Shown here piece by piece: positions 1 to 64,000 of a stretch of DNA of 64,000 nt. The DNA comes from Ruminococcus flavefaciens ATCC 19208 (GTDB lineage: Bacteria; Bacillota; Clostridia; Oscillospirales; Ruminococcaceae). The notes under the pieces were generated by a model. It worked only from the letters and a program-made list of their open reading frames with translations. It had not been told where the DNA came from and made no database searches. Numbering within the stretch: the first letter of the stretch is position 1; every line of letters starts with the position of its first letter. The position numbers and the translations under genes were made by a program. Location: NCBI RefSeq assembly GCF_000518765.1, contig NZ_KI912489.1, positions 66,652 through 130,651 on the forward strand, read 5' to 3'.

Positions 1-94
1 TCGTCGTTCGGACTCCCCCCTATACCGAATTGAAGTCTCCGTGATAGGAAATCTAAGGTTGAAAGCTGTTAATGCTTTCTTTTGTAAATAAAGC
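1..94. other. Left-edge stretch, unidentified
   Basis: No open reading frame of useful length and no recognisable RNA gene is visible before the terminator at 95-121. It may be the 3' end of a transcript whose gene lies outside the window. I cannot name it. Confidence 0.3.
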
Positions 95-121
95 AAAAGC
101 TCCCGTTTTTCGGGAGCTTTT
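95..121. terminator. Bidirectional intrinsic terminator
   Basis: An 11-bp perfect stem (AAAAGCTCCCG / CGGGAGCTTTT) with a 5-base loop is followed by T-rich sequence on both strands. It ends the leftward operon 127-2322 and probably also a rightward transcript entering from the left edge. Confidence 0.85.
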
Positions 122-126
122 TGTTT

Positions 127-1629
127 TCAGTCCACTTTCATGCTGAGTATTAAGGACGAAAGATTGTAATTCCTCAGGTCGTCACTGTCTGACCTGTTTT
201 GCAGTATCTCGTCCTCTGTTACAGCATCTTCGTTATATGCTGTCAGAACAGCATCATCGGACATTCCCATTATTGTATCGGTATCGAGTTCTTCAAGACA
301 GCCCGCTCTGTACATCTCTATATTGTACTTTGCTATAATAGATTCGGGACGGGAAAAGCACAGTATACCGAACATAAGCACGAATGCAAATGATATATTC
401 CTCGATATCTTCATCTCGAATCTGAACTGCTTTATGATAATAAGTACGAATATTACTGCAAGAAGCACCATGAACCAGCTTGTGTAAAATCTCAGTGCTG
501 TAAGACCGTATCTGTTGATATACATTACCATTTTGCTCATAGCTGTAGCTATAAGGATAAGTGTGAATACGCTTATCATAACGCTGTAGAATTTGAGTGC
601 GAAGGTCTTTTCTCTGCCTGCCTTCTTTGAGAAAAGACTCATAAAGCAGGTGACTCCGAGATTTATGAGCGCAATCGCAAAAAGCTCGAAAAATCCGCGC
701 CTTGCATAGTCGGCATAGGTAAAGCCCTCAGGCAGTGAATTCGTAAAGGCTGAAAGAAAATAGCCAGCCTGAGATATAAAGAATAAAACGTAAAGTATGC
801 ATATGGGAGTTACGGCTGTGTATACGATAAGATTGCTCAGAAAACGCATATTGTATATCCTCTGTGTACACACCTGCTCGTTAAGGGCATTAAGCTCGTT
901 ACGGTGAGTATTTGCGTAAAGCATACCGAAAATATACATAGAGCAGGGGATAGCTAATATGAGCTGAAGAATAGTGTCCCAGAAACCTGTGCCGAAAAAC
1001 CTGCCTGTTATACCGCTGAGCATACGCTCGAGTCCGTCGTCAGCTGACATCAGCAGAGCCGCAACTATTGCCGTAAGAGGTACTGTGATAAGAAGTCCTA
1101 TGAATATGTATTTTGCATTAGAGGCGTTTCTGGAATTAGATACTGAGTCCGAGGTTATTTTTCCCTGCGTACCGAAATGTGAAAGGGGAAATTCAAACAA
1201 AGCCTTGCACATGGCATATGGCAGAAAACGATCGACATTCCTGTTTGAAGCTCCCACAGAGTAAACGAAATATGCTCCTGCACCTATGAGAAATGCAACA
1301 TTCAGGTCTTTTACAAGAGTATTTGCAGTAATTGAAAATACAGTGCTGAAAATGTAAAGAACAGCCGCCAGTAGTTTATTGAAGCGCGAAAACTCACATT
1401 CCTTTTTCTTCATGTAGATGATTGCCGCGGAAATGATAGATATGAAAAGTCCCGTTGTGACAAATCCCATTACATGAAACAGCACATATCTCACGAAGCA
1501 GAATGCCGCTGTCATTGCAAATATAGAAATTGCAACATCTGCCTTTGTGTATTCGGGCTTTTTCGTTTCATCGTGCTGAGCAACAAAAGCTGTGCTCTCA
1601 TTAAATCCGCCAAGCATATTATTCTCCAT
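127..1629 (-). CDS. DUF4153/DUF4173-type polytopic membrane protein
   Basis: A 500-residue integral membrane protein with a soluble, acidic N-terminus, about ten to twelve predicted hydrophobic segments and a short soluble C-terminal tail rich in Asp, Glu and Asn. The segment near residue 310 containing YARRGFFEL resembles the signature of the DUF4153/DUF4173 family, whose biochemical role is unknown. The ATG at 1629 overlaps the end of the upstream small membrane gene by 11 bases, so the two are probably translationally coupled. It is the last gene of a three-gene leftward unit ending at the 95-121 terminator. Family assignment is from motif memory; function is not assigned. Confidence 0.75.
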   Translation of the reverse strand: MENNMLGGFNESTAFVAQHDETKKPEYTKADVAISIFAMTAAFCFVRYVLFHVMGFVTTGLFISIISAAIIYMKKKECEFSRFNKLLAAVLYIFSTVFSITANTLVKDLNVAFLIGAGAYFVYSVGASNRNVDRFLPYAMCKALFEFPLSHFGTQGKITSDSVSNSRNASNAKYIFIGLLITVPLTAIVAALLMSADDGLERMLSGITGRFFGTGFWDTILQLILAIPCSMYIFGMLYANTHRNELNALNEQVCTQRIYNMRFLSNLIVYTAVTPICILYVLFFISQAGYFLSAFTNSLPEGFTYADYARRGFFELFAIALINLGVTCFMSLFSKKAGREKTFALKFYSVMISVFTLILIATAMSKMVMYINRYGLTALRFYTSWFMVLLAVIFVLIIIKQFRFEMKISRNISFAFVLMFGILCFSRPESIIAKYNIEMYRAGCLEELDTDTIMGMSDDAVLTAYNEDAVTEDEILQNRSDSDDLRNYNLSSLILSMKVD

Positions 1630-2014
1630 AATAGTCTCCTCCGTTTTGAAGCATTTCTGCTTCTTCTTTTTTTCCTTTTCTGTATTCTCTGAAACCCGTT
1701 ATCAGCGATATAGGCATAAAAAATATGACCGCAAAGATCTCAGCAGCAGCCATGATCGAGCCATACTCCTCATTTGCTATATCCCTTGCCAGATATGCAG
1801 TCAGCAGCAAGGTAATAAATACAGCTGTGCCCGAGTACCATACATAAGGTCTTGCAAAATTATCAAATGACACCGCTATTGCGGCTGCAAGATGACACAG
1901 GAATTTAGTAATGCAGTATACCGTAAAAAATACCATCATTGGCATAAATATGAGCACTGTGGTCAGCAATGACATCAAAAACCAATAACGTACCTTTTTC
2001 CATTGCTCTTTCAT
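1619..2014 (-). CDS. Small four-helix membrane protein, unknown function
   Basis: A 131-residue protein with about four hydrophobic segments and a basic/acidic C-terminal tail (REYRKGKKEEAE). I place the start at the ATG at 2014, giving MKEQWKKVRYWF, because a GGAGGA ribosome site precedes it by about 6 bases; the reading frame stays open for 70 more codons upstream, but that stretch overlaps the next gene and reads like noise. It overlaps the DUF4153-type gene downstream by 11 bases. No family recognised. Context suggests it works with the two flanking membrane proteins. Confidence 0.7.
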   Translation of the reverse strand: MKEQWKKVRYWFLMSLLTTVLIFMPMMVFFTVYCITKFLCHLAAAIAVSFDNFARPYVWYSGTAVFITLLLTAYLARDIANEEYGSIMAAAEIFAVIFFMPISLITGFREYRKGKKEEAEMLQNGGDYYGE

Positions 2015-2028
2015 TCTGCTTCCTCCGT

Positions 2029-2322
2029 TTACGCTATGAGAAAATAGTCGATACCGTACAGCATAAGTGCCGCCAGCAATACCCTGTACACTGTCATAAC
2101 AGATCCCACTGACTTGGGGATATATTCGTCCTTGAAGTAGAGCCGCTTGAAGCCTATGGGTATGACAGCTGTCATAAGAGCTATAACGCCTGCAATATTC
2201 AGGTATTCGCTGCCCCCTGCGCACAGCACCGAGCAGATAAGAAAATCAAATACACACAAAGCCATATTTATGCCGTAGGTATATCTCAGCTCATGCACCT
2301 TTGTAACTGCTGTTTTTTTCAT
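2029..2322 (-). CDS. Small membrane protein, unknown function
   Basis: A 97-residue protein with about three hydrophobic segments. The start codon at 2322 is preceded by a good GAGGG ribosome site. It is the first gene of the leftward three-gene membrane unit (2322 to 127), ending 14 bases before the next gene's start. No known domain is recognised. A TATAAT-like hexamer lies about 30 bases upstream of the start, without a good -35 element. Confidence 0.65.
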   Translation of the reverse strand: MKKTAVTKVHELRYTYGINMALCVFDFLICSVLCAGGSEYLNIAGVIALMTAVIPIGFKRLYFKDEYIPKSVGSVMTVYRVLLAALMLYGIDYFLIA

Positions 2323-2419
2323 ACCGATCCCTCCTCAAAGACCTATTATAAATATCTGCATACTATGTTTAGAGTTTGCCCCGATGTGCGAAAATACGTT
2401 ATCCCGTATTATTTCCGCA

Positions 2420-2791
2420 TTATTTTATTGTTATCTGTATCTCGGAATGAACGTCCCTTCTGTCCCCTCTTGCCATTACCATGACATTGAGCTTTCCTGT
2501 CTTTTCGCCTACCGTAAGTGAACTTCCGTCGCTCAATATCGCAAGCTTTTCGTGTCCGCCGTCTACCCACTGAGCACCCGTTATCTCTGCTCCATTGCTG
2601 TTTTCAAATTCAGCTATATCGCTGCACTTTATCTCGGAGGACGGTGGGAATATCAGCTGTTCCTTTGCAGTTATAACAGGTGATCTCTGATAATGCGCTA
2701 TCTGAAACGCAGTATATCCTGCAACGAACAGCCCGAACACGAACATCACAGCTACGATAAGCTTTAATATCCGCCATATCGCCCTTGACAT
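2420..2791 (-). CDS. Membrane-anchored protein, unknown function
   Basis: A 123-residue protein with one N-terminal hydrophobic segment (about residues 8-30) and an extracytoplasmic remainder of beta-rich appearance ending in an alternating hydrophobic strand. I chose the ATG at 2791 (MSRAIWRILKL) because GGGGTGAGG lies just upstream; the longer frame reaches into the HTH gene. It follows the XRE-type regulator by 11 bases and is probably co-transcribed with it and with the DUF2975 gene. Family unknown. Confidence 0.6.
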   Translation of the reverse strand: MSRAIWRILKLIVAVMFVFGLFVAGYTAFQIAHYQRSPVITAKEQLIFPPSSEIKCSDIAEFENSNGAEITGAQWVDGGHEKLAILSDGSSLTVGEKTGKLNVMVMARGDRRDVHSEIQITIK

Positions 2792-2802
2792 ATCCTCACC
2801 CC

Positions 2803-3009
2803 TTATTCCCGTCTGAATTCCAGTATATCTCCCGGCTGACACTCAAGCTCCTCGCATATCTTTTCAAGGGTCGAAAAGCGTACTGCCTTTGCCTTGCCTG
2901 TTTTCAGTATGGATAGATTTGCAGTTGTTATGCCTACTCTTTCGGCAAGCTCCTGAGAGGACATCTTCCGCTTCGCCATCATTACATCAAGATTAACTAT
3001 GATCGGCAT
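2803..3009 (-). CDS. XRE/YozG-type HTH regulator
   Basis: A 68-residue Cro/CI-type helix-turn-helix protein that is almost all DNA-binding domain: the recognition core SSQELAERVGITTANLSILK is followed by FSTLEKICEELECQPGDILEF, the usual ending of this compact family. The ATG at 3009 is used because AAGGAGG sits 7-8 bases upstream; a GTG at 3018 would overlap the ribosome site. It lies 13 bases downstream of a DUF2975 membrane gene, a pairing common in Firmicutes in which the membrane protein may modulate the regulator (inference). Confidence 0.88.
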   Translation of the reverse strand: MPIIVNLDVMMAKRKMSSQELAERVGITTANLSILKTGKAKAVRFSTLEKICEELECQPGDILEFRRE

Positions 3010-3022
3010 GGAAAACACCTCC

Positions 3023-3490
3023 TTATATAGTAAAGTCGTTTTCCGACTTTATCTCTACAGCCTTTTCAAACACGTTTTTCAGCACGCGCATGATAAGCCC
3101 GAACATTATTGCCACCATTCCTACAAAGGCAAATATAGAGCTCCACAGTCCGAATATGATGCACACAACTCCCGCTGCCATACATATCCACGATATCCTT
3201 CTCAGGCAGCTTGTATTCTTCGGTATGAACACCTCGTCCCTGCTGATATTGCCGAGAAGCACGTGTAAATTCCATAATGCCGCAAGTGCAAGTGCATCGC
3301 ATACATAAAGCGATATACACATCGGTATGAACATTGTCTCTCTGTCAAGTATGCCTGCGGCTTCTACAGTCATCATGTACTGATACCAATCGGCTATTGT
3401 GGGTATGAAAAATGCCACAAATACAGCCACACCTGCTGCCGCTATCGTAAGCACTCGGGATAAAAAAAGAGATTTGTTATTATTCCACAT
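3023..3490 (-). CDS. DUF2975 family membrane protein
   Basis: A 155-residue protein with four hydrophobic segments in the DUF2975 pattern: TM1 after a short polar N-terminus, a loop containing an FIPM-like stretch, then three more helices, ending in a charged tail. The ATG at 3490 (MWNNNKSLFL) is preceded by AAGGAG at a normal distance and is preferred over an upstream GTG at 3508. A strong promoter lies at 3537-3565. It heads the DUF2975-HTH-anchored protein operon. Confidence 0.8.
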   Translation of the reverse strand: MWNNNKSLFLSRVLTIAAAGVAVFVAFFIPTIADWYQYMMTVEAAGILDRETMFIPMCISLYVCDALALAALWNLHVLLGNISRDEVFIPKNTSCLRRISWICMAAGVVCIIFGLWSSIFAFVGMVAIMFGLIMRVLKNVFEKAVEIKSENDFTI

Positions 3491-3536
3491 ATATCTGCGC
3501 TCCTTCACATTTTTTCGTTTTTCTTACTGTGACTAT

Positions 3537-3565
3537 AGTATAACACATAAAATATCATTTGTCAA
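3537..3565 (-). promoter_or_regulatory. SigA-type promoter of DUF2975-HTH operon
   Basis: On the minus strand a perfect TTGACA (3565-3560) and TATACT (3542-3537) are separated by exactly 17 bases, about 45 bases before the start at 3490. It is divergent from the promoter at 3613-3641. Confidence 0.85.
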
Positions 3566-3612
3566 TAGAAAATTATCGTTTTTCAATAATTTTTTTCTGT
3601 TTTTCAAAACCG

Positions 3613-3641
3613 TTGCTTTTTTCGTGAAAAAATGGTATAAT
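3613..3641 (+). promoter_or_regulatory. Promoter of ECF sigma gene
   Basis: TTGCTT (3613-3618) and a perfect TATAAT (3636-3641) lie 17 bases apart, about 70 bases upstream of the sigma factor start at 3713. Confidence 0.75.
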
Positions 3642-3712
3642 AAAGTGTCTGAAATCGCCCTATTCATTCGATTATTTCTATTGAATGCATTCAAAAAAAG
3701 GAGGAGTTTCTG

Positions 3713-4291
3713 ATGACAGATGCCGAACTGAAAGAGCTTATGTCTCAGTCTGTACCCAAATGTCACAGAGCAGTCTTTGATCGTTACTGTAACTATGTTT
3801 ATGCGATCGTAATAGATATCCTCAGAAATTGTGGGACTCGTGAGGATATAGAGGACTGTGTAAGTGATATATTCATGAAATTATATAAGCGCTTTGATGT
3901 AAACACGGATTTTTCAGGTAATCTCAAGGGATATATAGGTACGATATCAAGGAATACAGCTATAGATGCCTTCCGCAGACTAAGTACCCATAACAACAGA
4001 AATTTCTCCATTGAAGAAAACAATATGGAAGAGCTACGCTCTGACGACTCACTCATGGAAAACTCGGAAAAAAAGGAACAATCACGTATCATTCTCGGAA
4101 AGATCAAGGAATTGGGAGAGCCCGACTCGACTATCATCATCCAGCAGTACTACTATAACAGGACAGCCAAGGAGATCGCAGAAAGTATTTCTATGTCATC
4201 TGCTGCCGTTCAGAAGCGCAGCAGCCGCGCAAAACAAAGACTTAAATCGCTTCTCGCTGAAGCAGGCATTGGCAAGGAGGGGCTGATTTGA
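3713..4291 (+). CDS. ECF-type RNA polymerase sigma factor
   Basis: A 192-residue sigma-70 family protein with only regions 2 and 4. Region 2 is seen in REDIEDCVSDIFMKLYKRF and GYIGTISRNTAIDAFRR, region 4 in NRTAKEIAESISMSSAAVQKRSSRAKQRLK. It would direct RNA polymerase to a small regulon. The ATG at 3713 follows AGGAGGAG at ideal spacing. Its stop (TGA, 4289-4291) overlaps the TTG start of the next gene, the classic arrangement of an ECF factor with its membrane anti-sigma partner. The sigma gene is intact while the partner carries a frameshift. Confidence 0.9.
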   Translation: MTDAELKELMSQSVPKCHRAVFDRYCNYVYAIVIDILRNCGTREDIEDCVSDIFMKLYKRFDVNTDFSGNLKGYIGTISRNTAIDAFRRLSTHNNRNFSIEENNMEELRSDDSLMENSEKKEQSRIILGKIKELGEPDSTIIIQQYYYNRTAKEIAESISMSSAAVQKRSSRAKQRLKSLLAEAGIGKEGLI

Positions 4292-5606
4292 GTTTATTTA
4301 AGGAGATTGATAACATGATCATTGACAAAATTTCGGAGGAATTCCCTGTTCTCACAGAGGCTGAGAAGGAGAGAATTTTTGCAATGAGCGAAAAAAAGTA
4401 CAACATGGATAACCAAGACAAAAATAATATGGTTTTCGATGAGGATACAGAGGTAAGAGGCGTTGAGCAGTACAACAGACCAATATTGTCAAGAATAGTA
4501 AGTACAGCTGCTGCTGTTGCTGTTCTTACCCAGGCATTGCAGGAGGATCGGCATTTCTTAAATACAGAAAAAACAATGTCCTTCCTAATTCACAGGTACA
4601 GCCTACCGCTGCTGTTACCGAAAAAACTACGGATAAAAAAGAAGATATAATATCCGAATATGAAAATATTGCTTTTGAAATGACAAATAAATTTGCAGAA
4701 CTGGAAAATAAGTATTATTTTCACGCTCTGAGCGTTGATGTTGATGATACTCTTGCATTTAATGTATACAATTCCGATTATCCGGGTCAAAAAGCAGAAG
4801 AGATACATTATTACAGAGTAACAGACGCTGATTTTCAATCGGGCAATGACCTGAAGAACGCTGTAAAAGGCTTGCTTACAGATGATTATTATAACAGACT
4901 TGTAAATGTAAATTCAGGTTCGGATTATGAAACTCTTATAATAGAGCCTCAGAACATATATCTTTATCAAAGTTCGGATTTTGACAGGGATTTAAGTGAT
5001 TATGACAATAATTCAGATATAGATCTGGTAAATATGAATTACCACTCACTGGACTTTATCACCTATAACAGCAGCTTCTATGTTTCATCTTTCTACAACA
5101 AGATGCCGGAGAGCAGCAATTATTCCAGCTATCCTGTAATAATAAGCCATGATGATAACTCATTCTCTGCAACTGTATTTGCTAATTTCTATCCTTTCAT
5201 AAACACTGACAGTTCAAACGTCGGCACAAAGCTCAAATTTGACTTTGTATGCGACAACGGCGAATGGAAGATCAATAATATAGATGTCGGACGTAATATG
5301 GAATGTGCAGCCGCATATGCCATAAAGGACTATTTCCTGAATGTCTGCGAAGATTACAAAGCCGGCGATCTTATGATCTCAAAGGATACTTCAAAGAATG
5401 ATCTTGAAGAGGATGTTATTATTTTAAACAACGATGACGATAAGAGCTGTAAGGCATACTGCGTTATCAAAGATAAGAACGGCAAGGATTACCTTGAGTT
5501 CAAGGCTACTGTCCTATTCTACTGTGACGGATTCGATTACGAAAAAACGATACATGATCGTTCAGGATTTAAACTGTCTAATATATCGGTAAAGCCGATA
5601 AACTGA
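4288..5606 (+). pseudogene. Frameshifted membrane partner (putative anti-sigma) of the ECF factor
   Basis: Two reading frames together make one protein. Frame 1 starts at TTG 4288 (AAGGAGG 7 bases upstream, start overlapping the sigma stop), encodes an acidic cytoplasmic domain of about 70 residues and begins a membrane helix (STAAAVAVLT). Near 4530 the helix continues in another frame (GIAGGSAFLKYRKNN) and runs without a stop through the frame that reaches 5606, about 310 residues of extracytoplasmic domain rich in Asp, Tyr, Asn and Ser. Joining the frames gives cytoplasmic region, one TM helix and a large outer domain, the usual anti-sigma layout. The shift needs a 1-base loss or 2-base gain. 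It may be a true mutation or a sequencing error. No slippery heptamer is visible, so programmed frameshifting is unlikely. Confidence 0.75.
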
Positions 5607-5646
5607 CAAAAACTGCTGTAAAGGCAGTTATTCGGGTATATGTTAA

Positions 5647-5675
5647 GCCCCGAGGCATTGCCTCGGGGCTTTTTG
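5647..5675 (+). terminator. Intrinsic terminator after the anti-sigma region
   Basis: A 10-bp stem GCCCCGAGGC / GCCTCGGGGC with a 3-base loop is followed by a T run. It lies between the convergent anti-sigma pseudogene and the GH5 gene and could serve the former directly. Confidence 0.88.
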
Positions 5676-5681
5676 TCTGCA

Positions 5682-6872
5682 TCAGTTCTGTTTATTTCCT
5701 GTACAAAGACCTGCCATAGGGTCTTTGTTCTTTACGCCTTTTACTATAGCTTCAATAATAGCAGGCTGAGTCTGTGTAAGCTTGCGCCTGTCAAAAAGTG
5801 CCAAACCATACTTGCCGTTGAAGCCGTTATCCCAGTATATTGGAGTTATACCGTTCATTGCGGCAGTTCCCGCAACAAAGCCGTTGTAGTATGCGCGATT
5901 CTCTTCTATTTTACCTGCTATGGCTTCGTTGGCTATACCCTTGTCGATACAGCCGAATTCACCCAGTACAACGGGTATTCCCTTGTCGATATACTTCTTT
6001 TTCAGCTTTTCGAACTGGAACTGCATATGGCTCTCGTCGCCCCAGTTGGCAACGCTGTCGGGTGAGAGTCCGTACTCGTCGGATATACTCTGCCCCTTTT
6101 CGCCCCAGAGAAAAACGTCCTTTTCCTCTTCGCCGCAGTAGTCCCACGGATCGTAAAAATGCACGGAAAGTATGAGCCTTCCCTCATCGGCGGTATTGCC
6201 CTTGTCCTCTGGGAAACAGAAGCCGTAGTCTCCGCAGGTATAATCTATATTTGTATTCCAGCCGCAGACCATGAGCCAGCGGTGAGTATTGTTCTTTCCG
6301 CATTCACGGACAGTATCAACAAATATGCGGTTGTAATCATTGATATTCACGTAATACTCGGGCACAGGTTCGTGATATACGCCGTCAAAAACCTCGTTCA
6401 TGCTCTCGAATATGAGGTGCTCATCAAGGTCGGCAAAGCGTTCAGCCACCTGTCTCCATACAGCTCTGAACTTCTTCTTTATCCTGTCCTGATCATTTTC
6501 ATCACATAGCAGCCAGCCGCCGTTTATAGTGTGGTATGCGTCGCCGTGGATATTGATTATCACGAACATATCCCTTTTGTAGCAGTAATCCACTACCTCG
6601 GCTATTCTTTCGAGCCAGTCACGGTCGATCATATATCCGTTTTTATCATCTATCTTGCTCAGGTAAGTTATGGGTATCCTTATGGTATTAAAGCCTGCAT
6701 CGGCAACTGCGTCTATTATCTCCTGCGATGTCTTGGGATTGCCCCATACTGTCTCGCTGGGAGTTCCGTCGAAATTCGCTTCGAGAGTATTGCCGCAGTT
6801 CCAGCCCACTCCCATTTTTTCCGCGATATCAGCCGACGAAGCTGTAAATATTCTGTTGTCCTTTATGCCCAT
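5682..6872 (-). CDS. GH5 endoglucanase-like glycoside hydrolase
   Basis: A 396-residue single-domain GH5 protein. GWNCGNTLEA and VWGNPKT near the N-terminus match the subfamily-4 type of cellulase/xyloglucanase. The acid/base Glu is in FESMNE (about E160) and the nucleophile in VVLGEFG (about E305). There is no signal peptide, dockerin or carbohydrate-binding module, so the enzyme is probably cytoplasmic or exported in an unusual way. I use the ATG at 6872: a good promoter (6948-6977) lies inside the longer open frame that reaches 6977, so translation must begin downstream of it, and GGGG precedes 6872. An ATG at 6911 is an alternative. Substrate is inferred only from family. Confidence 0.88.
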   Translation of the reverse strand: MGIKDNRIFTASSADIAEKMGVGWNCGNTLEANFDGTPSETVWGNPKTSQEIIDAVADAGFNTIRIPITYLSKIDDKNGYMIDRDWLERIAEVVDYCYKRDMFVIINIHGDAYHTINGGWLLCDENDQDRIKKKFRAVWRQVAERFADLDEHLIFESMNEVFDGVYHEPVPEYYVNINDYNRIFVDTVRECGKNNTHRWLMVCGWNTNIDYTCGDYGFCFPEDKGNTADEGRLILSVHFYDPWDYCGEEEKDVFLWGEKGQSISDEYGLSPDSVANWGDESHMQFQFEKLKKKYIDKGIPVVLGEFGCIDKGIANEAIAGKIEENRAYYNGFVAGTAAMNGITPIYWDNGFNGKYGLALFDRRKLTQTQPAIIEAIVKGVKNKDPMAGLCTGNKQN

Positions 6873-6947
6873 TACGCCGGTATCCCCTTTCGCAGAATCA
6901 CAAGCTGTCATTATATCAGATTTGTGCTGTATTATTTTGCTGTATTC

Positions 6948-6977
6948 ATTATACCATAACTTTTCCACCATTTTCAA
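6948..6977 (-). promoter_or_regulatory. Promoter of GH5 gene
   Basis: Minus-strand TTGAAA (6977-6972) and perfect TATAAT (6953-6948) with an 18-base spacer. It overlaps the first codons of the longest open frame and therefore argues for the shorter GH5 start. Confidence 0.75.
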
Positions 6978-7034
6978 CCTACAGTTGAAACAGGAGATTA
7001 TATGCTACAAAAAAGCGTTTTTTCTACCCATGTA

Positions 7035-7063
7035 TTGACACTGCTGCTCAAAACAGGTACAAT
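7035..7063 (+). promoter_or_regulatory. Promoter of alcohol dehydrogenase operon
   Basis: A perfect TTGACA (7035-7040) and TACAAT (7058-7063) with 17-base spacing, about 50 bases upstream of the start at 7114. Confidence 0.82.
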
Positions 7064-7113
7064 ATTATTATAAGTAATAAAAGAGATTTTTATATAACGA
7101 ATGAGGTATAAAT

Positions 7114-8205
7114 ATGATATTTTTCATGCCTGCAAAGGTAATTTACGAGCCTGACTGCGTCGTTTCTCACAGCAGAGACTTAGCAGCTCTAGGTTCTCAC
7201 GCACTTATAGTTACAGGACATAATTCTTCAAAGAAAAACGGCTCTCTCGATGACGTTATCACTGCACTTGAGATGCACGGCGTAAAATATACGGTATTCA
7301 GCGAGACAGAGGAAAATCCTTCCGTTGAAACGATAATGAAAGCGCGTGATATGGGACTTTCCTGCGGCGCCGACTTCGTAATCGGAGTGGGCGGCGGTTC
7401 AGCTCTCGACGCTTCAAAGGCTGTTGCGGTAATGATGAAAGATCCCGAAAGCTCATGGGAGCTTATGTATGACAGCTCCGCTTCTCCGCAGCATCTGCCA
7501 TTGGCTGCTGTTCCAACAACCTGCGGAACAGGCTCTGAGGTAACGGGAGTCTCCGTACTCACACGGCATGACCTAAGAACAAAGATGTCTATGGTACACA
7601 AGGTATTCCCCGATATAGCACTATGTGACGGAAAATACCTGCTTACTGCGCCGAAACATCTCATTGCAAATACTGCGGTTGACGCTATCAGCCATATGAT
7701 AGAAAGCTATATAAACTCTGCTGCTTCGCCCTTCAGCCGTATGTGTGCCGACAGCGGTATGAAGCTCTGGAAAAGCTGCAAGGACTTCCTTGCAGGAGAT
7801 ATGCCCATTGACGCAAAAACTGCCAATGACCTGCTCACTGCGTCTACCTTTGGCGGAATGGCTATCGCTCAGACAGGCACTACCCTGCCCCATGCTCTAA
7901 GCTATACTCTCACCTATGAGGGCGGTATCCCTCACGGTGCGGCTGTTGGAGCTTTTCAGCGGGGCTATCTCAGGAACGCCGATCGCTCCGACCGCGAACA
8001 TATCCTGTCATTGACAGGTTTTGCGGATACAGATGAGCTGGGACAGTTCATTGCTGATATAAGCCCTGTAAACGTGCCTCAGGAGCTTCTGGAAAAGGCT
8101 GCGGAAATTCTCCTCGGCAATCCGAAAAAGCTTGCAAGCTGTCCATATAATGCAAATACGGACGTTATACGCGATATTATCGGAGGTGTCATATGTTCTG
8201 GCTGA
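7114..8205 (+). CDS. Iron-containing alcohol dehydrogenase
   Basis: A 363-residue group III (iron-type) dehydrogenase, an NAD(P)-dependent cytoplasmic oxidoreductase acting on alcohols or aldehydes. The dinucleotide motif GVGGGSALDASK is at about 91-102. The metal ligands are visible as D190, H194 (VDAISHMIES), H260 (LPHALSY) and H274 (IPHGAAV). PTTCGTGSEVT is also typical. Slightly shorter than the usual 380-390 residues, mainly at the C-terminus. It overlaps the phosphoesterase gene downstream by 13 bases, indicating a two-gene operon. Substrate cannot be told from sequence. Confidence 0.93.
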   Translation: MIFFMPAKVIYEPDCVVSHSRDLAALGSHALIVTGHNSSKKNGSLDDVITALEMHGVKYTVFSETEENPSVETIMKARDMGLSCGADFVIGVGGGSALDASKAVAVMMKDPESSWELMYDSSASPQHLPLAAVPTTCGTGSEVTGVSVLTRHDLRTKMSMVHKVFPDIALCDGKYLLTAPKHLIANTAVDAISHMIESYINSAASPFSRMCADSGMKLWKSCKDFLAGDMPIDAKTANDLLTASTFGGMAIAQTGTTLPHALSYTLTYEGGIPHGAAVGAFQRGYLRNADRSDREHILSLTGFADTDELGQFIADISPVNVPQELLEKAAEILLGNPKKLASCPYNANTDVIRDIIGGVICSG

Positions 8206-9293
8206 TACTTTTTGCAATTGCGGGCATTGTATGTCTTGGCTGTATATTTTATCTTATCACAAGATTTCATAAATTCGGCTTTGTACAGAAAATAGCCGAA
8301 AAGCACAAATTTCTCTCATGGCTGCTGTGCATTGTGCCATTGTGCGGCATAGGCTGTTTCTCACTGATAAATACCTATGCGGTAGTTATAATACTGTTTC
8401 ATCTGGCAGCCTTCTGGCTCGTCGCTGACCTTTTGGGAAAGATAGTCCGCAAGGCAATAAAAAAAGAACGCCGCTTCTATATCGAAGGCGTTATGACTAT
8501 AATCATTACGGCTGTGTATCTCACTTTCGGCTGGATAAATGCCCATGACGTAAAAAGGACTGTCTATACAGTCCATACCGATAAGCCCATAGCAGGCGGA
8601 AGTCTCAGGATAGTGGGCATTGCTGACTCTCATCTCGGCATTACCCTTGACGGTGAAAAGTTCACAAAGGAAATTGAGCGTATACAAGCTGAAAATCCCG
8701 ATGTTGTAGTTGTCGCAGGAGACTTCGTTGACGATGATTCCTGCCGCGAGGATATGGTGCAAGCCTGCAAGGCTTTAGGCGAGCTGAAAACAACCTACGG
8801 CGTTTATTTCACCGTGGGCAATCACGATAAAGGCTATTACGAAGAAGGACACCGCGACTTCACTATCGCCGACCTTTGCAATGAGCTGGAAAAAAACAAT
8901 GTTATTATCCTTGATGACAAGGCAGTCGAGGTAAACGATACCTTCCGCATAGTGGGCAGACTTGATAAGCACTACAAAGAGCGTGAGGACATCAAGACTC
9001 TCACGAAAGACCTTGACAACTCAAAGTTTGAGCTTATTCTTGACCATCAGCCTAACGACTACGACAACGAAGCTGCTGTAGGTGCTGACCTTGTTTTCTC
9101 GGGACATACCCACGGCGGACATATCTGGCCCGCAGGCTATATCGGACTGCTCATAGGCGCGAATGATTTCGTCTACGGCTCAAAGACCATAGACAATACT
9201 GAATTTATCGTTACCTCGGGCATATCAGGCTGGGCTATACCTTTCAAGACAGGCTGTATCTCGGAATATGTAGTCATGGACGTTACGAATTAA
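8193..9293 (+). CDS. Membrane-anchored metallophosphoesterase (YkuE-like)
   Basis: A 366-residue protein with three or four N-terminal hydrophobic segments (residues 1-125) followed by a calcineurin-type phosphoesterase domain facing outward. All five dinuclear metal motifs are present: ADSHLG, AGDFVDD, GNHDKG, LDHQP and SGHTHGGHIW. Related YkuE proteins are exported metal-dependent phosphoesterases; the substrate here is unknown. The ATG at 8193 follows GGAGGTG and overlaps the dehydrogenase end. A second, shorter member of this family lies at 38560-39360. Confidence 0.9.
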   Translation: MFWLILFAIAGIVCLGCIFYLITRFHKFGFVQKIAEKHKFLSWLLCIVPLCGIGCFSLINTYAVVIILFHLAAFWLVADLLGKIVRKAIKKERRFYIEGVMTIIITAVYLTFGWINAHDVKRTVYTVHTDKPIAGGSLRIVGIADSHLGITLDGEKFTKEIERIQAENPDVVVVAGDFVDDDSCREDMVQACKALGELKTTYGVYFTVGNHDKGYYEEGHRDFTIADLCNELEKNNVIILDDKAVEVNDTFRIVGRLDKHYKEREDIKTLTKDLDNSKFELILDHQPNDYDNEAAVGADLVFSGHTHGGHIWPAGYIGLLIGANDFVYGSKTIDNTEFIVTSGISGWAIPFKTGCISEYVVMDVTN

Positions 9294-9304
9294 ATATTAT
9301 TTTT

Positions 9305-9331
9305 GTAGGGCGGATAATATCCGCCCCTTTT
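9305..9331 (+). terminator. GTAGGG-headed hairpin terminator
   Basis: A 7-bp stem GGGCGGA / TCCGCCC preceded by GTAG and followed by a T run, between the convergent phosphoesterase and exonuclease genes. The GTAGGG head is shared with the palindromic repeat family of this genome, so it may be a repeat unit acting as terminator. Confidence 0.7.
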
Positions 9332-10077
9332 TATTCTACAGTGAGCATAACGGGGCAGTGATCGCTGCCCATAATATCGGTCAGTATCTCGGAGTCTTTC
9401 ACGCGCTCCATAAATCTGTCGGATACCACGAAATAGTCTATACGCCAGCCTGCGTTCTTTTCACGAGCCTTGAAGCGGTAAGACCACCATGAATATGTAA
9501 CCGTATCGGGATAGAGCTTTCTGAATGTATCGGTAAAGCCTGCTCCGAGAAGCTCCGTGAACTTTCCTCGTTCCTCGTCCGAGAAGCCTGCGTTTCCGCG
9601 GTTGGTCTTGGGATTTTTCAGGTCTATTTCCTCATGTGCTACATTCAGGTCGCCGCAGTACACAACAGGCTTTTTCTTGTCAAGGTCTGAGAGATATGCT
9701 CTCATATCGTCCTCAAACTCCATACGGTAGTCGATACGCTTTAAGCCGTCCTGTGCATTCGGCACATAGCAGCACACGAAGTAAAAGTCCTCGTACTCGC
9801 AGGTGATGACTCTGCCCTCGTCCATATGAGTACCGTTTATGCCGTATGTAACGGATAAAGGCTCTGTCTTGCTGAATACAGCCGTACCCGAATAGCCTTT
9901 CTTTAATGCGCTGTGAAAATATATGTGATAGCCTTCGGGCTTGAAGTCTGCCTGATCGGGCTGCATTTTTGTTTCCTGCAGGCAGAATATATCAGCGTCC
10001 GCAGCCTTGAAAAAGTCCTCAAAGCCCTTTTGCAGACAAGCACGAAAGCCGTTTACGTTCCATGATATGAGCTTCAT
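9331..10077 (-). CDS. xth: Exodeoxyribonuclease III
   Basis: A 248-residue EEP-family nuclease of base-excision repair: AP endonuclease and 3'-5' exonuclease. Motifs in order: SWNVNGFRA, CLQETKM (metal Glu), GYSGTAVFSK, CCYVPNA, YCGDLNVAHEEIDL (catalytic Asp/Asn), WWSYRFKAREKNAGWRIDY, and terminal GSDHCPV (catalytic Asp-His). Length is normal. The ATG at 10077 has GGAGG upstream. It stands alone, leftward, converging on the phosphoesterase gene. Confidence 0.96.
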   Translation of the reverse strand: MKLISWNVNGFRACLQKGFEDFFKAADADIFCLQETKMQPDQADFKPEGYHIYFHSALKKGYSGTAVFSKTEPLSVTYGINGTHMDEGRVITCEYEDFYFVCCYVPNAQDGLKRIDYRMEFEDDMRAYLSDLDKKKPVVYCGDLNVAHEEIDLKNPKTNRGNAGFSDEERGKFTELLGAGFTDTFRKLYPDTVTYSWWSYRFKAREKNAGWRIDYFVVSDRFMERVKDSEILTDIMGSDHCPVMLTVE

Positions 10078-10169
10078 TGTAATACCTCCGAAAAAATTTC
10101 TCCGCAGCCATGCCGACTGCGGAGACTTTCTTTTATTATATCATATTATTACGAGTAAATCAACAGTCG

Positions 10170-10233
10170 CGGCGATACATTGCCCTTCTCGTTATCTTGA
10201 ACTCGAAAAAGGGTGCAGCGTCACGCTGCTTAT
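10170..10233 (-). repeat. Degenerate copy of the palindromic intergenic repeat
   Basis: Read on the minus strand, a 24-base core (palindrome GCAGCGTGACGCTGC plus CACCCTT) is identical to 47559-47582. The following bases are homologous in order: an AT-rich variant of the TCG..GATA step, then AAGGGCAATG, then CGCCGCGACTG in place of CTCGACACGGG. It therefore looks like a decayed inverted copy of the repeat module at 47561-47628. It lies between exonuclease III and the 693-residue membrane protein. Confidence 0.7.
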
Positions 10234-10280
10234 AGCATATAAGATGTCTAAAAGCAAGATACGCGGTGATAAACTGCCTT

Positions 10281-12362
10281 TTAATAATTATTTTCCATTG
10301 ACTTTCTGTATTCTTCTTCCTGTTTTTCCTGATCTGCCTTAATGCTTTCATATATTGGTCCAACATCTTCCATAGTGAAATCAGGAGAGTCAAACACGTA
10401 ATTTTCAAGTCTGAATGAGTAGCCGTTACTTTCACTTGAAATCAGCTGACCGCCCTCTGTAAGCACGATAGTCTTATTTATCTCATCGTAACCCTCACCT
10501 TGTCTGCCTGAAATATTATATTCTGTTTTTCCTCCGCCAATATCTCTTGACTCGATATTAAATTCAGGATCTCCTGACCATACAGGTCCAAGCATCTGTT
10601 CAATGCCCTTGCTCTTATAAACATAATGAACAGGTGATCCCGGAGTCATCGGAGAGACTATACAGTATGTGTATTCACGGTATGTCTCGCCTGTTGACTT
10701 GTCGATAATTCTGTATGCAGAAACGTCCTCACCGTTCATTACTGTTTCAATAGTGACCTCTTTACCCTCAAAGGTTCCTTCGCCGTTCATATACATCTTA
10801 TGGTTTTTGGCATCATAATAAAGATGTCCTCTCAAAGAAGAATAACCGCCGCTGTACATATCACTGTCTTCAATAACATAATCCGATTCAAGATTATTAT
10901 AATTGTCCAATCCGATACGAAGCTTTTCCGCAAGCTGTGAACAATCCGTCATAGTAATGTATTTATCTATTATTGTGCGTATTTTATCTTTATCTCTTTC
11001 GTTCTTTAATTTGAAGTATTTATAACTGTTACTTTTATTTGTTGGTGCTGATAAATATCCGCTTTCCTTCAAATTAACAGATGATAAATACCAGCATTTT
11101 TCTGAAGCATCTTCATATTCCTTATCAGAACAAGTTACCCATTCCAAAGAAGCTATCTCGTTTATGAAGCTCTCAGGATCGCTCATATTATAATAACGGT
11201 AAATAGCACCGTAATACTGTCCACCCTGAGGAACACCTATCGTACCTTCCCATGTGCTGTAATTAGGCTTATCAACAATACTTCTGCAAGCTTCTTTTAT
11301 CTCTTCGATTGTAGCATCACGGGATTCAGTATCATATCCAAGTACAGACTTGATAGCGTCGATAAGCTTTTCACAGTCGATTTCATCTTTGAGCTTGTAG
11401 CAGCCGTAGGGATCAGGATCTTCATCTACTGCCATAAGATATCCATCTTCGGATATTCTGATACCCATTTCATAATAGTTATTATATATAAATTCACTTT
11501 CTTTTATCTTTACCCATTCAAATTGCATCAAAGAATTTGTAAGAGCTTCTTTATCTGTAATGATATAATGATCCATTTCACCGTCAAATGCACCCTGCCA
11601 CGGAGCAAATACTACCTTATCGTCGCTTTTTTCCAGATGATTGCTGACAAAGCCCATTATCTCGTCCTGAGATACCTTGTTCATAGCTTCTATAGTATCG
11701 CTGTCTGCACCGTTAAGAGCCTCTTTAAACAGCTTTTCAAATACATCCTTGCCGTAATAGTAACTTTCTATGTTCGGAGGTGTCATTACTGCATTTTCGT
11801 CACCATCTATTTCCTGCCATATACCGTATCCGTTCTCACGTATGGAAAAATCATACTTCTTTCCGCTCTTCTCATCAATAAATGAAAAACGCACGCTTCT
11901 GAAAGAATTCGAATATTTTTCAACTTCTCTTACCCCTTCAAGGCTGTCTAAGTATTCAAACAATTCGTCCTTATAATCGCTTTTCTCTCTTACAAGGATA
12001 CTTTCACTTACTGAAAAATTCCATACATACTCGCTCATATCGTAGGAATCTTTATTTTCCTTTACCGTTTCATATATCGAATCATAATCGTTCTCAATTT
12101 CTTCGTTTACAACAGGCTTATCCTTCATCTTATTGAAATGATATATCCCACCGCCTACAGCTCCGCATACAAGCACGAATGCAGCAGCTACAGCCGCAAC
12201 TCTTCCCCAGCTGTGTTTCGGAGCAACTTCTATTCCGCTTACGCTGTCCTCATAATCTTTCATCTCTAAAGGCTCAGAGCTGAGCTTTTCCTGCATAAGG
12301 CTGCGGAATTTATCGCTGCACTTTATCTTTTTAAGAAGGTCATCGTATTCATTAGGTCTCAT
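10281..12362 (-). CDS. Large membrane-anchored partner (putative anti-sigma) of ECF factor
   Basis: A 693-residue protein with an acidic cytoplasmic N-terminus (about 50 residues), one membrane helix (about 53-75) and a very large, Asp/Glu/Tyr/Ser-rich outer region without a recognisable enzyme motif. The start is at 12362 rather than 12368 because GGAGG lies 9 bases before 12362 but only 3 before 12368. It overlaps the ECF sigma gene by 11 bases, so I infer a sigma/anti-sigma pair. Overall architecture matches the frameshifted protein at 4288-5606, although the sequences do not look closely alike. The outer part could sense an envelope or carbohydrate signal (inference). Confidence 0.75.
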   Translation of the reverse strand: MRPNEYDDLLKKIKCSDKFRSLMQEKLSSEPLEMKDYEDSVSGIEVAPKHSWGRVAAVAAAFVLVCGAVGGGIYHFNKMKDKPVVNEEIENDYDSIYETVKENKDSYDMSEYVWNFSVSESILVREKSDYKDELFEYLDSLEGVREVEKYSNSFRSVRFSFIDEKSGKKYDFSIRENGYGIWQEIDGDENAVMTPPNIESYYYGKDVFEKLFKEALNGADSDTIEAMNKVSQDEIMGFVSNHLEKSDDKVVFAPWQGAFDGEMDHYIITDKEALTNSLMQFEWVKIKESEFIYNNYYEMGIRISEDGYLMAVDEDPDPYGCYKLKDEIDCEKLIDAIKSVLGYDTESRDATIEEIKEACRSIVDKPNYSTWEGTIGVPQGGQYYGAIYRYYNMSDPESFINEIASLEWVTCSDKEYEDASEKCWYLSSVNLKESGYLSAPTNKSNSYKYFKLKNERDKDKIRTIIDKYITMTDCSQLAEKLRIGLDNYNNLESDYVIEDSDMYSGGYSSLRGHLYYDAKNHKMYMNGEGTFEGKEVTIETVMNGEDVSAYRIIDKSTGETYREYTYCIVSPMTPGSPVHYVYKSKGIEQMLGPVWSGDPEFNIESRDIGGGKTEYNISGRQGEGYDEINKTIVLTEGGQLISSESNGYSFRLENYVFDSPDFTMEDVGPIYESIKADQEKQEEEYRKSMENNY

Positions 12363-12846
12363 AAACATAACCCTCCTTTTCCAGTTCTGTTCTAAGCTTT
12401 TTTCTTCCGCGCTGCAAGAGTGAGCTTACTGTATTTTCTTTCTTTCCGAGGATATTTCCTATTTCCTTTATGCTGTATTCCTCAAAATAGTACAGAAATA
12501 TCACAGTTGCATACTTCTCGGGAAGTTTTTCTATCTTCTCTCTTATCTCGTTGTCCCTCTCTGTAAATTCACAGCTGAGTGTGTTTTCAAGAGTTTCGTC
12601 AAGAGGAGAATTTTTTGTTATACGTGAGCTTTTTTTATAGTTCTTGCAGCGGTTTATGGCTGACCTTAAAAGCCATGCCTTCATGTGTTCTTCGTTTTCA
12701 AAATCCTGTGGCTTTGCATGAAGCGTCAGGAATACTTCCTGCGTTATATCCTCGGCTTCATGGTAGCTTCCAATAATAGCGAATGCCATTCTCAGAACGG
12801 TATCGCCGTATTTATTGAATGCATACAACGCTGAATTGTCATTCAT
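12352..12846 (-). CDS. ECF-type RNA polymerase sigma factor
   Basis: A 164-residue SigW/RpoE-like sigma factor. Region 2: HEAEDITQEVFLTLH and MKAWLLRSAINRCKNYK; region 4: LPEKYATVIFLYYFEEYSIK followed by EIGNILGKKENTVSSLLQRG. The ATG at 12846 (MNDNSALYAF) is chosen because AAGGAGGA precedes it; the frame stays open 40 codons upstream through AT-rich non-coding sequence. It overlaps the following membrane protein gene by 11 bases. Second ECF/membrane-partner pair in the window. Confidence 0.92.
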   Translation of the reverse strand: MNDNSALYAFNKYGDTVLRMAFAIIGSYHEAEDITQEVFLTLHAKPQDFENEEHMKAWLLRSAINRCKNYKKSSRITKNSPLDETLENTLSCEFTERDNEIREKIEKLPEKYATVIFLYYFEEYSIKEIGNILGKKENTVSSLLQRGRKKLRTELEKEGYVYET

Positions 12847-12953
12847 AGAACTTCCTCCTTTCTGTCTGAAGCGTCGCTTCATAGATATATACAACTCTGA
12901 AAATATTTTCCGTGCATATTTCAAAAAATTTTTTCTGAATATATAAACAGCAA

Positions 12954-12979
12954 AGCTCACTGACATTCATCAGTGAGCT
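12954..12979 (-). terminator. Hairpin after thioredoxin operon
   Basis: A 10-bp perfect stem AGCTCACTGA / TCAGTGAGCT with a 6-base loop, just downstream of the leftward thioredoxin gene. The T-tract on the minus strand is weak, so it may terminate only partly. Confidence 0.6.
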
Positions 12980-12985
12980 TATTTT

Positions 12986-13303
12986 TTAAAGACCTGCCAT
13001 TTTAAGTATATCTTCCTTCTGCATAAGTCCGACGTGCTTCGTTACCAGTAAGCCGTCCTTGACTACAGCGAGCATAGGTATACTGTCAACGCTGAAAGCT
13101 GCTGCAAGCTCGGGCTGCTCGTCAACATTTACCTTGCCTACCTTTAACTTTCCCTTGTATTCATCTGCGATCTGATCTATTATGGGACCGATAGCCATAC
13201 ACGGTCCGCACCACATTGCCCAGAAATCAAGAAGTACAGGTGTTTTCTTGTATTGAAGAACTTCCCTCTGGAAATTTTCCTTTGTAATTACTACTTCGTA
13301 CAT
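12986..13303 (-). CDS. trxA: Thioredoxin
   Basis: A 105-residue thioredoxin, a cytoplasmic protein-disulfide reductant. The active site is WCGPC (W31-C35) and the cis-proline is in DSIPML. AGGAGG precedes the ATG. It is the last gene of a leftward trio with an FTR-like cysteine protein and a flavodiiron protein, which suggests that it takes electrons from, or supports, oxygen defence in an anaerobe (inference). Confidence 0.95.
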   Translation of the reverse strand: MYEVVITKENFQREVLQYKKTPVLLDFWAMWCGPCMAIGPIIDQIADEYKGKLKVGKVNVDEQPELAAAFSVDSIPMLAVVKDGLLVTKHVGLMQKEDILKMAGL

Positions 13304-13323
13304 TTTTTACCTCCTAAACATCT

Positions 13324-13527
13324 TTAATCTTCCAAAGATTTATAATATAACATACAGTGGCAGAAGCCCTCATAATTCGGGTCTGCTATCTGGTCACGAA
13401 ACTCCTTGCACATACACTTGTTTTCGGGAGTCTTTGCCAGTCTGCAAGGACAGTAGCCGTCCTTTAATTTAAGTCCCTCTTTGATTCTGTCAACAACTTC
13501 TTTGTCGGGATTGAGTGTAACTTTCAT
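13324..13527 (-). CDS. Ferredoxin-thioredoxin reductase catalytic-chain-like protein
   Basis: A 67-residue protein with three paired-cysteine motifs in the order of the ferredoxin-thioredoxin reductase (FTR) beta chain: CPC at 26-28, CMC at 38-40 and CHC at 56-58. In plant FTR these hold a 4Fe-4S cluster next to a redox disulfide that reduces thioredoxin. The spacings here are shorter than in the plant form and the middle motif is CMC rather than CPC, as in compact anaerobe homologues. Adjacent thioredoxin strongly supports the role. Good GGAGGGA ribosome site before the ATG at 13527. Whether it accepts electrons from ferredoxin is inference. Confidence 0.82.
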   Translation of the reverse strand: MKVTLNPDKEVVDRIKEGLKLKDGYCPCRLAKTPENKCMCKEFRDQIADPNYEGFCHCMLYYKSLED

Positions 13528-13547
13528 ATCAGTCCCTCCTTGACTTT

Positions 13548-14705
13548 TTATTTCATCAGCTCGTCTGCAAGTGCCTCTATCTGAGCTATATTTGCAGCCT
13601 TAACAGCTGACTTGATAGATACTGTGGTATCTGTGAATGTGATATTCTTTGACTTCTCGAACATTGCCTTTACTGTCTTTGCTGCGAGAGGTGCCCAGCT
13701 TCCGTTTTCGATAATACCGATTGTGCGGTTCTGGTAGTTTCTCTCTGTAAGGTCGAGAATGAAGTGCTTCATGAACGGGAATATATCGGCATTATAGGTA
13801 GTTGTAGCGATAACAAGCTTTCCGTAGCGGAATGCGTCCTCGACCGACTCTGCCATATCCTCTCTTGCAAGGTCTGCAATAGCTACCTTCGGGCAGCCCT
13901 TTGCTTCAAGCTTTTCTTTCAGAAGCTCGGCAGCCTTCTTTGTATTGCCGTATACTGATGTGTAAGCAATGAATATGCCCTCAGACTCAACGCCGTAGCT
14001 TGACCATGTGTTGTAAAGTCCCAGATAATAGCCGAGATTTTCTTTAAGGACAGGGCCGTGGAGAGGACATATTGTCTGTATATCAATTGCAGCAGCCTTT
14101 TTGAGAACGCTCTGCACCTGCATACCGTACTTACCTACGATACCGAAATAATAGCGGCGAGCTTCACAAGCCCAGTCCTCATCAACATCAAGGGCACCGA
14201 ATTTGCCGAATGCGTCAGCTGAGAAGAGTACCTTGTCTGTGCTGTCATATGTGAACATTACCTCGGGCCAGTGTACCATAGGAGCAAATACGAATGAAAG
14301 CTCATGCTTTCCAAGTGAGAGCTTCTCCCCTTCCTTGACTTCAAGCTTGTTAGCGATAACAAGTCCCTCGAAGAAATTCTCTATCATACCGAATGTCTTT
14401 GCATTGCCTACGATAGTTGCATCAGGGTACTTTTCAAGGAAATTCTTGATGTTAGCGGAGTGATCGGGCTCCATGTGCTGAACGATAAGGTAATCAGGCT
14501 TGCGTTCGCCAAGTACCTCAGCGATATTGCCCAGCCACTGATCAGCGAAATTGCCGTCAACTGTATCGAATACAGCAGTCTTGTCGTCAACTATAATATA
14601 TGAATTATAAGCCATACCGTTAGGTACGTCGTACTGTCCCTCAAAGAGGTCGATCTGGTGGTCGTTAACGCCTATATAGTAAATGTCATTGGTTATATTA
14701 TTCAT
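13548..14705 (-). CDS. fprA: Flavodiiron protein (oxygen/NO reductase)
   Basis: A 385-residue A-type flavodiiron protein, which reduces O2 to water (or NO to N2O) in the cytoplasm of anaerobes. N-terminal metallo-beta-lactamase-like domain with the di-iron motif HMEPDHSANI, further ligands in MVHWPEVMFTYD and PLHGPVL; C-terminal flavodoxin domain from about 250 beginning IFIAYTSVYGNTKKAAE. Length is typical for a form without a fused rubredoxin. Promoter at 14739-14767. First gene of the operon with FTR-like protein and thioredoxin. Confidence 0.93.
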   Translation of the reverse strand: MNNITNDIYYIGVNDHQIDLFEGQYDVPNGMAYNSYIIVDDKTAVFDTVDGNFADQWLGNIAEVLGERKPDYLIVQHMEPDHSANIKNFLEKYPDATIVGNAKTFGMIENFFEGLVIANKLEVKEGEKLSLGKHELSFVFAPMVHWPEVMFTYDSTDKVLFSADAFGKFGALDVDEDWACEARRYYFGIVGKYGMQVQSVLKKAAAIDIQTICPLHGPVLKENLGYYLGLYNTWSSYGVESEGIFIAYTSVYGNTKKAAELLKEKLEAKGCPKVAIADLAREDMAESVEDAFRYGKLVIATTTYNADIFPFMKHFILDLTERNYQNRTIGIIENGSWAPLAAKTVKAMFEKSKNITFTDTTVSIKSAVKAANIAQIEALADELMK

Positions 14706-14738
14706 TGGAAATTACCTCTTTTCATAATTTATGAAATA

Positions 14739-14767
14739 ATTATACCATAAATAAGAGTTATTGAAAA
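14739..14767 (-). promoter_or_regulatory. Promoter of flavodiiron-FTR-thioredoxin operon
   Basis: Minus-strand TATAAT (14744-14739) with TTTTCA (14767-14762) 17 bases upstream, about 35 bases before the start at 14705. The -35 element is weak. Confidence 0.6.
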
Positions 14768-14907
14768 GTGGCATTTGCAACAAATTTAAAGAATTTTCTT
14801 TTATTATCCCGAATTAAGCAGAAAATATTCCTGCACAGAAATGATTATAAAGAAATAAACTGCGCATAATAATATCAGCGCAAATAATTCAAGTAAAGGA
14901 GTAATTT

Positions 14908-15000
14908 ATGGTTAATTTCGTATTGGGAAGTTTATTCGGTGGGCTGAGTGCCTCCGCTCCCGTCATACGCTATTCAAGTAAAGGAGAAGTATATGCTTAA
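14908..15000 (+). CDS. Tiny truncated DUF3789-like protein
   Basis: A 30-codon frame after AAAGGAG encoding MVNFVLGSLFGG and then unrelated residues. Its first 60 bases, including the ribosome site and the preceding ATTCAAGT, closely match the start of the following tiny gene, so it looks like a tandem duplicate whose 3' part has been lost. Its stop overlaps the next gene's start region. It may be a remnant rather than a working gene. Confidence 0.4.
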   Translation: MVNFVLGSLFGGLSASAPVIRYSSKGEVYA

Positions 15001-15100
15001 TTTCATTTTAGGAAGTATGTGCGGAGGGGTAGTTGGCGTTATAACGATGTGTCTCTGCACAGCAGCAAAATGGGGCGACGAGCATATGGACAGCCATTAG
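14993..15100 (+). CDS. Tiny membrane protein, DUF3789-like
   Basis: A 35-residue peptide starting MLNFILGSMCGGVVGVITMC, a single membrane helix with a glycine-rich core and a polar tail. The sequence resembles the DUF3789 family of tiny proteins, common in Clostridia and often near mobile elements. AAAGGAG lies 6-7 bases before the ATG. Function unknown. The duplicated, decayed copy just upstream and the repeat-rich stretch just downstream suggest an unstable site. Confidence 0.6.
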   Translation: MLNFILGSMCGGVVGVITMCLCTAAKWGDEHMDSH

Positions 15101-15480
15101 GCGTTAGCTCTTAGCCGTTAGCTTGTAAGGACGCCCATTGGACGTCCCTGCCTAACAAAAGAGCTAAATGATACACTGTAGGTAACGCCGCAGCTAACAG
15201 CTGCACGTACCCTCGTCCTGCGGACATCTCCCTGCACAGCAGAGAGTCACTCGGCGTTCCGTTCGGTAGGGACGCTTTCAAAACTCACATAAACACAAAA
15301 TATCAATCATTCCACGGGCGCACGGAACTCGTCCCTACAATGTCAAATGTAGGGGACGGCGTCCTCGACGTCCCACAAGATATAATTTATTATCGCGGAC
15401 GACCAATGGTCGTCCCTACATTTTCAATTCTCCATTCTCAATTAGCGGACAAGCAAAGGGTGCGCAGGCTATGCGTAAAA
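15101..15480. repeat. Mosaic of palindromic intergenic repeat modules
   Basis: No gene. The stretch holds several short palindromes with GGACG/CGTCC arms and GTAGGG or CCCTAC ends (for example around 15149-15165, 15349-15378 and 15396-15420), plus an inverted fragment near 15453-15475 related to the GCGCAGAGCCTGCGC / CCTTGCTCG module of the repeats at 45771 and 47561. It appears to be an accumulation of decayed repeat units. Confidence 0.65.
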
Positions 15481-15481
15481 A

Positions 15482-15512
15482 AAATCGGTCTGTTTTACAC
15501 AAGACCGATTTT
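15482..15512 (-). terminator. Terminator overlapping the end of the DUF3592 gene
   Basis: A stem AAATCGGTCT / AGACCGATTT with a 10-base loop and a T run on the minus strand. The stop codon at 15495-15497 lies in the loop, so the hairpin begins inside the coding region. Confidence 0.8.
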
Positions 15513-15926
15513 TGAATAAATTTTCGTTAAAACCAGAATAGCTATACCTGCCAGAGTCAGCGCACCTAATATTGAAAGCAGGACTATAAGTCCGACCTTA
15601 TCAGATGAATGATCTAATATTGCTTTATCAGGTTTATTTGGATCAATATAAATATCTATTCTCTGACCGATAGCAAATGAATACTGAAATGAGCCGCTTT
15701 GCGTATACTTATAAATATACTGCTGTCCTTCGTAGTAATATTCACATGTATAATAATAGATTTTGTTTGATTCATGTGATGAACTGTCATTCCTTTTTAT
15801 TCGTACATCGCAATTTGTTATTACAGCTTCTACACAGACAGTATATGTTTTTTTATTGTAATTATAAAGCAGTATGCCAATGACAGCGATAACAGCTATT
15901 ACAGAGAAATATATTACATATCCCAT
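15495..15926 (-). CDS. DUF3592-like membrane protein
   Basis: A 143-residue protein with one hydrophobic segment at each end (about 3-20 and 110-133) and a central beta-rich outer domain of about 85 residues containing FAIGQRIDIYIDPNKPDKAIL, a pattern typical of DUF3592. Function unknown. It begins at the last base of serS, so it is co-transcribed with it or arises by read-through. Confidence 0.7.
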   Translation of the reverse strand: MGYVIYFSVIAVIAVIGILLYNYNKKTYTVCVEAVITNCDVRIKRNDSSSHESNKIYYYTCEYYYEGQQYIYKYTQSGSFQYSFAIGQRIDIYIDPNKPDKAILDHSSDKVGLIVLLSILGALTLAGIAILVLTKIYSKIGLV

Positions 15927-17218
15927 TACTTCTTTTCAGGGACTTTGATTATATCCTTGCGCATATAAGGCTGGAGAGCCTTTGGAATGCGGATAGAACC
16001 GTCCTCGTTGAGATTATTTTCAAGGAATGCGATGAGCATTCTCGGAGGTGCAACAACTGTATTGTTCAGTGTATGTGCAAAGTACTTGCTTCCGTCAGCA
16101 GCCTTAACTCTGATACCGAGACGTCTTGCCTGTGCGTCGCCGAGATTAGAACAGCTTCCTACTTCAAAATATTTCTTCTGACGAGGTGACCAAGCCTCAA
16201 CGTCAATAGATTTAACTTTAAGGTCTGCAAGGTCACCCGAGCAGCATTCAAGTGTACGTACAGGTATATCAAGTGTGCGGAAAAACTCAACTGTATAGCT
16301 GTAGAGCTTGTGGAACCAGTCCATAGACTCCTCAGGCTTACATACAACTACCATTTCCTGCTTCTCGAACTGGTGTATACGATAAACACCGCGCTCCTCG
16401 ATACCGTGAGCACCTACCTCCTTACGGAAGCATGGTGAATAGCTTGTGAGAGTCTTTGGAAGCTCTTCCTCGGGAACGATAGTGTCAATGAACTTACCTA
16501 TCATAGAGTGCTCGGAAGTACCGATGAGGTAGAGATCCTCCCCTTCTATCTTGTACATCATTCCTTCCATTTCAGCAAAGCTCATAACGCCTGTAACAAC
16601 GTTGCTTCTTATCATGAATGGCGGAATGTAGTATGTGAAACCTTTGTCTATCATGAAGTCTCTTGCATAAGAGAGTATGCAGCTCTGTAGCTGTGCAATA
16701 TCGCCGCAAAGATAATAGAAGCCGTTACCGCTGGTCTTACGTGCGCTGTCGATGTCGATACCGTTGAGCTTTTCCATGATATCAACGTGGTAAGGTACTT
16801 CAAATGCAGGAACAGCAGGCTCACCGAACTTTTCTACCTCAACGTTCTCTGTATCGTCCTTTCCTATCGGAACTGTCTCGTCGATAATATTAGGGATAAC
16901 AAGCATTATTTCGCGGATATCAGCTTCAAGCTTAACTTCAAGCTGCTCCTTTTCTTCGAGCTCCTTGCCGAGAGCAGATACCTCAGCCTTTACCTTTTCA
17001 GCTTCGTCCTTCTGACCGTTCTTCATGAGACCGCCGATCTCTTTGCTCTTTACGTTTCTTGTGTTTCTGAGATTATCGCAAGCCAGCTTAGTCTCTCTGT
17101 ACTGCTTGTCAAGCTCGATTACTTTGTCAACCAGTTCAAGCTTGTCGTCCTGAAACTTCTTCTTGATGTTTTCCTTTACCAGTTCGGGATTTGTTCTAAT
17201 AAGTTTAATATCTATCAT
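15926..17218 (-). CDS. serS: Seryl-tRNA synthetase
   Basis: A 430-residue class II synthetase that charges tRNA-Ser. The N-terminal helical hairpin that grips the tRNA long arm is seen in residues 30-110; the catalytic core carries the class II motif 2 (PCFRKEVGAHG with RGVYRIHQFEKQE) and motif 3 (NTVVAPPRMLIAFLENN). Length is normal. GGAG precedes the ATG. It follows parB by 11 bases. No T-box leader is visible. Confidence 0.97.
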   Translation of the reverse strand: MIDIKLIRTNPELVKENIKKKFQDDKLELVDKVIELDKQYRETKLACDNLRNTRNVKSKEIGGLMKNGQKDEAEKVKAEVSALGKELEEKEQLEVKLEADIREIMLVIPNIIDETVPIGKDDTENVEVEKFGEPAVPAFEVPYHVDIMEKLNGIDIDSARKTSGNGFYYLCGDIAQLQSCILSYARDFMIDKGFTYYIPPFMIRSNVVTGVMSFAEMEGMMYKIEGEDLYLIGTSEHSMIGKFIDTIVPEEELPKTLTSYSPCFRKEVGAHGIEERGVYRIHQFEKQEMVVVCKPEESMDWFHKLYSYTVEFFRTLDIPVRTLECCSGDLADLKVKSIDVEAWSPRQKKYFEVGSCSNLGDAQARRLGIRVKAADGSKYFAHTLNNTVVAPPRMLIAFLENNLNEDGSIRIPKALQPYMRKDIIKVPEKK

Positions 17219-17229
17219 ATTTATTCTCC

Positions 17230-18084
17230 TTAGTCCTCTTTGGCAAGCTTTTCAGCCAGTGCCGCAAGGTCATTTTTATCATAAAATTCAAGTATAAGAG
17301 CACCCTTGTTCTTGCCGTAGTCTACCTTGACCTTTCTGCCAAGACGCTCGTTAAGAGAAAGCTCCATTTCCTTAAAGTAATTATCAATTTTTTTGTTTGA
17401 GCGCTCGTTAGCGGACTCCTCTGCGTGTTCAGCAGACTTCTGCGCAGCCTTTTCTACCTGTCTTACAGTGAGACCGCCGTCAGCAGCCTTGAGAGCTGTT
17501 GCAACAAGCATTTCCTCATCTTCAAAGCCTAACAGGGCTCTTGCGTGACCTGCTGATATCTCGCCGTTTTCAAGCATTTTCAACACTCTTTCGGGAAGTG
17601 CAAGAAGTCTTACAGCATTTGCAACTGCGGAACGCGAACGTCCAACCATTTTAGCAACCTTTTCCTGTGTCATACCGAACTTTTCTATAAGCTCGTTATA
17701 GCCTGCGGCTTCTTCCACGGGATTAAGGTTCTCACGCTGCAAATTCTCGATAATTGCTATCTGCATGGTCTCAAGGTCAGAAAGCTCACGTATATTTACG
17801 GGAACTTCATCAAGACCTGCCATTCTTGCCGCCCGCCATCTTCTTTCACCTGCAACTATCTGATAGCCGCCTGTGCTTATAGGGCGAACGAGAATCGGCT
17901 GAAGCATACCATGCTCACGGATAGAGTCTGCAAGAGCGGTTATTGCCTCATCGCTGAAAGCCTTTCTCGGCTGATCGCGGTTCGGCTCTATTTCTGAGGT
18001 GCGGAGAGTCTTTTTTACTTGTATATCATTGGTATTATCGCTGAAAAGTGTATCAAGACCCGCGCCTAAACCACCTTTTGCCAT
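17230..18084 (-). CDS. parB: Chromosome partitioning protein ParB/Spo0J
   Basis: A 284-residue CTP-dependent DNA clamp that loads at parS sites and organises the origin. The CTP-binding motif is GERRWRAARM; the ENLQRENLNPVEEA and TQEKVAKMVGRSRSAVANAVRLL segments are the parS-reading HTH; a C-terminal dimer region follows a Glu/Lys-rich linker. It pairs with ParA (46 bases upstream). Three parS sites lie just beyond parA. Confidence 0.96.
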   Translation of the reverse strand: MAKGGLGAGLDTLFSDNTNDIQVKKTLRTSEIEPNRDQPRKAFSDEAITALADSIREHGMLQPILVRPISTGGYQIVAGERRWRAARMAGLDEVPVNIRELSDLETMQIAIIENLQRENLNPVEEAAGYNELIEKFGMTQEKVAKMVGRSRSAVANAVRLLALPERVLKMLENGEISAGHARALLGFEDEEMLVATALKAADGGLTVRQVEKAAQKSAEHAEESANERSNKKIDNYFKEMELSLNERLGRKVKVDYGKNKGALILEFYDKNDLAALAEKLAKED

Positions 18085-18129
18085 AGTTCAAACCTCATTC
18101 GTCTTTATTGATTTACACCGTCAAATCAA

Positions 18130-18954
18130 TTACGAACGTTTTCCTTTCTTATGTTTTTTGAAAGAGAAGATCTTTACTTTTTTCGGCAGCTCGAGAGGTT
18201 CGCCAAGCATCTCATGGCATACAAGCTCATAAGCTTCTGCACCCTTTGATGTCTTGTCGTAGTACATTACAGGCTTTCCGTGACTTGGAGCTTCCGAAAT
18301 GCGGACATTTCTCGGCACCTTTGTCTTGAACACCTTATCAGGGAAATATTTCTCAACCTCAGTTACAACATCGTTAGCAACATTGAGTCTGCCATCAAAC
18401 ATTGTAAATAAGATACCCTCGATCTCCAGCGCTGGATTATAATTATTTTTAACTATTTTTATTGTATTCACCAGCTGAGAAAGTCCTTCAAGGGCATAAA
18501 ACTCTGCAAGCATGGGCACGATTATAGTGTCACAGGCAACAATTCCGTTTATAGTAATTGTACCAAGTGCAGGCGGACAGTCTATGAAAATATAATCATA
18601 GTCGTCTTTACAGGTGAGTATCTGCATTTTAAGTCTGTTGACTCTGTTCTCATACTCTGCAAGCTCAATTTCACAGCCTGCAAGAGCTTCTGTAGCAGGA
18701 ACGATTGATACATTTTCAAACTCAGTAGCAATAACAGCTTCCTGAATGCGAGTCTTGCCCGTTATAACATCATAAGTTGAAGCGCTAACAGATTTTTTCT
18801 TTATACCGAAGCCTGTAGTTGTATTTCCCTGTGGGTCAGAGTCGATACAAAGTATCTTCATACCCCGAGAGCCAAGATATGCCGCAATATTTATAACAGT
18901 TGTTGACTTTCCAACGCCGCCCTTCTGATTGGCAACAGCTATGATTTTGCCCAT
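18130..18954 (-). CDS. parA: Chromosome partitioning ATPase ParA/Soj
   Basis: A 274-residue deviant-Walker ATPase. Walker A is KGGVGKSTT at residues 11-19, with the signature lysine; IDSDPQGNTTTGFG and FIDCPPALG follow. It drives segregation with ParB and in Firmicutes also modulates DnaA. The C-terminus ends in a Lys-rich tail (KVKIFSFKKHKKGKR), longer than usual. AAGGAAG precedes the ATG. Confidence 0.96.
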   Translation of the reverse strand: MGKIIAVANQKGGVGKSTTVINIAAYLGSRGMKILCIDSDPQGNTTTGFGIKKKSVSASTYDVITGKTRIQEAVIATEFENVSIVPATEALAGCEIELAEYENRVNRLKMQILTCKDDYDYIFIDCPPALGTITINGIVACDTIIVPMLAEFYALEGLSQLVNTIKIVKNNYNPALEIEGILFTMFDGRLNVANDVVTEVEKYFPDKVFKTKVPRNVRISEAPSHGKPVMYYDKTSKGAEAYELVCHEMLGEPLELPKKVKIFSFKKHKKGKRS

Positions 18955-19038
18955 ATTATCTTCCTTTCAAAGTTACTTATACTATTATATCACTTTTTGA
19001 TTGCAATGTAAATATAAAAAGATGTTTTTTTCAAAAAT

Positions 19039-19054
19039 TGTTTCACATGAAACA
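19039..19054. promoter_or_regulatory. parS site
   Basis: TGTTTCACATGAAACA, one change from the Firmicute parS consensus TGTTTCACGTGAAACA; still a perfect palindrome except at the central step. One of three clustered between noc and parA. Confidence 0.93.
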
Positions 19055-19088
19055 ATTTTACCTATAAATAACCTCGTCAATTTATAAT

Positions 19089-19104
19089 TGTTTCACGTGA
19101 AACA
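19089..19104. promoter_or_regulatory. parS site, perfect consensus
   Basis: TGTTTCACGTGAAACA, exact parS consensus, 50 bases from the previous site. A further half-site (ACATGAAACAT) lies at 19114-19124. Confidence 0.96.
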
Positions 19105-19133
19105 TAAAAAAACACATGAAACATCGTTTAGAA

Positions 19134-19149
19134 TGTTTCATGTGAAACA
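19134..19149. promoter_or_regulatory. parS site
   Basis: TGTTTCATGTGAAACA, one change from consensus; it abuts the 3' end of the noc gene. Confidence 0.93.
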
Positions 19150-19157
19150 ATTTCATA

Positions 19158-19973
19158 TCATGTTTTCTTCTGAATTGGGATCCTGACACGATATTCAATA
19201 TAATCTTCATTTTGTATTTTTCTGGAATCGGCAGAAATACCCGCAGCCTGCATTGTCTCAACTGCCTTATTAATTGTATTCACGAACATCTTTACATTCT
19301 GAAAAACTACTGAACGCTTTTTGTAACTGACCTTGCTGCGCTGACTGCCAATAAACTCATCAATAAGATGCTCAGAACGCTCAACGTTAAGATTATTTTT
19401 GATAATTTTTTCAAGAATAAATAGTCTGTCATCGGGACTTCCAAGCCTTAATAAAGAACGCGCATGACGCTCGGTAAGTCCATAGTGAATAATACATTCT
19501 CGCTCCTTTTCAGTGAGCCTGAGAAGCCTTAGCTTGTTTGCAATGGTACTTTGCGCACGACCAAGCTTTGAGGCAGCATCCTCCTGAGTCATACCGTAAT
19601 GGGTAATAAGCTTCTCAATTGCTGCGGCTTCTTCAAAAAAAGACAAGTCTTGACGCTGAATATTCTCCACAAGGGCAAGTATCGCCGAATGTCTGTCACT
19701 AACTTCGTGAACAATGCACGGGACAGCCTCGAAACCACACATTTTCGCAGCCCTGAGCCTACGCTCTCCGGCGATGAGCTCATATTTTCCGTCCTTTTTT
19801 CTGACTGATAAAGGCTGTAAAATCCCGTTCTGTGCAATGGACTCCGCAAGTGCTGTGATGTCCTCATTAAAGTCATTGCGCGGCTGATACGGGTTTGGTA
19901 TTATCTCGCTGATGCCTATTTCAATGACCTTATTTATAAGCTTTTCTTTGGTGAAATTTAAAAATCCTGCCAT
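19158..19973 (-). CDS. noc: ParB-family nucleoid occlusion-like protein Noc
   Basis: A 271-residue second ParB-family protein. It has GERRLRAAK (CTP site), ENIQRQDLSFFEEA, and the HTH EDAASKLGRAQSTIANKLRLL. Its position next to rsmG and its amphipathic N-terminus (MAGFLNFTKEKL), which in Noc binds membrane, support Noc rather than a duplicate Spo0J. I saw no typical Noc-binding sequence here, only parS. GGAGG precedes the ATG. Confidence 0.85.
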   Translation of the reverse strand: MAGFLNFTKEKLINKVIEIGISEIIPNPYQPRNDFNEDITALAESIAQNGILQPLSVRKKDGKYELIAGERRLRAAKMCGFEAVPCIVHEVSDRHSAILALVENIQRQDLSFFEEAAAIEKLITHYGMTQEDAASKLGRAQSTIANKLRLLRLTEKERECIIHYGLTERHARSLLRLGSPDDRLFILEKIIKNNLNVERSEHLIDEFIGSQRSKVSYKKRSVVFQNVKMFVNTINKAVETMQAAGISADSRKIQNEDYIEYRVRIPIQKKT

Positions 19974-20036
19974 AAAAATACCTCCTTTGGTGATATAACA
20001 ATTTTAACACCATTGGGAAATACTTTCCATACAAAA

Positions 20037-20068
20037 AAACCGCTGTTTTTCATTCAAACAACGGTTTT
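20037..20068 (-). terminator. Terminator after rsmG
   Basis: An AAACCG.TGTTT / AAACA.CGGTTT stem with one mismatch and a T run on the minus strand, just downstream of rsmG and upstream of noc. Confidence 0.75.
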
Positions 20069-20088
20069 ACTGACAAAATTAAACTATT

Positions 20089-20793
20089 TTAAAGACTTTT
20101 TTTCTTTATTTGACTGCTATTTCGAGGGTATTTTGGCGGAGTATGCGATATTTTCTTCACCTCAACTATCCTGCGGCTCTCGTCAAAAAGCTCATAGTCA
20201 ACGGTGTTTTCAATAATTCCTCCAAGAAGTTCAACAGCGTTCTTGCCAAGAGATATATCCTCACTCGGACCCTTCATCGCAATAAAAAAGCCGCCAACCT
20301 TGACAAAGGGAATACAAAACTCACTAAGAAGCGACATATTAGCAACCGCTCTTGCACATGAGTAGTCAAATTTTTCCCTGTATTCAGGCAATTTCGAGAT
20401 ATTTTCAGCACGATCATGAATAAACTCGGTCTCAATTTCAAGTTTGTCACAGAGTTGTTTAAGAAAATCAATTCTCTTGTTGAGACTATCTAAAAGCGTC
20501 AGCTTGATATCAGGTCTGAAAATTTTAAGCGGAACTGAAGGAAATCCAGCACCAGTACCAACATCAATAAGTGAAGAATTCTCCGAAATATCGACGTATT
20601 TTGAAAGCACAACAGAGTCAATAAAGTGTTTGCGAAGTACCTCATGTGGCTCAGTAATAGCAGTCAGATTTACATTTTCATTATATTTCACAAGAAATTC
20701 CGCATATACATCGAGTTTTCTGTAATTATCCTCATTTAATTCAATTCCAAACGACGAAAATTCAGAGCAACATAGTTCAAATTCAGGAAGCAT
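20089..20793 (-). CDS. rsmG: 16S rRNA m7G527 methyltransferase RsmG
   Basis: A 234-residue SAM-dependent methyltransferase that modifies G527 of 16S rRNA. The SAM motif is LIDVGTGAGFPSVPLKI at about 62-78; YSCARAVANMSLLSEFC and GGFFIAMKGP are also typical. I place the start at 20793 (MLPEFELCC), one base after the mnmG stop, with GGGAG 6 bases upstream inside the end of mnmG. Last gene of mnmE-mnmG-rsmG. Confidence 0.94.
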   Translation of the reverse strand: MLPEFELCCSEFSSFGIELNEDNYRKLDVYAEFLVKYNENVNLTAITEPHEVLRKHFIDSVVLSKYVDISENSSLIDVGTGAGFPSVPLKIFRPDIKLTLLDSLNKRIDFLKQLCDKLEIETEFIHDRAENISKLPEYREKFDYSCARAVANMSLLSEFCIPFVKVGGFFIAMKGPSEDISLGKNAVELLGGIIENTVDYELFDESRRIVEVKKISHTPPKYPRNSSQIKKKSL

Positions 20794-20794
20794 T

Positions 20795-22672
20795 TCATTC
20801 TCCCTTCTCATGCATTAGCCACACAGCAAGCATAGAAATGTCAGCAGGAGAGACTCCCGAAATACGCGAAGCCTGTCCGATTGAGAGCGGCTTTATCTTA
20901 TTAAGCTTTTCTATCGCCTCGAGCCTTAGACCGTATATCTGGCTGTAATCCATATCCTTTGGAAGTTTCTTGGACTCCATTTTTCGCATCTGCTCTATCT
21001 GAATGAGTTGTTTCTGAATATATCCCTCATACTTTATCTGTAGTTCCACCTGTTCGCAAACTTCCCACGGAAGCTCCGGACGCTCCTTATCAATAAAAGC
21101 AAGATCGTTATAATTTATCTGTGGACGACGGATAAGATCTGCAAGCTTGCAGCCCGTAGTCATCGGAGAAGTACCTTTTTCTTCAAGAAATAGATTAAGC
21201 TCATCGGAAGGGGATATGTTAAGCTTTGAAACTCTGTCGATCTCTTCAGCTGTGAGGCGCTCTTTTTCCATGAGTTTTTCGTATCTTTCAGCAGAAATAA
21301 GACCTATTTTATAGCCGATAGGAGTCAATCTCTGGTCGGCATTATCCTGACGAAGAATTAGTCGGTATTCACTTCGGGATGTCATCATTCTATACGGGTC
21401 GGAGCAACCCTTAGTTACCAGATCATCGACGAGTGTACCGATATATGAGCTCGCACGATCAAGTATCATCGGTTCCTTTCCCTTGATCTTCAATGCAGCA
21501 TTGATGCCCGCAACAAGTCCCTGTGCACCTGCTTCCTCGTATCCAGAGCTTCCATTGAACTGTCCTGCACCGTAAAGACCCTCAATATTCTTAAATTCAA
21601 GGGTAGGGAGCAGCTGATTTGGATTGCAGCAGTCATACTCTATGGCGTATGCGGGTCTCATAATCTCTACATCCTCGAGTCCATCTATTGTTCTGAGAAA
21701 TGCGAGCTGCACGTCCTCAGGCAGCGATGACGACATTCCCTGTAAATAGTACTCATCTGTTGTAAGTCCCATGGGCTCTACAAAAAGCTGATGTCTTGGT
21801 TTGTCTGAAAATCTTACAATCTTGTCCTCTATTGACGGACAGTATCTTGGACCTACTCCCTCTATTCTTCCTGAGTATAAAGGTGATCTGTCAAGGTTTG
21901 CAAGTATCACTTCATGTGTTTTACTGTTGGTATATGTAACATAGCAGCTAACTTTGTTCTCAAGTGGATCTGCATCTGTTTCAAATGAGAACGGAACGAT
22001 ATTTTCATCGCCGTCCTGTCTTTCCATTATATCAAAATTAATACTTCTTTTATTTACACGGCAGGGAGTTCCGGTCTTGAATCTTCTCAGTTCTACTCCG
22101 TTTTCTTCCAGACTATTTGATAAATATTTACTCGGAAGTGCAGCATCGGGACCACTTTTATATGAAACTTCACCGATGTGTATCTTTCCTTTAAGATAAG
22201 TTCCCGTTGCAATTACGACTGCTTTTACTTTATATTCAGCGCCGAGAGAAGTTCTCACACCTGTTATTTTCCCGTCAGTGACAATTACATCAGCAACTTC
22301 AGCCTGCTTTATAAAAAGATTTTTTTGTTTTTCGCACACATTTTTCATGTACTCGTGATACTTTACACGGTCCTCCTGAGCTCTCAAACTATGAACAGCA
22401 GGACCTTTTCCGCGGTTGAGCATACGGCTCTGAATGAAACATTTATCCGCAGCTTTGCCCATTTCTCCGCCTAAAGCGTCTATTTCACGCACAAGATGAC
22501 CCTTAGCAGTTCCGCCTATAGACGGGTTGCAGGGCATATTAGCGATTTGATCCAGCGATATTGTAAACATGACAGTCTTACAGCCAAGTCGTGCAGAAGC
22601 AAGAGCAGCCTCTATTCCGGCGTGACCTGCGCCGACGATTGCCACATCAAACTCACCCATTTCGTAAGTCAA
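20795..22672 (-). CDS. mnmG: tRNA uridine-34 carboxymethylaminomethyl synthesis enzyme MnmG
   Basis: A 625-residue FAD protein that with MnmE builds cmnm5U at the tRNA wobble position. The N-terminal FAD motif is DVAIVGAGHAGIEAALA; NMPCNPSIGGTAKGHLVREIDALGG and the second GTYLKGKIHIG signature are clear. The start appears to be a TTG at 22672 with AGGAGGGG five bases upstream; an ATG four codons later would be too far from it. A parS site lies in its leader at 22690-22705. Confidence 0.96.
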   Translation of the reverse strand: MTYEMGEFDVAIVGAGHAGIEAALASARLGCKTVMFTISLDQIANMPCNPSIGGTAKGHLVREIDALGGEMGKAADKCFIQSRMLNRGKGPAVHSLRAQEDRVKYHEYMKNVCEKQKNLFIKQAEVADVIVTDGKITGVRTSLGAEYKVKAVVIATGTYLKGKIHIGEVSYKSGPDAALPSKYLSNSLEENGVELRRFKTGTPCRVNKRSINFDIMERQDGDENIVPFSFETDADPLENKVSCYVTYTNSKTHEVILANLDRSPLYSGRIEGVGPRYCPSIEDKIVRFSDKPRHQLFVEPMGLTTDEYYLQGMSSSLPEDVQLAFLRTIDGLEDVEIMRPAYAIEYDCCNPNQLLPTLEFKNIEGLYGAGQFNGSSGYEEAGAQGLVAGINAALKIKGKEPMILDRASSYIGTLVDDLVTKGCSDPYRMMTSRSEYRLILRQDNADQRLTPIGYKIGLISAERYEKLMEKERLTAEEIDRVSKLNISPSDELNLFLEEKGTSPMTTGCKLADLIRRPQINYNDLAFIDKERPELPWEVCEQVELQIKYEGYIQKQLIQIEQMRKMESKKLPKDMDYSQIYGLRLEAIEKLNKIKPLSIGQASRISGVSPADISMLAVWLMHEKGE

Positions 22673-22689
22673 AAATACCCCTCCTTTAT

Positions 22690-22705
22690 TGTTTCACATG
22701 AAACA
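22690..22705. promoter_or_regulatory. parS site in the mnmE-mnmG gap
   Basis: TGTTTCACATGAAACA, identical to the 19039 site, in the 34-base gap between mnmE and mnmG, immediately before the mnmG ribosome site. ParB spreading from here would cover both genes. Confidence 0.92.
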
Positions 22706-22706
22706 T

Positions 22707-24068
22707 TTATTTTCCGACGCAGAAGCGAGAGAACACCTCGTCCACGACTGCGTCCGTAACTTTTTTACCTGTAAGCATGAGCAGCGACTGCTCAGCCTCA
22801 TCAATAAGAATATTCACAGCATCAAGCATTTCACCGATTTCAAGTGATGAAATAGCACTTTCAATACTTTCGAGAGCCTTGTCGATACAGTATTTCTGAC
22901 GCTCATTTGCTACAGTTACCGTATCAAAATCAGCTTCATTGAGCTTGAAAATCTCTTCAATATGTCTGTGGAGTTTCTCGACTCCGGTATTTTCCTTAGC
23001 TGAAATATATACGATATGTTTAATCTGTTTCTCAAGCTCAGCAATATCAAGGAGCTGCTCAACGTCACTTTTATTCACCACAGCAACTGTTTTATCTTTA
23101 TTAATTTTATTAATTAAATACCAATCGTCCGCGGTGAGTGGACAACTTCCGTCAAAGACAGCAATTATCAATTCCGATGAAGCGATCATTTTTTCAGCCA
23201 TATCAACTCCGATACCCTCGATGATATCATCTGTTTCATGGATACCGGCAGTGTCCGAAAGCCTGAGAGTGATGTCGCCGATGCGGACAGACTCCTCAAT
23301 AATGTCACGTGTTGTACCTGCTATCTCGGTCACGATACTTCTCTCACAGCCGCTGAGGCAGTTGAAAAGGGTAGACTTGCCCACGTTAGGTCTGCCGATG
23401 ATAGCCGTGGAAACGCCCTCCTTGAGAATGCGTCCACTGTCATAATTCTGCACCAGTGACTTCAGATCATCGCGTACTTCCGAAAGCTCTTCAATAAGAG
23501 TCTCTGGACGCACCTCAGGGATATCCTCCTCGGGATAATCAGCCCAAGCCGCAAGGTCTCCGAGAATTTTCATAAGCTTTCCCGAGCACTTCTCAGCCTT
23601 CTTGAAAGCTGCTCCCTCGCGGAGATTTTCAGCCATTTTAAGCTCGCGCTCTCCTTTTGCGGAAATAATATCCATGACGGCTTCCGCCTGTGTGAGATCA
23701 AGCTTTCCGTTAAGGTAAGCCCTCTTTGTAAATTCTCCTGCCTCTGCATTCACAGCACCGTGTCCAAGAGCTGCACGGAGCACCTTTCTCGTTACGTACA
23801 GTCCGCCGTGACATGATATCTCAACAACGTCCTCTCCTGTGTAGCTGTGCGGTGCACGGAACACTGTGAGGATACAGTCGTCCAGTCTTTCATCGTCGTC
23901 GTGAGCTATACCGTATGCGCAGGTGTAGCCTGCCATATCCGAAACTTTTTTACCGCCGCAAGGGGAGAATATCTTTTCCGCAACGCCAATAGCATCGTCA
24001 CCCGAGATGCGTATGACGGATATACCGCCGATAGCATTCGGAGTTGAGATTGCTGCTATGGTAGACAT
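22707..24068 (-). CDS. mnmE: tRNA modification GTPase MnmE
   Basis: A 453-residue K+-dependent GTPase, partner of MnmG. The N-terminal folate-binding domain is followed by the G domain: IIGRPNVGKSTLFN (G1), GTTRDI (G2), LSDTAGIHET (G3), VVNKSDV (G4). The protein ends in the diagnostic FCVGK with its catalytic cysteine. AGGAGTG precedes the ATG. A terminator-like hairpin separates it from jag. Confidence 0.97.
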   Translation of the reverse strand: MSTIAAISTPNAIGGISVIRISGDDAIGVAEKIFSPCGGKKVSDMAGYTCAYGIAHDDDERLDDCILTVFRAPHSYTGEDVVEISCHGGLYVTRKVLRAALGHGAVNAEAGEFTKRAYLNGKLDLTQAEAVMDIISAKGERELKMAENLREGAAFKKAEKCSGKLMKILGDLAAWADYPEEDIPEVRPETLIEELSEVRDDLKSLVQNYDSGRILKEGVSTAIIGRPNVGKSTLFNCLSGCERSIVTEIAGTTRDIIEESVRIGDITLRLSDTAGIHETDDIIEGIGVDMAEKMIASSELIIAVFDGSCPLTADDWYLINKINKDKTVAVVNKSDVEQLLDIAELEKQIKHIVYISAKENTGVEKLHRHIEEIFKLNEADFDTVTVANERQKYCIDKALESIESAISSLEIGEMLDAVNILIDEAEQSLLMLTGKKVTDAVVDEVFSRFCVGK

Positions 24069-24080
24069 TTAATCACTCCT

Positions 24081-24107
24081 AAAAAAACAACGGCATTAAG
24101 CCGTTGT
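24081..24107 (-). terminator. Terminator between jag and mnmE
   Basis: An 8-bp stem ACAACGGC / GCCGTTGT with a 5-base loop and six T on the minus strand. It splits the rnpA-yidD-yidC-jag unit from mnmE-mnmG-rsmG; the mnmE ribosome site follows directly. Confidence 0.85.
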
Positions 24108-24121
24108 TTAAGATATTTTCA

Positions 24122-25207
24122 TCAAAGCTCGATCTTGCCGTAAAGACCGCCCTGGATCTCGTCCTCTGGCTTTGGTCTCTTATAATCCTTCTCAAAGCTT
24201 GTTGAGAGGTCAACGCTTCTGCGCTCCATGCTTACCTCTCTGTCGCGGTTGTTTCTTCTCTCGCCGCCTCTTCTGTCATTTCTTCTGCCGCCGTCGCGTC
24301 TGTTGTTATCGCGTCTGCCGCCGCCTCTTCTTGGGTTGTTTGAAGAAATTATGATCTTTCTGTAAGGCTCTTCACCTACTGAGCGTGAAGAAACGCCTTC
24401 GATATTTGAGATAGCAGAGTGGATAACTCTTCTCTCGTAAGGATTCATTGGCTCGAGGGGCTGTGAACGGCCTGTTCTGAGAACAGACTTTGCGACCTTA
24501 GCAGCCAGCTGTTCAAGAGTTTCCTTTCTCTTGCTTCTGTAGCCGAGACAATCAATTGTGATTCTGTAGTAATCCTTGTCGCCCTTGTTAGCGATGATAG
24601 AGCAAAGGTACTGGATAGCGTCGAGAGTCTCGCCGCGTCTGCCGATTATAGTACCGTTATTGCTGCTCTCGATATTGAGTACAGCACCTGTTTCGTTCTG
24701 ATATATCTTATACTCAGCATCAACGTCCATTGCGCGTAAAATACTTGTGATATAGTCTCTTGCAAGCTTTACCTTAGGATTGATAAGAGCCTCGTCCTCG
24801 ATAAGTGTGAAGTTATCAAGTGAGTAAGCTTCTTCTGATTCTTCGGGAACTTCAACAGCAGCCTCTGCTGTCTTTTCTTCTGCCTTTACAGCAGTAGTTT
24901 CTGTAGTAACAACAGGCTTTTCTTCTGAAACTGTCTTTACAACAGGCTCAGCCTTTGGTGCAGGAGCAGTTGTAACAGGAGCCTTCGGAGCTTCAACAGG
25001 GGCAGCAGCCTTTGGAGCAGCTGTAGTCTGTGGTGCACCTTCTATAACAGTAGCCTTTACCTTTGCTTCCTTTGATCCGAGTCCGAAAAGACCCTTCTTG
25101 CCTTCGTCGATGATCTCAAACTTGATCTCACTGATTTTCTTTCCGAATTTTTTTGCTGCGAGTTCTTTTGCCTCGTCAACAGATCTTGCTGTGAATATTT
25201 CAGTCAT
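24122..25207 (-). CDS. khpB: RNA-binding protein KhpB/Jag with long disordered insert
   Basis: A 361-residue protein in three parts. The Jag_N domain (about 1-52) contains KKFGKKISEIKFEIIDEGKKG. An Ala/Pro/Thr/Glu-rich linker (about 58-130) has repeated AP and KAE patterns. Then comes a KH domain with GTIIGRRGETLDAIQYL and an R3H domain ending SRSVGEEPYRKIIISS. The C-terminal 65 residues are Arg/Gly/Asn-rich, an RGG-like tail. Jag homologues bind RNA and influence cell-wall growth and division. The linker and tail make it longer than the ~205-residue Bacillus form. It follows yidC in the usual order. Confidence 0.93.
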   Translation of the reverse strand: MTEIFTARSVDEAKELAAKKFGKKISEIKFEIIDEGKKGLFGLGSKEAKVKATVIEGAPQTTAAPKAAAPVEAPKAPVTTAPAPKAEPVVKTVSEEKPVVTTETTAVKAEEKTAEAAVEVPEESEEAYSLDNFTLIEDEALINPKVKLARDYITSILRAMDVDAEYKIYQNETGAVLNIESSNNGTIIGRRGETLDAIQYLCSIIANKGDKDYYRITIDCLGYRSKRKETLEQLAAKVAKSVLRTGRSQPLEPMNPYERRVIHSAISNIEGVSSRSVGEEPYRKIIISSNNPRRGGGRRDNNRRDGGRRNDRRGGERRNNRDREVSMERRSVDLSTSFEKDYKRPKPEDEIQGGLYGKIEL

Positions 25208-25226
25208 ACATTACCTCCCTGAGGAA

Positions 25227-26345
25227 TTACTCCTCATCATCGTTATCGTCATAAGAATCACCGTACTTTTCAGCCATACGTCTTCTTGCTTCCTTGAGCT
25301 TGTCTCTGTTCTGCTTGTTCTGCTCTGAACGTGAAACGCCGTTAGCCTTGCCTGATGACGAACCTCCGTTATTCTGCTGTTCAAGTGCAGCCTGCTGCTC
25401 AAGCATCTTCTGCATGAAGGATTTCTTATTCGGATGTTTTTCTGCGTAAATTCTTGCTTTTTCTTTTTCCTGCTCATTTATTACCTTAATGCGCTCGGGA
25501 GTAAAGTAGCAGTTAAGCGCAAAGGTTATCAAGAATGAAAAGACAGATGACCATATCCAGTAGAAGCCGACACCTGCTGGTACCTGAAATGCGAACCAGA
25601 TCGAGAGGAGAGGCATACCGTACATCATTACAGCCATACAGCCGCCGCCGGGCTGTGAAGCAGGATTTACCTTTTTCTGATGTATCTGGCTGTAAACGGA
25701 TACGAGAAGCTGTGAAAGACCTGCAAGGAAGGGTATAGCACAAAGCACGATAGCTTCCTTAGACCAGCTTTCAGGATGAAGTGTAGGTGTTTTTCCAAGA
25801 TTAGCGCCAAAGATAGTGAATTTCTCAGAAAATTCAGTTACCTTTGAGAGAAATTTCTCACTGAGAGAAGCATACTTGTCGCTGTTATCTCTGAGGTGCT
25901 CCATAGTGATAAGCTCACATCTGAGGTTTCCCTTATCTGTACCTGCGATAGCACAGGCTTCATTGATAACGTTCTTGGATATATTAAGGATATGGGTTAT
26001 AGGCTTATAAATAACGTCGATAACGCCAAAGAGAAGGAACATCTGTATAAACATAGGCAGACATGAACCCATAGGGTTTACGCCCTCCTGCTGATACAGC
26101 TTCTGCTGTTCCTCCTGTAATCTTGTAGGGTTATTGGCGAAACTTTTCTTTAGTTTTTCCAGCTTCGGCTGAAGAAGCTGCATTCTTGCCGAACCCTTCT
26201 GTGTCTTGTAATTGACAGGGAACAGCAGTATTTTCGTAATTACCGTAAATAAAATGATAGCTACGGCATAGTTATTGCATAACGAGTAAATAAGTCTCAT
26301 CAGATAGCCGAAAGGCACACCGATAATATCATAAAGTGCGTTCAA
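25227..26345 (-). CDS. yidC: Membrane protein insertase YidC
   Basis: A 372-residue Oxa1/YidC/Alb3 insertase that places proteins in the membrane with or without SecYEG. Five hydrophobic segments; the conserved core has YKTQKGSARMQLLQPKLEKLKK and, in the second helical hairpin, NPMGSCLPMFIQM and GGGCMAVMMYGMPL. The C-terminal tail is charged (EARRRMAEKYGDSYDDNDDEE). No signal peptide with lipobox, unlike many Bacillus forms. The start is a TTG at 26345 with AGAGGG seven bases upstream. Confidence 0.94.
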   Translation of the reverse strand: MNALYDIIGVPFGYLMRLIYSLCNNYAVAIILFTVITKILLFPVNYKTQKGSARMQLLQPKLEKLKKSFANNPTRLQEEQQKLYQQEGVNPMGSCLPMFIQMFLLFGVIDVIYKPITHILNISKNVINEACAIAGTDKGNLRCELITMEHLRDNSDKYASLSEKFLSKVTEFSEKFTIFGANLGKTPTLHPESWSKEAIVLCAIPFLAGLSQLLVSVYSQIHQKKVNPASQPGGGCMAVMMYGMPLLSIWFAFQVPAGVGFYWIWSSVFSFLITFALNCYFTPERIKVINEQEKEKARIYAEKHPNKKSFMQKMLEQQAALEQQNNGGSSSGKANGVSRSEQNKQNRDKLKEARRRMAEKYGDSYDDNDDEE

Positions 26346-26357
26346 TATTCATCCCTC

Positions 26358-26639
26358 TTAGATCTTTTTATCATTTTCATCGTAATCGGGGTCAATATAA
26401 TCATACTTTTTGACCCTGAACGTGAATTTCTCGGGGACATAGTCTATACCGCCCATTGACCACGGGTTGCAGCGGAGTATCCTCCACACGGCAAGAGCTG
26501 AACCCCTTATTGCGCCGAAACGCTCTACTGCTTTCAAGGCGTAAGTGCTGCACGTTGGGTAATACTTGCATTTAGGGGGAAAAAGCGGGGATATAAATTT
26601 CCTGTAGAACTTTATAAGACCCAGAACCAGATATTTCAT
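26358..26639 (-). CDS. yidD: Membrane protein insertion efficiency factor YidD
   Basis: A 93-residue small protein thought to assist YidC. The family core [21 protein letters not shown] is intact, followed by [17 protein letters not shown]. The ATG overlaps the rnpA stop (ATGA), and it lies 12 bases before yidC. Confidence 0.95.
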
Positions 26640-27004
26640 ACACGCTTATTCTTATTATCGAAGCTTTTGAACATCTTTCTGATGTCATTTACTCCGTACT
26701 TGTCCATATAGCCGCAGTATTCCTGTGATTTTATGCTGCAAATAGCAGCTCTTGCAACTATGACGATATCCATGCCTACCGGCAGCTCTAACTCTGCATT
26801 TTGGTAGGCAAGACGGATAAGTCTTTTTGCTCTGTTTCGGCAGACAGCATTGCCGACCTTTTTTCCCGCTGTTATACCAAGGCGGTTAAAAGGTCTACCG
26901 TTTGGTCTGACATAGATGACCGAATATTTTGAAGCGGCGTACCTGCCCTTTTTATAGAGGGTCAGGAAGTCCTTGTTATCGTTCAGTATTTCCGTATAAA
27001 GCAT
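26636..27004 (-). CDS. rnpA: Ribonuclease P protein component
   Basis: A 122-residue basic protein that assists RNase P RNA in 5' tRNA processing. The signature is [22 protein letters not shown] use the ATG at 27004 (MLYTEILND) with AAGGTG upstream rather than a codon at 27019. It is separated from rpmH by a terminator, so it may depend on read-through or its own promoter. Confidence 0.95.
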
Positions 27005-27033
27005 AATTGCACCTTGCACATAGCCGTCCTAAC

Positions 27034-27065
27034 AAAAAAGACCACAAAATAAAGATTTTGTGGTC
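27034..27065 (-). terminator. Terminator/attenuator between rpmH and rnpA
   Basis: An 11-bp stem GACCACAAAAT / ATTTTGTGGTC with a 4-base loop and six T on the minus strand. It sets the high rpmH to low rnpA ratio. Confidence 0.88.
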
Positions 27066-27072
27066 AGCCTCG

Positions 27073-27207
27073 TCAGTGAGTTAATCTTGCTCTGCCCTTA
27101 GATCTTCTACGAGCTAAAACCTTTCTGCCGTTCTTAGTAGACATTCTCTTCATGAAGCCGTGCTCCTTCTTTCTGTGGAGCTTCTTAGGCTGATATGTTC
27201 TCTTCAT
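27073..27207 (-). CDS. rpmH: 50S ribosomal protein L34
   Basis: A 44-residue very basic protein beginning [18 protein letters not shown] and ending [10 protein letters not shown], the full L34 signature. GAGG-type ribosome site (GAGGACAC) upstream. Its promoter at 27313-27341 fires away from oriC, divergent from dnaA. Confidence 0.97.
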
Positions 27208-27312
27208 ATTCAGTGTCCTCCTCTCTTCCGATTGTAAACAAGAGCCGAAAAACAGCTCTGGATAACATTTTTATAGGGCGCAGGGACACTTCTCCCTGCA
27301 TTACACTAAATC

Positions 27313-27341
27313 ATTATATATTAAAAAGCGCCTTATGTCAA
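27313..27341 (-). promoter_or_regulatory. Strong SigA promoter of rpmH
   Basis: Minus-strand perfect TTGACA (27341-27336) and perfect TATAAT (27318-27313) with 17-base spacing. The roughly 100-base leader contains the hairpins GCAGGGA/TCCCTGC and GAGC..GCTC. Confidence 0.92.
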
Positions 27342-27765
27342 GCAATTCGGGAAATTTTTTTATACGCGGAAGCATTTTCTGTTTTTTTAACAATATATCT
27401 TAAACGAAAAGCCTTTAATTTTCAATACTTTGTCCAATTTCATACGTGAAAGCCTTTGTCGCAAGAATATGTTGAAACTTTTGAAAATAATAGGTAAAAA
27501 ACTTATTCACACACATCTTTCAACATTTTTCTATACGAAAAACAGCTTTTTTCAAGATTTTTTGTGTTGATTTGAGGTTGTTTCAACACAGTTTTCAACA
27601 ATATGTCAATTTACGTGTGGAAAGAGGATTCATTTTCTATGGGTTTAACATGAATTTTACTTGCATTTCAACATTGTTTATGATATAATAGTCTTATATA
27701 TTAATATAGGAGAGTATCGTTATTTTTTTCTCCACATTTAAACTTACATATATTCGGAGGTCTTT
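27342..27765. other. Origin region, left half (rpmH-dnaA)
   Basis: AT-rich non-coding DNA with DnaA-box-like sequences: TTATTCACA (27503-27511, matches the TTATNCACA consensus) and several TTTCAACA/TTTTCAACA variants near 27470 (reverse), 27518, 27582 and 27666, plus CTTTCCACA-like reverse at about 27614. Position between rpmH and dnaA is the standard oriC sub-region of Firmicutes. Confidence 0.8.
27661..27689 (+). promoter_or_regulatory. Promoter of dnaA with DnaA-box-like spacer
   Basis: TTGCAT (27661-27666) and perfect TATAAT (27684-27689), 17-base spacing. The spacer begins TTCAACA, which resembles the local DnaA-box variant, compatible with DnaA autoregulation (inference). Confidence 0.78.
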
Positions 27766-29136
27766 ATGAATTCATTTGACGAGGTTTTTGAGAAAGTAAA
27801 GAGCTACTGCCTTGAAAACGGTAAAATACCCGAAATAGGTATGAAAACATGGATAAATACTCTTGTTCCTTTAAAGCTTGAAGGAACTGACGCTATTTTC
27901 AGCGTACTTACAGAATTTCAGAAGAGTATCGTTGTTGAAAACTATAGTACAGTTTTAAAAGAAGCCTTTTTCAATGTTGTCGGACTCGATGTCAATATAG
28001 TTATCAATGTTGAGTCGGAAGAGCCTGAGACAATAAAAGTACCTACAGACGCAGAGCTCGAGCAGAAACACGCAGAGCTTGAACAGTCATACAAATTTGC
28101 AAACTATGACTATACTTTCGATACCTTCATTGAGGGACGCTCAAATGAATTTGCACTTGCGTGCAGTAAATCTGTAGCTAAAAACTGCGGAACAAAGGCT
28201 GTTCCGGACTATAATCCGCTGTTCATATACGGTCCTTCGGGAATGGGTAAAACTCACCTTATCACGGCTATTGCCAACGAGGTAAGAAAGAATCACCCTG
28301 ATTTCAATATAGTTTACGTTACCAGCGAGACTTTCGGAAGCGACCTTGTAAGCGCACTTAACAAGAGCTCTATATCGGATTTTCACGACAAGTACAGAAA
28401 TGCCGATATACTCCTTATCGACGATATCCAGTTCTTCTCGGGAAGAGAGCGTATGCAGGAAGAGTTCTTCCACACCTTCTACAAGCTCCATCAGGAAGGC
28501 AAGCAGATCGTTATCACATCTGATAAGCCGCCAAAGGAGCTGCTCACACTTGAAGAGCGTCTCCGTACACGTTTCGAGGGCGGTCTTATCGCTGATATCT
28601 CTGCTCCTGACTATGAGACAAGACTGGCTATCATCAACAGAAAGTCAGAGCTTTTAGAGCTCAAAATGCCAAGCGAAGTTGCTGAATTCATGGCTAACCG
28701 CCTTAAATCAAATATCCGTCAGCTGGAAGGCGCAGTTGTACGCCTCAAGGCTCTCAACCACTTCGCAGGTAGCCCTATAACCATATCTATGGCTCAGAGC
28801 GTTATCCGCGATGTGCTCACAGATGAACAGCCTATACCGATCACTGTTGAAAAGATCATCTCAGAGGTATCCACAGTATATGGCGTATCTCCTGACGATC
28901 TCCGTTCAAGCAAGCGTTCCGCACAGATCTCAACAGCACGTAAGGTGGCTATATACGTAGTCCGCGAGATCACACAGATGCCTCTTGCATCTATCGGTAC
29001 AGAATTCGGCGGAAGAGACCATTCTACTATAGTTTACTCTGTTACAAGCGTTACAGAGTCTATGGAAAAGGACTCAAATCTCAAGAACCTTGTAAACGAT
29101 ATTATCAAAAATATCAAGGACAAGAGCAAGGTCTGA
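27766..29136 (+). CDS. dnaA: Chromosomal replication initiator DnaA
   Basis: A 456-residue AAA+ initiator. Domain I about 1-80; an acidic linker; AAA+ domain with Walker A GPSGMGKTHLI (about 156-166), Walker B ILLIDDIQF and the RLRTRFEGGL arginine finger; C-terminal DNA-binding domain with FGGRDHSTIVYS. CGGAGG ribosome site before the ATG. Flanked on both sides by DnaA-box-like clusters. Confidence 0.98.
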   Translation: MNSFDEVFEKVKSYCLENGKIPEIGMKTWINTLVPLKLEGTDAIFSVLTEFQKSIVVENYSTVLKEAFFNVVGLDVNIVINVESEEPETIKVPTDAELEQKHAELEQSYKFANYDYTFDTFIEGRSNEFALACSKSVAKNCGTKAVPDYNPLFIYGPSGMGKTHLITAIANEVRKNHPDFNIVYVTSETFGSDLVSALNKSSISDFHDKYRNADILLIDDIQFFSGRERMQEEFFHTFYKLHQEGKQIVITSDKPPKELLTLEERLRTRFEGGLIADISAPDYETRLAIINRKSELLELKMPSEVAEFMANRLKSNIRQLEGAVVRLKALNHFAGSPITISMAQSVIRDVLTDEQPIPITVEKIISEVSTVYGVSPDDLRSSKRSAQISTARKVAIYVVREITQMPLASIGTEFGGRDHSTIVYSVTSVTESMEKDSNLKNLVNDIIKNIKDKSKV

Positions 29137-29625
29137 TAAACATAAAGTGAACGTTTAAAGTGTTGAATAATTCTTATTCAACATAGTTTTCAACACTGTG
29201 TTTAAAACTATCTTAAAAACTTTGTGTGTTAATTTTACCCGACATAAAAATGCATTTCAGTCTATTCATATTTTTACCGTCGGATATCATTTCAACACAG
29301 AAAACATTCAACACTTAACACGGCTGTGAAATTCTTCGTCAAAAAAAATTACTGATCCTGTCTTTCCACTTTTTTCTCAACTTTTTTTCCATTTCAACTC
29401 CACATTATTCGACCGATTAAACACTGAAAAAGTCTTTACGAAATGTTTTCCTCAATTTCAAGAATTTCACAACACCCCCTTGTGGACGAGCTTTTCGGCG
29501 TATATCTTCAAATACTGCCGATCCTAACTTTTCCACCGACACAATAACAACAACAATAATATTATACTTATCTTATCTTAGCTTATCTATCCTTCGGCTA
29601 AGAATTTTCACGGAGGAAAAATATA
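29137..29625. other. Origin region, right half (dnaA-dnaN)
   Basis: A 489-base non-coding stretch. DnaA-box-like motifs: TTATTCAACA (29174-29183), TTTTCAACA (29187-29195), ATTTCAACA (29289-29297), CATTCAACA (29305-29313), CTTTCCAC near 29363 and TTTTCCACC (29529-29537). Right after the last one lies an A-rich triplet tract (about 29539-29560, ACA/ATA units) and an AT-rich TTATCTTATCTTA stretch, a plausible unwinding element. dnaN starts at 29626 with GGAGG. Confidence 0.8.
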
Positions 29626-30732
29626 ATGAAGTTCATTTGCAATAAAACAGAGATCAGTGAGGCTATAAGCAATGTCTCAAGAGCTGTTTCACAGAAATCC
29701 ACTATTCCCGCACTTGAAGGAATAAAAGTAAGAGTATCGGCAGGAAGCGTTGAGCTTACTGCCTATAATCTTGAAATGGGTATACGCACTTCTATAAACG
29801 CTGAAACCGAAGGCGAAGGCGAATTTGTAGTAAGTGCAAGACTTTTCAGTGAATTCACAAGACGTATGTCAGGTGATGAAATAAAATTCGACATTGACGA
29901 AAATCTTGTTATAACTATATCATGCAGTGCTACAGAGTGCAGCTTCCCTGCAATGTCAGCCAATGAATATCCCGAGCTTCCGAAGGTAGATTCTGCAAGA
30001 AGCTTTTCCGTAAAGCAGAGCATACTTAAATCAATGATAAATATGACAAGCTACGCTGCTTCACTCAATGAAAGCAAGCCCGTTCTCACAGGTGAGCTTT
30101 TCGACATAGAGGAGGGCAGCTTCAATATGGTCGCAATAGACGGTTTCAGACTCGCTATCAGAAACGAGCTTACCGATTGCAGCGAGAAGTACCATTTCGT
30201 AGTACCGAAAAAGGCTCTCCTTGAAGTTTCCACACTTATCAGGGACGATGACGACGAGAAAATGTGTACTGTCTGCACCAACGACCGCCATATAATCTTT
30301 GAGATCGGCAATGTTTTCGTAATATCACGACTCCTCGAAGGAGTTTTCCATAATTATAAGCTCAGCATACCAAGCGGCTGCAAGACAGAGGTCATCATCA
30401 GCAAGAGAGACTTCACCACCTGTCTTGAAAGATGTTCTCTCCTTATCGACGACAAGAACAAGTCACCTATACGCTGCGAAGTCGGAAACGGCGTGATAAA
30501 GATAAGCTGCAAAACAGGCATTGGTAAGATAAATGATGCTATATCCGCTGATATTTCGGGAGAAACTGTAACTATCGGCTTCAATAACAAGCTTATCCTC
30601 GAGGCTCTCAAAGCCGCAGAGGGAGACAAGGTGCGTTTACGCTTCAACGGCGCAATGAAGGTAATTGAGATACTTCCCCTTGAGGGCGAAAGCTTCATAT
30701 TCCTTGTAATGCCTATACAGCTCAAGGGCTAA
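29626..30732 (+). CDS. dnaN: DNA polymerase III beta sliding clamp
   Basis: A 368-residue ring-forming clamp of three similar domains that tethers polymerase III. N-terminal MKFICNKTEISEAISNVSRAV and C-terminal LEALKAAEGDKVRLRFNGAM ending in FLVMPIQL are typical. Slightly diverged from Bacillus but full length. Next to dnaA in standard order. Confidence 0.97.
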   Translation: MKFICNKTEISEAISNVSRAVSQKSTIPALEGIKVRVSAGSVELTAYNLEMGIRTSINAETEGEGEFVVSARLFSEFTRRMSGDEIKFDIDENLVITISCSATECSFPAMSANEYPELPKVDSARSFSVKQSILKSMINMTSYAASLNESKPVLTGELFDIEEGSFNMVAIDGFRLAIRNELTDCSEKYHFVVPKKALLEVSTLIRDDDDEKMCTVCTNDRHIIFEIGNVFVISRLLEGVFHNYKLSIPSGCKTEVIISKRDFTTCLERCSLLIDDKNKSPIRCEVGNGVIKISCKTGIGKINDAISADISGETVTIGFNNKLILEALKAAEGDKVRLRFNGAMKVIEILPLEGESFIFLVMPIQLKG

Positions 30733-30759
30733 CGGCTGTACTACTAAGAGGTGAAGAAA

Positions 30760-30972
30760 ATGCCTGAAAACAGAATAAAAATAACTACCGAGTTCATAAA
30801 GCTTGACGCTCTTCTGAAGTTTGCTTCACTTGTTGGTTCGGGCGGAGAAGCAAAGCAGCTCATACAGGACGGAGAAGTCCTTGTGAACGGCGAAGTATGC
30901 ACTATGCGCGGCAAAAAGATACGTCCCGGTGATAAAGTCGAGTTTAACGGTCAAGAGGTAATCGTAGAGTGA
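30760..30972 (+). CDS. rlbA: S4-domain RNA-binding protein RlbA/YaaA
   Basis: A 70-residue S4-like protein: [21 protein letters not shown] and then [13 protein letters not shown] with [10 protein letters not shown]. Family members sit between dnaN and recF and are linked to ribosome assembly. The ATG at 30760 has GAGGTG seven bases upstream; the GTG at 30751 is part of that site. Its TGA overlaps the GTG start of recF. Confidence 0.93.
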
Positions 30973-32117
30973 TAGTCACATATGCTGACATCGACGGTTT
31001 CAAAAATCTGAAAGATATTTCATTTGCACCCGATCCGAAATATAATATCATCGTCGGACCGAATGCACAGGGAAAGACCAATCTTCTTGAAGCGATGTGG
31101 ATACTTTCTGGCTGTAAGAGCTTCCGCGGCTCAAAGGAAAAGGACTATATCTGCCTTGGCGGAGAACGTATGCAGTCAAAGATAAAAATTCTTGACAGCG
31201 TCCGCGAACAGAAAATATCCTTTGAGATGACCAGAAGTACGGCAAATCCCAAGAATATCACACTTAACGGAGTAAAACAGAAGGGTACGAGAGCACTTTT
31301 CGATGTTTTCAAGTGTATCGCTTTCATTCCCGATGATACGGATATTGTAAAGGGTTCACCCGAGAAAAGGCGTAATTTTGTGGATATGGCTGCTTCGCAG
31401 CTCAATCCCGTGTTCGTCATGCATATAAACAAGAACAACGCTATAATGAATCAGCGAAATGCTCTGCTGAAAGGCATAATGCAGGGAAATACCGACCGCG
31501 GTATCCTTGAGATATGGGACAGACAGGCTTCACGTGAGGGAGCTGTAATATCCTATATGCGCAGTGAGTATATAAAAAAGTTCAATGAGATATGCGGCAG
31601 ACTTTACCGCACTATTTCGGGCGGCAGTGAGGAACTTGAGCTGGAATACAAGTCAAATGTTTTCAGATCCGAGGACTTTGAAAAGCCCTGCGGCGAGGAA
31701 GCATACGAGCAGTATTACAGAAAGCTTGCCGAAACAGCAGATTACGATATCAGAACGGGAAGCACCCATGCAGGTGTTAACCGCGATGAGATAATAATAA
31801 AAATAAACGGCGTGAGCGCGAAGGATTACGGCTCACAGGGACAGATAAAGAGTGCGGCTCTTGTTATGAAGCTTGCACAGGCAGAGATATTCATGCAGAA
31901 GTCAAAGGACGCTCCTGTGATATTCCTTGACGATGTTATGGGCGAGCTTGACGAAAGCCGTCAGAGGTTCGTGTTTGAGATAATCAGGGATATGCAGGTA
32001 TTTATCACGACTCCGAATGAAAGTGCGCTTCTTCCCGAGATAAAGGGAAAGGTCCTGCATATAAGCGGCGGCAGCGTATCAGAGGTGGAAGAAAATGTAT
32101 CTGCACATAGGGAATAA
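30969..32117 (+). CDS. recF: DNA repair protein RecF
   Basis: A 382-residue SMC-like ATPase that helps load RecA at gaps. Walker [15 protein letters not shown] at about 31-44, and signature/Walker [17 protein letters not shown] and [18 protein letters not shown] start overlapping rlbA. The end overlaps remB by 23 bases. Confidence 0.97.
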
Positions 32118-32355
32118 TTACTCTGTTGATGTAAGAGATATAGTGGGAGTTTTCGACATTGAGAATACAACTGTTGAAAAGTGTACCAAGAAGCTGCTTG
32201 AACGGGCAGAAAAGGAAAAGCACTGTATCTACACCACATACGAAATGCCGAAAAGCTTCATAGTTACAGTAAAAAACGGCATAGAAAAGGTCTATATATC
32301 ACAGCTTTCCGCAGCAACTTTGAGAAAACGCCTCAAAGAGGGCGGCGGCTTCTGA
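32095..32355 (+). CDS. remB: DUF370 regulator RemB
   Basis: An 86-residue DUF370/RemB family protein beginning [21 protein letters not shown], always found between recF and gyrB in Firmicutes. The Bacillus homologue has been linked to matrix gene control. Starts inside recF and ends one base before the start of the transposase-like gene. Confidence 0.92.
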   Translation: MYLHIGNNYSVDVRDIVGVFDIENTTVEKCTKKLLERAEKEKHCIYTTYEMPKSFIVTVKNGIEKVYISQLSAATLRKRLKEGGGF

Positions 32356-32356
32356 A

Positions 32357-32920
32357 ATGGAAAGACCTGACAGAAAACTGAACAGACTTGAAAATTACGA
32401 TTATTCACGTAACGGTCTGTATTTCATAACCATATGCACAAAAGACAGGGTACCGTATTTGTCGGAGATTACCTCTGTAGGGAACGCCGCCCTCGGCGTT
32501 CCGCAAAATGCAACATCGGAAAACGTTATATTTGACGTTCCGTACGTAAAACTGACCGAATACGGTAAAATCGTAAATACAAATATCAAAAAAATAAATG
32601 AAATATATAAATATGTTTCTGTTACAAAATACGTTATTATGCCCGATCATATCCATATGATATTATTTGTTTCGGATTTTGGTGATAAACCGTTGAAAAA
32701 CGGAACGCCGGGGGCGGCGTTCCATACAAAATCCGTTTCACAAATAATAAACGGATTGAAATCAATTTCAACAAAACAAATCGGTTTTTCGATATAGCAA
32801 AAATCATTCCACGACCACATAATCCGCAATGAAAAGGAATTCCTTGAAATTTGCGATTACATTGACAATAATCCCATAAACTGGGTAAATGACATATACA
32901 ACCAAAATTATTGGAGGTAA
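32357..32920 (+). pseudogene. REP-associated tyrosine transposase (RAYT), nonsense-interrupted
   Basis: A Y1/HUH transposase of the IS200-like RAYT group. N-terminal LENYDYSRNGLYFITICTKD and the HUH motif MPDHIHMI (H98, H100) are intact. A TAG at 32795 stops the frame after 146 residues, yet the same frame continues as QKSFHDHIIRNEKEFLEIC and DYIDNNPINWVNDIYNQNYW to TAA at 32918. Relatives read W-Q-K/R-S at this point, so TAG most likely replaces a TGG Trp codon. Two near-perfect 22-base palindromes are embedded in frame (32481-32502 and 32702-32723), encoding VGNAALGVP and NGTPGAAFH. The gene fits exactly between remB (one base gap) and gyrB, and its last codons (TGG AGG TAA) supply the gyrB ribosome site. 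I cannot place the catalytic tyrosine confidently. Confidence 0.88.
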
Positions 32921-32923
32921 ATC

Positions 32924-34855
32924 ATGAGTCAGCAGAACAACAACTACGATGAAAACGACATACAAGTCCTTGAAGGACTTGAAGCGGTCCGCAAAAGACC
33001 GGGTATGTACATCGGTTCGACAGGTCCCGGAGGACTCCACCACCTCGTTTACGAGATCGTGGACAACTCCATCGACGAAGCTCTTGCAGGCTACTGTACA
33101 GAGATAACTGTCGAGATACTTGAAGGAGATGTTATCCGCGTTTCAGATAACGGCCGTGGTATACCTGTAGGTATCCACCCGAAGGAGGGCATATCCGCAG
33201 CTACCGTTGTTTATACCATTCTCCACGCAGGCGGTAAGTTCGGCGGCGGCGGATATAAGGTGTCAGGCGGTCTCCACGGTGTCGGAGCTTCTGTAGTTAA
33301 CGCTCTTTCATCATGGCTGGAGCTTACCGTAAAGGACGGCGAGCACGTTTACTTCCAGCGTTTCGAGCGCGGTCACTATGATGAACAGCTGAAGATCATC
33401 GGCGATACCACAGAAACAGGTACTTCCGTTATGTTCAAGGCTGATGACGAGATATTCGAGACTACTGTCTACAGCTATGAGATACTTCTCAGAAGGCTTC
33501 GTGAACAGGCTTTCCTCAACGCAGGAATCAAGATAATATTCTCCGATAAGCGCGACAAGGAAAATATCCTCGGCGAGACTCTCCACTATGAGGGCGGTAT
33601 CCGCCAGTTCGTAGAGCATATCCACAAGACCCGCGAGCTTGAAGCTATCAGCGGCGATGTTATTTACATTTCAGGTACTCAGGGTGACTCATTCGCTGAG
33701 ATAGCTCTCCAGTACAACGACAGCTACAATGAAGTAATACTTTCATTTGCAAACAATATCCATACCAAGGACGGCGGTTCTCACGAAACAGGCTTCAAGA
33801 ACGCACTTACCAAGGTAATAAACGATTACGGAATGAAAATGGGCAAGATAAAGGACGCCAAGGACAAGCTGAAAGGCGAAGATGTCCGCGAAGGTCTTAC
33901 AGCCATAATCTCCGTAAAGCTTACCGAGTGCGAATTTGAGGGACAGACAAAGGGACGTCTCGGAAATCCCGAAGTGCGCCCGTTTATCGAGAAAATGGTG
34001 CAGGAAAAGCTCATGAATTTCCTTGAGGAAAATCCCGAGACTGCAAACCTTATCTTCGAGAAAAGCCTGTCTGCACTTAAAGCCCGTGAGGCTGCAAAGC
34101 GAGCAAGAGAGGCAGAGCGTAAGAAGAACGCTTTCGGAAACGCTTCAATGCCCGAAAAGCTTGCAGACTGCTCCGAGCGTGACGCAAGATACACCGAAAT
34201 ATACATCGTCGAGGGAGATTCTGCGGGCGGCTCTGCAAAGCAGGGACGTGACAGACGTTTTCAGGCTATCCTTGCACTATGGGGCAAGATGCTCAACGTT
34301 GAAAAGGCTCGTATCGACAAGATTTACGGCAATGACAAGCTTGAGCCTGTTGTTACTGCACTCGGTACAGGCATAGGCGAGGATTTCGATATAGAAAAGC
34401 TCCGCTATGGTAAAGTCATCATCATGGCCGATGCCGATGTTGACGGTATGCATATCAGAACACTTCTGCTCACATTCTTCTTTCGTTATATGAGACCGCT
34501 CATCACCAACGGAAACGTTTATATAGCACAGCCGCCTCTTTTCAGAGTTGAGCGCAAGAAGAAGGTATACTACGCATTCTCCGACGAGGAGCGTGACAAG
34601 TATATCTCAGAGCTTTCCGAGGACGGAAAGTACAAGGACGTTGAAGTTCAGCGTTACAAAGGTCTTGGTGAGATGGATCCCGAACAGCTGTGGGAGACCA
34701 CTATGGACCCTGAGCACCGTACTATCGTAAGGATAGGCATGGAGGACGCTTTAAAGGCTGACGAGACATTCAGCATACTCATGGGCGACAAGGTAGAGCC
34801 AAGACGTAATTTCATCGAAAAGAACGCTAAGTTCGCACAGGATCTTGATATATGA
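32924..34855 (+). CDS. gyrB: DNA gyrase subunit B
   Basis: A 643-residue GHKL ATPase subunit of gyrase. ATP site: [27 protein letters not shown] and [36 protein letters not shown] and [16 protein letters not shown]; tail [18 protein letters not shown]. The ribosome site GGAGG overlaps the end of the RAYT pseudogene. Followed by a small membrane gene, then gyrA. Confidence 0.98.
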
Positions 34856-34866
34856 TCGGAGTACCT

Positions 34867-35439
34867 ATGGAAGAGAATTACAAACTTGAAAAAGAATTCA
34901 GGCTGCCTGCGGATACCTTCCGCGAAGCATACCGTGCGTTCCAGAAAAAGTTCGTATATCCCAAAAGCAGAGTATATGTGCTGCTTTTTTCAGCCTTGGC
35001 TCTGGGTATACTTATCTTTGGCGTGATCGCCATGAACGATGCTCCGAAAAAACAGAAGTACATCACTTATATCGCTTTTATCATGGCAGCAGCCTTTGCT
35101 TTCAGGGAGTGGTATACTCCAGAAAAAATGCGCCGCAATCTGACAGAATCCGTAAAGGCACTTGGCGAGCCTGTCTACAAGATAGGTGTAGGCGATAAAT
35201 TTGTTGATATATCGACAGTTTCCGAGGATCTCAGCGATATTCCCGAGGAAGAAAGGGACAGCACTCAGGACACAGACCCACTTCCCGAAAAGACAAGACT
35301 TGAAGTAAATGAAGGCTTTCAGCTCATGGAGTACGATCAGTTTTTCCTGATGCTTGCAGGAAAGGAGTCCTTCTATATACTCCCGAAGGATGGCTTTTCC
35401 GAGTCTGAGCTGAAGATCGTAAGAGATATAAAGAATTGA
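34867..35439 (+). CDS. YcxB-like membrane protein between gyrB and gyrA
   Basis: A 190-residue protein with two hydrophobic helices (about 37-57 and 63-80), a preceding FREAYRAFQKKFVY region, and a cytoplasmic C-terminal half ending with YDQFFLMLAGKESFYILPKDGFSESEL, a pattern typical of the YcxB-like C-terminal domain. An acidic insert (EEERDSTQDTDPLPE) splits that domain. Start 34867 has GGAG six bases before; ATG 34852 overlapping gyrB is the alternative. Function unknown; it is inserted in the gyrase operon. Confidence 0.72.
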   Translation: MEENYKLEKEFRLPADTFREAYRAFQKKFVYPKSRVYVLLFSALALGILIFGVIAMNDAPKKQKYITYIAFIMAAAFAFREWYTPEKMRRNLTESVKALGEPVYKIGVGDKFVDISTVSEDLSDIPEEERDSTQDTDPLPEKTRLEVNEGFQLMEYDQFFLMLAGKESFYILPKDGFSESELKIVRDIKN

Positions 35440-35478
35440 AAGACCATAAATTAAAATACATTCTCTCAGGAGGAAAAA

Positions 35479-38109
35479 ATGCTTTACAATGACAACTCAA
35501 AGGTAATAAATACCGAGATAGTTGACGAAATGGAAAATTCCATGCTCAATTACGCCATGTCGGTAATTGTTTCCAGAGCACTTCCCGATGTAAGAGACGG
35601 TCTGAAGCCCGTACACAGAAGAATACTGTATACGCTCCATGAAAACGGACTTACTCCCGAGAAGCCATACCGTAAGTGTGCCGATACAGTCGGTGCGGTT
35701 CTGGGACGTTATCATCCACACGGCGATGCGTCGGTATATGACGCACTTGTCAGACTTGCGCAGGATTTCTCTATGCGCTATCCACTTGTTGACGGTCACG
35801 GAAACTTCGGCTCCATTGACGGCGACGGACCTGCGGCTTACCGTTATACCGAGGCTAAAATGGCAAAGCTCACCCTTGATATGCTCACGGATATCAACAA
35901 GGAGACCGTTGACTTCGTATCCAACTACGATGACCGTCTCAAAGAGCCTGCCGTACTTCCTTCACGTTTCCCGAATCTTCTGGTAAACGGCTCTGTTGGT
36001 ATCGCTGTTGGTATGGCTACAAATATACCTCCACACAATCTGGGCGAGGTAATAGACGCTTTACAGCTCCTTATAGACGATCCGGACTGCACTCTCGAAC
36101 AGCTCATGGAGCACATTCAGGGACCTGATTTTCCTACAGGCGGCATAATCATGGGCAGAGCAGGCATACGTGCTGCTTACGCTACAGGTAAGGGCAAGAT
36201 CACACTCCGCAGCCGTACTCACTTTGAGGAGATAAAGGGCAGAAACTGCATCATCATAGACGAGATACCTTATATGCTCCGTAAGGAAAGACTCCTCAAG
36301 AGCATCAATCAGCTTGCAAGAGACAAGCGTATAGAGGGACTTTACGACCTCCGCGACGAGTCCGACAAGGACGGTATGAGAGTAGTTATCGAGCTGAAAA
36401 AGGACGCTATACCGAATATCGTTCTCAACAAGCTCTTTGCACTTACACAGCTTCAGGACACAGTGGGCATAATCATGCTTGCTCTCGTAAACAACGAGCC
36501 TAAGATACTCACGCTGAAGCAGATGCTCCAGCACTACCTCGACTTCCAGGTAGATGTAATACAGAGAAGAACTCGTTTCGACCTGAGAAAGGCTCTCGAA
36601 AGAGCTCATATCTTACAGGGCTTCGTGCTTGCTGCTGATTATATCGACGAAGTTATCGCAATAATCCGTTCAAGTGCGACTGTACAGGAAGCAAAGACAC
36701 GTATGATGGAGCGTTTCAAGGACGTTGATATGTCTGCACTCCTTGACCGTGCACAGTATGACCTTACAGGACTTCACATTGAGGCTCAGACAGGTCTTTC
36801 CGAGGAACAGGCTGAGGCTATCGTACAGATGCGTTTAGGACAGCTCACAGGTCTCGAAAGACAGAAGATAACCGATGAACTCTACGGACTTCTCACAAAG
36901 ATATCCGACTATGAGGATATCCTTGCAGACGTTAACCGTGTTTACGCTATAATCCTTGAGGATCTCAACACTATCCGCAGGAAGTTCAGCGACAAGCGCC
37001 GTACAGACATCGAAAATGTCAGCGGTGAAGTCGATATCGAGGATCTTATCCCCGAGGAGGACTGCGTTGTAACTCTCACAAACAACGGCTATATCAAGCG
37101 TATGCCGCTTACAGAGTACAAGACACAGCACCGCGGCGGACGCGGAATAACAGGTATGAAGCAGCGTGAAGAGGACTTCGTTGAAGAAATGTTCATCTGC
37201 GGCTCACATGACAATATCCTGTTCATATCCAATAAGGGTATCATGTACAAGCTGAAATGCTATGAGATACCTGACGGTTCAAAGGCTTCAAGAGGCTTTA
37301 ATCTGATAAATCTGCTTCCTCTCACAGAAAATGAGAAGATAGCTGCAATGATAAAGACCACAGACTTCGGTGACGACAAGTTCATTACTATGGTCACAAA
37401 GAACGGCAAAATAAAGAGGACTAACCTCTCACTTTACAAGAATGTCCGCAAGAACGGTCTTATTGCCATAGGACTTGATGAAGGCGACGAGATAGAGGGA
37501 GTCCGTATGACTGACGGCAGCGCTCAGCTCTTTGTTGCAACTCATAACGGTATGGTCATCCGTCTTGAAGAAAGCAAGATGAGAGCACTTTCACGTTCGG
37601 CTCACGGCGTAAGAGCTATCAAGCTCCGCGACGGCGACTATGTTGTAAGCATGGCAAGAGTCCGCGAGGGAGCAACTCTCCTTACAGTTACAGAAAACGG
37701 CTACGGCAAGCGTACAGAGCTTGACAGCTATCGTATACAGAACCGCGGCGGCTTCGGACTTACAAACTACAAGGTAGACGATATCCGCGGACACGTCTGC
37801 GGCATCAAGATAGTTGACGAGGAGGACGATATTATCCTCGTATCCAGCGACGGTATTATTATCAGAATACTTGCAAGCGATATCCGAGTAATGGGACGTA
37901 TCGCAAAGGGCGTTCGTGTAATGAGAGTCAGCGAGGGCGCAAATGTAGTTGCATTCACCCGTGCAGAGCATGACGACAATGCCGAGACCGAAAAGGTCGA
38001 GCAGCTCACAGAAGAGCAGGCTAAGGCTGCGGAAGCCGAGGCTGCACTTGAAGAGCAGAACGAAGTAATAATCGAAGCAGACCCTGAGGACGAGGAGAAT
38101 GAGGAATAA
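35479..38109 (+). CDS. gyrA: DNA gyrase subunit A
   Basis: An 876-residue DNA-cleaving subunit. The catalytic Tyr is in DGPAAYRYTEAKM; RALPDVRDGLKPVHRRILY and GRYHPHGDASVYDALVRLAQ are intact, the latter being the quinolone-resistance region with Ser replaced by Ala at the HGDA-S-VYD step. The C-terminal pinwheel carries the GyrA box variant QHRGGRG. It ends in a long Glu/Ala-rich tail. AGGAGG precedes the ATG. Confidence 0.98.
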   Translation: MLYNDNSKVINTEIVDEMENSMLNYAMSVIVSRALPDVRDGLKPVHRRILYTLHENGLTPEKPYRKCADTVGAVLGRYHPHGDASVYDALVRLAQDFSMRYPLVDGHGNFGSIDGDGPAAYRYTEAKMAKLTLDMLTDINKETVDFVSNYDDRLKEPAVLPSRFPNLLVNGSVGIAVGMATNIPPHNLGEVIDALQLLIDDPDCTLEQLMEHIQGPDFPTGGIIMGRAGIRAAYATGKGKITLRSRTHFEEIKGRNCIIIDEIPYMLRKERLLKSINQLARDKRIEGLYDLRDESDKDGMRVVIELKKDAIPNIVLNKLFALTQLQDTVGIIMLALVNNEPKILTLKQMLQHYLDFQVDVIQRRTRFDLRKALERAHILQGFVLAADYIDEVIAIIRSSATVQEAKTRMMERFKDVDMSALLDRAQYDLTGLHIEAQTGLSEEQAEAIVQMRLGQLTGLERQKITDELYGLLTKISDYEDILADVNRVYAIILEDLNTIRRKFSDKRRTDIENVSGEVDIEDLIPEEDCVVTLTNNGYIKRMPLTEYKTQHRGGRGITGMKQREEDFVEEMFICGSHDNILFISNKGIMYKLKCYEIPDGSKASRGFNLINLLPLTENEKIAAMIKTTDFGDDKFITMVTKNGKIKRTNLSLYKNVRKNGLIAIGLDEGDEIEGVRMTDGSAQLFVATHNGMVIRLEESKMRALSRSAHGVRAIKLRDGDYVVSMARVREGATLLTVTENGYGKRTELDSYRIQNRGGFGLTNYKVDDIRGHVCGIKIVDEEDDIILVSSDGIIIRILASDIRVMGRIAKGVRVMRVSEGANVVAFTRAEHDDNAETEKVEQLTEEQAKAAEAEAALEEQNEVIIEADPEDEENEE

Positions 38110-38563
38110 GACTGAGAGGGGCTTTCTCAGATTCGGAGAAAGTGCCTTTACAGCACTGGTAATAACGGTGCTGAGCCTTTTCTGTCAGTTCATAAACTGG
38201 TTTGCATACGAAAAAATAGGTTACGCATGGGGCATCACATTAGTGACGCCCCTCGTACTATGTGCCATGTATCATTTCGTACAGCTTGACGGCGGACGCG
38301 AAGGCAGCTTTTCACGGAAGTTCTTTTTTATATTTTCGGTGGTCATACCGCTTCTTGTCGGGATATTGCTGACAGTGATAATGCTGCTTGCAGCACCCGA
38401 GATAAGCGTATTTTCGCCCGAAGCCGAGTACAAAGGAACAGTCCGCGAGGCAATAGCCACATATGCGGGAAGATTTGTTTTCACGTCTCTGTATCTGCTG
38501 ATATTTGCGGCGGCAGACCATTTTATACTGAAAAAGCTTGATGAAAAAAGGAAAATGCAGTGA
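38099..38563 (+). CDS. Four-helix membrane protein, unknown function
   Basis: A 154-residue protein with four hydrophobic segments (about 14-35, 43-60, 78-98 and 128-146) and no recognised domain. It overlaps the gyrA end by 11 bases and the following phosphoesterase by 4, so it is part of the same transcript. Confidence 0.7.
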   Translation: MRNKTERGFLRFGESAFTALVITVLSLFCQFINWFAYEKIGYAWGITLVTPLVLCAMYHFVQLDGGREGSFSRKFFFIFSVVIPLLVGILLTVIMLLAAPEISVFSPEAEYKGTVREAIATYAGRFVFTSLYLLIFAAADHFILKKLDEKRKMQ

Positions 38564-39360
38564 AATATATTATACTTATCGTTTTTATTCTATTTGTGAT
38601 ATATGCCTTTATCGAGAATTTCTGTCTCCTTACGGTAAGGCGTGAGGATCTTGGAAAGGGAGTCAGGATAGTACATCTTTCCGACCTTCACAGAAAGCGT
38701 TTCGGGAGAAACAATATAAGGCTCTGTGAAAAGGTCAAGGAGCAGTATCCCGACATGATAATACTCAGCGGTGATCTTATAACGCGCTATGAAAAGGATC
38801 TGTCATGTGCGGAAATGACTCTGAAAATGCTTTGCAAGATAGCTCCCGTGTATATGATATACGGCAACCACGAGCAGAGCATTTCCGAGGAAATGCGTCC
38901 CGAGCTTGAAGCAATGTTTGAAAGGTCAAAGGTCATACTGCTGAGAAATGAAAGCTCCGAGATAAATATTAACGGCAGACACCTGAAAGTATACGGACTC
39001 CTTGAGAATTACGGAGTTTATAAGAAAAACGGCGGCTATCGTGACCTTGACACCATAAAAACCGATGACCTTGAAAAGCTTCTCGGAAAGTGTCCCGAGG
39101 GCGAGGTGCTGCTCATGGCACATAACCCGTTTTTTGCGGAAGCTTATGCGGAATGGGGAGCAAAATATACCTTCAGCGGTCATATTCACGGCGGAGCAGT
39201 GCGAATTTTCGGTATTGCAATGCTGTCTCCCGAGAGAAAATTCTTCCCGAAGAATTCAAAGGGAGTCTATACCTACGGCAATATGAAGCTTCTGGTATCG
39301 GCAGGTCTCGGAAAGCTGAGACTTTTTGACCCTCCCGAGATAGTAGTGTATGAGATATGA
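38560..39360 (+). CDS. Membrane-anchored metallophosphoesterase
   Basis: A 266-residue calcineurin-type phosphoesterase with one N-terminal membrane segment. Metal motifs: HLSDLHRKRFG, LSGDLITR, YGNHEQ, LMAHNP and FSGHIHGGAVR. The start is a GTG overlapping the previous stop (GTGA). Together with 8193-9293 it is the second YkuE-type enzyme in the window; this one has one rather than several membrane helices. Substrate unknown. Confidence 0.88.
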   Translation: MKYIILIVFILFVIYAFIENFCLLTVRREDLGKGVRIVHLSDLHRKRFGRNNIRLCEKVKEQYPDMIILSGDLITRYEKDLSCAEMTLKMLCKIAPVYMIYGNHEQSISEEMRPELEAMFERSKVILLRNESSEININGRHLKVYGLLENYGVYKKNGGYRDLDTIKTDDLEKLLGKCPEGEVLLMAHNPFFAEAYAEWGAKYTFSGHIHGGAVRIFGIAMLSPERKFFPKNSKGVYTYGNMKLLVSAGLGKLRLFDPPEIVVYEI

Positions 39361-39362
39361 TG

Positions 39363-39977
39363 CTACGCCGAAAAAACGGCAAACAGAATGAGAAACATTC
39401 CTCCCGTCCACGAAAAGTCGTGATTCAGGGAGGATATTTTTTTGCCTGTGAGTCCGCCGAAAAACAGCGCAGCAGCTCCGCAGACAAATACGGCAGCGGC
39501 TGCACCCACAGCGGATATACCCTTACCGCCGCAGCTCAGTCCCGTTGCCGCAGCATCCAGTGAGCCTGCAAGAGCAAGCACAGCGGCTTCGCCTATGGAC
39601 AGTACCTTTGAGCTGTCCATATCAATGGCGGAATCGTCGAGACAGAGCTTGACGAATACTGACAGATCGCCCATTTTCACGGAAATACCGTCTTTTTCCG
39701 AGATATACCTTATGACGCTGCGAAGTATGCTCTTGGCGATATTCAGCGAGCCTATGGTTATAAGTACAGCCGTACCGATGATGTGGATAGTATGCGAGGT
39801 AATAAATCCCGAGATAAAGTCGGAAAGCATAATGGAAATAAATAAAACGGCAGACGAAAACATATCTATTACCAGTGCAGAGCAAAAGGGTATCTTTACT
39901 CCGCTGTTGCAGCAGGCAGCTGCCGCAAGATATATGTCGATGCTGACTATAAAGGCGAGAAAAAATTCTTTTAGCAC
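39363..39977 (-). CDS. MntP/YtaF-family membrane protein
   Basis: A 204-residue six-helix protein of the MntP (manganese exporter)/YtaF (sporulation membrane protein) family, recognised by paired helices with Asp in SIDIYLAAAACC and AGSLDAAATGLSCG. The position suggests a YtaF-like sporulation protein as likely as an exporter. GTG start at 39977 with GGAGGTG eight bases upstream. It converges on the phosphoesterase with a 2-base gap. Confidence 0.75.
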   Translation of the reverse strand: MLKEFFLAFIVSIDIYLAAAACCNSGVKIPFCSALVIDMFSSAVLFISIMLSDFISGFITSHTIHIIGTAVLITIGSLNIAKSILRSVIRYISEKDGISVKMGDLSVFVKLCLDDSAIDMDSSKVLSIGEAAVLALAGSLDAAATGLSCGGKGISAVGAAAAVFVCGAAALFFGGLTGKKISSLNHDFSWTGGMFLILFAVFSA

Positions 39978-40076
39978 AAATATTACACCTCCGCATTATC
40001 ATATGCATCAGCCTCAAAATATGACAATAAAAGCAGTTATTTTTTCATTTTCAGGTTATTATTTTCTTGTAGTCTA

Positions 40077-40105
40077 TTGACTTTCCGAGGAAATACAGTT
40101 ATAAT
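40077..40105 (+). promoter_or_regulatory. Promoter of isomerase-nrdR operon
   Basis: TTGACT (40077-40082) and perfect TATAAT (40100-40105), 17-base spacing, about 35 bases before the gene. Confidence 0.85.
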
Positions 40106-40138
40106 TAAATTATAAAATTTTCGCAGGGAGGGGTTGAA

Positions 40139-40942
40139 TTGATAGCAGGTGTTTCAACAGCTTGCCTGTATCCGAAGCCCCTTGAGGAAGCACTTTACGA
40201 CCTTGCAGTCAATGGCGTTTCCTGTGTGGAGATATTTCTCAACACTCATTCCGAGCTGAAAAAGGGCTATGCTCACGGTATGGCAAATCTTCTGAAAAGA
40301 TTTGATGTAAGGTGTCCTTCCGTGCACCCCTTTACCTGTGAGATAGAGCCTCAGATGTTCTTTTCGGAATATGAGCGCAGAATGAATGATATACTTGAAT
40401 ATTACAAGCTGTACTTCCGCTTTATGAACATCGTTGGAGCAGATATTTTCGTTTTTCACGGCGGTAAACCCTCATCGGTATGTACTCCCGAGCTTTACTG
40501 TGAAAGGTATTCAAAGCTTTATCGTCTCGGTAAGGAATTCGGTGTTACGGTAGCTGTGGAGAATGTCTCAAGGTGCAGGAGCGGTTCGTCAGCCTTTGTA
40601 AAAGAAATAAAGAATATGCTGGGCAATGAGTTTGCATTTGTGCTTGATACAAAGCAGGCAATACGTTCAAACGAAAGTCCCATGAAATTCCTCGATATAG
40701 TCGGCGACAAGATAGCCCATGTGCATATCAGCGACTCGGGAGAAATGGGCGACTGTCTGCTCATAGGCAGGGGAAGATTCAATTTCAGGCAGTTTTTTGA
40801 AAAGCTTGCTTGCTATAATCCGGATTGCAGCGTAGTTCTTGAGCTTTACAGGAGCGGTTTTTCAGGTATAAGCGACCTTATTTCCAGCTATAACATACTT
40901 ACAAAAATGACCGAGCCTTATGGCGGGGAGCAGAAAATATGA
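40139..40942 (+). CDS. Sugar phosphate isomerase/epimerase-like TIM-barrel protein
   Basis: A 267-residue xylose-isomerase-like TIM barrel (AP endonuclease 2 superfamily). Metal-binding-type residues are seen in EIFLNTHSE, SVHPFTCEI, FVFHGGKP, VAVENVSR (Glu), FVLDTKQA and AHVHISDSG with SVVLELYR. The reaction is unknown. TTG start at 40139, five bases after GGAGGGG. Its TGA overlaps the nrdR ATG. Confidence 0.82.
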   Translation: MIAGVSTACLYPKPLEEALYDLAVNGVSCVEIFLNTHSELKKGYAHGMANLLKRFDVRCPSVHPFTCEIEPQMFFSEYERRMNDILEYYKLYFRFMNIVGADIFVFHGGKPSSVCTPELYCERYSKLYRLGKEFGVTVAVENVSRCRSGSSAFVKEIKNMLGNEFAFVLDTKQAIRSNESPMKFLDIVGDKIAHVHISDSGEMGDCLLIGRGRFNFRQFFEKLACYNPDCSVVLELYRSGFSGISDLISSYNILTKMTEPYGGEQKI

Positions 40943-41415
40943 AATGTCCTTACTGTGGATTTGAAGACCTTAAAGTAATAGACTCGCGTCCTGCTGAGGA
41001 TAAGACAAGGCGCAGGCGCGAATGTACAAGGTGCGGAGAAAGATTTACTACCTATGAGGCAGTGGAAGTTCCGCTGCTGATGGTGGAAAAGCGTGACGGA
41101 AGCGTTCAGCTTTTTGATAAGGCAAAGCTTATAAACGGCATAGTCTCCGCAATAAAAAAGAGACCTGTCTCTGCTGAGAAGGTCACTGAAATAGCAAACT
41201 ATGTAGAGAATTATTACGCCAATGCACTGAGAACAGTTGCAAAATCCTCGGAGATAGGCGAGCTTGTGCTTGACAGGCTAAGGGATATCGACCCTATATC
41301 CTACATAAGGTTTGCGTCGGTGTATAAGGATTTTACTGATATCGACAGCTTTGTAGCCGCTATCAGTGAATTCGATAAAAAGGATAAGGTATCGGAAGAT
41401 AGTTCCGATCACTAA
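40939..41415 (+). CDS. nrdR: Transcriptional repressor NrdR
   Basis: A 158-residue repressor of ribonucleotide reductase genes. N-terminal zinc ribbon CPYCG..VIDSR..CTRCGERFTTYE and an ATP-cone domain with VEKRDGSVQLFDKAKLINGI. No reductase gene is in the window, so its targets lie elsewhere. Overlaps the upstream gene by 4 bases. Confidence 0.97.
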   Translation: MKCPYCGFEDLKVIDSRPAEDKTRRRRECTRCGERFTTYEAVEVPLLMVEKRDGSVQLFDKAKLINGIVSAIKKRPVSAEKVTEIANYVENYYANALRTVAKSSEIGELVLDRLRDIDPISYIRFASVYKDFTDIDSFVAAISEFDKKDKVSEDSSDH

Positions 41416-41433
41416 AAATGGAGGTATATTTGT

Positions 41434-41817
41434 ATGGATCAGCTTGAAAACATTCTCGAACAGTTCAACGACATTGATACTGAAAGGACATTTGATGACA
41501 ATGATATCAGCAAGGACAGCGTATTTGCTATTTTTGCGTATCTTCTGCCTGTTCTTTTCTTTCTGCCATATGTATGCGACAAAAATTCCGCATACTGCAA
41601 ATTCCACTCAAATCAGAGCTTTTTATGGCTTGTGACGCTTATAGTGATTTCGATACTTTGCGGCATAATCGGTATTATCCCTGTTATAGGATTTATCGTA
41701 ATGAGGTTATTATTCCCCATAACGATACTTGCAGTTGACGTTGCATTCATTATCGGAAGCTTAAAGGGAAAGGCATACAGACTCCCCTTCGTAGGAAGCC
41801 TTTTCAACGTATTCTGA
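41434..41817 (+). CDS. DUF4870-like membrane protein
   Basis: A 127-residue protein with an acidic N-terminal third and three hydrophobic segments. VFAIFAYLLPVLFFLPYVCD, CKFHSNQSFLWL and the glycine/isoleucine-rich helix pair fit the DUF4870/YIP-like small membrane family. AUG preceded by GGAGG. Converges on the lipoprotein gene with a 1-base gap. Confidence 0.7.
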   Translation: MDQLENILEQFNDIDTERTFDDNDISKDSVFAIFAYLLPVLFFLPYVCDKNSAYCKFHSNQSFLWLVTLIVISILCGIIGIIPVIGFIVMRLLFPITILAVDVAFIIGSLKGKAYRLPFVGSLFNVF

Positions 41818-41818
41818 G

Positions 41819-42226
41819 TCAGCTGACAGGCATTCTGATACTGCCGCCGTCCTCGCTGTAGACCATTGAGGCGACAGCCTTATCATCGCATACCAGCAAT
41901 TCTGCCAGCATTTTCATATTTTCGGGACTGTAATTCTTCACCTCATAGGTGTAAAGCTTTGCATTTCTTCCTGAGTATTCACGAAGAGGAAGTCCCTGTT
42001 TATCCTGTATTTCGGCATATTTCTCGTAAGTATCCGAAAATACGGAAGGAATAAGAATATCTTTTTCGGATATCTCTTCCACTTCCCAGCCGTGAGAAGC
42101 AAAATAATCCATGCGTTGAGAAACGTCTGCGGCTTTGGGAAGCTGTGAGGGGGTATCCTCGTTTTTTCCGCAGGAGGCAAGAGCGAATGCAGCTGCGGCA
42201 AATACCATAAGAGTGAATTTTTTCAT
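41819..42226 (-). CDS. DUF4830-like lipoprotein
   Basis: A 135-residue lipoprotein: MKKFTLMVFAAAAFALASC with the lipobox cysteine at 19, then a domain with FASHGWEVEEISEKDILIPS and YEKYAEIQDKQGLPL, the DUF4830 pattern. The start at 42226 has GGAG upstream and gives a clean signal peptide; the frame is open 40 codons further with no signal. Function unknown. Confidence 0.8.
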   Translation of the reverse strand: MKKFTLMVFAAAAFALASCGKNEDTPSQLPKAADVSQRMDYFASHGWEVEEISEKDILIPSVFSDTYEKYAEIQDKQGLPLREYSGRNAKLYTYEVKNYSPENMKMLAELLVCDDKAVASMVYSEDGGSIRMPVS

Positions 42227-42245
42227 GTGAGACAACTCCGTTTCC

Positions 42246-42269
42246 GATATGCCTTTACTATGGCATATC
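42246..42269. promoter_or_regulatory. Inverted repeat in divergent intergenic region
   Basis: A perfect 8-bp inverted repeat GATATGCC / GGCATATC with an 8-base spacer, centred between the divergent lipoprotein and pseudouridine synthase genes. A possible operator or leader hairpin. Confidence 0.45.
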
Positions 42270-42317
42270 AGTAGATAATATTCAGCATCGGCGGCATATA
42301 TGCCGGAAGGAGAAGCA

Positions 42318-43103
42318 ATGGCACAGATAAGACTTGACAAATTCATTTCCGAAAGGACTGAATATACAAGAAGTCAGATAAAAGAGCTTGCGGCAAAGGG
42401 CAGGATACGCCTTAACGGCGAGGTAGTGAAAAAGTCTGATACAAAGATAGACTCAGAGTCGGCAAAGGTAGAGGTATGCGGACAGAGGATAGGCAGCTCG
42501 CGCTATAAGTATATACTCCTCAACAAGCCGCAGGACTATGTATGCTCTACCGACGGCAAGGACGGAGAGACTGTGCTGAAGCTGATACCGCCTGAAATTC
42601 GCACAAAGGGAATGTTCCCCGCAGGCAGGCTCGACAAGGATTCCTTAGGCGCTCTGCTCATCACCGATGACGGCGAACTTGCGCACAATTTGTTATCTCC
42701 GAAACACCATATACCCAAAATTTATATTGTGAAACTTGCCAGACCATTTGAAAATAATTATATTAACAAATTTGAAACAGGATTAACACTGGCAGACGGA
42801 GAGACTTGTCTACCCGCACGGGTAAAAAAAGCTGAAAACAGCGATAAATTGGCGTTTGTTGAATTACATGAGGGAAAATATCATCAGGTCAAAAGAATGT
42901 TTGCCGCTGTAGGCAATCACGTAGAAGTGCTTATGCGAGTTTCTCTCGGAGCACTGGTTCTGCCCGAAAAACTGGCAATCGGAGAGTGTATGGAATTATT
43001 GCACAAAGATGTTGAAAACTTGTTCAAAGAGCAGGATTTTGAGAGTTTTTGTGACCGATATTCGCCCATTTTTTCGGCAAATCTAATAAACAACCAATTA
43101 TAA
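42318..43103 (+). CDS. RsuA/RluB-family rRNA pseudouridine synthase
   Basis: A 261-residue enzyme. N-terminal S4 domain (IRLDKFISERTEYTRSQIKE), LLNKPQDYVCS, and the catalytic GRLDKDSLGALLITDDG with the nucleophilic Asp. VELHEGKYHQVKRMFAA is the family C-terminal signature. It is an RsuA-like uridine isomerase of rRNA; the exact target is not clear. Start 42318 has AAGGAG six bases upstream. Confidence 0.92.
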   Translation: MAQIRLDKFISERTEYTRSQIKELAAKGRIRLNGEVVKKSDTKIDSESAKVEVCGQRIGSSRYKYILLNKPQDYVCSTDGKDGETVLKLIPPEIRTKGMFPAGRLDKDSLGALLITDDGELAHNLLSPKHHIPKIYIVKLARPFENNYINKFETGLTLADGETCLPARVKKAENSDKLAFVELHEGKYHQVKRMFAAVGNHVEVLMRVSLGALVLPEKLAIGECMELLHKDVENLFKEQDFESFCDRYSPIFSANLINNQL

Positions 43104-43122
43104 GTTTGGCGATTTAGCAACT

Positions 43123-43151
43123 TGAAATGTTATGAAAAATGTGCTATTATA
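43123..43151 (+). promoter_or_regulatory. Promoter of the ABC ATPase gene
   Basis: TTGAAA (43123-43128) and TATTAT (43146-43151) with 17-base spacing, about 65 bases before the gene start. Confidence 0.7.
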
Positions 43152-43215
43152 TTATCATAGCTGATAATGGAATAAAATAATCGGCATTATATTTTGAACT
43201 GGAGGACTGGATTAA

Positions 43216-44346
43216 ATGGCAGGCTTAACACTTAAAGGCATTTATAAGAAATATCCGGGCGGCGTTGTTGCTGTTTCAGATGTTAATTTAGAGATAAGAG
43301 ATAAGGAGTTCATCGTTCTTGTTGGACCGTCAGGCTGCGGTAAGTCAACAACTCTTCGTATGATCGCCGGACTTGAAGAGATCTCAGAGGGTGAACTTTA
43401 TATAGGCGATCGTCTTGTAAACGATATCGCACCTAAGGACAGAGATATTGCGATGGTTTTCCAGAACTACGCTCTTTATCCTCATATGACAGTATTTGAT
43501 AACATGGCATTCGGTCTTAAGCTCCGTAAGGTTCCAAGACCTGAGATCGAGAGAAAGGTTAACGAAGCTGCTAAGATACTCGACCTTACACACCTTCTCG
43601 ACAGAAAGCCAAAGGCTATGTCAGGTGGTCAGAGACAGAGAGTTGCTCTCGGTCGTGCTATCGTTCGTTCACCTAAGGTATTCCTTCTCGACGAGCCTCT
43701 TTCAAACCTCGATGCTAAGCTCCGTGCTCAGATGAGAACCGAGATCGCTAAGATCCACAAGAAGCTCGGTACAACATTTATTTACGTAACTCATGACCAG
43801 ACAGAGGCTATGACAATGGGTGACAGAATCGTTTGTATGAAGGACGGTTTCGTTCAGCAGATCGATACACCTCAGAACCTCTATGAGAACCCTGTAAACA
43901 AGTTCGTTGCAGGCTTCCTCGGCTCACCTCAGATGAACTTCATCGACGCAGAGCTCAAGGAAGAGTACGGTCAGTATATCGTTGAATTCGGTGCTGCAAA
44001 CGGCAGAGGAAACAGATATCAGATCATCGTTCCCGAGTCAAAGGTAAACGAAGAGCTCAACAGCTATGTAGGCAAGGAGATCGTTCTCGGTGTTCGTCCT
44101 GAGTCTATCCACGACGAAGAGATGTATCTCTCAAATGCTTCAACAGGCGTTATCGACGCAAACGTAGAAATTACAGAAATGATGGGTGCTGAGACATACC
44201 TCTATCTCCTTTGCGAGGGTATTCCGCTTACAGCACGAGTTAGCCCAAGATCAACAGCAAGACCCGGAGATGATATCAAGGTTGCTATTGATCCTAACAG
44301 AATCCATATCTTTGATAAGGAAACTGAAAAGGCTATTGTTAACTGA
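43216..44346 (+). CDS. msmK: Carbohydrate ABC transporter ATPase (MsmK/UgpC type)
   Basis: A 376-residue ATPase of the MalK/MsmK/UgpC group. Walker A GPSGCGKST, signature MSGGQRQRVALGRAIV, Walker B VFLLDEPLSNLDAKLR, H-loop THDQTEAMT; the C-terminal half forms the TOBE/OB regulatory domain. There is no permease or binding protein gene beside it. In Firmicutes one such ATPase can serve many sugar transporters, so this is likely a shared energiser. Codon usage (many CTC, GTT, TCA codons) suggests strong expression. GGAGG upstream. Confidence 0.93.
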   Translation: MAGLTLKGIYKKYPGGVVAVSDVNLEIRDKEFIVLVGPSGCGKSTTLRMIAGLEEISEGELYIGDRLVNDIAPKDRDIAMVFQNYALYPHMTVFDNMAFGLKLRKVPRPEIERKVNEAAKILDLTHLLDRKPKAMSGGQRQRVALGRAIVRSPKVFLLDEPLSNLDAKLRAQMRTEIAKIHKKLGTTFIYVTHDQTEAMTMGDRIVCMKDGFVQQIDTPQNLYENPVNKFVAGFLGSPQMNFIDAELKEEYGQYIVEFGAANGRGNRYQIIVPESKVNEELNSYVGKEIVLGVRPESIHDEEMYLSNASTGVIDANVEITEMMGAETYLYLLCEGIPLTARVSPRSTARPGDDIKVAIDPNRIHIFDKETEKAIVN

Positions 44347-44379
44347 TTAATTCTTTTCATATTTATCCTTTCTTTCTTG

Positions 44380-44407
44380 GTACACAACGTCGGGAGATGT
44401 TGTGTAC
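44380..44407. repeat. Perfect inverted repeat after msmK
   Basis: A 9-bp inverted repeat GTACACAAC / GTTGTGTAC with a 10-base loop, just before the terminator at 44417. It may be an RNA end-stabilising hairpin. Confidence 0.5.
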
Positions 44408-44416
44408 AGACAAATT

Positions 44417-44444
44417 ACCGCAGTATTTTTACTGCGGTTTTTTG
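44417..44444 (+). terminator. Terminator after msmK
   Basis: An 8-bp stem ACCGCAGT / ACTGCGGT with a 6-base loop and a T6 run. Confidence 0.88.
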
Positions 44445-44470
44445 TATTATTTAGTTTTACGGAGGCAAAA

Positions 44471-45766
44471 ATGACTGAAATACGAAAATATCTTGAGGAA
44501 CATAAACAGGAGATGATCGACCTGCTGGCAGAGCTCGTTGCAATACCCAGTATACAGGGAAAAGCCGAGGAAGGAGCTCCTTTCGGCAGAGAGCCTGCAA
44601 GAGCACTTGAAGTAATGCTGAAAAAGTGCAGTGAGGCAGGTTTTAAAGTTGATAATGTTGATAACTACGCAGGCTCGGCGGATATAAATGATCTTCCTGC
44701 CGAGCTTGCCGTACTCACACATCTGGACGTAGTTCCCGTAGGTTCGGGCTGGACTACCGATCCCTTCGTACTGCGATACGAGGCAGACACGGACAAGCTC
44801 ATCGGACGCGGAGCTATTGACGATAAAGGACCTGCTGTAGCCGCATTTTTTGCTGTAAAGGCTCTGAAAGAACTCGGTATACCGCTGAAAAAGGGTATAC
44901 GTCTTATCTTCGGAACTAATGAGGAAAACGGCTCCGCAGACCTTGCTTACTACCGCCAAAAGCGCGAATTACCGCCAATGGTGTTCACTCCTGACGGCGA
45001 GTACCCACTTATAAATGCGGAAAAGGGTATGCTGAGAGTATATTTTTCTTCTGATTTCGACGATGACGAGATACTGGAAATACAAGCAGGAACAGTCATC
45101 AATGCTGTTCCTCAGTTCTGCACTGTAAAAATGGACAGTGACGAGGGCGAGCCTGTGGAGGCTGTTTATGAGGGCGTTTCTGCTCATGCTTCTACTCCTG
45201 ATAAGGGCGAGAACGCTATAACTCAGTTCCTTGACAGCTACAGCAGCGGAAATATGCTGCTTTGCGGACTGGCTGAGCTTTTCCCTCACGGCGAGTTTAA
45301 CGGAAAAAATTGCGGACTTGGCTTTCGTGACGAATTATCGGGAGATATGACCTGTGTACTGTCCATGCTGAACACTGAAAACGGCAGGATATACGGCGGT
45401 ATCGACATACGTTTCCCACTTGACCGTACAAAAGCTGAAATAAGCGGTATAATTTGCGGCGCACTTGAAAGTGCAGGCTTTACTGTTGACTCCTGCGACG
45501 GAGTTGAGCCTCACTGCACCGACGAGAATTCAACATTTGTACAAACATTGTTGAAAACTTACGAGCGTGTTACAGGTGATAAGGGGCGCTGTATCGCAAT
45601 CGGCGGCGGAACTTATGTACACGAGATAGAGGGCGGAGTAGCCTTCGGTGCGGAGTTTCCAAACGAGGATGGTCATATGCACAGTCCCGACGAGTTCATC
45701 ACAGTATCAAATCTGCTGAAAAACGCAGAAATTATGGCAGAAGCAATGGCGGAGCTTTGCAGCTGA
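44471..45766 (+). CDS. pepV: M20-family dipeptidase (PepV-like)
   Basis: A 431-residue zinc dipeptidase. Metal and catalytic motifs: LTHLDVVPVGSGWTTDPF, GAIDDKGPAVAAFFAV (bridging Asp), GTNEENGSADLAYY (Glu pair), HASTPDKGENA and a terminal HSPDEFITV. It would cleave imported dipeptides in the cytoplasm. The start is the ATG at 44471 after GGAGG; the longer frame reaches back through the terminator. Confidence 0.9.
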   Translation: MTEIRKYLEEHKQEMIDLLAELVAIPSIQGKAEEGAPFGREPARALEVMLKKCSEAGFKVDNVDNYAGSADINDLPAELAVLTHLDVVPVGSGWTTDPFVLRYEADTDKLIGRGAIDDKGPAVAAFFAVKALKELGIPLKKGIRLIFGTNEENGSADLAYYRQKRELPPMVFTPDGEYPLINAEKGMLRVYFSSDFDDDEILEIQAGTVINAVPQFCTVKMDSDEGEPVEAVYEGVSAHASTPDKGENAITQFLDSYSSGNMLLCGLAELFPHGEFNGKNCGLGFRDELSGDMTCVLSMLNTENGRIYGGIDIRFPLDRTKAEISGIICGALESAGFTVDSCDGVEPHCTDENSTFVQTLLKTYERVTGDKGRCIAIGGGTYVHEIEGGVAFGAEFPNEDGHMHSPDEFITVSNLLKNAEIMAEAMAELCS

Positions 45767-45770
45767 ATTT

Positions 45771-46063
45771 GTAGGGGCGCTTTCCGAGCGCCCGCTTATG
45801 TCATTTTACAAAAATATAACGTTTCAATGCAATTGTGTAGGGGCTTGCCTGTGGCAGACAGTTAGATTCCGATGGTATTATTACGGGCTGATGTGGGCAT
45901 CAGTCTCTACAGCACGTTTACTTTATTTGTATCATTTTTTCGGGCGAGCGGAACTCGCCCTTACAGCGCAGAGCCTGCGCCCCCTTGCTCGTGCGGATAT
46001 CATCAAAAGAGCAGTTGCTTCTCGACACGGGGAATAACATCGTAAACGACAATAATTATGAAT
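45771..46063. repeat. Composite palindromic repeat, copy 1
   Basis: A 293-base non-coding unit close to identical in order and sequence (roughly 90 percent by eye) to 47629-47919, in the same orientation. It is a string of hairpins: GGGCGCT/GAGCGCCC headed by GTAG (45771), a unit headed by GTAGGGG (45837), GGGCTGATG/CATCAG, GGGCGAG/CTCGCCC and GCGCAG/CTGCGC, ending at AATAATTATGAAT. No open frame in it looks coding. Confidence 0.88.
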
Positions 46064-46099
46064 CTTAATTAAAAAGGCGGACATTAAGTCCGCCTTTGC

Positions 46100-46465
46100 T
46101 TATCTGTCTTTCTTGTCAGTTGTTGTGGTTTTATCGTCGTGTTCCTTGTCGCCGTCGAGACCGTCGATAACGTCGTCAACAGCGTTCTGAGCTCCGTCAA
46201 TGACATCTTTGCCTGCATCTCCTGCGCCGTCAACGAGGTCTTTACCTGCGTCTCCGACACCGTCTGCGGCATCGTCAACGCGGTCACGAATGCTGTCGTT
46301 ATCTTTTCTGTCAGTGGTGCTTTCATAGGTTTTATCAGTCGTGCCGTCAGTAATTACAGTGCCGTTTCCGTCATCTGTATAATGGCCGTCGTTGTTATCA
46401 CCGCAGCCTGTGAGAGTTGCACAAACAGTAAAAAATATGGAGCATATTGCTAAAAGCTTTTTCAT
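46100..46465 (-). CDS. Small acidic repeat-containing lipoprotein
   Basis: A 121-residue protein with the signal MKKLLAICSIFFTVCATLTG and lipobox Cys 21. The mature part is very polar, with a repeated DGAGDAGKD / DGAQNAVDD heptad-like pattern and a Thr/Lys/Asp tail. It resembles small amphipathic-helix lipoproteins; no function known. Start 46465 gives the clean signal; ATG 46474 is too close to the ribosome site AAAGGA. Confidence 0.7.
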   Translation of the reverse strand: MKKLLAICSIFFTVCATLTGCGDNNDGHYTDDGNGTVITDGTTDKTYESTTDRKDNDSIRDRVDDAADGVGDAGKDLVDGAGDAGKDVIDGAQNAVDDVIDGLDGDKEHDDKTTTTDKKDR

Positions 46466-46493
46466 ACAAATCATATCCTTTACAGAGTATTAT

Positions 46494-46682
46494 TGTGGAG
46501 TTGTTTTCCACAACATATTTTTATTGTTTACTCATTTTCCCTGATTATCCACAGGGTTTTCAACTTTTCCGCACTTCCAGAAAGTGTATTTTACGTTGTT
46601 TTCCACCTTTTCAACAGAGTTATCAACAATCGAACATATGAATCCACAATCAATTCAACACCGTGTTGAAAACTTTTCCACC
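46494..46682. promoter_or_regulatory. DnaA-box cluster away from oriC
   Basis: A 190-base non-coding stretch with about nine DnaA-box-like sites: CTCCACA reverse (46494), TTTTCCACA (46504-46512), perfect TTATCCACA (46545-46553), TTTTCCGCA (46565-46573), TTTTCCACC (46599-46607), TTTTCAACA (46608-46616), TTATCAACA (46620-46628), GAATCCACA (46640-46648) and TTTTCCACC (46674-46682). A palindrome TTCAACACCGTGTTGAA sits at 46654-46670. It contains more canonical boxes than the dnaA-flanking regions. It lies between two divergent genes. Candidate DnaA-titrating or regulatory site. Confidence 0.72.
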
Positions 46683-46743
46683 CCAATGTGAAATATAATT
46701 AGAACTATATTGCTGTAAATTTTTGGTTAAAAGTTGCAGCCGC

Positions 46744-46772
46744 TTGATTAATGTCGCAGCTTGTGATAAAAT
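46744..46772 (+). promoter_or_regulatory. Promoter of the DUF2461 gene
   Basis: TTGATT (46744-46749) and TAAAAT (46767-46772) with a 17-base spacer, about 30 bases before the start at 46804. Confidence 0.6.
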
Positions 46773-46803
46773 AGTATCAGATATGAAATTGAAAGGTGAT
46801 ATA

Positions 46804-47556
46804 ATGTTTGAAGGATTTTCGCAGGAGGCACTGGAATTCCTCCTTGGCATAAGGCATAACAACAATAAGGACTGGTTCGAGCCGCGGAAAAAGGTATATA
46901 CCGAAAAGATATTCGAGCCTATGAAGGCTCTGGGCGAGGAGCTTTTTGCGCCCTTTGACGATATTAACGGCATGATGTACAAGGTGGGCAGGATATACCG
47001 CGACGAGAATTTCGCTCCCTATCTTCATTACCGCGACACTATGTGGATATACGTCCGCTACGATGCTTGGTACTGGAACAAGACACCTACGCTTTATTTT
47101 GAGCTTTCTCCCGAGGGCGCGGAGTTCGGTTTCCGTATATCCAAGCCCGAAGCTGCTGTTATGGAACGTTTTCGCAGTCAGCTTACCGAGGACTCAGAGC
47201 CATTTCTCAACATGATATCAGAACTTGTTGAAAACTACGGACTCACGGTCGGAGGTGACGAATACAAGCGCAAAAAGCCCTGTCCGACCCCCGAACTGGA
47301 GAAATATTTCGTTAAAAAAGGACTCAGCGTGTACACGAAGGTAAGTGATCCCGAGGAGCTTTTCAGCCGAAAAATAGCGGAGCATACCGCCGAGGTGTTC
47401 AAGGCAGTCCAGCCGCTTAATGACTATTTCCATGAAATTGTTGAAATTGAGGAGCTTGCCAAAGCAATACTCAAAGAGGAAAAGGAGCAGCAGATCGCTC
47501 AGCCCGAACCTGAAATAAAAATGGTAAAAGCTCCCGATGTTGAATTCATGTGGTAA
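46804..47556 (+). CDS. DUF2461 family protein
   Basis: A 250-residue DUF2461 (TIGR02453-like) protein: GFSQEALEFLLGIRHNNNKDWF near the N-terminus and later ELFAPFDD and RIYRDENFAPYLHYRD segments. Cytoplasmic, function unknown. The ATG at 46804 has AAAGGTG upstream; the 27 extra codons of open frame cover the promoter. It is flanked on its left by the DnaA-box cluster and on its right by repeat copy 2. Confidence 0.9.
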   Translation: MFEGFSQEALEFLLGIRHNNNKDWFEPRKKVYTEKIFEPMKALGEELFAPFDDINGMMYKVGRIYRDENFAPYLHYRDTMWIYVRYDAWYWNKTPTLYFELSPEGAEFGFRISKPEAAVMERFRSQLTEDSEPFLNMISELVENYGLTVGGDEYKRKKPCPTPELEKYFVKKGLSVYTKVSDPEELFSRKIAEHTAEVFKAVQPLNDYFHEIVEIEELAKAILKEEKEQQIAQPEPEIKMVKAPDVEFMW

Positions 47557-47560
47557 GCAG

Positions 47561-47919
47561 CGTGACGCTGCACCCTTGCTCGGGCGGATATCGTAAAAAG
47601 GGCAATTGCATCTCGACACGGGAAGTTTGTAGGGGCGCTTTCTGAGCGCCCGCTTAAGCCATTATACAAAAATATAACGTATCAATGCAACTGTGTAGGG
47701 GCTGCCTGTGGCGGCCCGTAGATTCCGATGATATTATCACGGGCTGATGTGGGCATCAGCCCCTACAGCGCGTTTACTTTGTTTGTATCATTTTTTCGGG
47801 CGAGCGGAACTCGCCACTACAGCACAGAGCCTGCGCCCCCTTGCTCGTCCGAATATCATCAAAAGGGGCATTGCATCTCGACACGGGGAATATCATCGTA
47901 AACGACAATAATTATGAAT
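47561..47919. repeat. Composite palindromic repeat, copy 2 with extra module
   Basis: From 47629 to 47919 it matches copy 1 (45771-46063) with small changes. It has an additional 68-base module at 47561-47628 (palindrome GCAGCGTGACGCTGC, CACCCTTGCTCG, GGATATCGT, AAGGGCAATTGCATCTCGAC) that recurs in modified form at the right end of both copies and, inverted, at 10170-10233. Its last bases reach the gpr stop codon. Confidence 0.88.
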
Positions 47920-48767
47920 TAAAACAGCCCTCTTACGTCCTCAAAGGTCAGAGTAGGCTGCAAGGCGAGGTTGATACCGAAAGCAAGGAGCTGTGAAGCC
48001 CGTTCGGTAAGGCGGTCTATATCACGAGGAGTTACCATTATATTCGGCAGCTCCCTGCTTATTTCCTGACCTGTGAGGCTTCTGACGATAGTGTGCATAT
48101 CCACAACGGTAGGGACTCCCACAGCGATTACGGGAATGCCGAAAAGCTTATCAGAAAGCTCCCTTCGTCGGTTTGAAACGCCGCTGCCTGGGGATATACC
48201 CGTATCTGTTATCTGTATGGTAGTACCGAGGCGGCTTATATCGCTGCAAGCGAGTGCGTCTACGGCAATAATGGCTTTAGGTTTTATTTCGGCAGCTACA
48301 GCGCGTACTATCTCAGCTGTTTCGATACCCGTCTGACCCATAACTCCGCCCGAATAGGTGCTGACGCTTCGCAGCGAGGTCAGGAACTTCTCCTCGTTTT
48401 TGTCAAGCTCTTCGCTGAGATGACGGGTGGCAAGTACTCTCGAAGCTGTTTGCGGACCTATGGCATCGGGGGTTATATCGTTATTGCCAAGCCCTGCAAC
48501 GAGCACATCACCGTCAGGGAGAAGCCTTGACAGCTCGTCAGCAAGCTCCTGCGCCATGAGTCTGTAATCGTCGGAAAATCGGCTTAGGCTGCTGCCCTCA
48601 AGGGTGATATAGCGCCCCTTGCCCTTGCCAATGGTTGAAAGGCAGCTGTCATCGTCAATGATTATCTCAGTAATGCTGAAAGCCCTGCCGCGTGTCGAGA
48701 TGTGAACGCTGTCGGGTAAATTGCCGCAGGATATACTTTCCAGCGCAAGATCGGTGCGAAAATCCAT
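47919..48767 (-). CDS. gpr: Spore germination protease GPR
   Basis: A 282-residue endopeptidase of family A25 that degrades small acid-soluble spore proteins at germination. FRTDLALES at the N-terminus, DVLVAGLGNNDITPDAIGP and KAIIAVDALACSD are characteristic. The start I use is the ATG at 48767 (MDFRTDLAL), with GGAGGA just upstream; longer frames reach 48788. Presence shows a spore-forming lineage. Confidence 0.93.
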   Translation of the reverse strand: MDFRTDLALESISCGNLPDSVHISTRGRAFSITEIIIDDDSCLSTIGKGKGRYITLEGSSLSRFSDDYRLMAQELADELSRLLPDGDVLVAGLGNNDITPDAIGPQTASRVLATRHLSEELDKNEEKFLTSLRSVSTYSGGVMGQTGIETAEIVRAVAAEIKPKAIIAVDALACSDISRLGTTIQITDTGISPGSGVSNRRRELSDKLFGIPVIAVGVPTVVDMHTIVRSLTGQEISRELPNIMVTPRDIDRLTERASQLLAFGINLALQPTLTFEDVRGLF

Positions 48768-48799
48768 ATATTCCTCCATATTGTGCATTTTGCTTTAAT

Positions 48800-48857
48800 T
48801 GTGGAAAAAATTTATCACTAATATTTCACTTTTAGATATTGAAAACCATGTGGAAAA
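48800..48857. promoter_or_regulatory. Two DnaA-box-like sites at the rpsT promoter
   Basis: TGTGGAAAA occurs at 48800-48808 and again at 48849-48857 inside the promoter spacer; both are the reverse complement of TTTTCCACA seen in the 46.5 kb cluster. Confidence 0.5.
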
Positions 48858-48867
48858 ATGATATAAT
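48839..48867 (+). promoter_or_regulatory. Promoter of rpsT
   Basis: TTGAAA (48839-48844) and perfect TATAAT (48862-48867) with 17-base spacing. The transcript would have a leader of about 120 bases with pairing segments (GCAGCTG.. repeats), a possible autoregulatory leader of S20. Confidence 0.85.
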
Positions 48868-48993
48868 TATATTTGTCTCAGTATGGCAGCTGTGCGTTGC
48901 AGCTGTCGGGAGTGAACGAACCCGTGTTTGCTCCTATTATCTGTAAAATGCGGACGATTATTCCGCCTGCATAATTCAAGGAGGTGTAACAAA

Positions 48994-49254
48994 ATGCCAA
49001 ACATTAAGTCTGCTAAGAAGAGAGTAAAGGTTAACGAAACAAAGGCTGCTGCTAACAAGGCAAGAAAGTCTAATCTCAAGACAGTTCTCAAGAAGGCTGA
49101 TGCAGCTGTAGCAACAGGTGCTGCTGACAAGGCAGAGGCAATCAAGGTTGCTATCAAGAGAGTTGATCAGGCTTGCGCAAAGGGTCTTATGCACAAGAAT
49201 AAGGCTGCAAGAAAGAAGTCTCAGCTCGCTAAGAAGCTCAATGCTGCAAAGTAA
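48994..49254 (+). CDS. rpsT: 30S ribosomal protein S20
   Basis: An 86-residue basic, Ala/Lys-rich helical protein of the small subunit, MPNIKSAKKRVKVNETKAA at the start and a HKNKAARKKSQLAKKLN end. AAGGAGG precedes the ATG at 48994; the open frame upstream is the leader. Followed by a strong terminator. Confidence 0.97.
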   Translation: MPNIKSAKKRVKVNETKAAANKARKSNLKTVLKKADAAVATGAADKAEAIKVAIKRVDQACAKGLMHKNKAARKKSQLAKKLNAAK

Positions 49255-49285
49255 TAGGTCTTTTTTGATCATATAAGAAATCGAA

Positions 49286-49325
49286 CCCCTTGCGGACAAC
49301 TCACGGTCTGCAAGGGGCGTTTTTG
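49286..49325 (+). terminator. Terminator after rpsT
   Basis: Stem CCCCTTGC / GCAAGGGG (49286-49293, 49310-49317) with an extra inner pairing and then CG plus a T5 run. Confidence 0.88.
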
Positions 49326-49329
49326 TTTA

Positions 49330-49487
49330 GGGCATATCTAAAAACCCTTTTTGAGAAAAAACAGCTATGCACGACATCTGCTGCGTCATACCCTCTTGTA
49401 GTGCGAAAGCACGCCTGCGAGGGCTTTCCTTGCAGTTGCCGCACCTATCTGTTTTTTCCTTAATCAAATGGGTTTTTAGATATGCCC
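49330..49487. mobile_element. MITE with 18-bp terminal inverted repeats and TTTA duplication
   Basis: A 158-base element bounded by perfect 18-bp inverted repeats GGGCATATCTAAAAACCC (49330-49347) and its complement (49470-49487). The pairing continues imperfectly inward to GAAAAAACAG / CTGTTTTTTC. Direct TTTA copies flank it (49326-49329, 49488-49491), a target duplication. There is no open frame, so mobilisation would need a transposase in trans. Internal hairpin GTGC-GAAA-GCAC. Confidence 0.85.
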
Positions 49488-49527
49488 TTTAGTTGAGAGT
49501 TTAAGATTGAGAGTTGAGAGTTATATT

Positions 49528-49549
49528 ATCGCCTGACGGCGATTTTTTT
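49528..49549. terminator. Small hairpin between MITE and zinc-ribbon gene
   Basis: Stem ATCGCC / GGCGAT with a 4-base loop and a T run on the plus strand; it lies just past the end of the leftward gene at 49548. Preceded by a GTTGAGAGTTTAAGATTGAG-type simple repeat (49494-49522). Confidence 0.5.
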
Positions 49550-49913
49550 ATTTTCTTTTTGTTGGTATTTTATCTTTTATCTGTCCGAGGAGTATGATTA
49601 TCTCACCAAGACCGTATACCATAAGTCCAGATGTAAAAGCTGCAAAAAGACCTATTATCATTGTAGCGAGTGAGAAATCATTTACCATGAAATTGAATGC
49701 AATTACTGATATTCCGCCTAATATCCATAATACTATTGCAACTACCTGTATAGCTGAACCTGTTTTATTTTTTTCGGTTTCAGAATAATCAATTTCTTCA
49801 GGTTTATTTTTTTCAGCAAGCAAAGCACATTCCGGGCAGATAGCATTATCTTCATTTATCCATTTTGCTTCATCTTCATTAAAAATTTCCCTTGCACATA
49901 ACAGACATTTCAT
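49548..49913 (-). CDS. Zinc-ribbon membrane protein
   Basis: A 121-residue protein with an N-terminal four-cysteine zinc ribbon (C3, C6, C26, C29), a charged linker and two membrane helices (about 53-72 and 82-105). Family not identified. Leftward, divergent from the XRE gene at 50030. Confidence 0.65.
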   Translation of the reverse strand: MKCLLCAREIFNEDEAKWINEDNAICPECALLAEKNKPEEIDYSETEKNKTGSAIQVVAIVLWILGGISVIAFNFMVNDFSLATMIIGLFAAFTSGLMVYGLGEIIILLGQIKDKIPTKRK

Positions 49914-49979
49914 ATATATAACTCCTTTATTAGATTAGGACTATCTGTCCTATATCCTGTTAAAAAAACGCTCCTGTTT

Positions 49980-50015
49980 TATAATTAATACATAAGAATT
50001 TGTAAATTTACAAAT
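49980..50015 (+). promoter_or_regulatory. -10 element plus 18-bp palindromic operator of the XRE gene
   Basis: TATAAT at 49980-49985 (weak -35) is followed by the perfect palindrome ATTTGTAAATTTACAAAT at 49998-50015, just before the ribosome site of the XRE gene. Its position overlapping the likely transcript start suggests autorepression. Confidence 0.6.
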
Positions 50016-50029
50016 ACAGGAGGGAAAGT

Positions 50030-50251
50030 ATGTTCGTCAGAATAAGAAATCTTCGTGAAGACAATGACAAGACACAGCAAGAAGTATCTGACTATCTTTT
50101 CTGCGACCAGTCGCTTTACTCCAAGTATGAGCGCGGACTGCGTGATGTACCTGTGGATATAATCATCAAGCTTGCAGAGCTTTACGGTACGAGCACGGAT
50201 TATATACTTGGGCTTACCGATGAAAAAGAGAAATACCCCATAAAAAAATGA
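50030..50251 (+). CDS. XRE-family HTH regulator
   Basis: A 73-residue Cro/CI-type protein: IRNLREDNDKTQQEVSDYLF, then DQSLYSKYERGLRDVPVDII and AELYGTSTDYILGLT. Nearly all DNA-binding domain with a short Lys-rich tail. GGAGG precedes the ATG at 50030. A palindromic operator candidate lies directly upstream. Target unknown; phage or local self-control possible. Confidence 0.88.
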   Translation: MFVRIRNLREDNDKTQQEVSDYLFCDQSLYSKYERGLRDVPVDIIIKLAELYGTSTDYILGLTDEKEKYPIKK

Positions 50252-50252
50252 A

Positions 50253-50279
50253 CCCCTTACTTTAGTAAGGGGATTTTTT
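50253..50279 (+). terminator. Bidirectional terminator
   Basis: Stem CCCCTTACT / AGTAAGGGG with a 2-base loop and T7 on the plus strand; shared between the XRE gene and the leftward 67-residue gene. Confidence 0.85.
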
Positions 50280-50483
50280 TCAGTTCATATTAGATTTAGC
50301 TATCTCTTTAAGAGCATATTCTATTACTTCTTCAGCAGTAGGAATTGGACCTGCACCTATTTTATTGATAGGAGCATCCGGATTTTTGCAGGCTTCACGG
50401 ATAGATTTATTGATCTCTTCCTTTACCTCTTCAACGCTAACATTATTCTTTGCAGCGATTTTCTTAAAGATATCATCATTCAT
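50280..50483 (-). CDS. Small helical protein, unknown function
   Basis: A 67-residue protein, IFKKIAAKNNVSVEEVKEEI at the start followed by NPDAPINKIG and EEVIEYALKEIA. The first half resembles the helix pair of the Spo0A C-terminal domain ([18 protein letters not shown]-like), as in many short clostridial proteins, but this is a weak likeness. GGGGGAT ribosome site. Flanked by two XRE genes. Confidence 0.65.
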   Translation of the reverse strand: MNDDIFKKIAAKNNVSVEEVKEEINKSIREACKNPDAPINKIGAGPIPTAEEVIEYALKEIAKSNMN

Positions 50484-50551
50484 TGCATATATCCCCCTTT
50501 TATTGTGGTATTATAATAATATATTGCTTACCGATAAAAAGCAATAGCTAA

Positions 50552-50581
50552 TTGATAAAAAGTGTATTTCTTTCTTATAAT
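50552..50581 (+). promoter_or_regulatory. Promoter of the second XRE gene
   Basis: TTGATA (50552-50557) and TATAAT (50576-50581), 18-base spacing, 33 bases before the ATG at 50615. Confidence 0.65.
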
Positions 50582-50614
50582 TTGTTAAGATTATATAAGA
50601 AAGAAACGGTTTTT

Positions 50615-50866
50615 ATGTCAAAGACAATGAAAATTTCCAAAGAGAATGAATTCAAGTATATTCAGATCGGTTTGAATATTGCCTATTACAGGAAGCTTCA
50701 GGGACTTACACAGGAAGAGCTTGCGGAAATATCGGGAATAAGCCGCTCGCATATAAGTGCCATAGAGGCTCCGAATATTATCCAGAACGTATCACTTGAA
50801 GTGATCTTTGATCTTGCCCGTGCGCTGAAGATCGAGCCGTACAAGCTTCTTGAATTCAGAGAATGA
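50615..50866 (+). CDS. XRE-family HTH regulator
   Basis: An 83-residue HTH protein: IGLNIAYYRKLQGLTQEELAE, ISGISRSHISAIEAPN and LARALKIEPYKLLEF. The ATG at 50615 lies after a strong promoter but with a weak ribosome site. Closes with a short hairpin terminator at 50868. Confidence 0.85.
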   Translation: MSKTMKISKENEFKYIQIGLNIAYYRKLQGLTQEELAEISGISRSHISAIEAPNIIQNVSLEVIFDLARALKIEPYKLLEFRE

Positions 50867-50867
50867 C

Positions 50868-50893
50868 CATCTGCTGAAAGGCAGGTGGTATTT
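50868..50893. terminator. Terminator between XRE gene and flavin reductase
   Basis: ACCATCTGC / GCAGGTGGT stem (one G-T pair), 5-base loop and T run. Convergent genes share it. Confidence 0.7.
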
Positions 50894-51403
50894 TTATTCC
50901 TTTACATATACTCCCACTATCTCCGAGATATATGCACGATGATAAGCGTCTCCGTTGAAAAATTTTTCAGGTATGCCGTCATCTGTGAGAAATCCGCTTT
51001 CCTGAAGGTCATAGCTGTAGAGCTTACGGCATACGAGAACGAGCTCAGCCTCTTCAAATGTCATACAGCCGTCTATCTCAGCGGGAGTCAGTCCTGCTTC
51101 CTTAGCTTTGTCGCAGTCTCTTCCTGAATGAGAGCCGCAGAAGGAAAGAGCGTTTCTGAACTCCTCGCCTAAGAATGACGCGGTATAGCATTCGTTTTTT
51201 TCAACGAAGCCATAGGTGTAACGTGTTGGTCTGATGTAGCAGGTGAGGACGTTTTTGTTCCATAGAACGCCTATTTGTCCCCATGAGGCTGTCATCGTGT
51301 TGAAGCCTTCCTTGTTTCCGCCTGTAAGCAGCATCCATTGTTTGCCTATCTTATCAAACGGATTGAAGGAAAGCTCACTGATGCCAATTTTTTTAAAAGC
51401 CAT
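50894..51403 (-). CDS. Flavin reductase-like FMN-binding protein
   Basis: A 169-residue protein of the flavin reductase/FMN-binding split-barrel family: LLTGGNKEGFNTMTASWGQIG and CYIRPTRYTYGF are the FMN-binding segments. Redox partner unknown. AAGGAG upstream of the ATG at 51403. Confidence 0.85.
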   Translation of the reverse strand: MAFKKIGISELSFNPFDKIGKQWMLLTGGNKEGFNTMTASWGQIGVLWNKNVLTCYIRPTRYTYGFVEKNECYTASFLGEEFRNALSFCGSHSGRDCDKAKEAGLTPAEIDGCMTFEEAELVLVCRKLYSYDLQESGFLTDDGIPEKFFNGDAYHRAYISEIVGVYVKE

Positions 51404-51459
51404 GGTGATTCTCCTTTTTTATTATATTTTTATTCGGTATCACCGCGGCTTATGATACA

Positions 51460-52215
51460 TCAGAAAGCTTTCAGCGCACTTTTATAGCGCAGGCGTATCT
51501 TATCAGTGATAAGCGCGATAAATTCCGAATTTGTAGGTTTTCCCTTGCCCGTATCAACGGTATATCCGAAGAAAGAGTTAAGGGTATCAACATTGCCCCT
51601 GTCCCATGCGATCTCGATAGCGTGGCGTATAGCGCGTTCAACGCGGGAAGATGTGGTATCGTAGATACCTGCCACAGTGGGATACAGCAGCTTTGTAACG
51701 CTGTCAAGGAGGGTCTTGTCCTTGATAGAATAGAGTATAGCCGTCCTCAGGTAGTGATAGCCTTTGATATGTGCAGGAACGCCCAGCTGATGGATCATAT
51801 CCGTAACAACAACCTCCAGATCATCGCTGAAGCTGTTTACTCTGTCGCCGAGGGCAGAGTTTATGGCATTGCAAAGGTCGTCGGCACTGCACGGACGGAG
51901 CAGAAATTTAGAAGCACCGTTTTCTGTCACCTGTCTTTCGATGAATTCGTTGTCGTATGCAGACGTTATTATAAATACAGGGGATTTTATCCCAAGCTCC
52001 TTTACGGCTTTCATGACAGATATGACGTCGCCGTTCTGAGAGGATATATCCATTACCGCAACATCGGGCGGATCCTTTTTTATAGACTCCAGTATTATAC
52101 CGCAGTCACTGCGTCTTGTATACGCATACATTCCCTTTTCGCGGAGCTTATTTGCTATGCTCACGCCTGTCTCGGCAGAATCGTCGCCGATAAGTACTTT
52201 TACCTTGTTATTCAT
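51460..52215 (-). CDS. spo0A: Sporulation master regulator Spo0A
   Basis: A 251-residue response regulator. Receiver domain with the acidic pair D11/D12, phospho-acceptor D56 (DVAVMDIS), T84 and K103; the usual MP.MDG after the acceptor is changed to MDISSQNGD. The C-terminal effector has [25 protein letters not shown], the nearly invariant Spo0A recognition helix. It is preceded by AGGAGG and a 17-spaced promoter. Upstream kinases are not in the window. Confidence 0.95.
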
Positions 52216-52234
52216 GATTTATACCTCCTTTTGT

Positions 52235-52251
52235 TCAGCGGTTTTCGACCG
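52235..52251. other. Hairpin in the spo0A leader
   Basis: Perfect 6-bp stem AGCGGT / ACCGCT with a 5-base loop, between promoter and ribosome site of spo0A. The loop contains TCGAA, part of a 0A-box-like sequence. Confidence 0.4.
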
Positions 52252-52258
52252 CTTAATA

Positions 52259-52287
52259 ATGATATCACACTGCAAAAGTAGCTGCAA
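52259..52287 (-). promoter_or_regulatory. Promoter of spo0A
   Basis: Minus-strand TTGCAG (52287-52282) and TATCAT (52264-52259), 17-base spacing, about 45 bases upstream of the spo0A start. Confidence 0.65.
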
Positions 52288-52404
52288 GGATTTATTTTAA
52301 GGTATTTGGAGGTATAAGTTCGGGAAATGTATCAACAGAGAGACAGTGAAAAAAGCCGTCGGAAAAGGCTGTCACAAAAGACGGAAATCAAGGGGAAAGC
52401 AGGG

Positions 52405-53715
52405 TTACTTCCGTTTTTTTCTGTGAAGGGCAGCTTCCGACATTTCTCTTACGCTGGTGCCTTCGGGGAAAAGCTTGTCGGCAAGCTTCTGAAGCGGGTT
52501 TTTTCTGACTCTTTCTGTATGAACAGGGGCGAGTTCAGGCTCACTTTCAGCCTTGCCCCATTTTTTCTTTTCTTTATCCGAAAGATCAGGTATAATAATA
52601 TTTCTGTCACCGATATAGCTGTGGTTTTCGAGAAATTCCAGCGGCAGCCGACAGCCTTCGCTGCCGTATTTCCCGATAAAATCTCCGAAATGAAAGTACA
52701 GCATATCCTTGAAATCGTCTCTGCCGTCAATTATTTTCTGATTATTTTCCATTGCCTCAATGAGAGACTTCTGCATTTCTGTCTCGGGTTCAAAATCCTC
52801 GATAAATGAAAGCGGACCCAGTATCATAAAGCCTATCATATACTCATCGAGGCAAAAATCGCTTTTCGGCTTTTTATTCTGAGGAACATCGAAGCCGTAG
52901 GCTGCATAAAGGGCGAAAGCTGTTCTTATAGCCATGCATTTTTCGCCGTCTATATCATACAGGAGCTTATTTTCGACAAATCCGCGGAGTCGTCCCGATT
53001 TTACCATAAGGGGCTGTACTGATTGCAGCATGACAGCCTTTATGCCTCTGACGATAGCGGCTTCCACATCGTTTGAAAAGTCTCCGCCGATATGGAGGAT
53101 ATTGTTTGGTTCGACACCCGATTTTTTTATGACAGTCTCAAGATAGGCTGTTTCTGCGGAATCGGGGATATTCTGCTCTGACGGGATTATGACGGAGTCA
53201 TATTCTCCGTAGCCGCAGCTGCAGAGTATCTTTACGATAACATCACGGGGATAGTAGGATACAGAGGTGATTATCACCTTGTTTTTGCAGTCCTTAGCCT
53301 TATCAAAGAGGAGCTTTCCAAGCTTTCTCGGAAAAGCAAAATGCTCGATAAGGTCACATTCTCTTGTCATAAGTCTTTCTCTTCCCGTGGGAGTGATACC
53401 GCTCATTTTAGCAAGGATATTGTATATCTTTTCAAGAGTTACATTGCCCTTTGCACTGTATTTTTTCTCAGCAGCCTTCTGCGCTTCCATACGAAGATCT
53501 GTGAAGGTCTTTTTTGTGGTGTTGAGCAGCGAGAAATCCTCCTCCATAAAGAGAAACATATCCTCGGGCTTGGAAAAAGGAGTAAGTACGAGAGTATCCC
53601 AAAGCTTGAAGCTTATGGTTTTGTGGTCGTTTCTTTCGACCTCATGGAGCATTTTTACGAGTATCTCGTCCTGTGCCGCAGAGGGCGGTCTTTTTGGCTG
53701 AAAGTCTCCTTCCAT
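52405..53715 (-). CDS. HAD-like protein with altered catalytic Asp
   Basis: A 436-residue protein whose N-terminal 260 residues follow HAD-hydrolase order: SFKLWDTL (35-42) where the family has SFDxFDT, then ITSVSYYPRDVI for motif II, and LHIGGDFSNDVEAA for motif IV. The nucleophile position is Lys 37, so it is probably inactive as a phosphatase. The C-terminal 170 residues (FEPETEMQKSLIEAMENN, then FLENHSYIGDRN) resemble the HAD-associated region found next to glycosyltransferases. Last gene of the glgP-HK-GH95-GH26 cluster, 13 bases after the GH26 gene. AGGAGG upstream. Confidence 0.65.
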   Translation of the reverse strand: MEGDFQPKRPPSAAQDEILVKMLHEVERNDHKTISFKLWDTLVLTPFSKPEDMFLFMEEDFSLLNTTKKTFTDLRMEAQKAAEKKYSAKGNVTLEKIYNILAKMSGITPTGRERLMTRECDLIEHFAFPRKLGKLLFDKAKDCKNKVIITSVSYYPRDVIVKILCSCGYGEYDSVIIPSEQNIPDSAETAYLETVIKKSGVEPNNILHIGGDFSNDVEAAIVRGIKAVMLQSVQPLMVKSGRLRGFVENKLLYDIDGEKCMAIRTAFALYAAYGFDVPQNKKPKSDFCLDEYMIGFMILGPLSFIEDFEPETEMQKSLIEAMENNQKIIDGRDDFKDMLYFHFGDFIGKYGSEGCRLPLEFLENHSYIGDRNIIIPDLSDKEKKKWGKAESEPELAPVHTERVRKNPLQKLADKLFPEGTSVREMSEAALHRKKRK

Positions 53716-53728
53716 TTAAAAACCTCCT

Positions 53729-55396
53729 TTAGTCGGTCGTTTTTGTTTCTTTCTCAGAAGCTTCTTCTGTTTCGGGTGTCTCTATGCCTCTGAGCCTGCG
53801 GTATTCATCGAGTGTCATAGCACCGTCGGAGTTATACGCTCTTATAATAGCGTCCCTGCTGGTGAATTCCTCGCTGTATTCGCCTTTTTCGTTCTGTATG
53901 TACTTTCCGTACCATACGCCGAAGAACGACCATACAGCATTATCACGGAAAGCCGCGTCCATATCGGGAACACTTCCGCATTCGCTTATAGCGATGAGCT
54001 TATCGCTGCCCACGAATTTCTGAACAGCGGCGAATTCCTCATAGAATCTGTTTCCGTAGTCCTTTTCGTCCTTGAAGTAAAGGTCAACGCCTGCGATATC
54101 GAAGGTTCGCCTGTCAACGAGAGTGCTGTCGCTCTGACCGTTCCATATCCAGATAAGGTTGTCCAGCTCGAAGTATTTGGTAAAGCGTTCGTAAAGCAGG
54201 TTCCACAGCCATTTATAAGCGTCTGCGCCCTTTGCGCCCCACCAGTACCAGTCACCGTAGCCCTCGGGGAGAGGTCTCCACAGCACAGGGACTCCCCTGT
54301 TTTTCAGTGAAGTGAGCTGACCTGCCATATTATCTATATCCAGTATGAGCCCGTAGCATTCTTTGGAAATATTTCCCTTGCTGTAAAGCTCACGTATCTC
54401 TTCTTCATTCAATTCCGCTATCTTTTCATCTGTAACGGCTTTTGAAAGGTCAAAGTCAGTATCGTCTGCGGTCATGGCACTTTTTTTGTCAGAGGGTGAG
54501 TTCCAGTACCAGCTGACGGAGGAGATACCGCCGTTTAAGTACCACTCGGCAGCTGCGTCCACTTCCTTGAAGCTCTCGTCAAGATTTCCGCGTGAGACCT
54601 CAAAGTTTGAGCAGCGTATAACAGGGTATTTACCTGTAGTGTGGTAGATAAGGTCAAGCTCGTAATTGTCTCCGCCGTAAGCGTACTGACCTGTTATCAT
54701 GTATTTTCCGTAGTTTTCGGAGAGGAAGCTCATAAGCTCCTTTGCGGATTTTCCCGCATTCTTGTTTACAAGCTCACCCTTAGCGTCATAGCTTATGTCG
54801 CTGAGAGAGGTATTATTTTCAATTTTCAGATAATCGAGGCACATATCGCCGTTTTCGGGAATAATTTCAAGCTTCTGCTTGCCCTTTGTAAGGAAAACGC
54901 CGTATACGGTGATATAGGTGAACTGATTATTGTCTGTAGTCCTGAATACCGTAAGCTGTTTGTCGTCAAGCTTCAAACGGCAGTTTACAGCCTTTTCGGA
55001 CAGTATATTGAATGAAAGGTCATAGTGCTGATTGCTTGGTACATCTATCTCAAAAACAACAGAAGCCTTGCCCTCGTTTCCGAATTTGGTAACGTAGCCG
55101 TCACCGCTGAATTCTGGCTTGTTGGTATCAACAGCAGCGCCGCCCTTCAGCTCGGCTCTTTCGGCTTCGTAGAGGTTGCCCGACTGTTTTTTCTCTATTT
55201 CGGGGAAGGTAACGGGATAGTCGGGGAAGGTCTCAACGGGTTCTGTCGTGGTAGCTTCCGCAGTGGTTTTTGCAGTAGTTTCCTCTATGATAGGCACAGA
55301 GGAAGTAATAGGTTTTTTGCTGTTGCTGCAAGCCGCAAAAACAGAAGCACCTGCTCCTATTGCCACAGCTACAGCAGCTATCTTGCGAATATCCAT
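53729..55396 (-). CDS. GH26 mannanase-like lipoprotein with CBM
   Basis: A 555-residue surface lipoprotein. Signal and lipobox VFAAC (Cys 23); Thr/Glu-rich linker; a CBM35/CBM6-like beta-sandwich (about 75-195, YEAERAELKGGA to LDYLKIE); and a GH26 domain (about 215-540) with VLWRPLPEGYGDWYWWG carrying the acid/base Glu (E378) and AISECGS the nucleophile (E472). GH26 enzymes are mainly beta-1,4-mannanases. The residue before the catalytic Glu, usually His, is Pro 377 here. Same operon as GH95. Confidence 0.88.
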   Translation of the reverse strand: MDIRKIAAVAVAIGAGASVFAACSNSKKPITSSVPIIEETTAKTTAEATTTEPVETFPDYPVTFPEIEKKQSGNLYEAERAELKGGAAVDTNKPEFSGDGYVTKFGNEGKASVVFEIDVPSNQHYDLSFNILSEKAVNCRLKLDDKQLTVFRTTDNNQFTYITVYGVFLTKGKQKLEIIPENGDMCLDYLKIENNTSLSDISYDAKGELVNKNAGKSAKELMSFLSENYGKYMITGQYAYGGDNYELDLIYHTTGKYPVIRCSNFEVSRGNLDESFKEVDAAAEWYLNGGISSVSWYWNSPSDKKSAMTADDTDFDLSKAVTDEKIAELNEEEIRELYSKGNISKECYGLILDIDNMAGQLTSLKNRGVPVLWRPLPEGYGDWYWWGAKGADAYKWLWNLLYERFTKYFELDNLIWIWNGQSDSTLVDRRTFDIAGVDLYFKDEKDYGNRFYEEFAAVQKFVGSDKLIAISECGSVPDMDAAFRDNAVWSFFGVWYGKYIQNEKGEYSEEFTSRDAIIRAYNSDGAMTLDEYRRLRGIETPETEEASEKETKTTD

Positions 55397-55414
55397 TTAT
55401 TCCTCCTATGAGTT

Positions 55415-57736
55415 TCAGGATTTGACAGTATATTTCTTTCCCTTTTCTGTATTGAAGATGATAACGCCGTCCTCGATACGTGAATTTACGGATATACCGT
55501 CACAGGTAATGCTTGCTACGCAGTTTGCGCGGAGATGCATCTCTCCGTCGGTATCTGAATATATCTCAGCCGTAGAGAGCTTGCTCTCTACCCAGAAAAT
55601 GTCAAAGGTGTAGCCGCCCTTTGCTTTAAGACCCTTTATATGACCGCTTTTCCACTCGTCAGGGAGTGCAGGGAGCAGGTCTATCTCACCGCCGCAGCTC
55701 TGTAAAAGAGCCTCAGCGATAGCGGCAGTGCCGCCGAAATTAGCGTCTATCTGGAAGGTATGCTCTGAATTTGTCATATTCGGGTTAGTTGAATGTGAGA
55801 GCAGTCGCTTGAGGTTTTCGTATACCATACGGCTGTCGTAGAGTCTTGCCCACATATTGGTTATCCATGCGCAGCTCCAGCCCTTTTTGCCGCCGCCGTT
55901 GATAAGTCTGCGGACAAGAGTAGCTCTTGCAGCGTCCGCAAGCTTTGGAGTCCTGTAGGGATTGATAAGGTCGGCAGGGTGGAGGGCGAAGAGCTGAGAG
56001 ATGTGCTTGTGACCGATATCAGACTCGTCATAGTCCTCTGCCCATTCCATTATTTGTCCGTACTTGCCCACCTGAGGCAGCGGGAGAAGCTGCATCATAT
56101 CTCTCAGTTTTTCGGCAAATGCTTCGTCCTTACCGAGAATACTTGCAGCATTGATAACGTCTGCAAAGAGCACGGTTATTATCTGCATATCGATTGCAGG
56201 ACCCATGCACAGGCTTGCTTTAACGCCGTTTTCGCCGATATATTCATTTTCGGGAGATACGGACGGACCTGTTACAAGTCTGCCCTTTCCGTCATCTGTG
56301 AGATACTCGGTGAAGAATTCGGCAGCTTCCTTTAATATATGGTATTTCTCCTCAAGGAATTCCTTATCGAGGGTGTATTCATAGTGTTCATAGATATGGA
56401 GAGCCAGCCATGCACCGCCCATAGGCCATATGCTTGAAGTCCTGCACTCGTCCTGAGGCACGGTATCTCCCCATATATCAGTAGAATTATGGCATACGAA
56501 GCCCTTGTGTATGCCGTACATCTCCTTAGCTGTGACTCTTCCGTTGCCGCAGATGCGCTCCATAAGGTCAAAGAGGGGCAGATGACACTCGGAGAGGTTG
56601 CAGCTTTCAGCTATCCAGTAGCTCATTTCCGTATTGATATTGAGCTCATAGCGGCTGCCCGACGGCGATGACATCTGGTCATTCCACAAGCCCTGAATAT
56701 TGGCAGGCTGAGTACCGGGACGGCTGCATGATATCATAAGGTATCTTCCGAAATTGAAGTAAAGCTCGATGAGCTTATTGTCGTGGATAAGTCTTTCACA
56801 TTCGGTATTGTCAAGCTCATCGCCCTTGAGGCGGTCGATACGCTCGTCAGTATTCATCAGAGCAAGGTCCTCTTCCTCGCTGTTGTCGTTGAGAGAGAGC
56901 TCTACGCGGTCGAAAAGCTCTCTGTAGTCGTTTACATGGCGGTAGTAAAGCTCCTCGAAATCGCACTGGAGAGCCATTTCAGTATCCACCTGAGCGGACT
57001 CCTCATACATTTCGCTGTAAAAGCTTGTTCTTACCGAGAGAACTATCATTACTTCGTCGGCATTTTTCACGCATATCCTGTTTCCTACTGTAGAAAGCTC
57101 GCCGCCCTTTGAAGAAGCGCCGAGACAGGCAGCGAAGAATATGCCGTTTTTGCTGCCGCTGCCGCCGTTGAAGAGTATCATGTTCTCACCGCAGGGGCGG
57201 TTGTCGTCGTAATAGTCGTCACGGCCGCCGATGCAGCAGGAAAGAGAGACAGAAGCAGGCTCTGACGCGGATATACGCATTACCATAACTTCGTCGGGAG
57301 CGGATACAAAGTATTCTTTTGTATATGTTACGCCGTTCACGGTAAAGGAAGCATCTGCAACAGCGTTTCCGATATCGAGACTGCGGGAGTATTCACGGGC
57401 TTTTCCTCCGAGCTGAAGCTCCAGCTCCAGTTCGCCGAGAGGCATATAGCGGCGCATATTGGGAGTAACGCCCTGCATTTTTCTGAAGGCTGTATCCTCA
57501 GCTTCCGCTGTTTTTCCTTCTGCAAGGAGCTGTCTTACTTCTGCGAAGCCCTCTCTTGCGTCAGGGTTTATTCTGTGGCGCAGACCGCCCGACCATACAG
57601 AGTCCTCGTTTATAACGATACTCTCATTATCGGGAGTTCCGTAGATCATTGCGCCTATACGTCCGTTTCCGATAGGGAGAGCCTCCGAGAAGCTCTCAGC
57701 AGGTGAATTGTATTTCATTAAAGTTTCTGTACTCAT
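55415..57736 (-). CDS. GH95 alpha-L-fucosidase-family glycoside hydrolase
   Basis: A 773-residue protein. The N-terminal SPAESFSEALPIGNGRIGAM and INEDSVWSGG are the GH95 hallmark; the (alpha/alpha)6 barrel includes LYFNFGRYLMISCSRPGTQP, NIQGLWND and WPMGGAWLALHIYEHYEYT. GH95 acts on 1,2-alpha-fucosides or alpha-L-galactosides by inversion. It has no signal peptide, so it may act on imported oligosaccharides such as fucosylated xyloglucan fragments (inference). GGAG upstream. Confidence 0.92.
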   Translation of the reverse strand: MSTETLMKYNSPAESFSEALPIGNGRIGAMIYGTPDNESIVINEDSVWSGGLRHRINPDAREGFAEVRQLLAEGKTAEAEDTAFRKMQGVTPNMRRYMPLGELELELQLGGKAREYSRSLDIGNAVADASFTVNGVTYTKEYFVSAPDEVMVMRISASEPASVSLSCCIGGRDDYYDDNRPCGENMILFNGGSGSKNGIFFAACLGASSKGGELSTVGNRICVKNADEVMIVLSVRTSFYSEMYEESAQVDTEMALQCDFEELYYRHVNDYRELFDRVELSLNDNSEEEDLALMNTDERIDRLKGDELDNTECERLIHDNKLIELYFNFGRYLMISCSRPGTQPANIQGLWNDQMSSPSGSRYELNINTEMSYWIAESCNLSECHLPLFDLMERICGNGRVTAKEMYGIHKGFVCHNSTDIWGDTVPQDECRTSSIWPMGGAWLALHIYEHYEYTLDKEFLEEKYHILKEAAEFFTEYLTDDGKGRLVTGPSVSPENEYIGENGVKASLCMGPAIDMQIITVLFADVINAASILGKDEAFAEKLRDMMQLLPLPQVGKYGQIMEWAEDYDESDIGHKHISQLFALHPADLINPYRTPKLADAARATLVRRLINGGGKKGWSCAWITNMWARLYDSRMVYENLKRLLSHSTNPNMTNSEHTFQIDANFGGTAAIAEALLQSCGGEIDLLPALPDEWKSGHIKGLKAKGGYTFDIFWVESKLSTAEIYSDTDGEMHLRANCVASITCDGISVNSRIEDGVIIFNTEKGKKYTVKS

Positions 57737-57781
57737 TTTAAAATCTCCTATGGGATAATGAATCGCTTAGTGTGACTTTTA

Positions 57782-58843
57782 TCAGGATTTAGGCAGAGAC
57801 ATGAATATCTTAAAGCCTTCGGCAGAAGGCGTAAATGATATTCTGCCTTTAAGAGCGGCAGCGCGGTCGGACATATTTTTCAGACCTATGCCGCTTTCTT
57901 TTATTTCAGTACAGCAGCCGTTGTCCTCCAGCATGAGCTGATAGAACGCAGGGTGCTCACGTATAATGATGTTAATTCTATCCCCGTTTGAATGTTTTAC
58001 GGCATTGGAAAGTCCTTCCTTTACAACGCCAATTATGCACAGCTTGATATTTCCTGCGATATTTTCGCTTACATCGCAGTCCAGTGTGACCCTGAACCTG
58101 TTATCCACTGTGCTTATACTGTCCTCTATGACCTTTTTAAGGTCTATAGAGTCATCATGAAGGTCGTGAACGCTTTCGCGTATGCTTGTCATGGCACTGT
58201 CAAGAGTAGTTTTAAGGCTTTCCAGCGGTTCTTTCAGCTGTTCGTCCTTGTTTATTACTATGAGAGCGCCCGACTGAAGAAGTGAGCGTGTGAGCATATG
58301 TCCCACATTGTCGTGGATCTCACGGGCGATGCGGTTTCGCTCTTTCATGGTGGCAAGGTGTATCTCATTGTCCTGAGCGGCAGCAAGGCGCAGATTCTGT
58401 TCCGCAAGCTGTCGGTTCTTTCCTGCGACTTCATCGCGGAGAGAAGTGAGGACGGATACAGTTTCTTCAAGATTTGAAACTCGTTTGTAGATTATTATAG
58501 TAACCGCAAAGGCAGCACCTGTGAGTATGAGCTGTTCTGCGCTTAGCGTATTAAGCTTTGTCAGTACAGTTACAGCAGGAGTTATGAGCCACCATTTTTT
58601 CTCCCACAGTGCGTCATACAGCAGCAAAGGGAGTGAACACAGCATAAGCGGAAAAACTCCGCACAGCAGTGAGCATGAAGCTATGAGGACAGACGCGATG
58701 ACAGAGCCTGTCATAAGCTGTACAGCAGCTGATACTGTAAGAGTTGCCAGTGCAACGATAACAGGAGCTGTAAAGCTGTCGGACATAACAATGCTCATAA
58801 GGCATATAAGGAGTATAGCCAGCTTGTCAATAAGTCGGTTCAA
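57782..58843 (-). CDS. NarL-type sensor histidine kinase
   Basis: A 353-residue kinase with about five N-terminal hydrophobic segments, a coiled-coil linker (SNLEETVSVLTSLRDEVAGK), a HisKA_3 phospho-acceptor ERNRIAREIHDNVGHML (His 177) and an ATPase domain with KEGLSNAVKHS and GIGLKNMSDRA. A TTG start at 58843 follows GGTGG. Its LuxR-type partner is not in the window. Between glycogen phosphorylase and GH95, so it may sense a carbohydrate state (inference). Confidence 0.88.
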   Translation of the reverse strand: MNRLIDKLAILLICLMSIVMSDSFTAPVIVALATLTVSAAVQLMTGSVIASVLIASCSLLCGVFPLMLCSLPLLLYDALWEKKWWLITPAVTVLTKLNTLSAEQLILTGAAFAVTIIIYKRVSNLEETVSVLTSLRDEVAGKNRQLAEQNLRLAAAQDNEIHLATMKERNRIAREIHDNVGHMLTRSLLQSGALIVINKDEQLKEPLESLKTTLDSAMTSIRESVHDLHDDSIDLKKVIEDSISTVDNRFRVTLDCDVSENIAGNIKLCIIGVVKEGLSNAVKHSNGDRINIIIREHPAFYQLMLEDNGCCTEIKESGIGLKNMSDRAAALKGRISFTPSAEGFKIFMSLPKS

Positions 58844-58879
58844 ATGTCCACCGCCCTTCGTGAAAGCGAAATAAATGTC

Positions 58880-61225
58880 TTATTTGATGTTCCAGATATT
58901 TTCTGCGTAATCAGCGATAGTTCTGTCAGAGCTGAATTTGCCCGCATTGCACATATTGAGCCACTGCTTTCTTGCAAAGGCAAGGCGGTCAGAGCGGTAG
59001 TCGCTTATGCAGCGGAGCTTTGTCTCAACATAGCTCCTCATATCGCCGAGAAGGTAGTAATGGTCGGGAGCGTGCCAGCTTGCACCGTCAAGGAGAGCAG
59101 TGTAAAGCTCGCGGAAATCGCCGCTGCCGCCGTCGGAAACGCTTCCGTCGATAAGTGAGGATACTACCTTTCTTACCATAGCATCGTCAGCGAATATCTT
59201 TCTGCTGTCGTATTCGGGCACTATCTTTTCGAGATCCTCGACTTTTGCGCCGAAGATATAGTTATTTTCCTCGCCTGCCTCCTGTACTATCTCGATGTTA
59301 GCACCGTCGTAAGTACCGAGAGTCACAGCACCGTTGAGCATGAGCTTCATATTGCCTGTGCCGCTTGCTTCTGTACCTGCTGTGGATATCTGCTCTGAGA
59401 TATCAGCGCCTGCAACAAGCTTTTCAGCGTAGGAAACATTGTAATTCTGTACGAATATTACCTTAATAAGGTCGCGTGTATCAGGGTCAGATGAAACTAT
59501 CCTGCCCACCTCGTTGATGAATTTGATAATAGCCTTTGCACGGCGGTATCCGGGAGCAGACTTAGCTCCGAAGATAAAAGCAGTAGGAGTAAAGTCTGTG
59601 ATGCTGCCGTCCTTTATGCCGTAGTATATCCATAGTATGGAGAAAGCATTGAGGAGCTGTCTCTTATACTCATGGAGGCGCTTTATCTGTATATCGAATA
59701 CGAAATTCGGGTCTGTGTCGATACTATCGTGAGCCTTTATGAAGTCGGCAAGCTGTTTTTTCTTGCCCTGCTTTATGTCGATGAAGCGGCGGAGCACATT
59801 CTCGTCATCTGCGTATTTAGCAAGCTCTTTGAGCTTATCAAGGTCTTTTATCCAGCTGTTATCGCCGATAAGTTCGGTAATGAGCGCGGAGAGCTCCTTA
59901 TTGCAGAGAGCTATCCAGCGGCGCTGAGTTATGCCGTTTGTCTCGTTGCGGAAACGCTCGGGATAAAGGCTGAACCAATCCGCAAGCACAGAGTCCTTGA
60001 GTATCTGAGTGTGTATCTCAGCAACTCCGTTTATATGGCTCGAAGCATAGCAAGCCATGTCAGCCATGTGGATAAGGCTGCCCTTTATTATCTTTATGCG
60101 GTTTATCTTGTCCTTAGGCACATTAGCGGCGTACATATCCGCAATGAGAGCCTCGTTTATCTGGATTATTATAGCGTAGATACGCGGCAGAAGCTCTTCA
60201 ACGAGATCGGTGCGCCATTTTTCCAGAGCCTCCTGCATTACGGTATGGTTTGTATAATTGAATATCCTCTTAGCCATATCAAGGGCAGTTTCAAAGGTAT
60301 AGCCCTCGTTGTCCACCAGCTGGCGGATAAGCTCGGGGATAGATATAACAGGATGAGTATCGTTGAGCTGTACTGAGATATAGTCAGCAAGGTTATCGAG
60401 AGTTCCGAAGCGAGCCTTGTGCTTCCTGATTATATCTGTAAGAGAAGCGCAGCTGAAGAAGTACTGCTGTTTAAGGCGGAGCTTCTTGCCCTCGTCGGTA
60501 TCATCGTTAGGATAGAGTACGCGGGAGATGTCCTCGGCGTATATCTTTTCCTTAGAAGCTTCGAGGTAGTCCTGATTATTGAAAATGTCGAAATCAAATT
60601 CCTTTACAGGCTCAGCCTGCCAGAGTCTGAGAGTCCCCACATTTTCGGTACCAAAGCCGAAAACAGGCATATCATAAGGCACAGCCTTTACGGTCTGACC
60701 GTTGTATTCGATAAGGACAGTGTCTTCGTCGCAGCGTACAGACCACGGATCGCCGTATTTAGTCCAGTCGTCGATGTCCTCTTTCTGAAAGCCGTCCACG
60801 ATAGACTGCTTGAAGAGACCGTATTTATAGCGGATACCGTATCCGTCAAGGGGCAGGCTCAGAGTTGCGGCACTGTCGAGGAAGCAGGCAGCAAGTCTGC
60901 CGAGACCGCCGTTGCCGAGAGCAGCGTCCTCGATATCCTCGAGAGCTGAAAGTTCAAGACCAAGCTCTGCGAAAGCCTTTTCCACATCGTCATAGATGCC
61001 GAGTACAAGGAGATTATTGAATACAGCGCGTCCTACGAGAAATTCCATTGAGAGATACGCAGCGCGGCGTTTTGAGAGGTGCTGCTGACGGCTTTCGTTC
61101 CAGCGTTCAGAGAACATTTCCATAACGGTCTTGCCGAGAGCATCATGGAGCTGCTGCGGAGAAGCTGACTTTATATCTTTAGGAAGCCTTCCGCTGAACT
61201 TTTCAATAAACACATTTCGATCCAT
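58880..61225 (-). CDS. glgP: Glycogen/maltodextrin phosphorylase
   Basis: A 781-residue GT35 enzyme, a PLP-dependent phosphorolytic glucan cleaver giving glucose-1-phosphate. GTGNMKLMLNGAVTLGTYDG carries the PLP lysine; EASGTGN, LNDTHP and RIKRLHEYKRQLLN are clear. The start 61225 follows GGGG; 58 more codons of open frame cover the promoter. First gene of the carbohydrate cluster, with a strong promoter. Confidence 0.96.
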   Translation of the reverse strand: MDRNVFIEKFSGRLPKDIKSASPQQLHDALGKTVMEMFSERWNESRQQHLSKRRAAYLSMEFLVGRAVFNNLLVLGIYDDVEKAFAELGLELSALEDIEDAALGNGGLGRLAACFLDSAATLSLPLDGYGIRYKYGLFKQSIVDGFQKEDIDDWTKYGDPWSVRCDEDTVLIEYNGQTVKAVPYDMPVFGFGTENVGTLRLWQAEPVKEFDFDIFNNQDYLEASKEKIYAEDISRVLYPNDDTDEGKKLRLKQQYFFSCASLTDIIRKHKARFGTLDNLADYISVQLNDTHPVISIPELIRQLVDNEGYTFETALDMAKRIFNYTNHTVMQEALEKWRTDLVEELLPRIYAIIIQINEALIADMYAANVPKDKINRIKIIKGSLIHMADMACYASSHINGVAEIHTQILKDSVLADWFSLYPERFRNETNGITQRRWIALCNKELSALITELIGDNSWIKDLDKLKELAKYADDENVLRRFIDIKQGKKKQLADFIKAHDSIDTDPNFVFDIQIKRLHEYKRQLLNAFSILWIYYGIKDGSITDFTPTAFIFGAKSAPGYRRAKAIIKFINEVGRIVSSDPDTRDLIKVIFVQNYNVSYAEKLVAGADISEQISTAGTEASGTGNMKLMLNGAVTLGTYDGANIEIVQEAGEENNYIFGAKVEDLEKIVPEYDSRKIFADDAMVRKVVSSLIDGSVSDGGSGDFRELYTALLDGASWHAPDHYYLLGDMRSYVETKLRCISDYRSDRLAFARKQWLNMCNAGKFSSDRTIADYAENIWNIK

Positions 61226-61267
61226 TTTTAAAACCCCTTTCAATGTACAAAAATATATTATCGTTTT

Positions 61268-61296
61268 ATTATAACACAAATAAGGCAATATTGCAA
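61268..61296 (-). promoter_or_regulatory. Promoter of glgP
   Basis: Minus-strand TTGCAA (61296-61291) and perfect TATAAT (61273-61268), 17-base spacing, about 45 bases before the glgP start. Confidence 0.8.
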
Positions 61297-61425
61297 ATCT
61301 ATGAGAAATTAATGGTAAAATTCCAGATAAATCATAAATAAGACCTCGTGAAATGGCGGTGATTTGGGATAAATGATGAAGTCCCGACACATTTCGCAAA
61401 AATAAGTCTTAATATACAAAAATTC

Positions 61426-61454
61426 TTGACATTGCGGAATATTGCCTGTAAAAT
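61426..61454 (+). promoter_or_regulatory. Promoter of the lipoprotein pair
   Basis: Perfect TTGACA (61426-61431) and TAAAAT (61449-61454), 17-base spacing, about 110 bases before the first lipoprotein start. The leader shows no clear riboswitch. Confidence 0.8.
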
Positions 61455-61567
61455 AGAAATTGACGAATTTTGTCGATGAATATATTTTTTTATTTTAACA
61501 TAAAATTTATCGTCTTTTCCAACCTTGAAATACACTTATTTATATAAACCATCAAGGGGGTATAAGT

Positions 61568-63076
61568 ATGAAAAAAATAATAAGTATAATTGCAGCAGCC
61601 GCACTGACATTGAGCTGTTTTTCGTGCAGCGAGGATAAAAAGAAAAAGGAAAAGCCTGAGGAAAAGCCTGTAAACATTGAGGACGGCGTAAACGAGCCTG
61701 CCCTTGACGAGCCTGTAAAGACCGAATACAAAGAGTTTTCGGAGGACAGCTTCAATACTGTTGAGGTAAAACTGAATATTACCGACAAAGAGCCGCCGCT
61801 GACAATGCATCAGCTGAATACTTCGCAGATAGATTTCGGCAGCGTAATACCGCCCTGCAAAGATGAGAAGTACCGTGACAGGTACAGAACAGACAGATCC
61901 GATTATGAAGATGAGGAATACCGGAAATTTATCACAGAGCAATGGGAAAAGAGCTGTACAGAGCCGAAGAAAGGCGATATATATTGCAGCTGTATTGAAG
62001 GGAATACCTTTTATATCGAGGTCGAATATGACACGACCTGTCTCGGTCATCATGAGTCTGCCATATTCCGCGTTGACGGGCTTACAGGCAATAAGGAGGA
62101 GGTATTCCGCCATTCAGACCCCGAAAACAGCCTTATTATCTGGCAGCTTTACAGTATAAACGGCGTACTTTACGTGCTCACAAGGGAGAAAGGTCTTTAC
62201 TATCTTGACGAGGAAAAGAAAGAGCTTGTAAACATTCTTGAGGCTGAGGAAAGCCAGAAATACAGCGCATATGTTATGGGCAATTCCGCAGGCAGGCTGC
62301 TGGTAAGGGAGTCCATAAACCATACAGAGGACGTTCCAAAAGATTACAAAACTGAAAGCGGACAGTATACTTATTCAGATGATGGCGAGAATTATTATAT
62401 AATAACAGGCAGTGATGTCAAAGTAAAGGAATACGATTTCGGCAGCAAGACATGGAAAGAACTATATTCCGCATTTGCGGATTATGATCCGAATGTATAT
62501 GGTTCAATTTCAGCCAGCAAGGAATGTCCGTTTATCTACGGCGAGCTTTTCGCATGGAAGGAAAAGCCCGAAAACTCCCGTAAATATGACGTATGTACCG
62601 AGAGCTATAAGGTCTCCACAGGACTTACGGGCTGTGATATACTCTATGCAAGCGATAAAAAGCTTGTTTTAAGACAGGGCAGCAAAGCGTCAAGCTCAGA
62701 AACTTCATTTGTCCATGTGTTCGACCTTGAAAGCTCCACACATTATATAATCGACTACAGCGGTCTTGGCGCAGACAACTGCAAGTATGCAAAGGACGGT
62801 ATAGTTGTATATCCCTCAGTCGGTTCAGGCAAGGTATATTACATCATGCCCGAAATAGGACTTACCTTTGACCTTGCCTCATTTGACTCGACATATGATG
62901 AATATGCATTGGATATGTGGCTGTCCCTTTATGACAGCTATGATAACAGCCTTTGGTTCGATATCAACATCAAAAAGGACGAGCGTGAAGTCACGGAAGA
63001 ACCGGGCGTTATATATAAAGAATACGATTACGATCAGGTAAAAGTATGGTTCACACAGGAGGAAAAAAATGAATAA
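61568..63076 (+). CDS. Large lipoprotein, beta-propeller-like
   Basis: A 502-residue lipoprotein (MKKIISIIAAAALTLSC, lipid Cys 17 or 20). A Lys/Glu/Pro-rich stalk then repeated strand patterns with Tyr- and Asp-rich blocks (GKVYYIMPEIG-like), suggesting a beta-propeller. No enzyme motif. The next gene is a paralogue sharing the stalk layout and EYSEEDF/EPPxD motifs. GGGGG ribosome site. Confidence 0.75.
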   Translation: MKKIISIIAAAALTLSCFSCSEDKKKKEKPEEKPVNIEDGVNEPALDEPVKTEYKEFSEDSFNTVEVKLNITDKEPPLTMHQLNTSQIDFGSVIPPCKDEKYRDRYRTDRSDYEDEEYRKFITEQWEKSCTEPKKGDIYCSCIEGNTFYIEVEYDTTCLGHHESAIFRVDGLTGNKEEVFRHSDPENSLIIWQLYSINGVLYVLTREKGLYYLDEEKKELVNILEAEESQKYSAYVMGNSAGRLLVRESINHTEDVPKDYKTESGQYTYSDDGENYYIITGSDVKVKEYDFGSKTWKELYSAFADYDPNVYGSISASKECPFIYGELFAWKEKPENSRKYDVCTESYKVSTGLTGCDILYASDKKLVLRQGSKASSSETSFVHVFDLESSTHYIIDYSGLGADNCKYAKDGIVVYPSVGSGKVYYIMPEIGLTFDLASFDSTYDEYALDMWLSLYDSYDNSLWFDINIKKDEREVTEEPGVIYKEYDYDQVKVWFTQEEKNE

Positions 63077-64000
63077 GCGGATAATTCTGGGTATAGCGGC
63101 AGTTCTTGCGCTATCGTCAGTGCTGACAGCCTGTGATGACAAGGAAAAGCCCGAGCCGAAGCCAAAGGATACCACAGTAAACGAAGACACAGGCGATACG
63201 CTCGTTACCGAGCCTGTTTACCGTGAGTACAGCGAAGAAGATTTCAAAACTATCACAGTAACGCTTAATTATCCCGATAAAGAGCCTCCTGTAGATGTCA
63301 GCAGCATTGACATAAGCGGACTTGACTTCGGCACAAAGCTGCCTGTATGCAATACTGAAGAGAATGCAAAGAACTATTATGAAGATATGTTCAGTTTAAG
63401 TCATATCGAATACAACTGGGAAAACCTTATAAATGAAGAAGCGGAAGGTATTGCAAGCAGCTGCTGTATGTATGACGGAAAGTGCTATATAGTTGTGGAA
63501 TATAAGAGCTTTCTGACGAGCAATTTTGATTTCTCACTGTTCTGCTATGATGAAAAAAGCGGTAAGAATGAAGAGGTATACAGCTGGTCGTCAAAGGATA
63601 TAAACGAGGATTACACAGATCAGCCGATGATATTTGACGATAAGCTTTTCTATGAGATCAGAAACAGCAGCGACAATAGTAATAAGGTTTTCGCCTATGA
63701 CCTTAACACAGGCGATGTAAAGACGGTATACGAGGAGAAAGAGTCTGATGTTTACGTATATTTCGATCATGACAGCATGGACTATCCTTGTTTGCAGCTT
63801 ATAAATAATGGCGGTGAGCAGATAGATTATCTGTACTATGACGAAACAGATGAAAGCTTTGTAGGTGATAAGACAAACGACATTAGCGGAAAGATAATTT
63901 CAACCAGATATTTCGGCGGAGTTCAGTATTATATCGTGAAGTCCGATGGCAAGCGCAAGCTTGACATGATATGCCAATATTACCATGTATCGCTGTCATA
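63069..64000 (+). CDS. Paralogous lipoprotein, cut by window end
   Basis: At least 310 codons, open at the right edge. MNKRIILGIAAVLALSSVLT with lipobox Cys 22, then KEKPEPKPKD and EYSEEDFKTITVTLNYPDKE, closely echoing the gene upstream (EFSEDSFNTVEVKLNITDKE). Overlaps its stop by 8 bases. Tandem duplication of a lipoprotein, now diverged. Function unknown. Confidence 0.82.
   Translation, partial: MNKRIILGIAAVLALSSVLTACDDKEKPEPKPKDTTVNEDTGDTLVTEPVYREYSEEDFKTITVTLNYPDKEPPVDVSSIDISGLDFGTKLPVCNTEENAKNYYEDMFSLSHIEYNWENLINEEAEGIASSCCMYDGKCYIVVEYKSFLTSNFDFSLFCYDEKSGKNEEVYSWSSKDINEDYTDQPMIFDDKLFYEIRNSSDNSNKVFAYDLNTGDVKTVYEEKESDVYVYFDHDSMDYPCLQLINNGGEQIDYLYYDETDESFVGDKTNDISGKIISTRYFGGVQYYIVKSDGKRKLDMICQYYHVSLS

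Follow-up and report, generated by a model that had tools for sequence, protein, structure and literature searches.

A broken RAYT allele with an inverted in-gene REP pair between remB and gyrB of Ruminococcus flavefaciens, and its apparent exchange among relatives

Introduction

Published work presents RAYTs (TnpA_REP) as domesticated genes that occur in single copy and pass down vertically; their active transfer was held to be very unlikely, whereas passive transfer through homologous recombination was allowed for, though as a probably rare event (PMC8049555). Other TnpA_REP proteins recognise a GTAG foot together with a stem-loop (PMC8266576), and the presence of REPs inside RAYT genes as such was reported by Quentin et al. 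2018 (PMC6006769). By what route a RAYT in a conserved position comes to have another REP class is a question left open in PMC3686654.

Here we describe a RAYT gene of Ruminococcus flavefaciens ATCC 19208 that lies in a stretch of 64,000 nucleotides (contig NZ_KI912489.1, positions 66,652 to 130,651; hereafter the window), and compare it with its relatives. The original prediction for this DNA was right in reading a RAYT with a nonsense codon, and missed both a pair of REPs inside the gene and the exchange of alleles at the locus.

Results

A RAYT gene with one nonsense codon

The gene fills the space between remB and gyrB (Table 1). It starts one base after the remB stop codon (32353-32355) and ends in TGG AGG TAA, three bases ahead of the gyrB ATG. 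Alignment to a RAYT profile had been proposed as a check, and the protein, read with an X at the stop, matched NCBIfam NF047646 (REP_Tyr_transpos) with an E value of 1.2e-16 at 60.9 bits, which is under the curated cut-off of 80 that was exceeded in just 1 of 14 control genomes. The family match is far above chance, that of the nearest relative reaching an E value of 1.6e-115, and Pfam gave no family at 1e-3 for the window protein. An AlphaFold2 model of the intact orthologue L098, rather than of the window copy (mean pLDDT 79), had as its best solved structure 4er8, the E. coli TnpA_REP with a REP hairpin (E 5.4e-7), followed by IS200/IS605-type transposases. The identification of a RAYT between remB and gyrB is supported.

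Table 1. Features of the remB-gyrB region, in window positions
Feature	Position	Strand	Basis
remB (extracellular matrix regulator RemB), gene 5' of RAYT	32095..32355	+	NF046065 61.8 bits, cut-off 40
RAYT (TnpA_REP) open frame, one TAG break	32357..32920	+	NF047646 match; 4er8 best structure for the model of intact orthologue L098
Exchangeable allele stretch (RAYT body and both REPs)	32357..32820	+	limits from relatives, approximate in window
REP 1: foot GTAG 32477-32480, hairpin 32481-32502 (type T1), in-frame peptide VGNAALGVP	32477..32502	+	fold -12.1 kcal/mol as ssDNA, z -4.8
HUH motif codons (DHIH), between the two REPs	32645..32656	+	translation, alignment of relatives
REP 2, inverted: hairpin 32702-32723, foot 32724-32727 altered to GTAT	32702..32727	-	ssDNA fold z -6.2
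TAG nonsense codon replacing conserved Trp, WQKS motif	32795..32797	+	relatives TGG / W
Last 112 nt before gyrB, following local backbone; holds Tyr motif and gyrB Shine-Dalgarno	32812..32923	+	comparison of relatives
Catalytic Tyr motif codons YIDNNP, 3' of TAG	32858..32875	+	Y168 invariant, 71 proteins
gyrB, fixed 3' neighbour	32924..34855	+	ORF list, relatives' loci

The read-through frame has the HUH motif and the single tyrosine with a Y---NP signature (DHIH and YIDNNP), the genome has a dispersed family of GTAG-tagged REPs, and the L098 model has the fold. Residues H98, H100, Y168 and N172 are invariant among 71 relatives (alignment A1, 71 of 97 open RAYTs), in which the residue before the HUH motif is D in 36 and N in 35. 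REPs flanking the gene from outside were not found: there is no tagged REP outside the gene within about 12.8 kb, the nearest in the window being at 15349-15419 and 45771. Assignment to the IS200/IS605 TnpA group was rejected, the gene reading YIDNNP instead of Y---Q and a protein search of the genome giving no close further copy of the body or its HUH-coding spacer. Two further NF047646 matches in the genome are IS200-type genes, reading YIKNQ and YIRKQ.

The TAG is residue 147 of the RAYT frame, which is open again from there to its end. At this position six of six relatives (L041, L042, L107, L097, L100 and L104) have TGG, and the intact proteins of alignment A1 have W in 63 of 71 and F in the other 8, so that the nonsense codon does stand at a conserved tryptophan and one G-to-A change, as originally proposed, is the simplest description of it. 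The loss looks recent, since the frame stays open after the TAG and the RAYT of the nearest relative, L097/L218, is intact. Because the TAG precedes YIDNNP, the truncated product lacks the catalytic Tyr motif and, from what is known of the family, should be inactive as a nuclease. Ten of 12 RAYT pairs had a dN/dS of 0.11-0.20, a sign of purifying selection from which intact alleles would be expected to do something selected; one pair, L040/L102, had 0.75, resting on very few changes. An intact gene in which faulty sequencing or assembly produced the TAG is very improbable: one base of a draft assembly of 25 contigs decides the matter, but the dN/dS between the window and L097, 0.33, fits relaxed constraint, without being proof of it. 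The searches found one other RAYT in the genome (C1:143432-143985; L036 about 1001-1575), which is split over two frames by a frameshift near its start. With both of the RAYTs found being broken, REP copying has presumably stopped in this genome.

Expression of gyrB and the fate of RAYTs at the locus

The original prediction had the end of the RAYT double as the gyrB Shine-Dalgarno, and suppression or re-initiation at the TAG feed gyrB expression. The last codons do overlap the motif (GGAGG, 32913-32917), but the motif is independent of the RAYT: GGAGGT precedes gyrB in 21 of 22 loci without a RAYT match, including gaps of 29-34 nt (L061, L177, L057), and a Shine-Dalgarno-like motif occurs within the last 20 nt before gyrB in all 57 remB-gyrB loci. 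Read-through that keeps the enzyme active, or termination that tunes gyrB via re-initiation, might be read into the open frame after the TAG and the rarity of TAG as a stop (2 of 46 window open frames of at least 200 codons), but it found no support and is extremely unlikely in our estimation: three other full-length copies at the locus carry other lesions, four loci hold remnants, gyrB has its motif at all 57 loci, and the second RAYT of the genome is broken too. There are no tRNA genes within the 64-kb window, and the search for a gyrB promoter inside the RAYT gave no signal, positions 32000-33000 holding four promoter-like matches where 3.0 were expected. Among eight remB regions from other genera, gyrB was found in seven, with varied upstream sequence and unsure gyrB starts.

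The comparison of the remB-gyrB gap in relatives that had been proposed covered 57 distinct loci: 27 with an intact RAYT, 4 with a full-length broken copy, 4 with a remnant and 22 with no match. The full-length broken copies are those of the window, L192, L195 (frameshifted, its longest frame ending at gyrB 98 codons long) and L229. Among the 22 loci without a match, L093 keeps a RAYT remnant and L178 (genome G009) a vestige of the RAYT end, as L048 perhaps does too, so not all of them are free of RAYT history. RAYT alleles decay in place through stops, frameshifts and deletions, the TAG of the window being one such case. Genus-wide, 57 of 125 genomes had a RAYT match.

Two side observations concern RAYTs elsewhere. 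Metagenome-assembled genomes labelled Betaproteobacteria, Burkholderiales, Desulfuromonadales, Synergistaceae, Spirochaetes and Chitinispirillales (L134, L139, L148, L150, L158, L172) also have RAYTs of the present type, which suggests either transfer across phyla or binning errors. A RAYT match on one contig of genome G094 (C107:5861-6400) lies within an open frame of 841 residues, possibly a fusion.

An inverted REP pair inside the gene

The window gene contains two 22-nt palindromes that form an inverted pair on either side of the HUH codons, with arms of 28 nt that are 93% complementary. In the 3.59-Mb genome the T1 palindrome occurs at 33 sites, of which two are those inside the gene, and a reversed-pattern control gave 0; 29 of the sites have a 4-nt loop and a GTAG directly 5'. 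Dispersed sites, hairpin fold and GTAG foot together identify the palindromes as REPs of the RAYT kind. The foot of REP 2 is GTAT in the window, GTAA in the intact L097 and GTAG in most other relatives; since GTAG is lost in an intact gene as well, this is no evidence of decay in the window. The second RAYT of the genome carries a different in-gene pair (GTAGGGGCGCACA type) at matching places. The genome has many REP types that share one GTAGGG foot, and in the window other GTAG-tagged hairpins with different stems, some of them clustered, lie at 9305-9325, 15349-15374, 15397-15419, 45771-45793 and 47629-47766.

In-gene pairs were sought in 111 distinct stretches of RAYT sequence, none shorter than 380 nt; one of the searches that supplied them kept 80 of 249 relatives, and the sample represents RAYTs near to the query P0001. 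A long inverted pair with arms of at least 14 nt occurred in 100 of the 111, at least one of which (L153) is not a REP; pair and HUH codons could both be located in 99 relatives, and in 95 of these the codons lie between the arms. A more stringent hairpin search gave 82 of the 111 with a single foot-tagged hairpin on either side of the HUH motif. The two hairpins are inverted with feet outward in 80 of these genes and direct in L131 and L154. At site 1 the hairpin keeps one reading frame in 79 of the 82 genes, and at site 2 it does so in 76 of the 80 with an inverted pair. Half-stems at site 1 fall into 32 types. The first nine stem bases are identical at both sites in 68 of the 82 genes, whereas 2000 shuffles between genes gave a mean of 4.6 and a maximum of 12. 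A RAYT tree of 71 rows, made with the REP columns left out, has 29 stem changes at site 1 and 31 at site 2 among the 58 labelled genes, yet 51 of these 58 genes have the same stem at both sites. The in-gene pair therefore appears to be ancient and stable in position, its two stems changing in concert.

The stem matching between the sites is essentially restricted to the REP unit and falls off at its edge. Template switching as its source is not favoured, the outer flank having at most a slight excess of matches (0.40 against 0.31, sd 0.05, at position 3). Unequal in-gene stems were seen in L201, L166, L167, L151, L123 and L138; these RAYTs and those with direct-orientation REPs (L131, L154) could possibly be intermediates of stem change.

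In-gene REPs could instead be independent insertions that are tolerated in loops and have no role, which is how Quentin et al. 2018 read them (PMC6006769). The low-confidence loops of the model at residues 43-58 and 111-120 would fit it, as would the intragenic REPs that occur in unrelated genes (PMC3733652) and L162, which is without a REP trace at site 2. Against this stand the positions, frame and inverted orientation, which are constant across the sample, and the stems, which are matched within each gene; candidates for empty sites are few, and even the hairpin-less L162 still reads VARDFVRP at site 1. We therefore regard tolerated insertion as a possible but rather unlikely account of the pair. 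By their sequence, the intact alleles between remB and gyrB are HUH/Tyr enzymes whose genes carry a single kind of REP hairpin twice, in frame and inverted, with the HUH codons enclosed and both feet pointing away from them.

RAYT body and REP type behave as one exchangeable allele

At the gyrB locus the in-gene REPs fall into four types, T1-T4. In 465 pairs from 31 loci, bodies of the same type are 67-100% identical (the allele label being derived from the RAYT gene itself), and bodies of different type are 53-76% identical at any gyrB identity, up to 98%. This set largely contains that of a 23-locus comparison and is not independent of it. Across the pairs, identity in gyrB correlates with identity in the body at r 0.38, in the last 112 nt at r 0.80 and in remB at r 0.80. 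Masking the REPs leaves the body pattern unchanged, different types still being 60-72% identical at a gyrB identity of at least 95%. For 22 loci, among which the type labels of L046 and L097 were set by hand since an altered foot hid one hairpin, the REP type changes 3 times on the RAYT tree and 11 times on the gyrB tree; on the latter (375 columns, with 3 of 19 inner branches starred), monophyly is rejected for T2 (five genomes, p-AU 0.0006) and not rejected for T3 (0.31) or T4 (0.09).

Single pairs of genomes illustrate the pattern. The window and R. flavefaciens Y1 (L107, type T2) are 96% identical in gyrB, 90% in remB and 98% in the tail, and 67% in the body; for L041 and L042 the values are gyrB 98%, remB 97%, tail 99% and body 63%. 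In L042 (genome G047) the backbone is that of L041 (T1), and the T2 body is identical to that of L230 (genome G151), the two genomes differing elsewhere (remB 88%, gyrB 92%, tail 85%). Both copies are open frames. In a three-way comparison, 160 consecutive columns, gaps included, are donor-like; counted from the gyrB start, they span -519 to -116. The 5' crossover lies between -552 and -519, at the remB end and the start codon, and the 3' crossover between -116 and -103, in the HDHII codons; from -103 to +299 all 36 of 36 informative columns are backbone-like, and upstream of -552 they are mixed, 30 backbone-like against 8 donor-like. The pairs L097/L107 and L100/L104 show a similar pattern and similar 3' limits, the 5' limit of L097/L107 extending into remB. 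These pairs were picked for close gyrB, which would miss longer replacements that take gyrB along, so the tight breakpoints are partly a selection effect and no proof of a site-specific mechanism.

At least one allele has thus evidently passed from one species to another in a cassette 404-449 nt long, the recipient keeping its own last 35 codons and gyrB. Another account, put forward for Pseudomonas and Stenotrophomonas (PMC3686654), is a switch by mutation: the RAYT would descend vertically, and mutations arising in place would turn its REPs from one class into the next. The RAYT does occupy the same locus in 31 full-length cases, and the unequal stems in 14 of 82 in-gene pairs suggest that REPs also change in place over longer times. 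Yet at the gyrB locus a change of REP type goes with a change of the whole body, even when the REPs are masked, and the identical body in genomes with remB at 88% and gyrB at 92% refutes mutation as the sole cause for L042. We consider mutation in place improbable as the explanation here; the RAYT body together with its REP type behaves at this locus as an allele that moves between species.

Dispersed REPs mostly match the resident allele

We counted T1-T4 REPs in 25 genomes, the window's own and 24 relatives chosen by RAYT presence or absence and by completeness. The 6 genomes without a RAYT match have zero such REPs (one of them, G009, keeps a RAYT trace before gyrB), and all 19 genomes with a RAYT match the combined T1/T2/T4 pattern. 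With the gene's own pair removed, the resident type is the commonest of the four in 11 of 15 typed genomes (shuffled mean 4.1, p 0.0001), the exceptions being G045, G037, G044 and G007. Genome G012 has 41 T4 REPs and a resident T3 allele. No T4 RAYT was found in it that could explain these REPs, its other two RAYTs carrying other stems. The dispersed REPs of these genomes evidently match the resident allele above chance, in company with layers of other types, as expected if earlier alleles left REPs behind.

Two details may be recorded here. In the window's genome an array of T1, T3 and T2 REPs with shared flanks occurs in four places (C4:217-298, C4:45713-45794, C4:283316-283398 and C9:16003-16084; L022, L024, L027, L033); two copies are near C4 contig ends, and the T3 of one copy has an extra G. 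The array perhaps belongs to a larger repeated element. In L037 the open frame at 1638-3266, presumably of an ATP synthase beta-like gene, runs on at its 5' end through REP sequence, so that an automatic start call could be wrong there.

Discussion

The explanation that best covers these results, and one we hold to be probable, is that the window carries a broken RAYT allele at a fixed site between remB and gyrB, which is occupied in part of the genus Ruminococcus by alleles that are exchangeable together with their REPs. An allele would arrive, most likely, by ordinary homologous recombination via the conserved flanks, replacing the resident body. By analogy with other TnpA_REP proteins, its enzyme may cut and copy those REPs whose stem matches its own in-gene pair, and this pair would make enzyme and substrate travel together. 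The REP type of the new allele could then spread through the genome, seeded by the in-gene REPs, before the allele decays, the stage that the window would represent.

This leads us to suggest, tentatively and as something that may well prove otherwise, that the in-gene pair is a built-in seed. Recombination that brings in a new body would also bring two REPs to found a new dispersed population, and the locus would cycle through invasion, REP spread, decay (the TAG of the window) and replacement by a foreign allele. The cycle of homing endonuclease genes resembles this one.

For one group, the locus gives a direct answer to how a syntenic RAYT changes its REP class: body and REP type appear to have been exchanged together by recombination, with the crossovers mapped. 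T1-T4 are natural enzyme and substrate sets in nearly identical backgrounds, by which REP specificity and the turnover of REP populations become testable. A caution also follows: in this group, the DNA immediately 5' of gyrB combines two histories. Neither the exchange of RAYT alleles nor matched in-gene pairs came up in the literature searches, and within their scope an exchange of enzyme plus REP type as one cassette at a fixed locus appears to be new. REPs inside the gene are a feature of known kind, and the pair described here is more regular in structure than in the literature covered.

The window gene is a broken TnpA_REP allele that seems to come closest to subclass 2.4, or Bertels group 4. 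It shares with the subclass, as Quentin et al. 2018 describe it (PMC6006769), HUH and Y motifs, a variable stretch between HUH and Y, and in-frame in-gene REPs. The motifs of the subclass are NH[IFV]H, WQ and YIxNNP, where the window copy reads DHIH, TAG-Q and YIDNNP. The present genes differ from the subclass in that two sites flanking the HUH motif hold a matched inverted pair. REPINs likewise consist of two inverted REPs a few hundred bases or less apart, but here the spacer is RAYT coding sequence, of which the protein search found no further copy in the genome. In E. coli the REPs lie outside the TnpA_REP gene. The E. coli protein (4er8) has the same fold at 19% identity over the match of the L098 model, and its REPs have a bulged stem (PMC8266576). 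Closest in behaviour are the orthogroups of Pseudomonas and Stenotrophomonas (Nunvar et al. 2013, PMC3686654), for which the authors likewise describe syntenic RAYTs with differing REP classes in related strains, dispersed REPs of older classes, and RAYTs with nonsense and frameshift mutations, and name horizontal transfer as a possible source of diversity. The switch was there inferred as mutation of the flanking REPs, whereas at the remB-gyrB locus the body and its in-gene REPs are replaced together, evidently by recombination, with the donor-like tract mapped.
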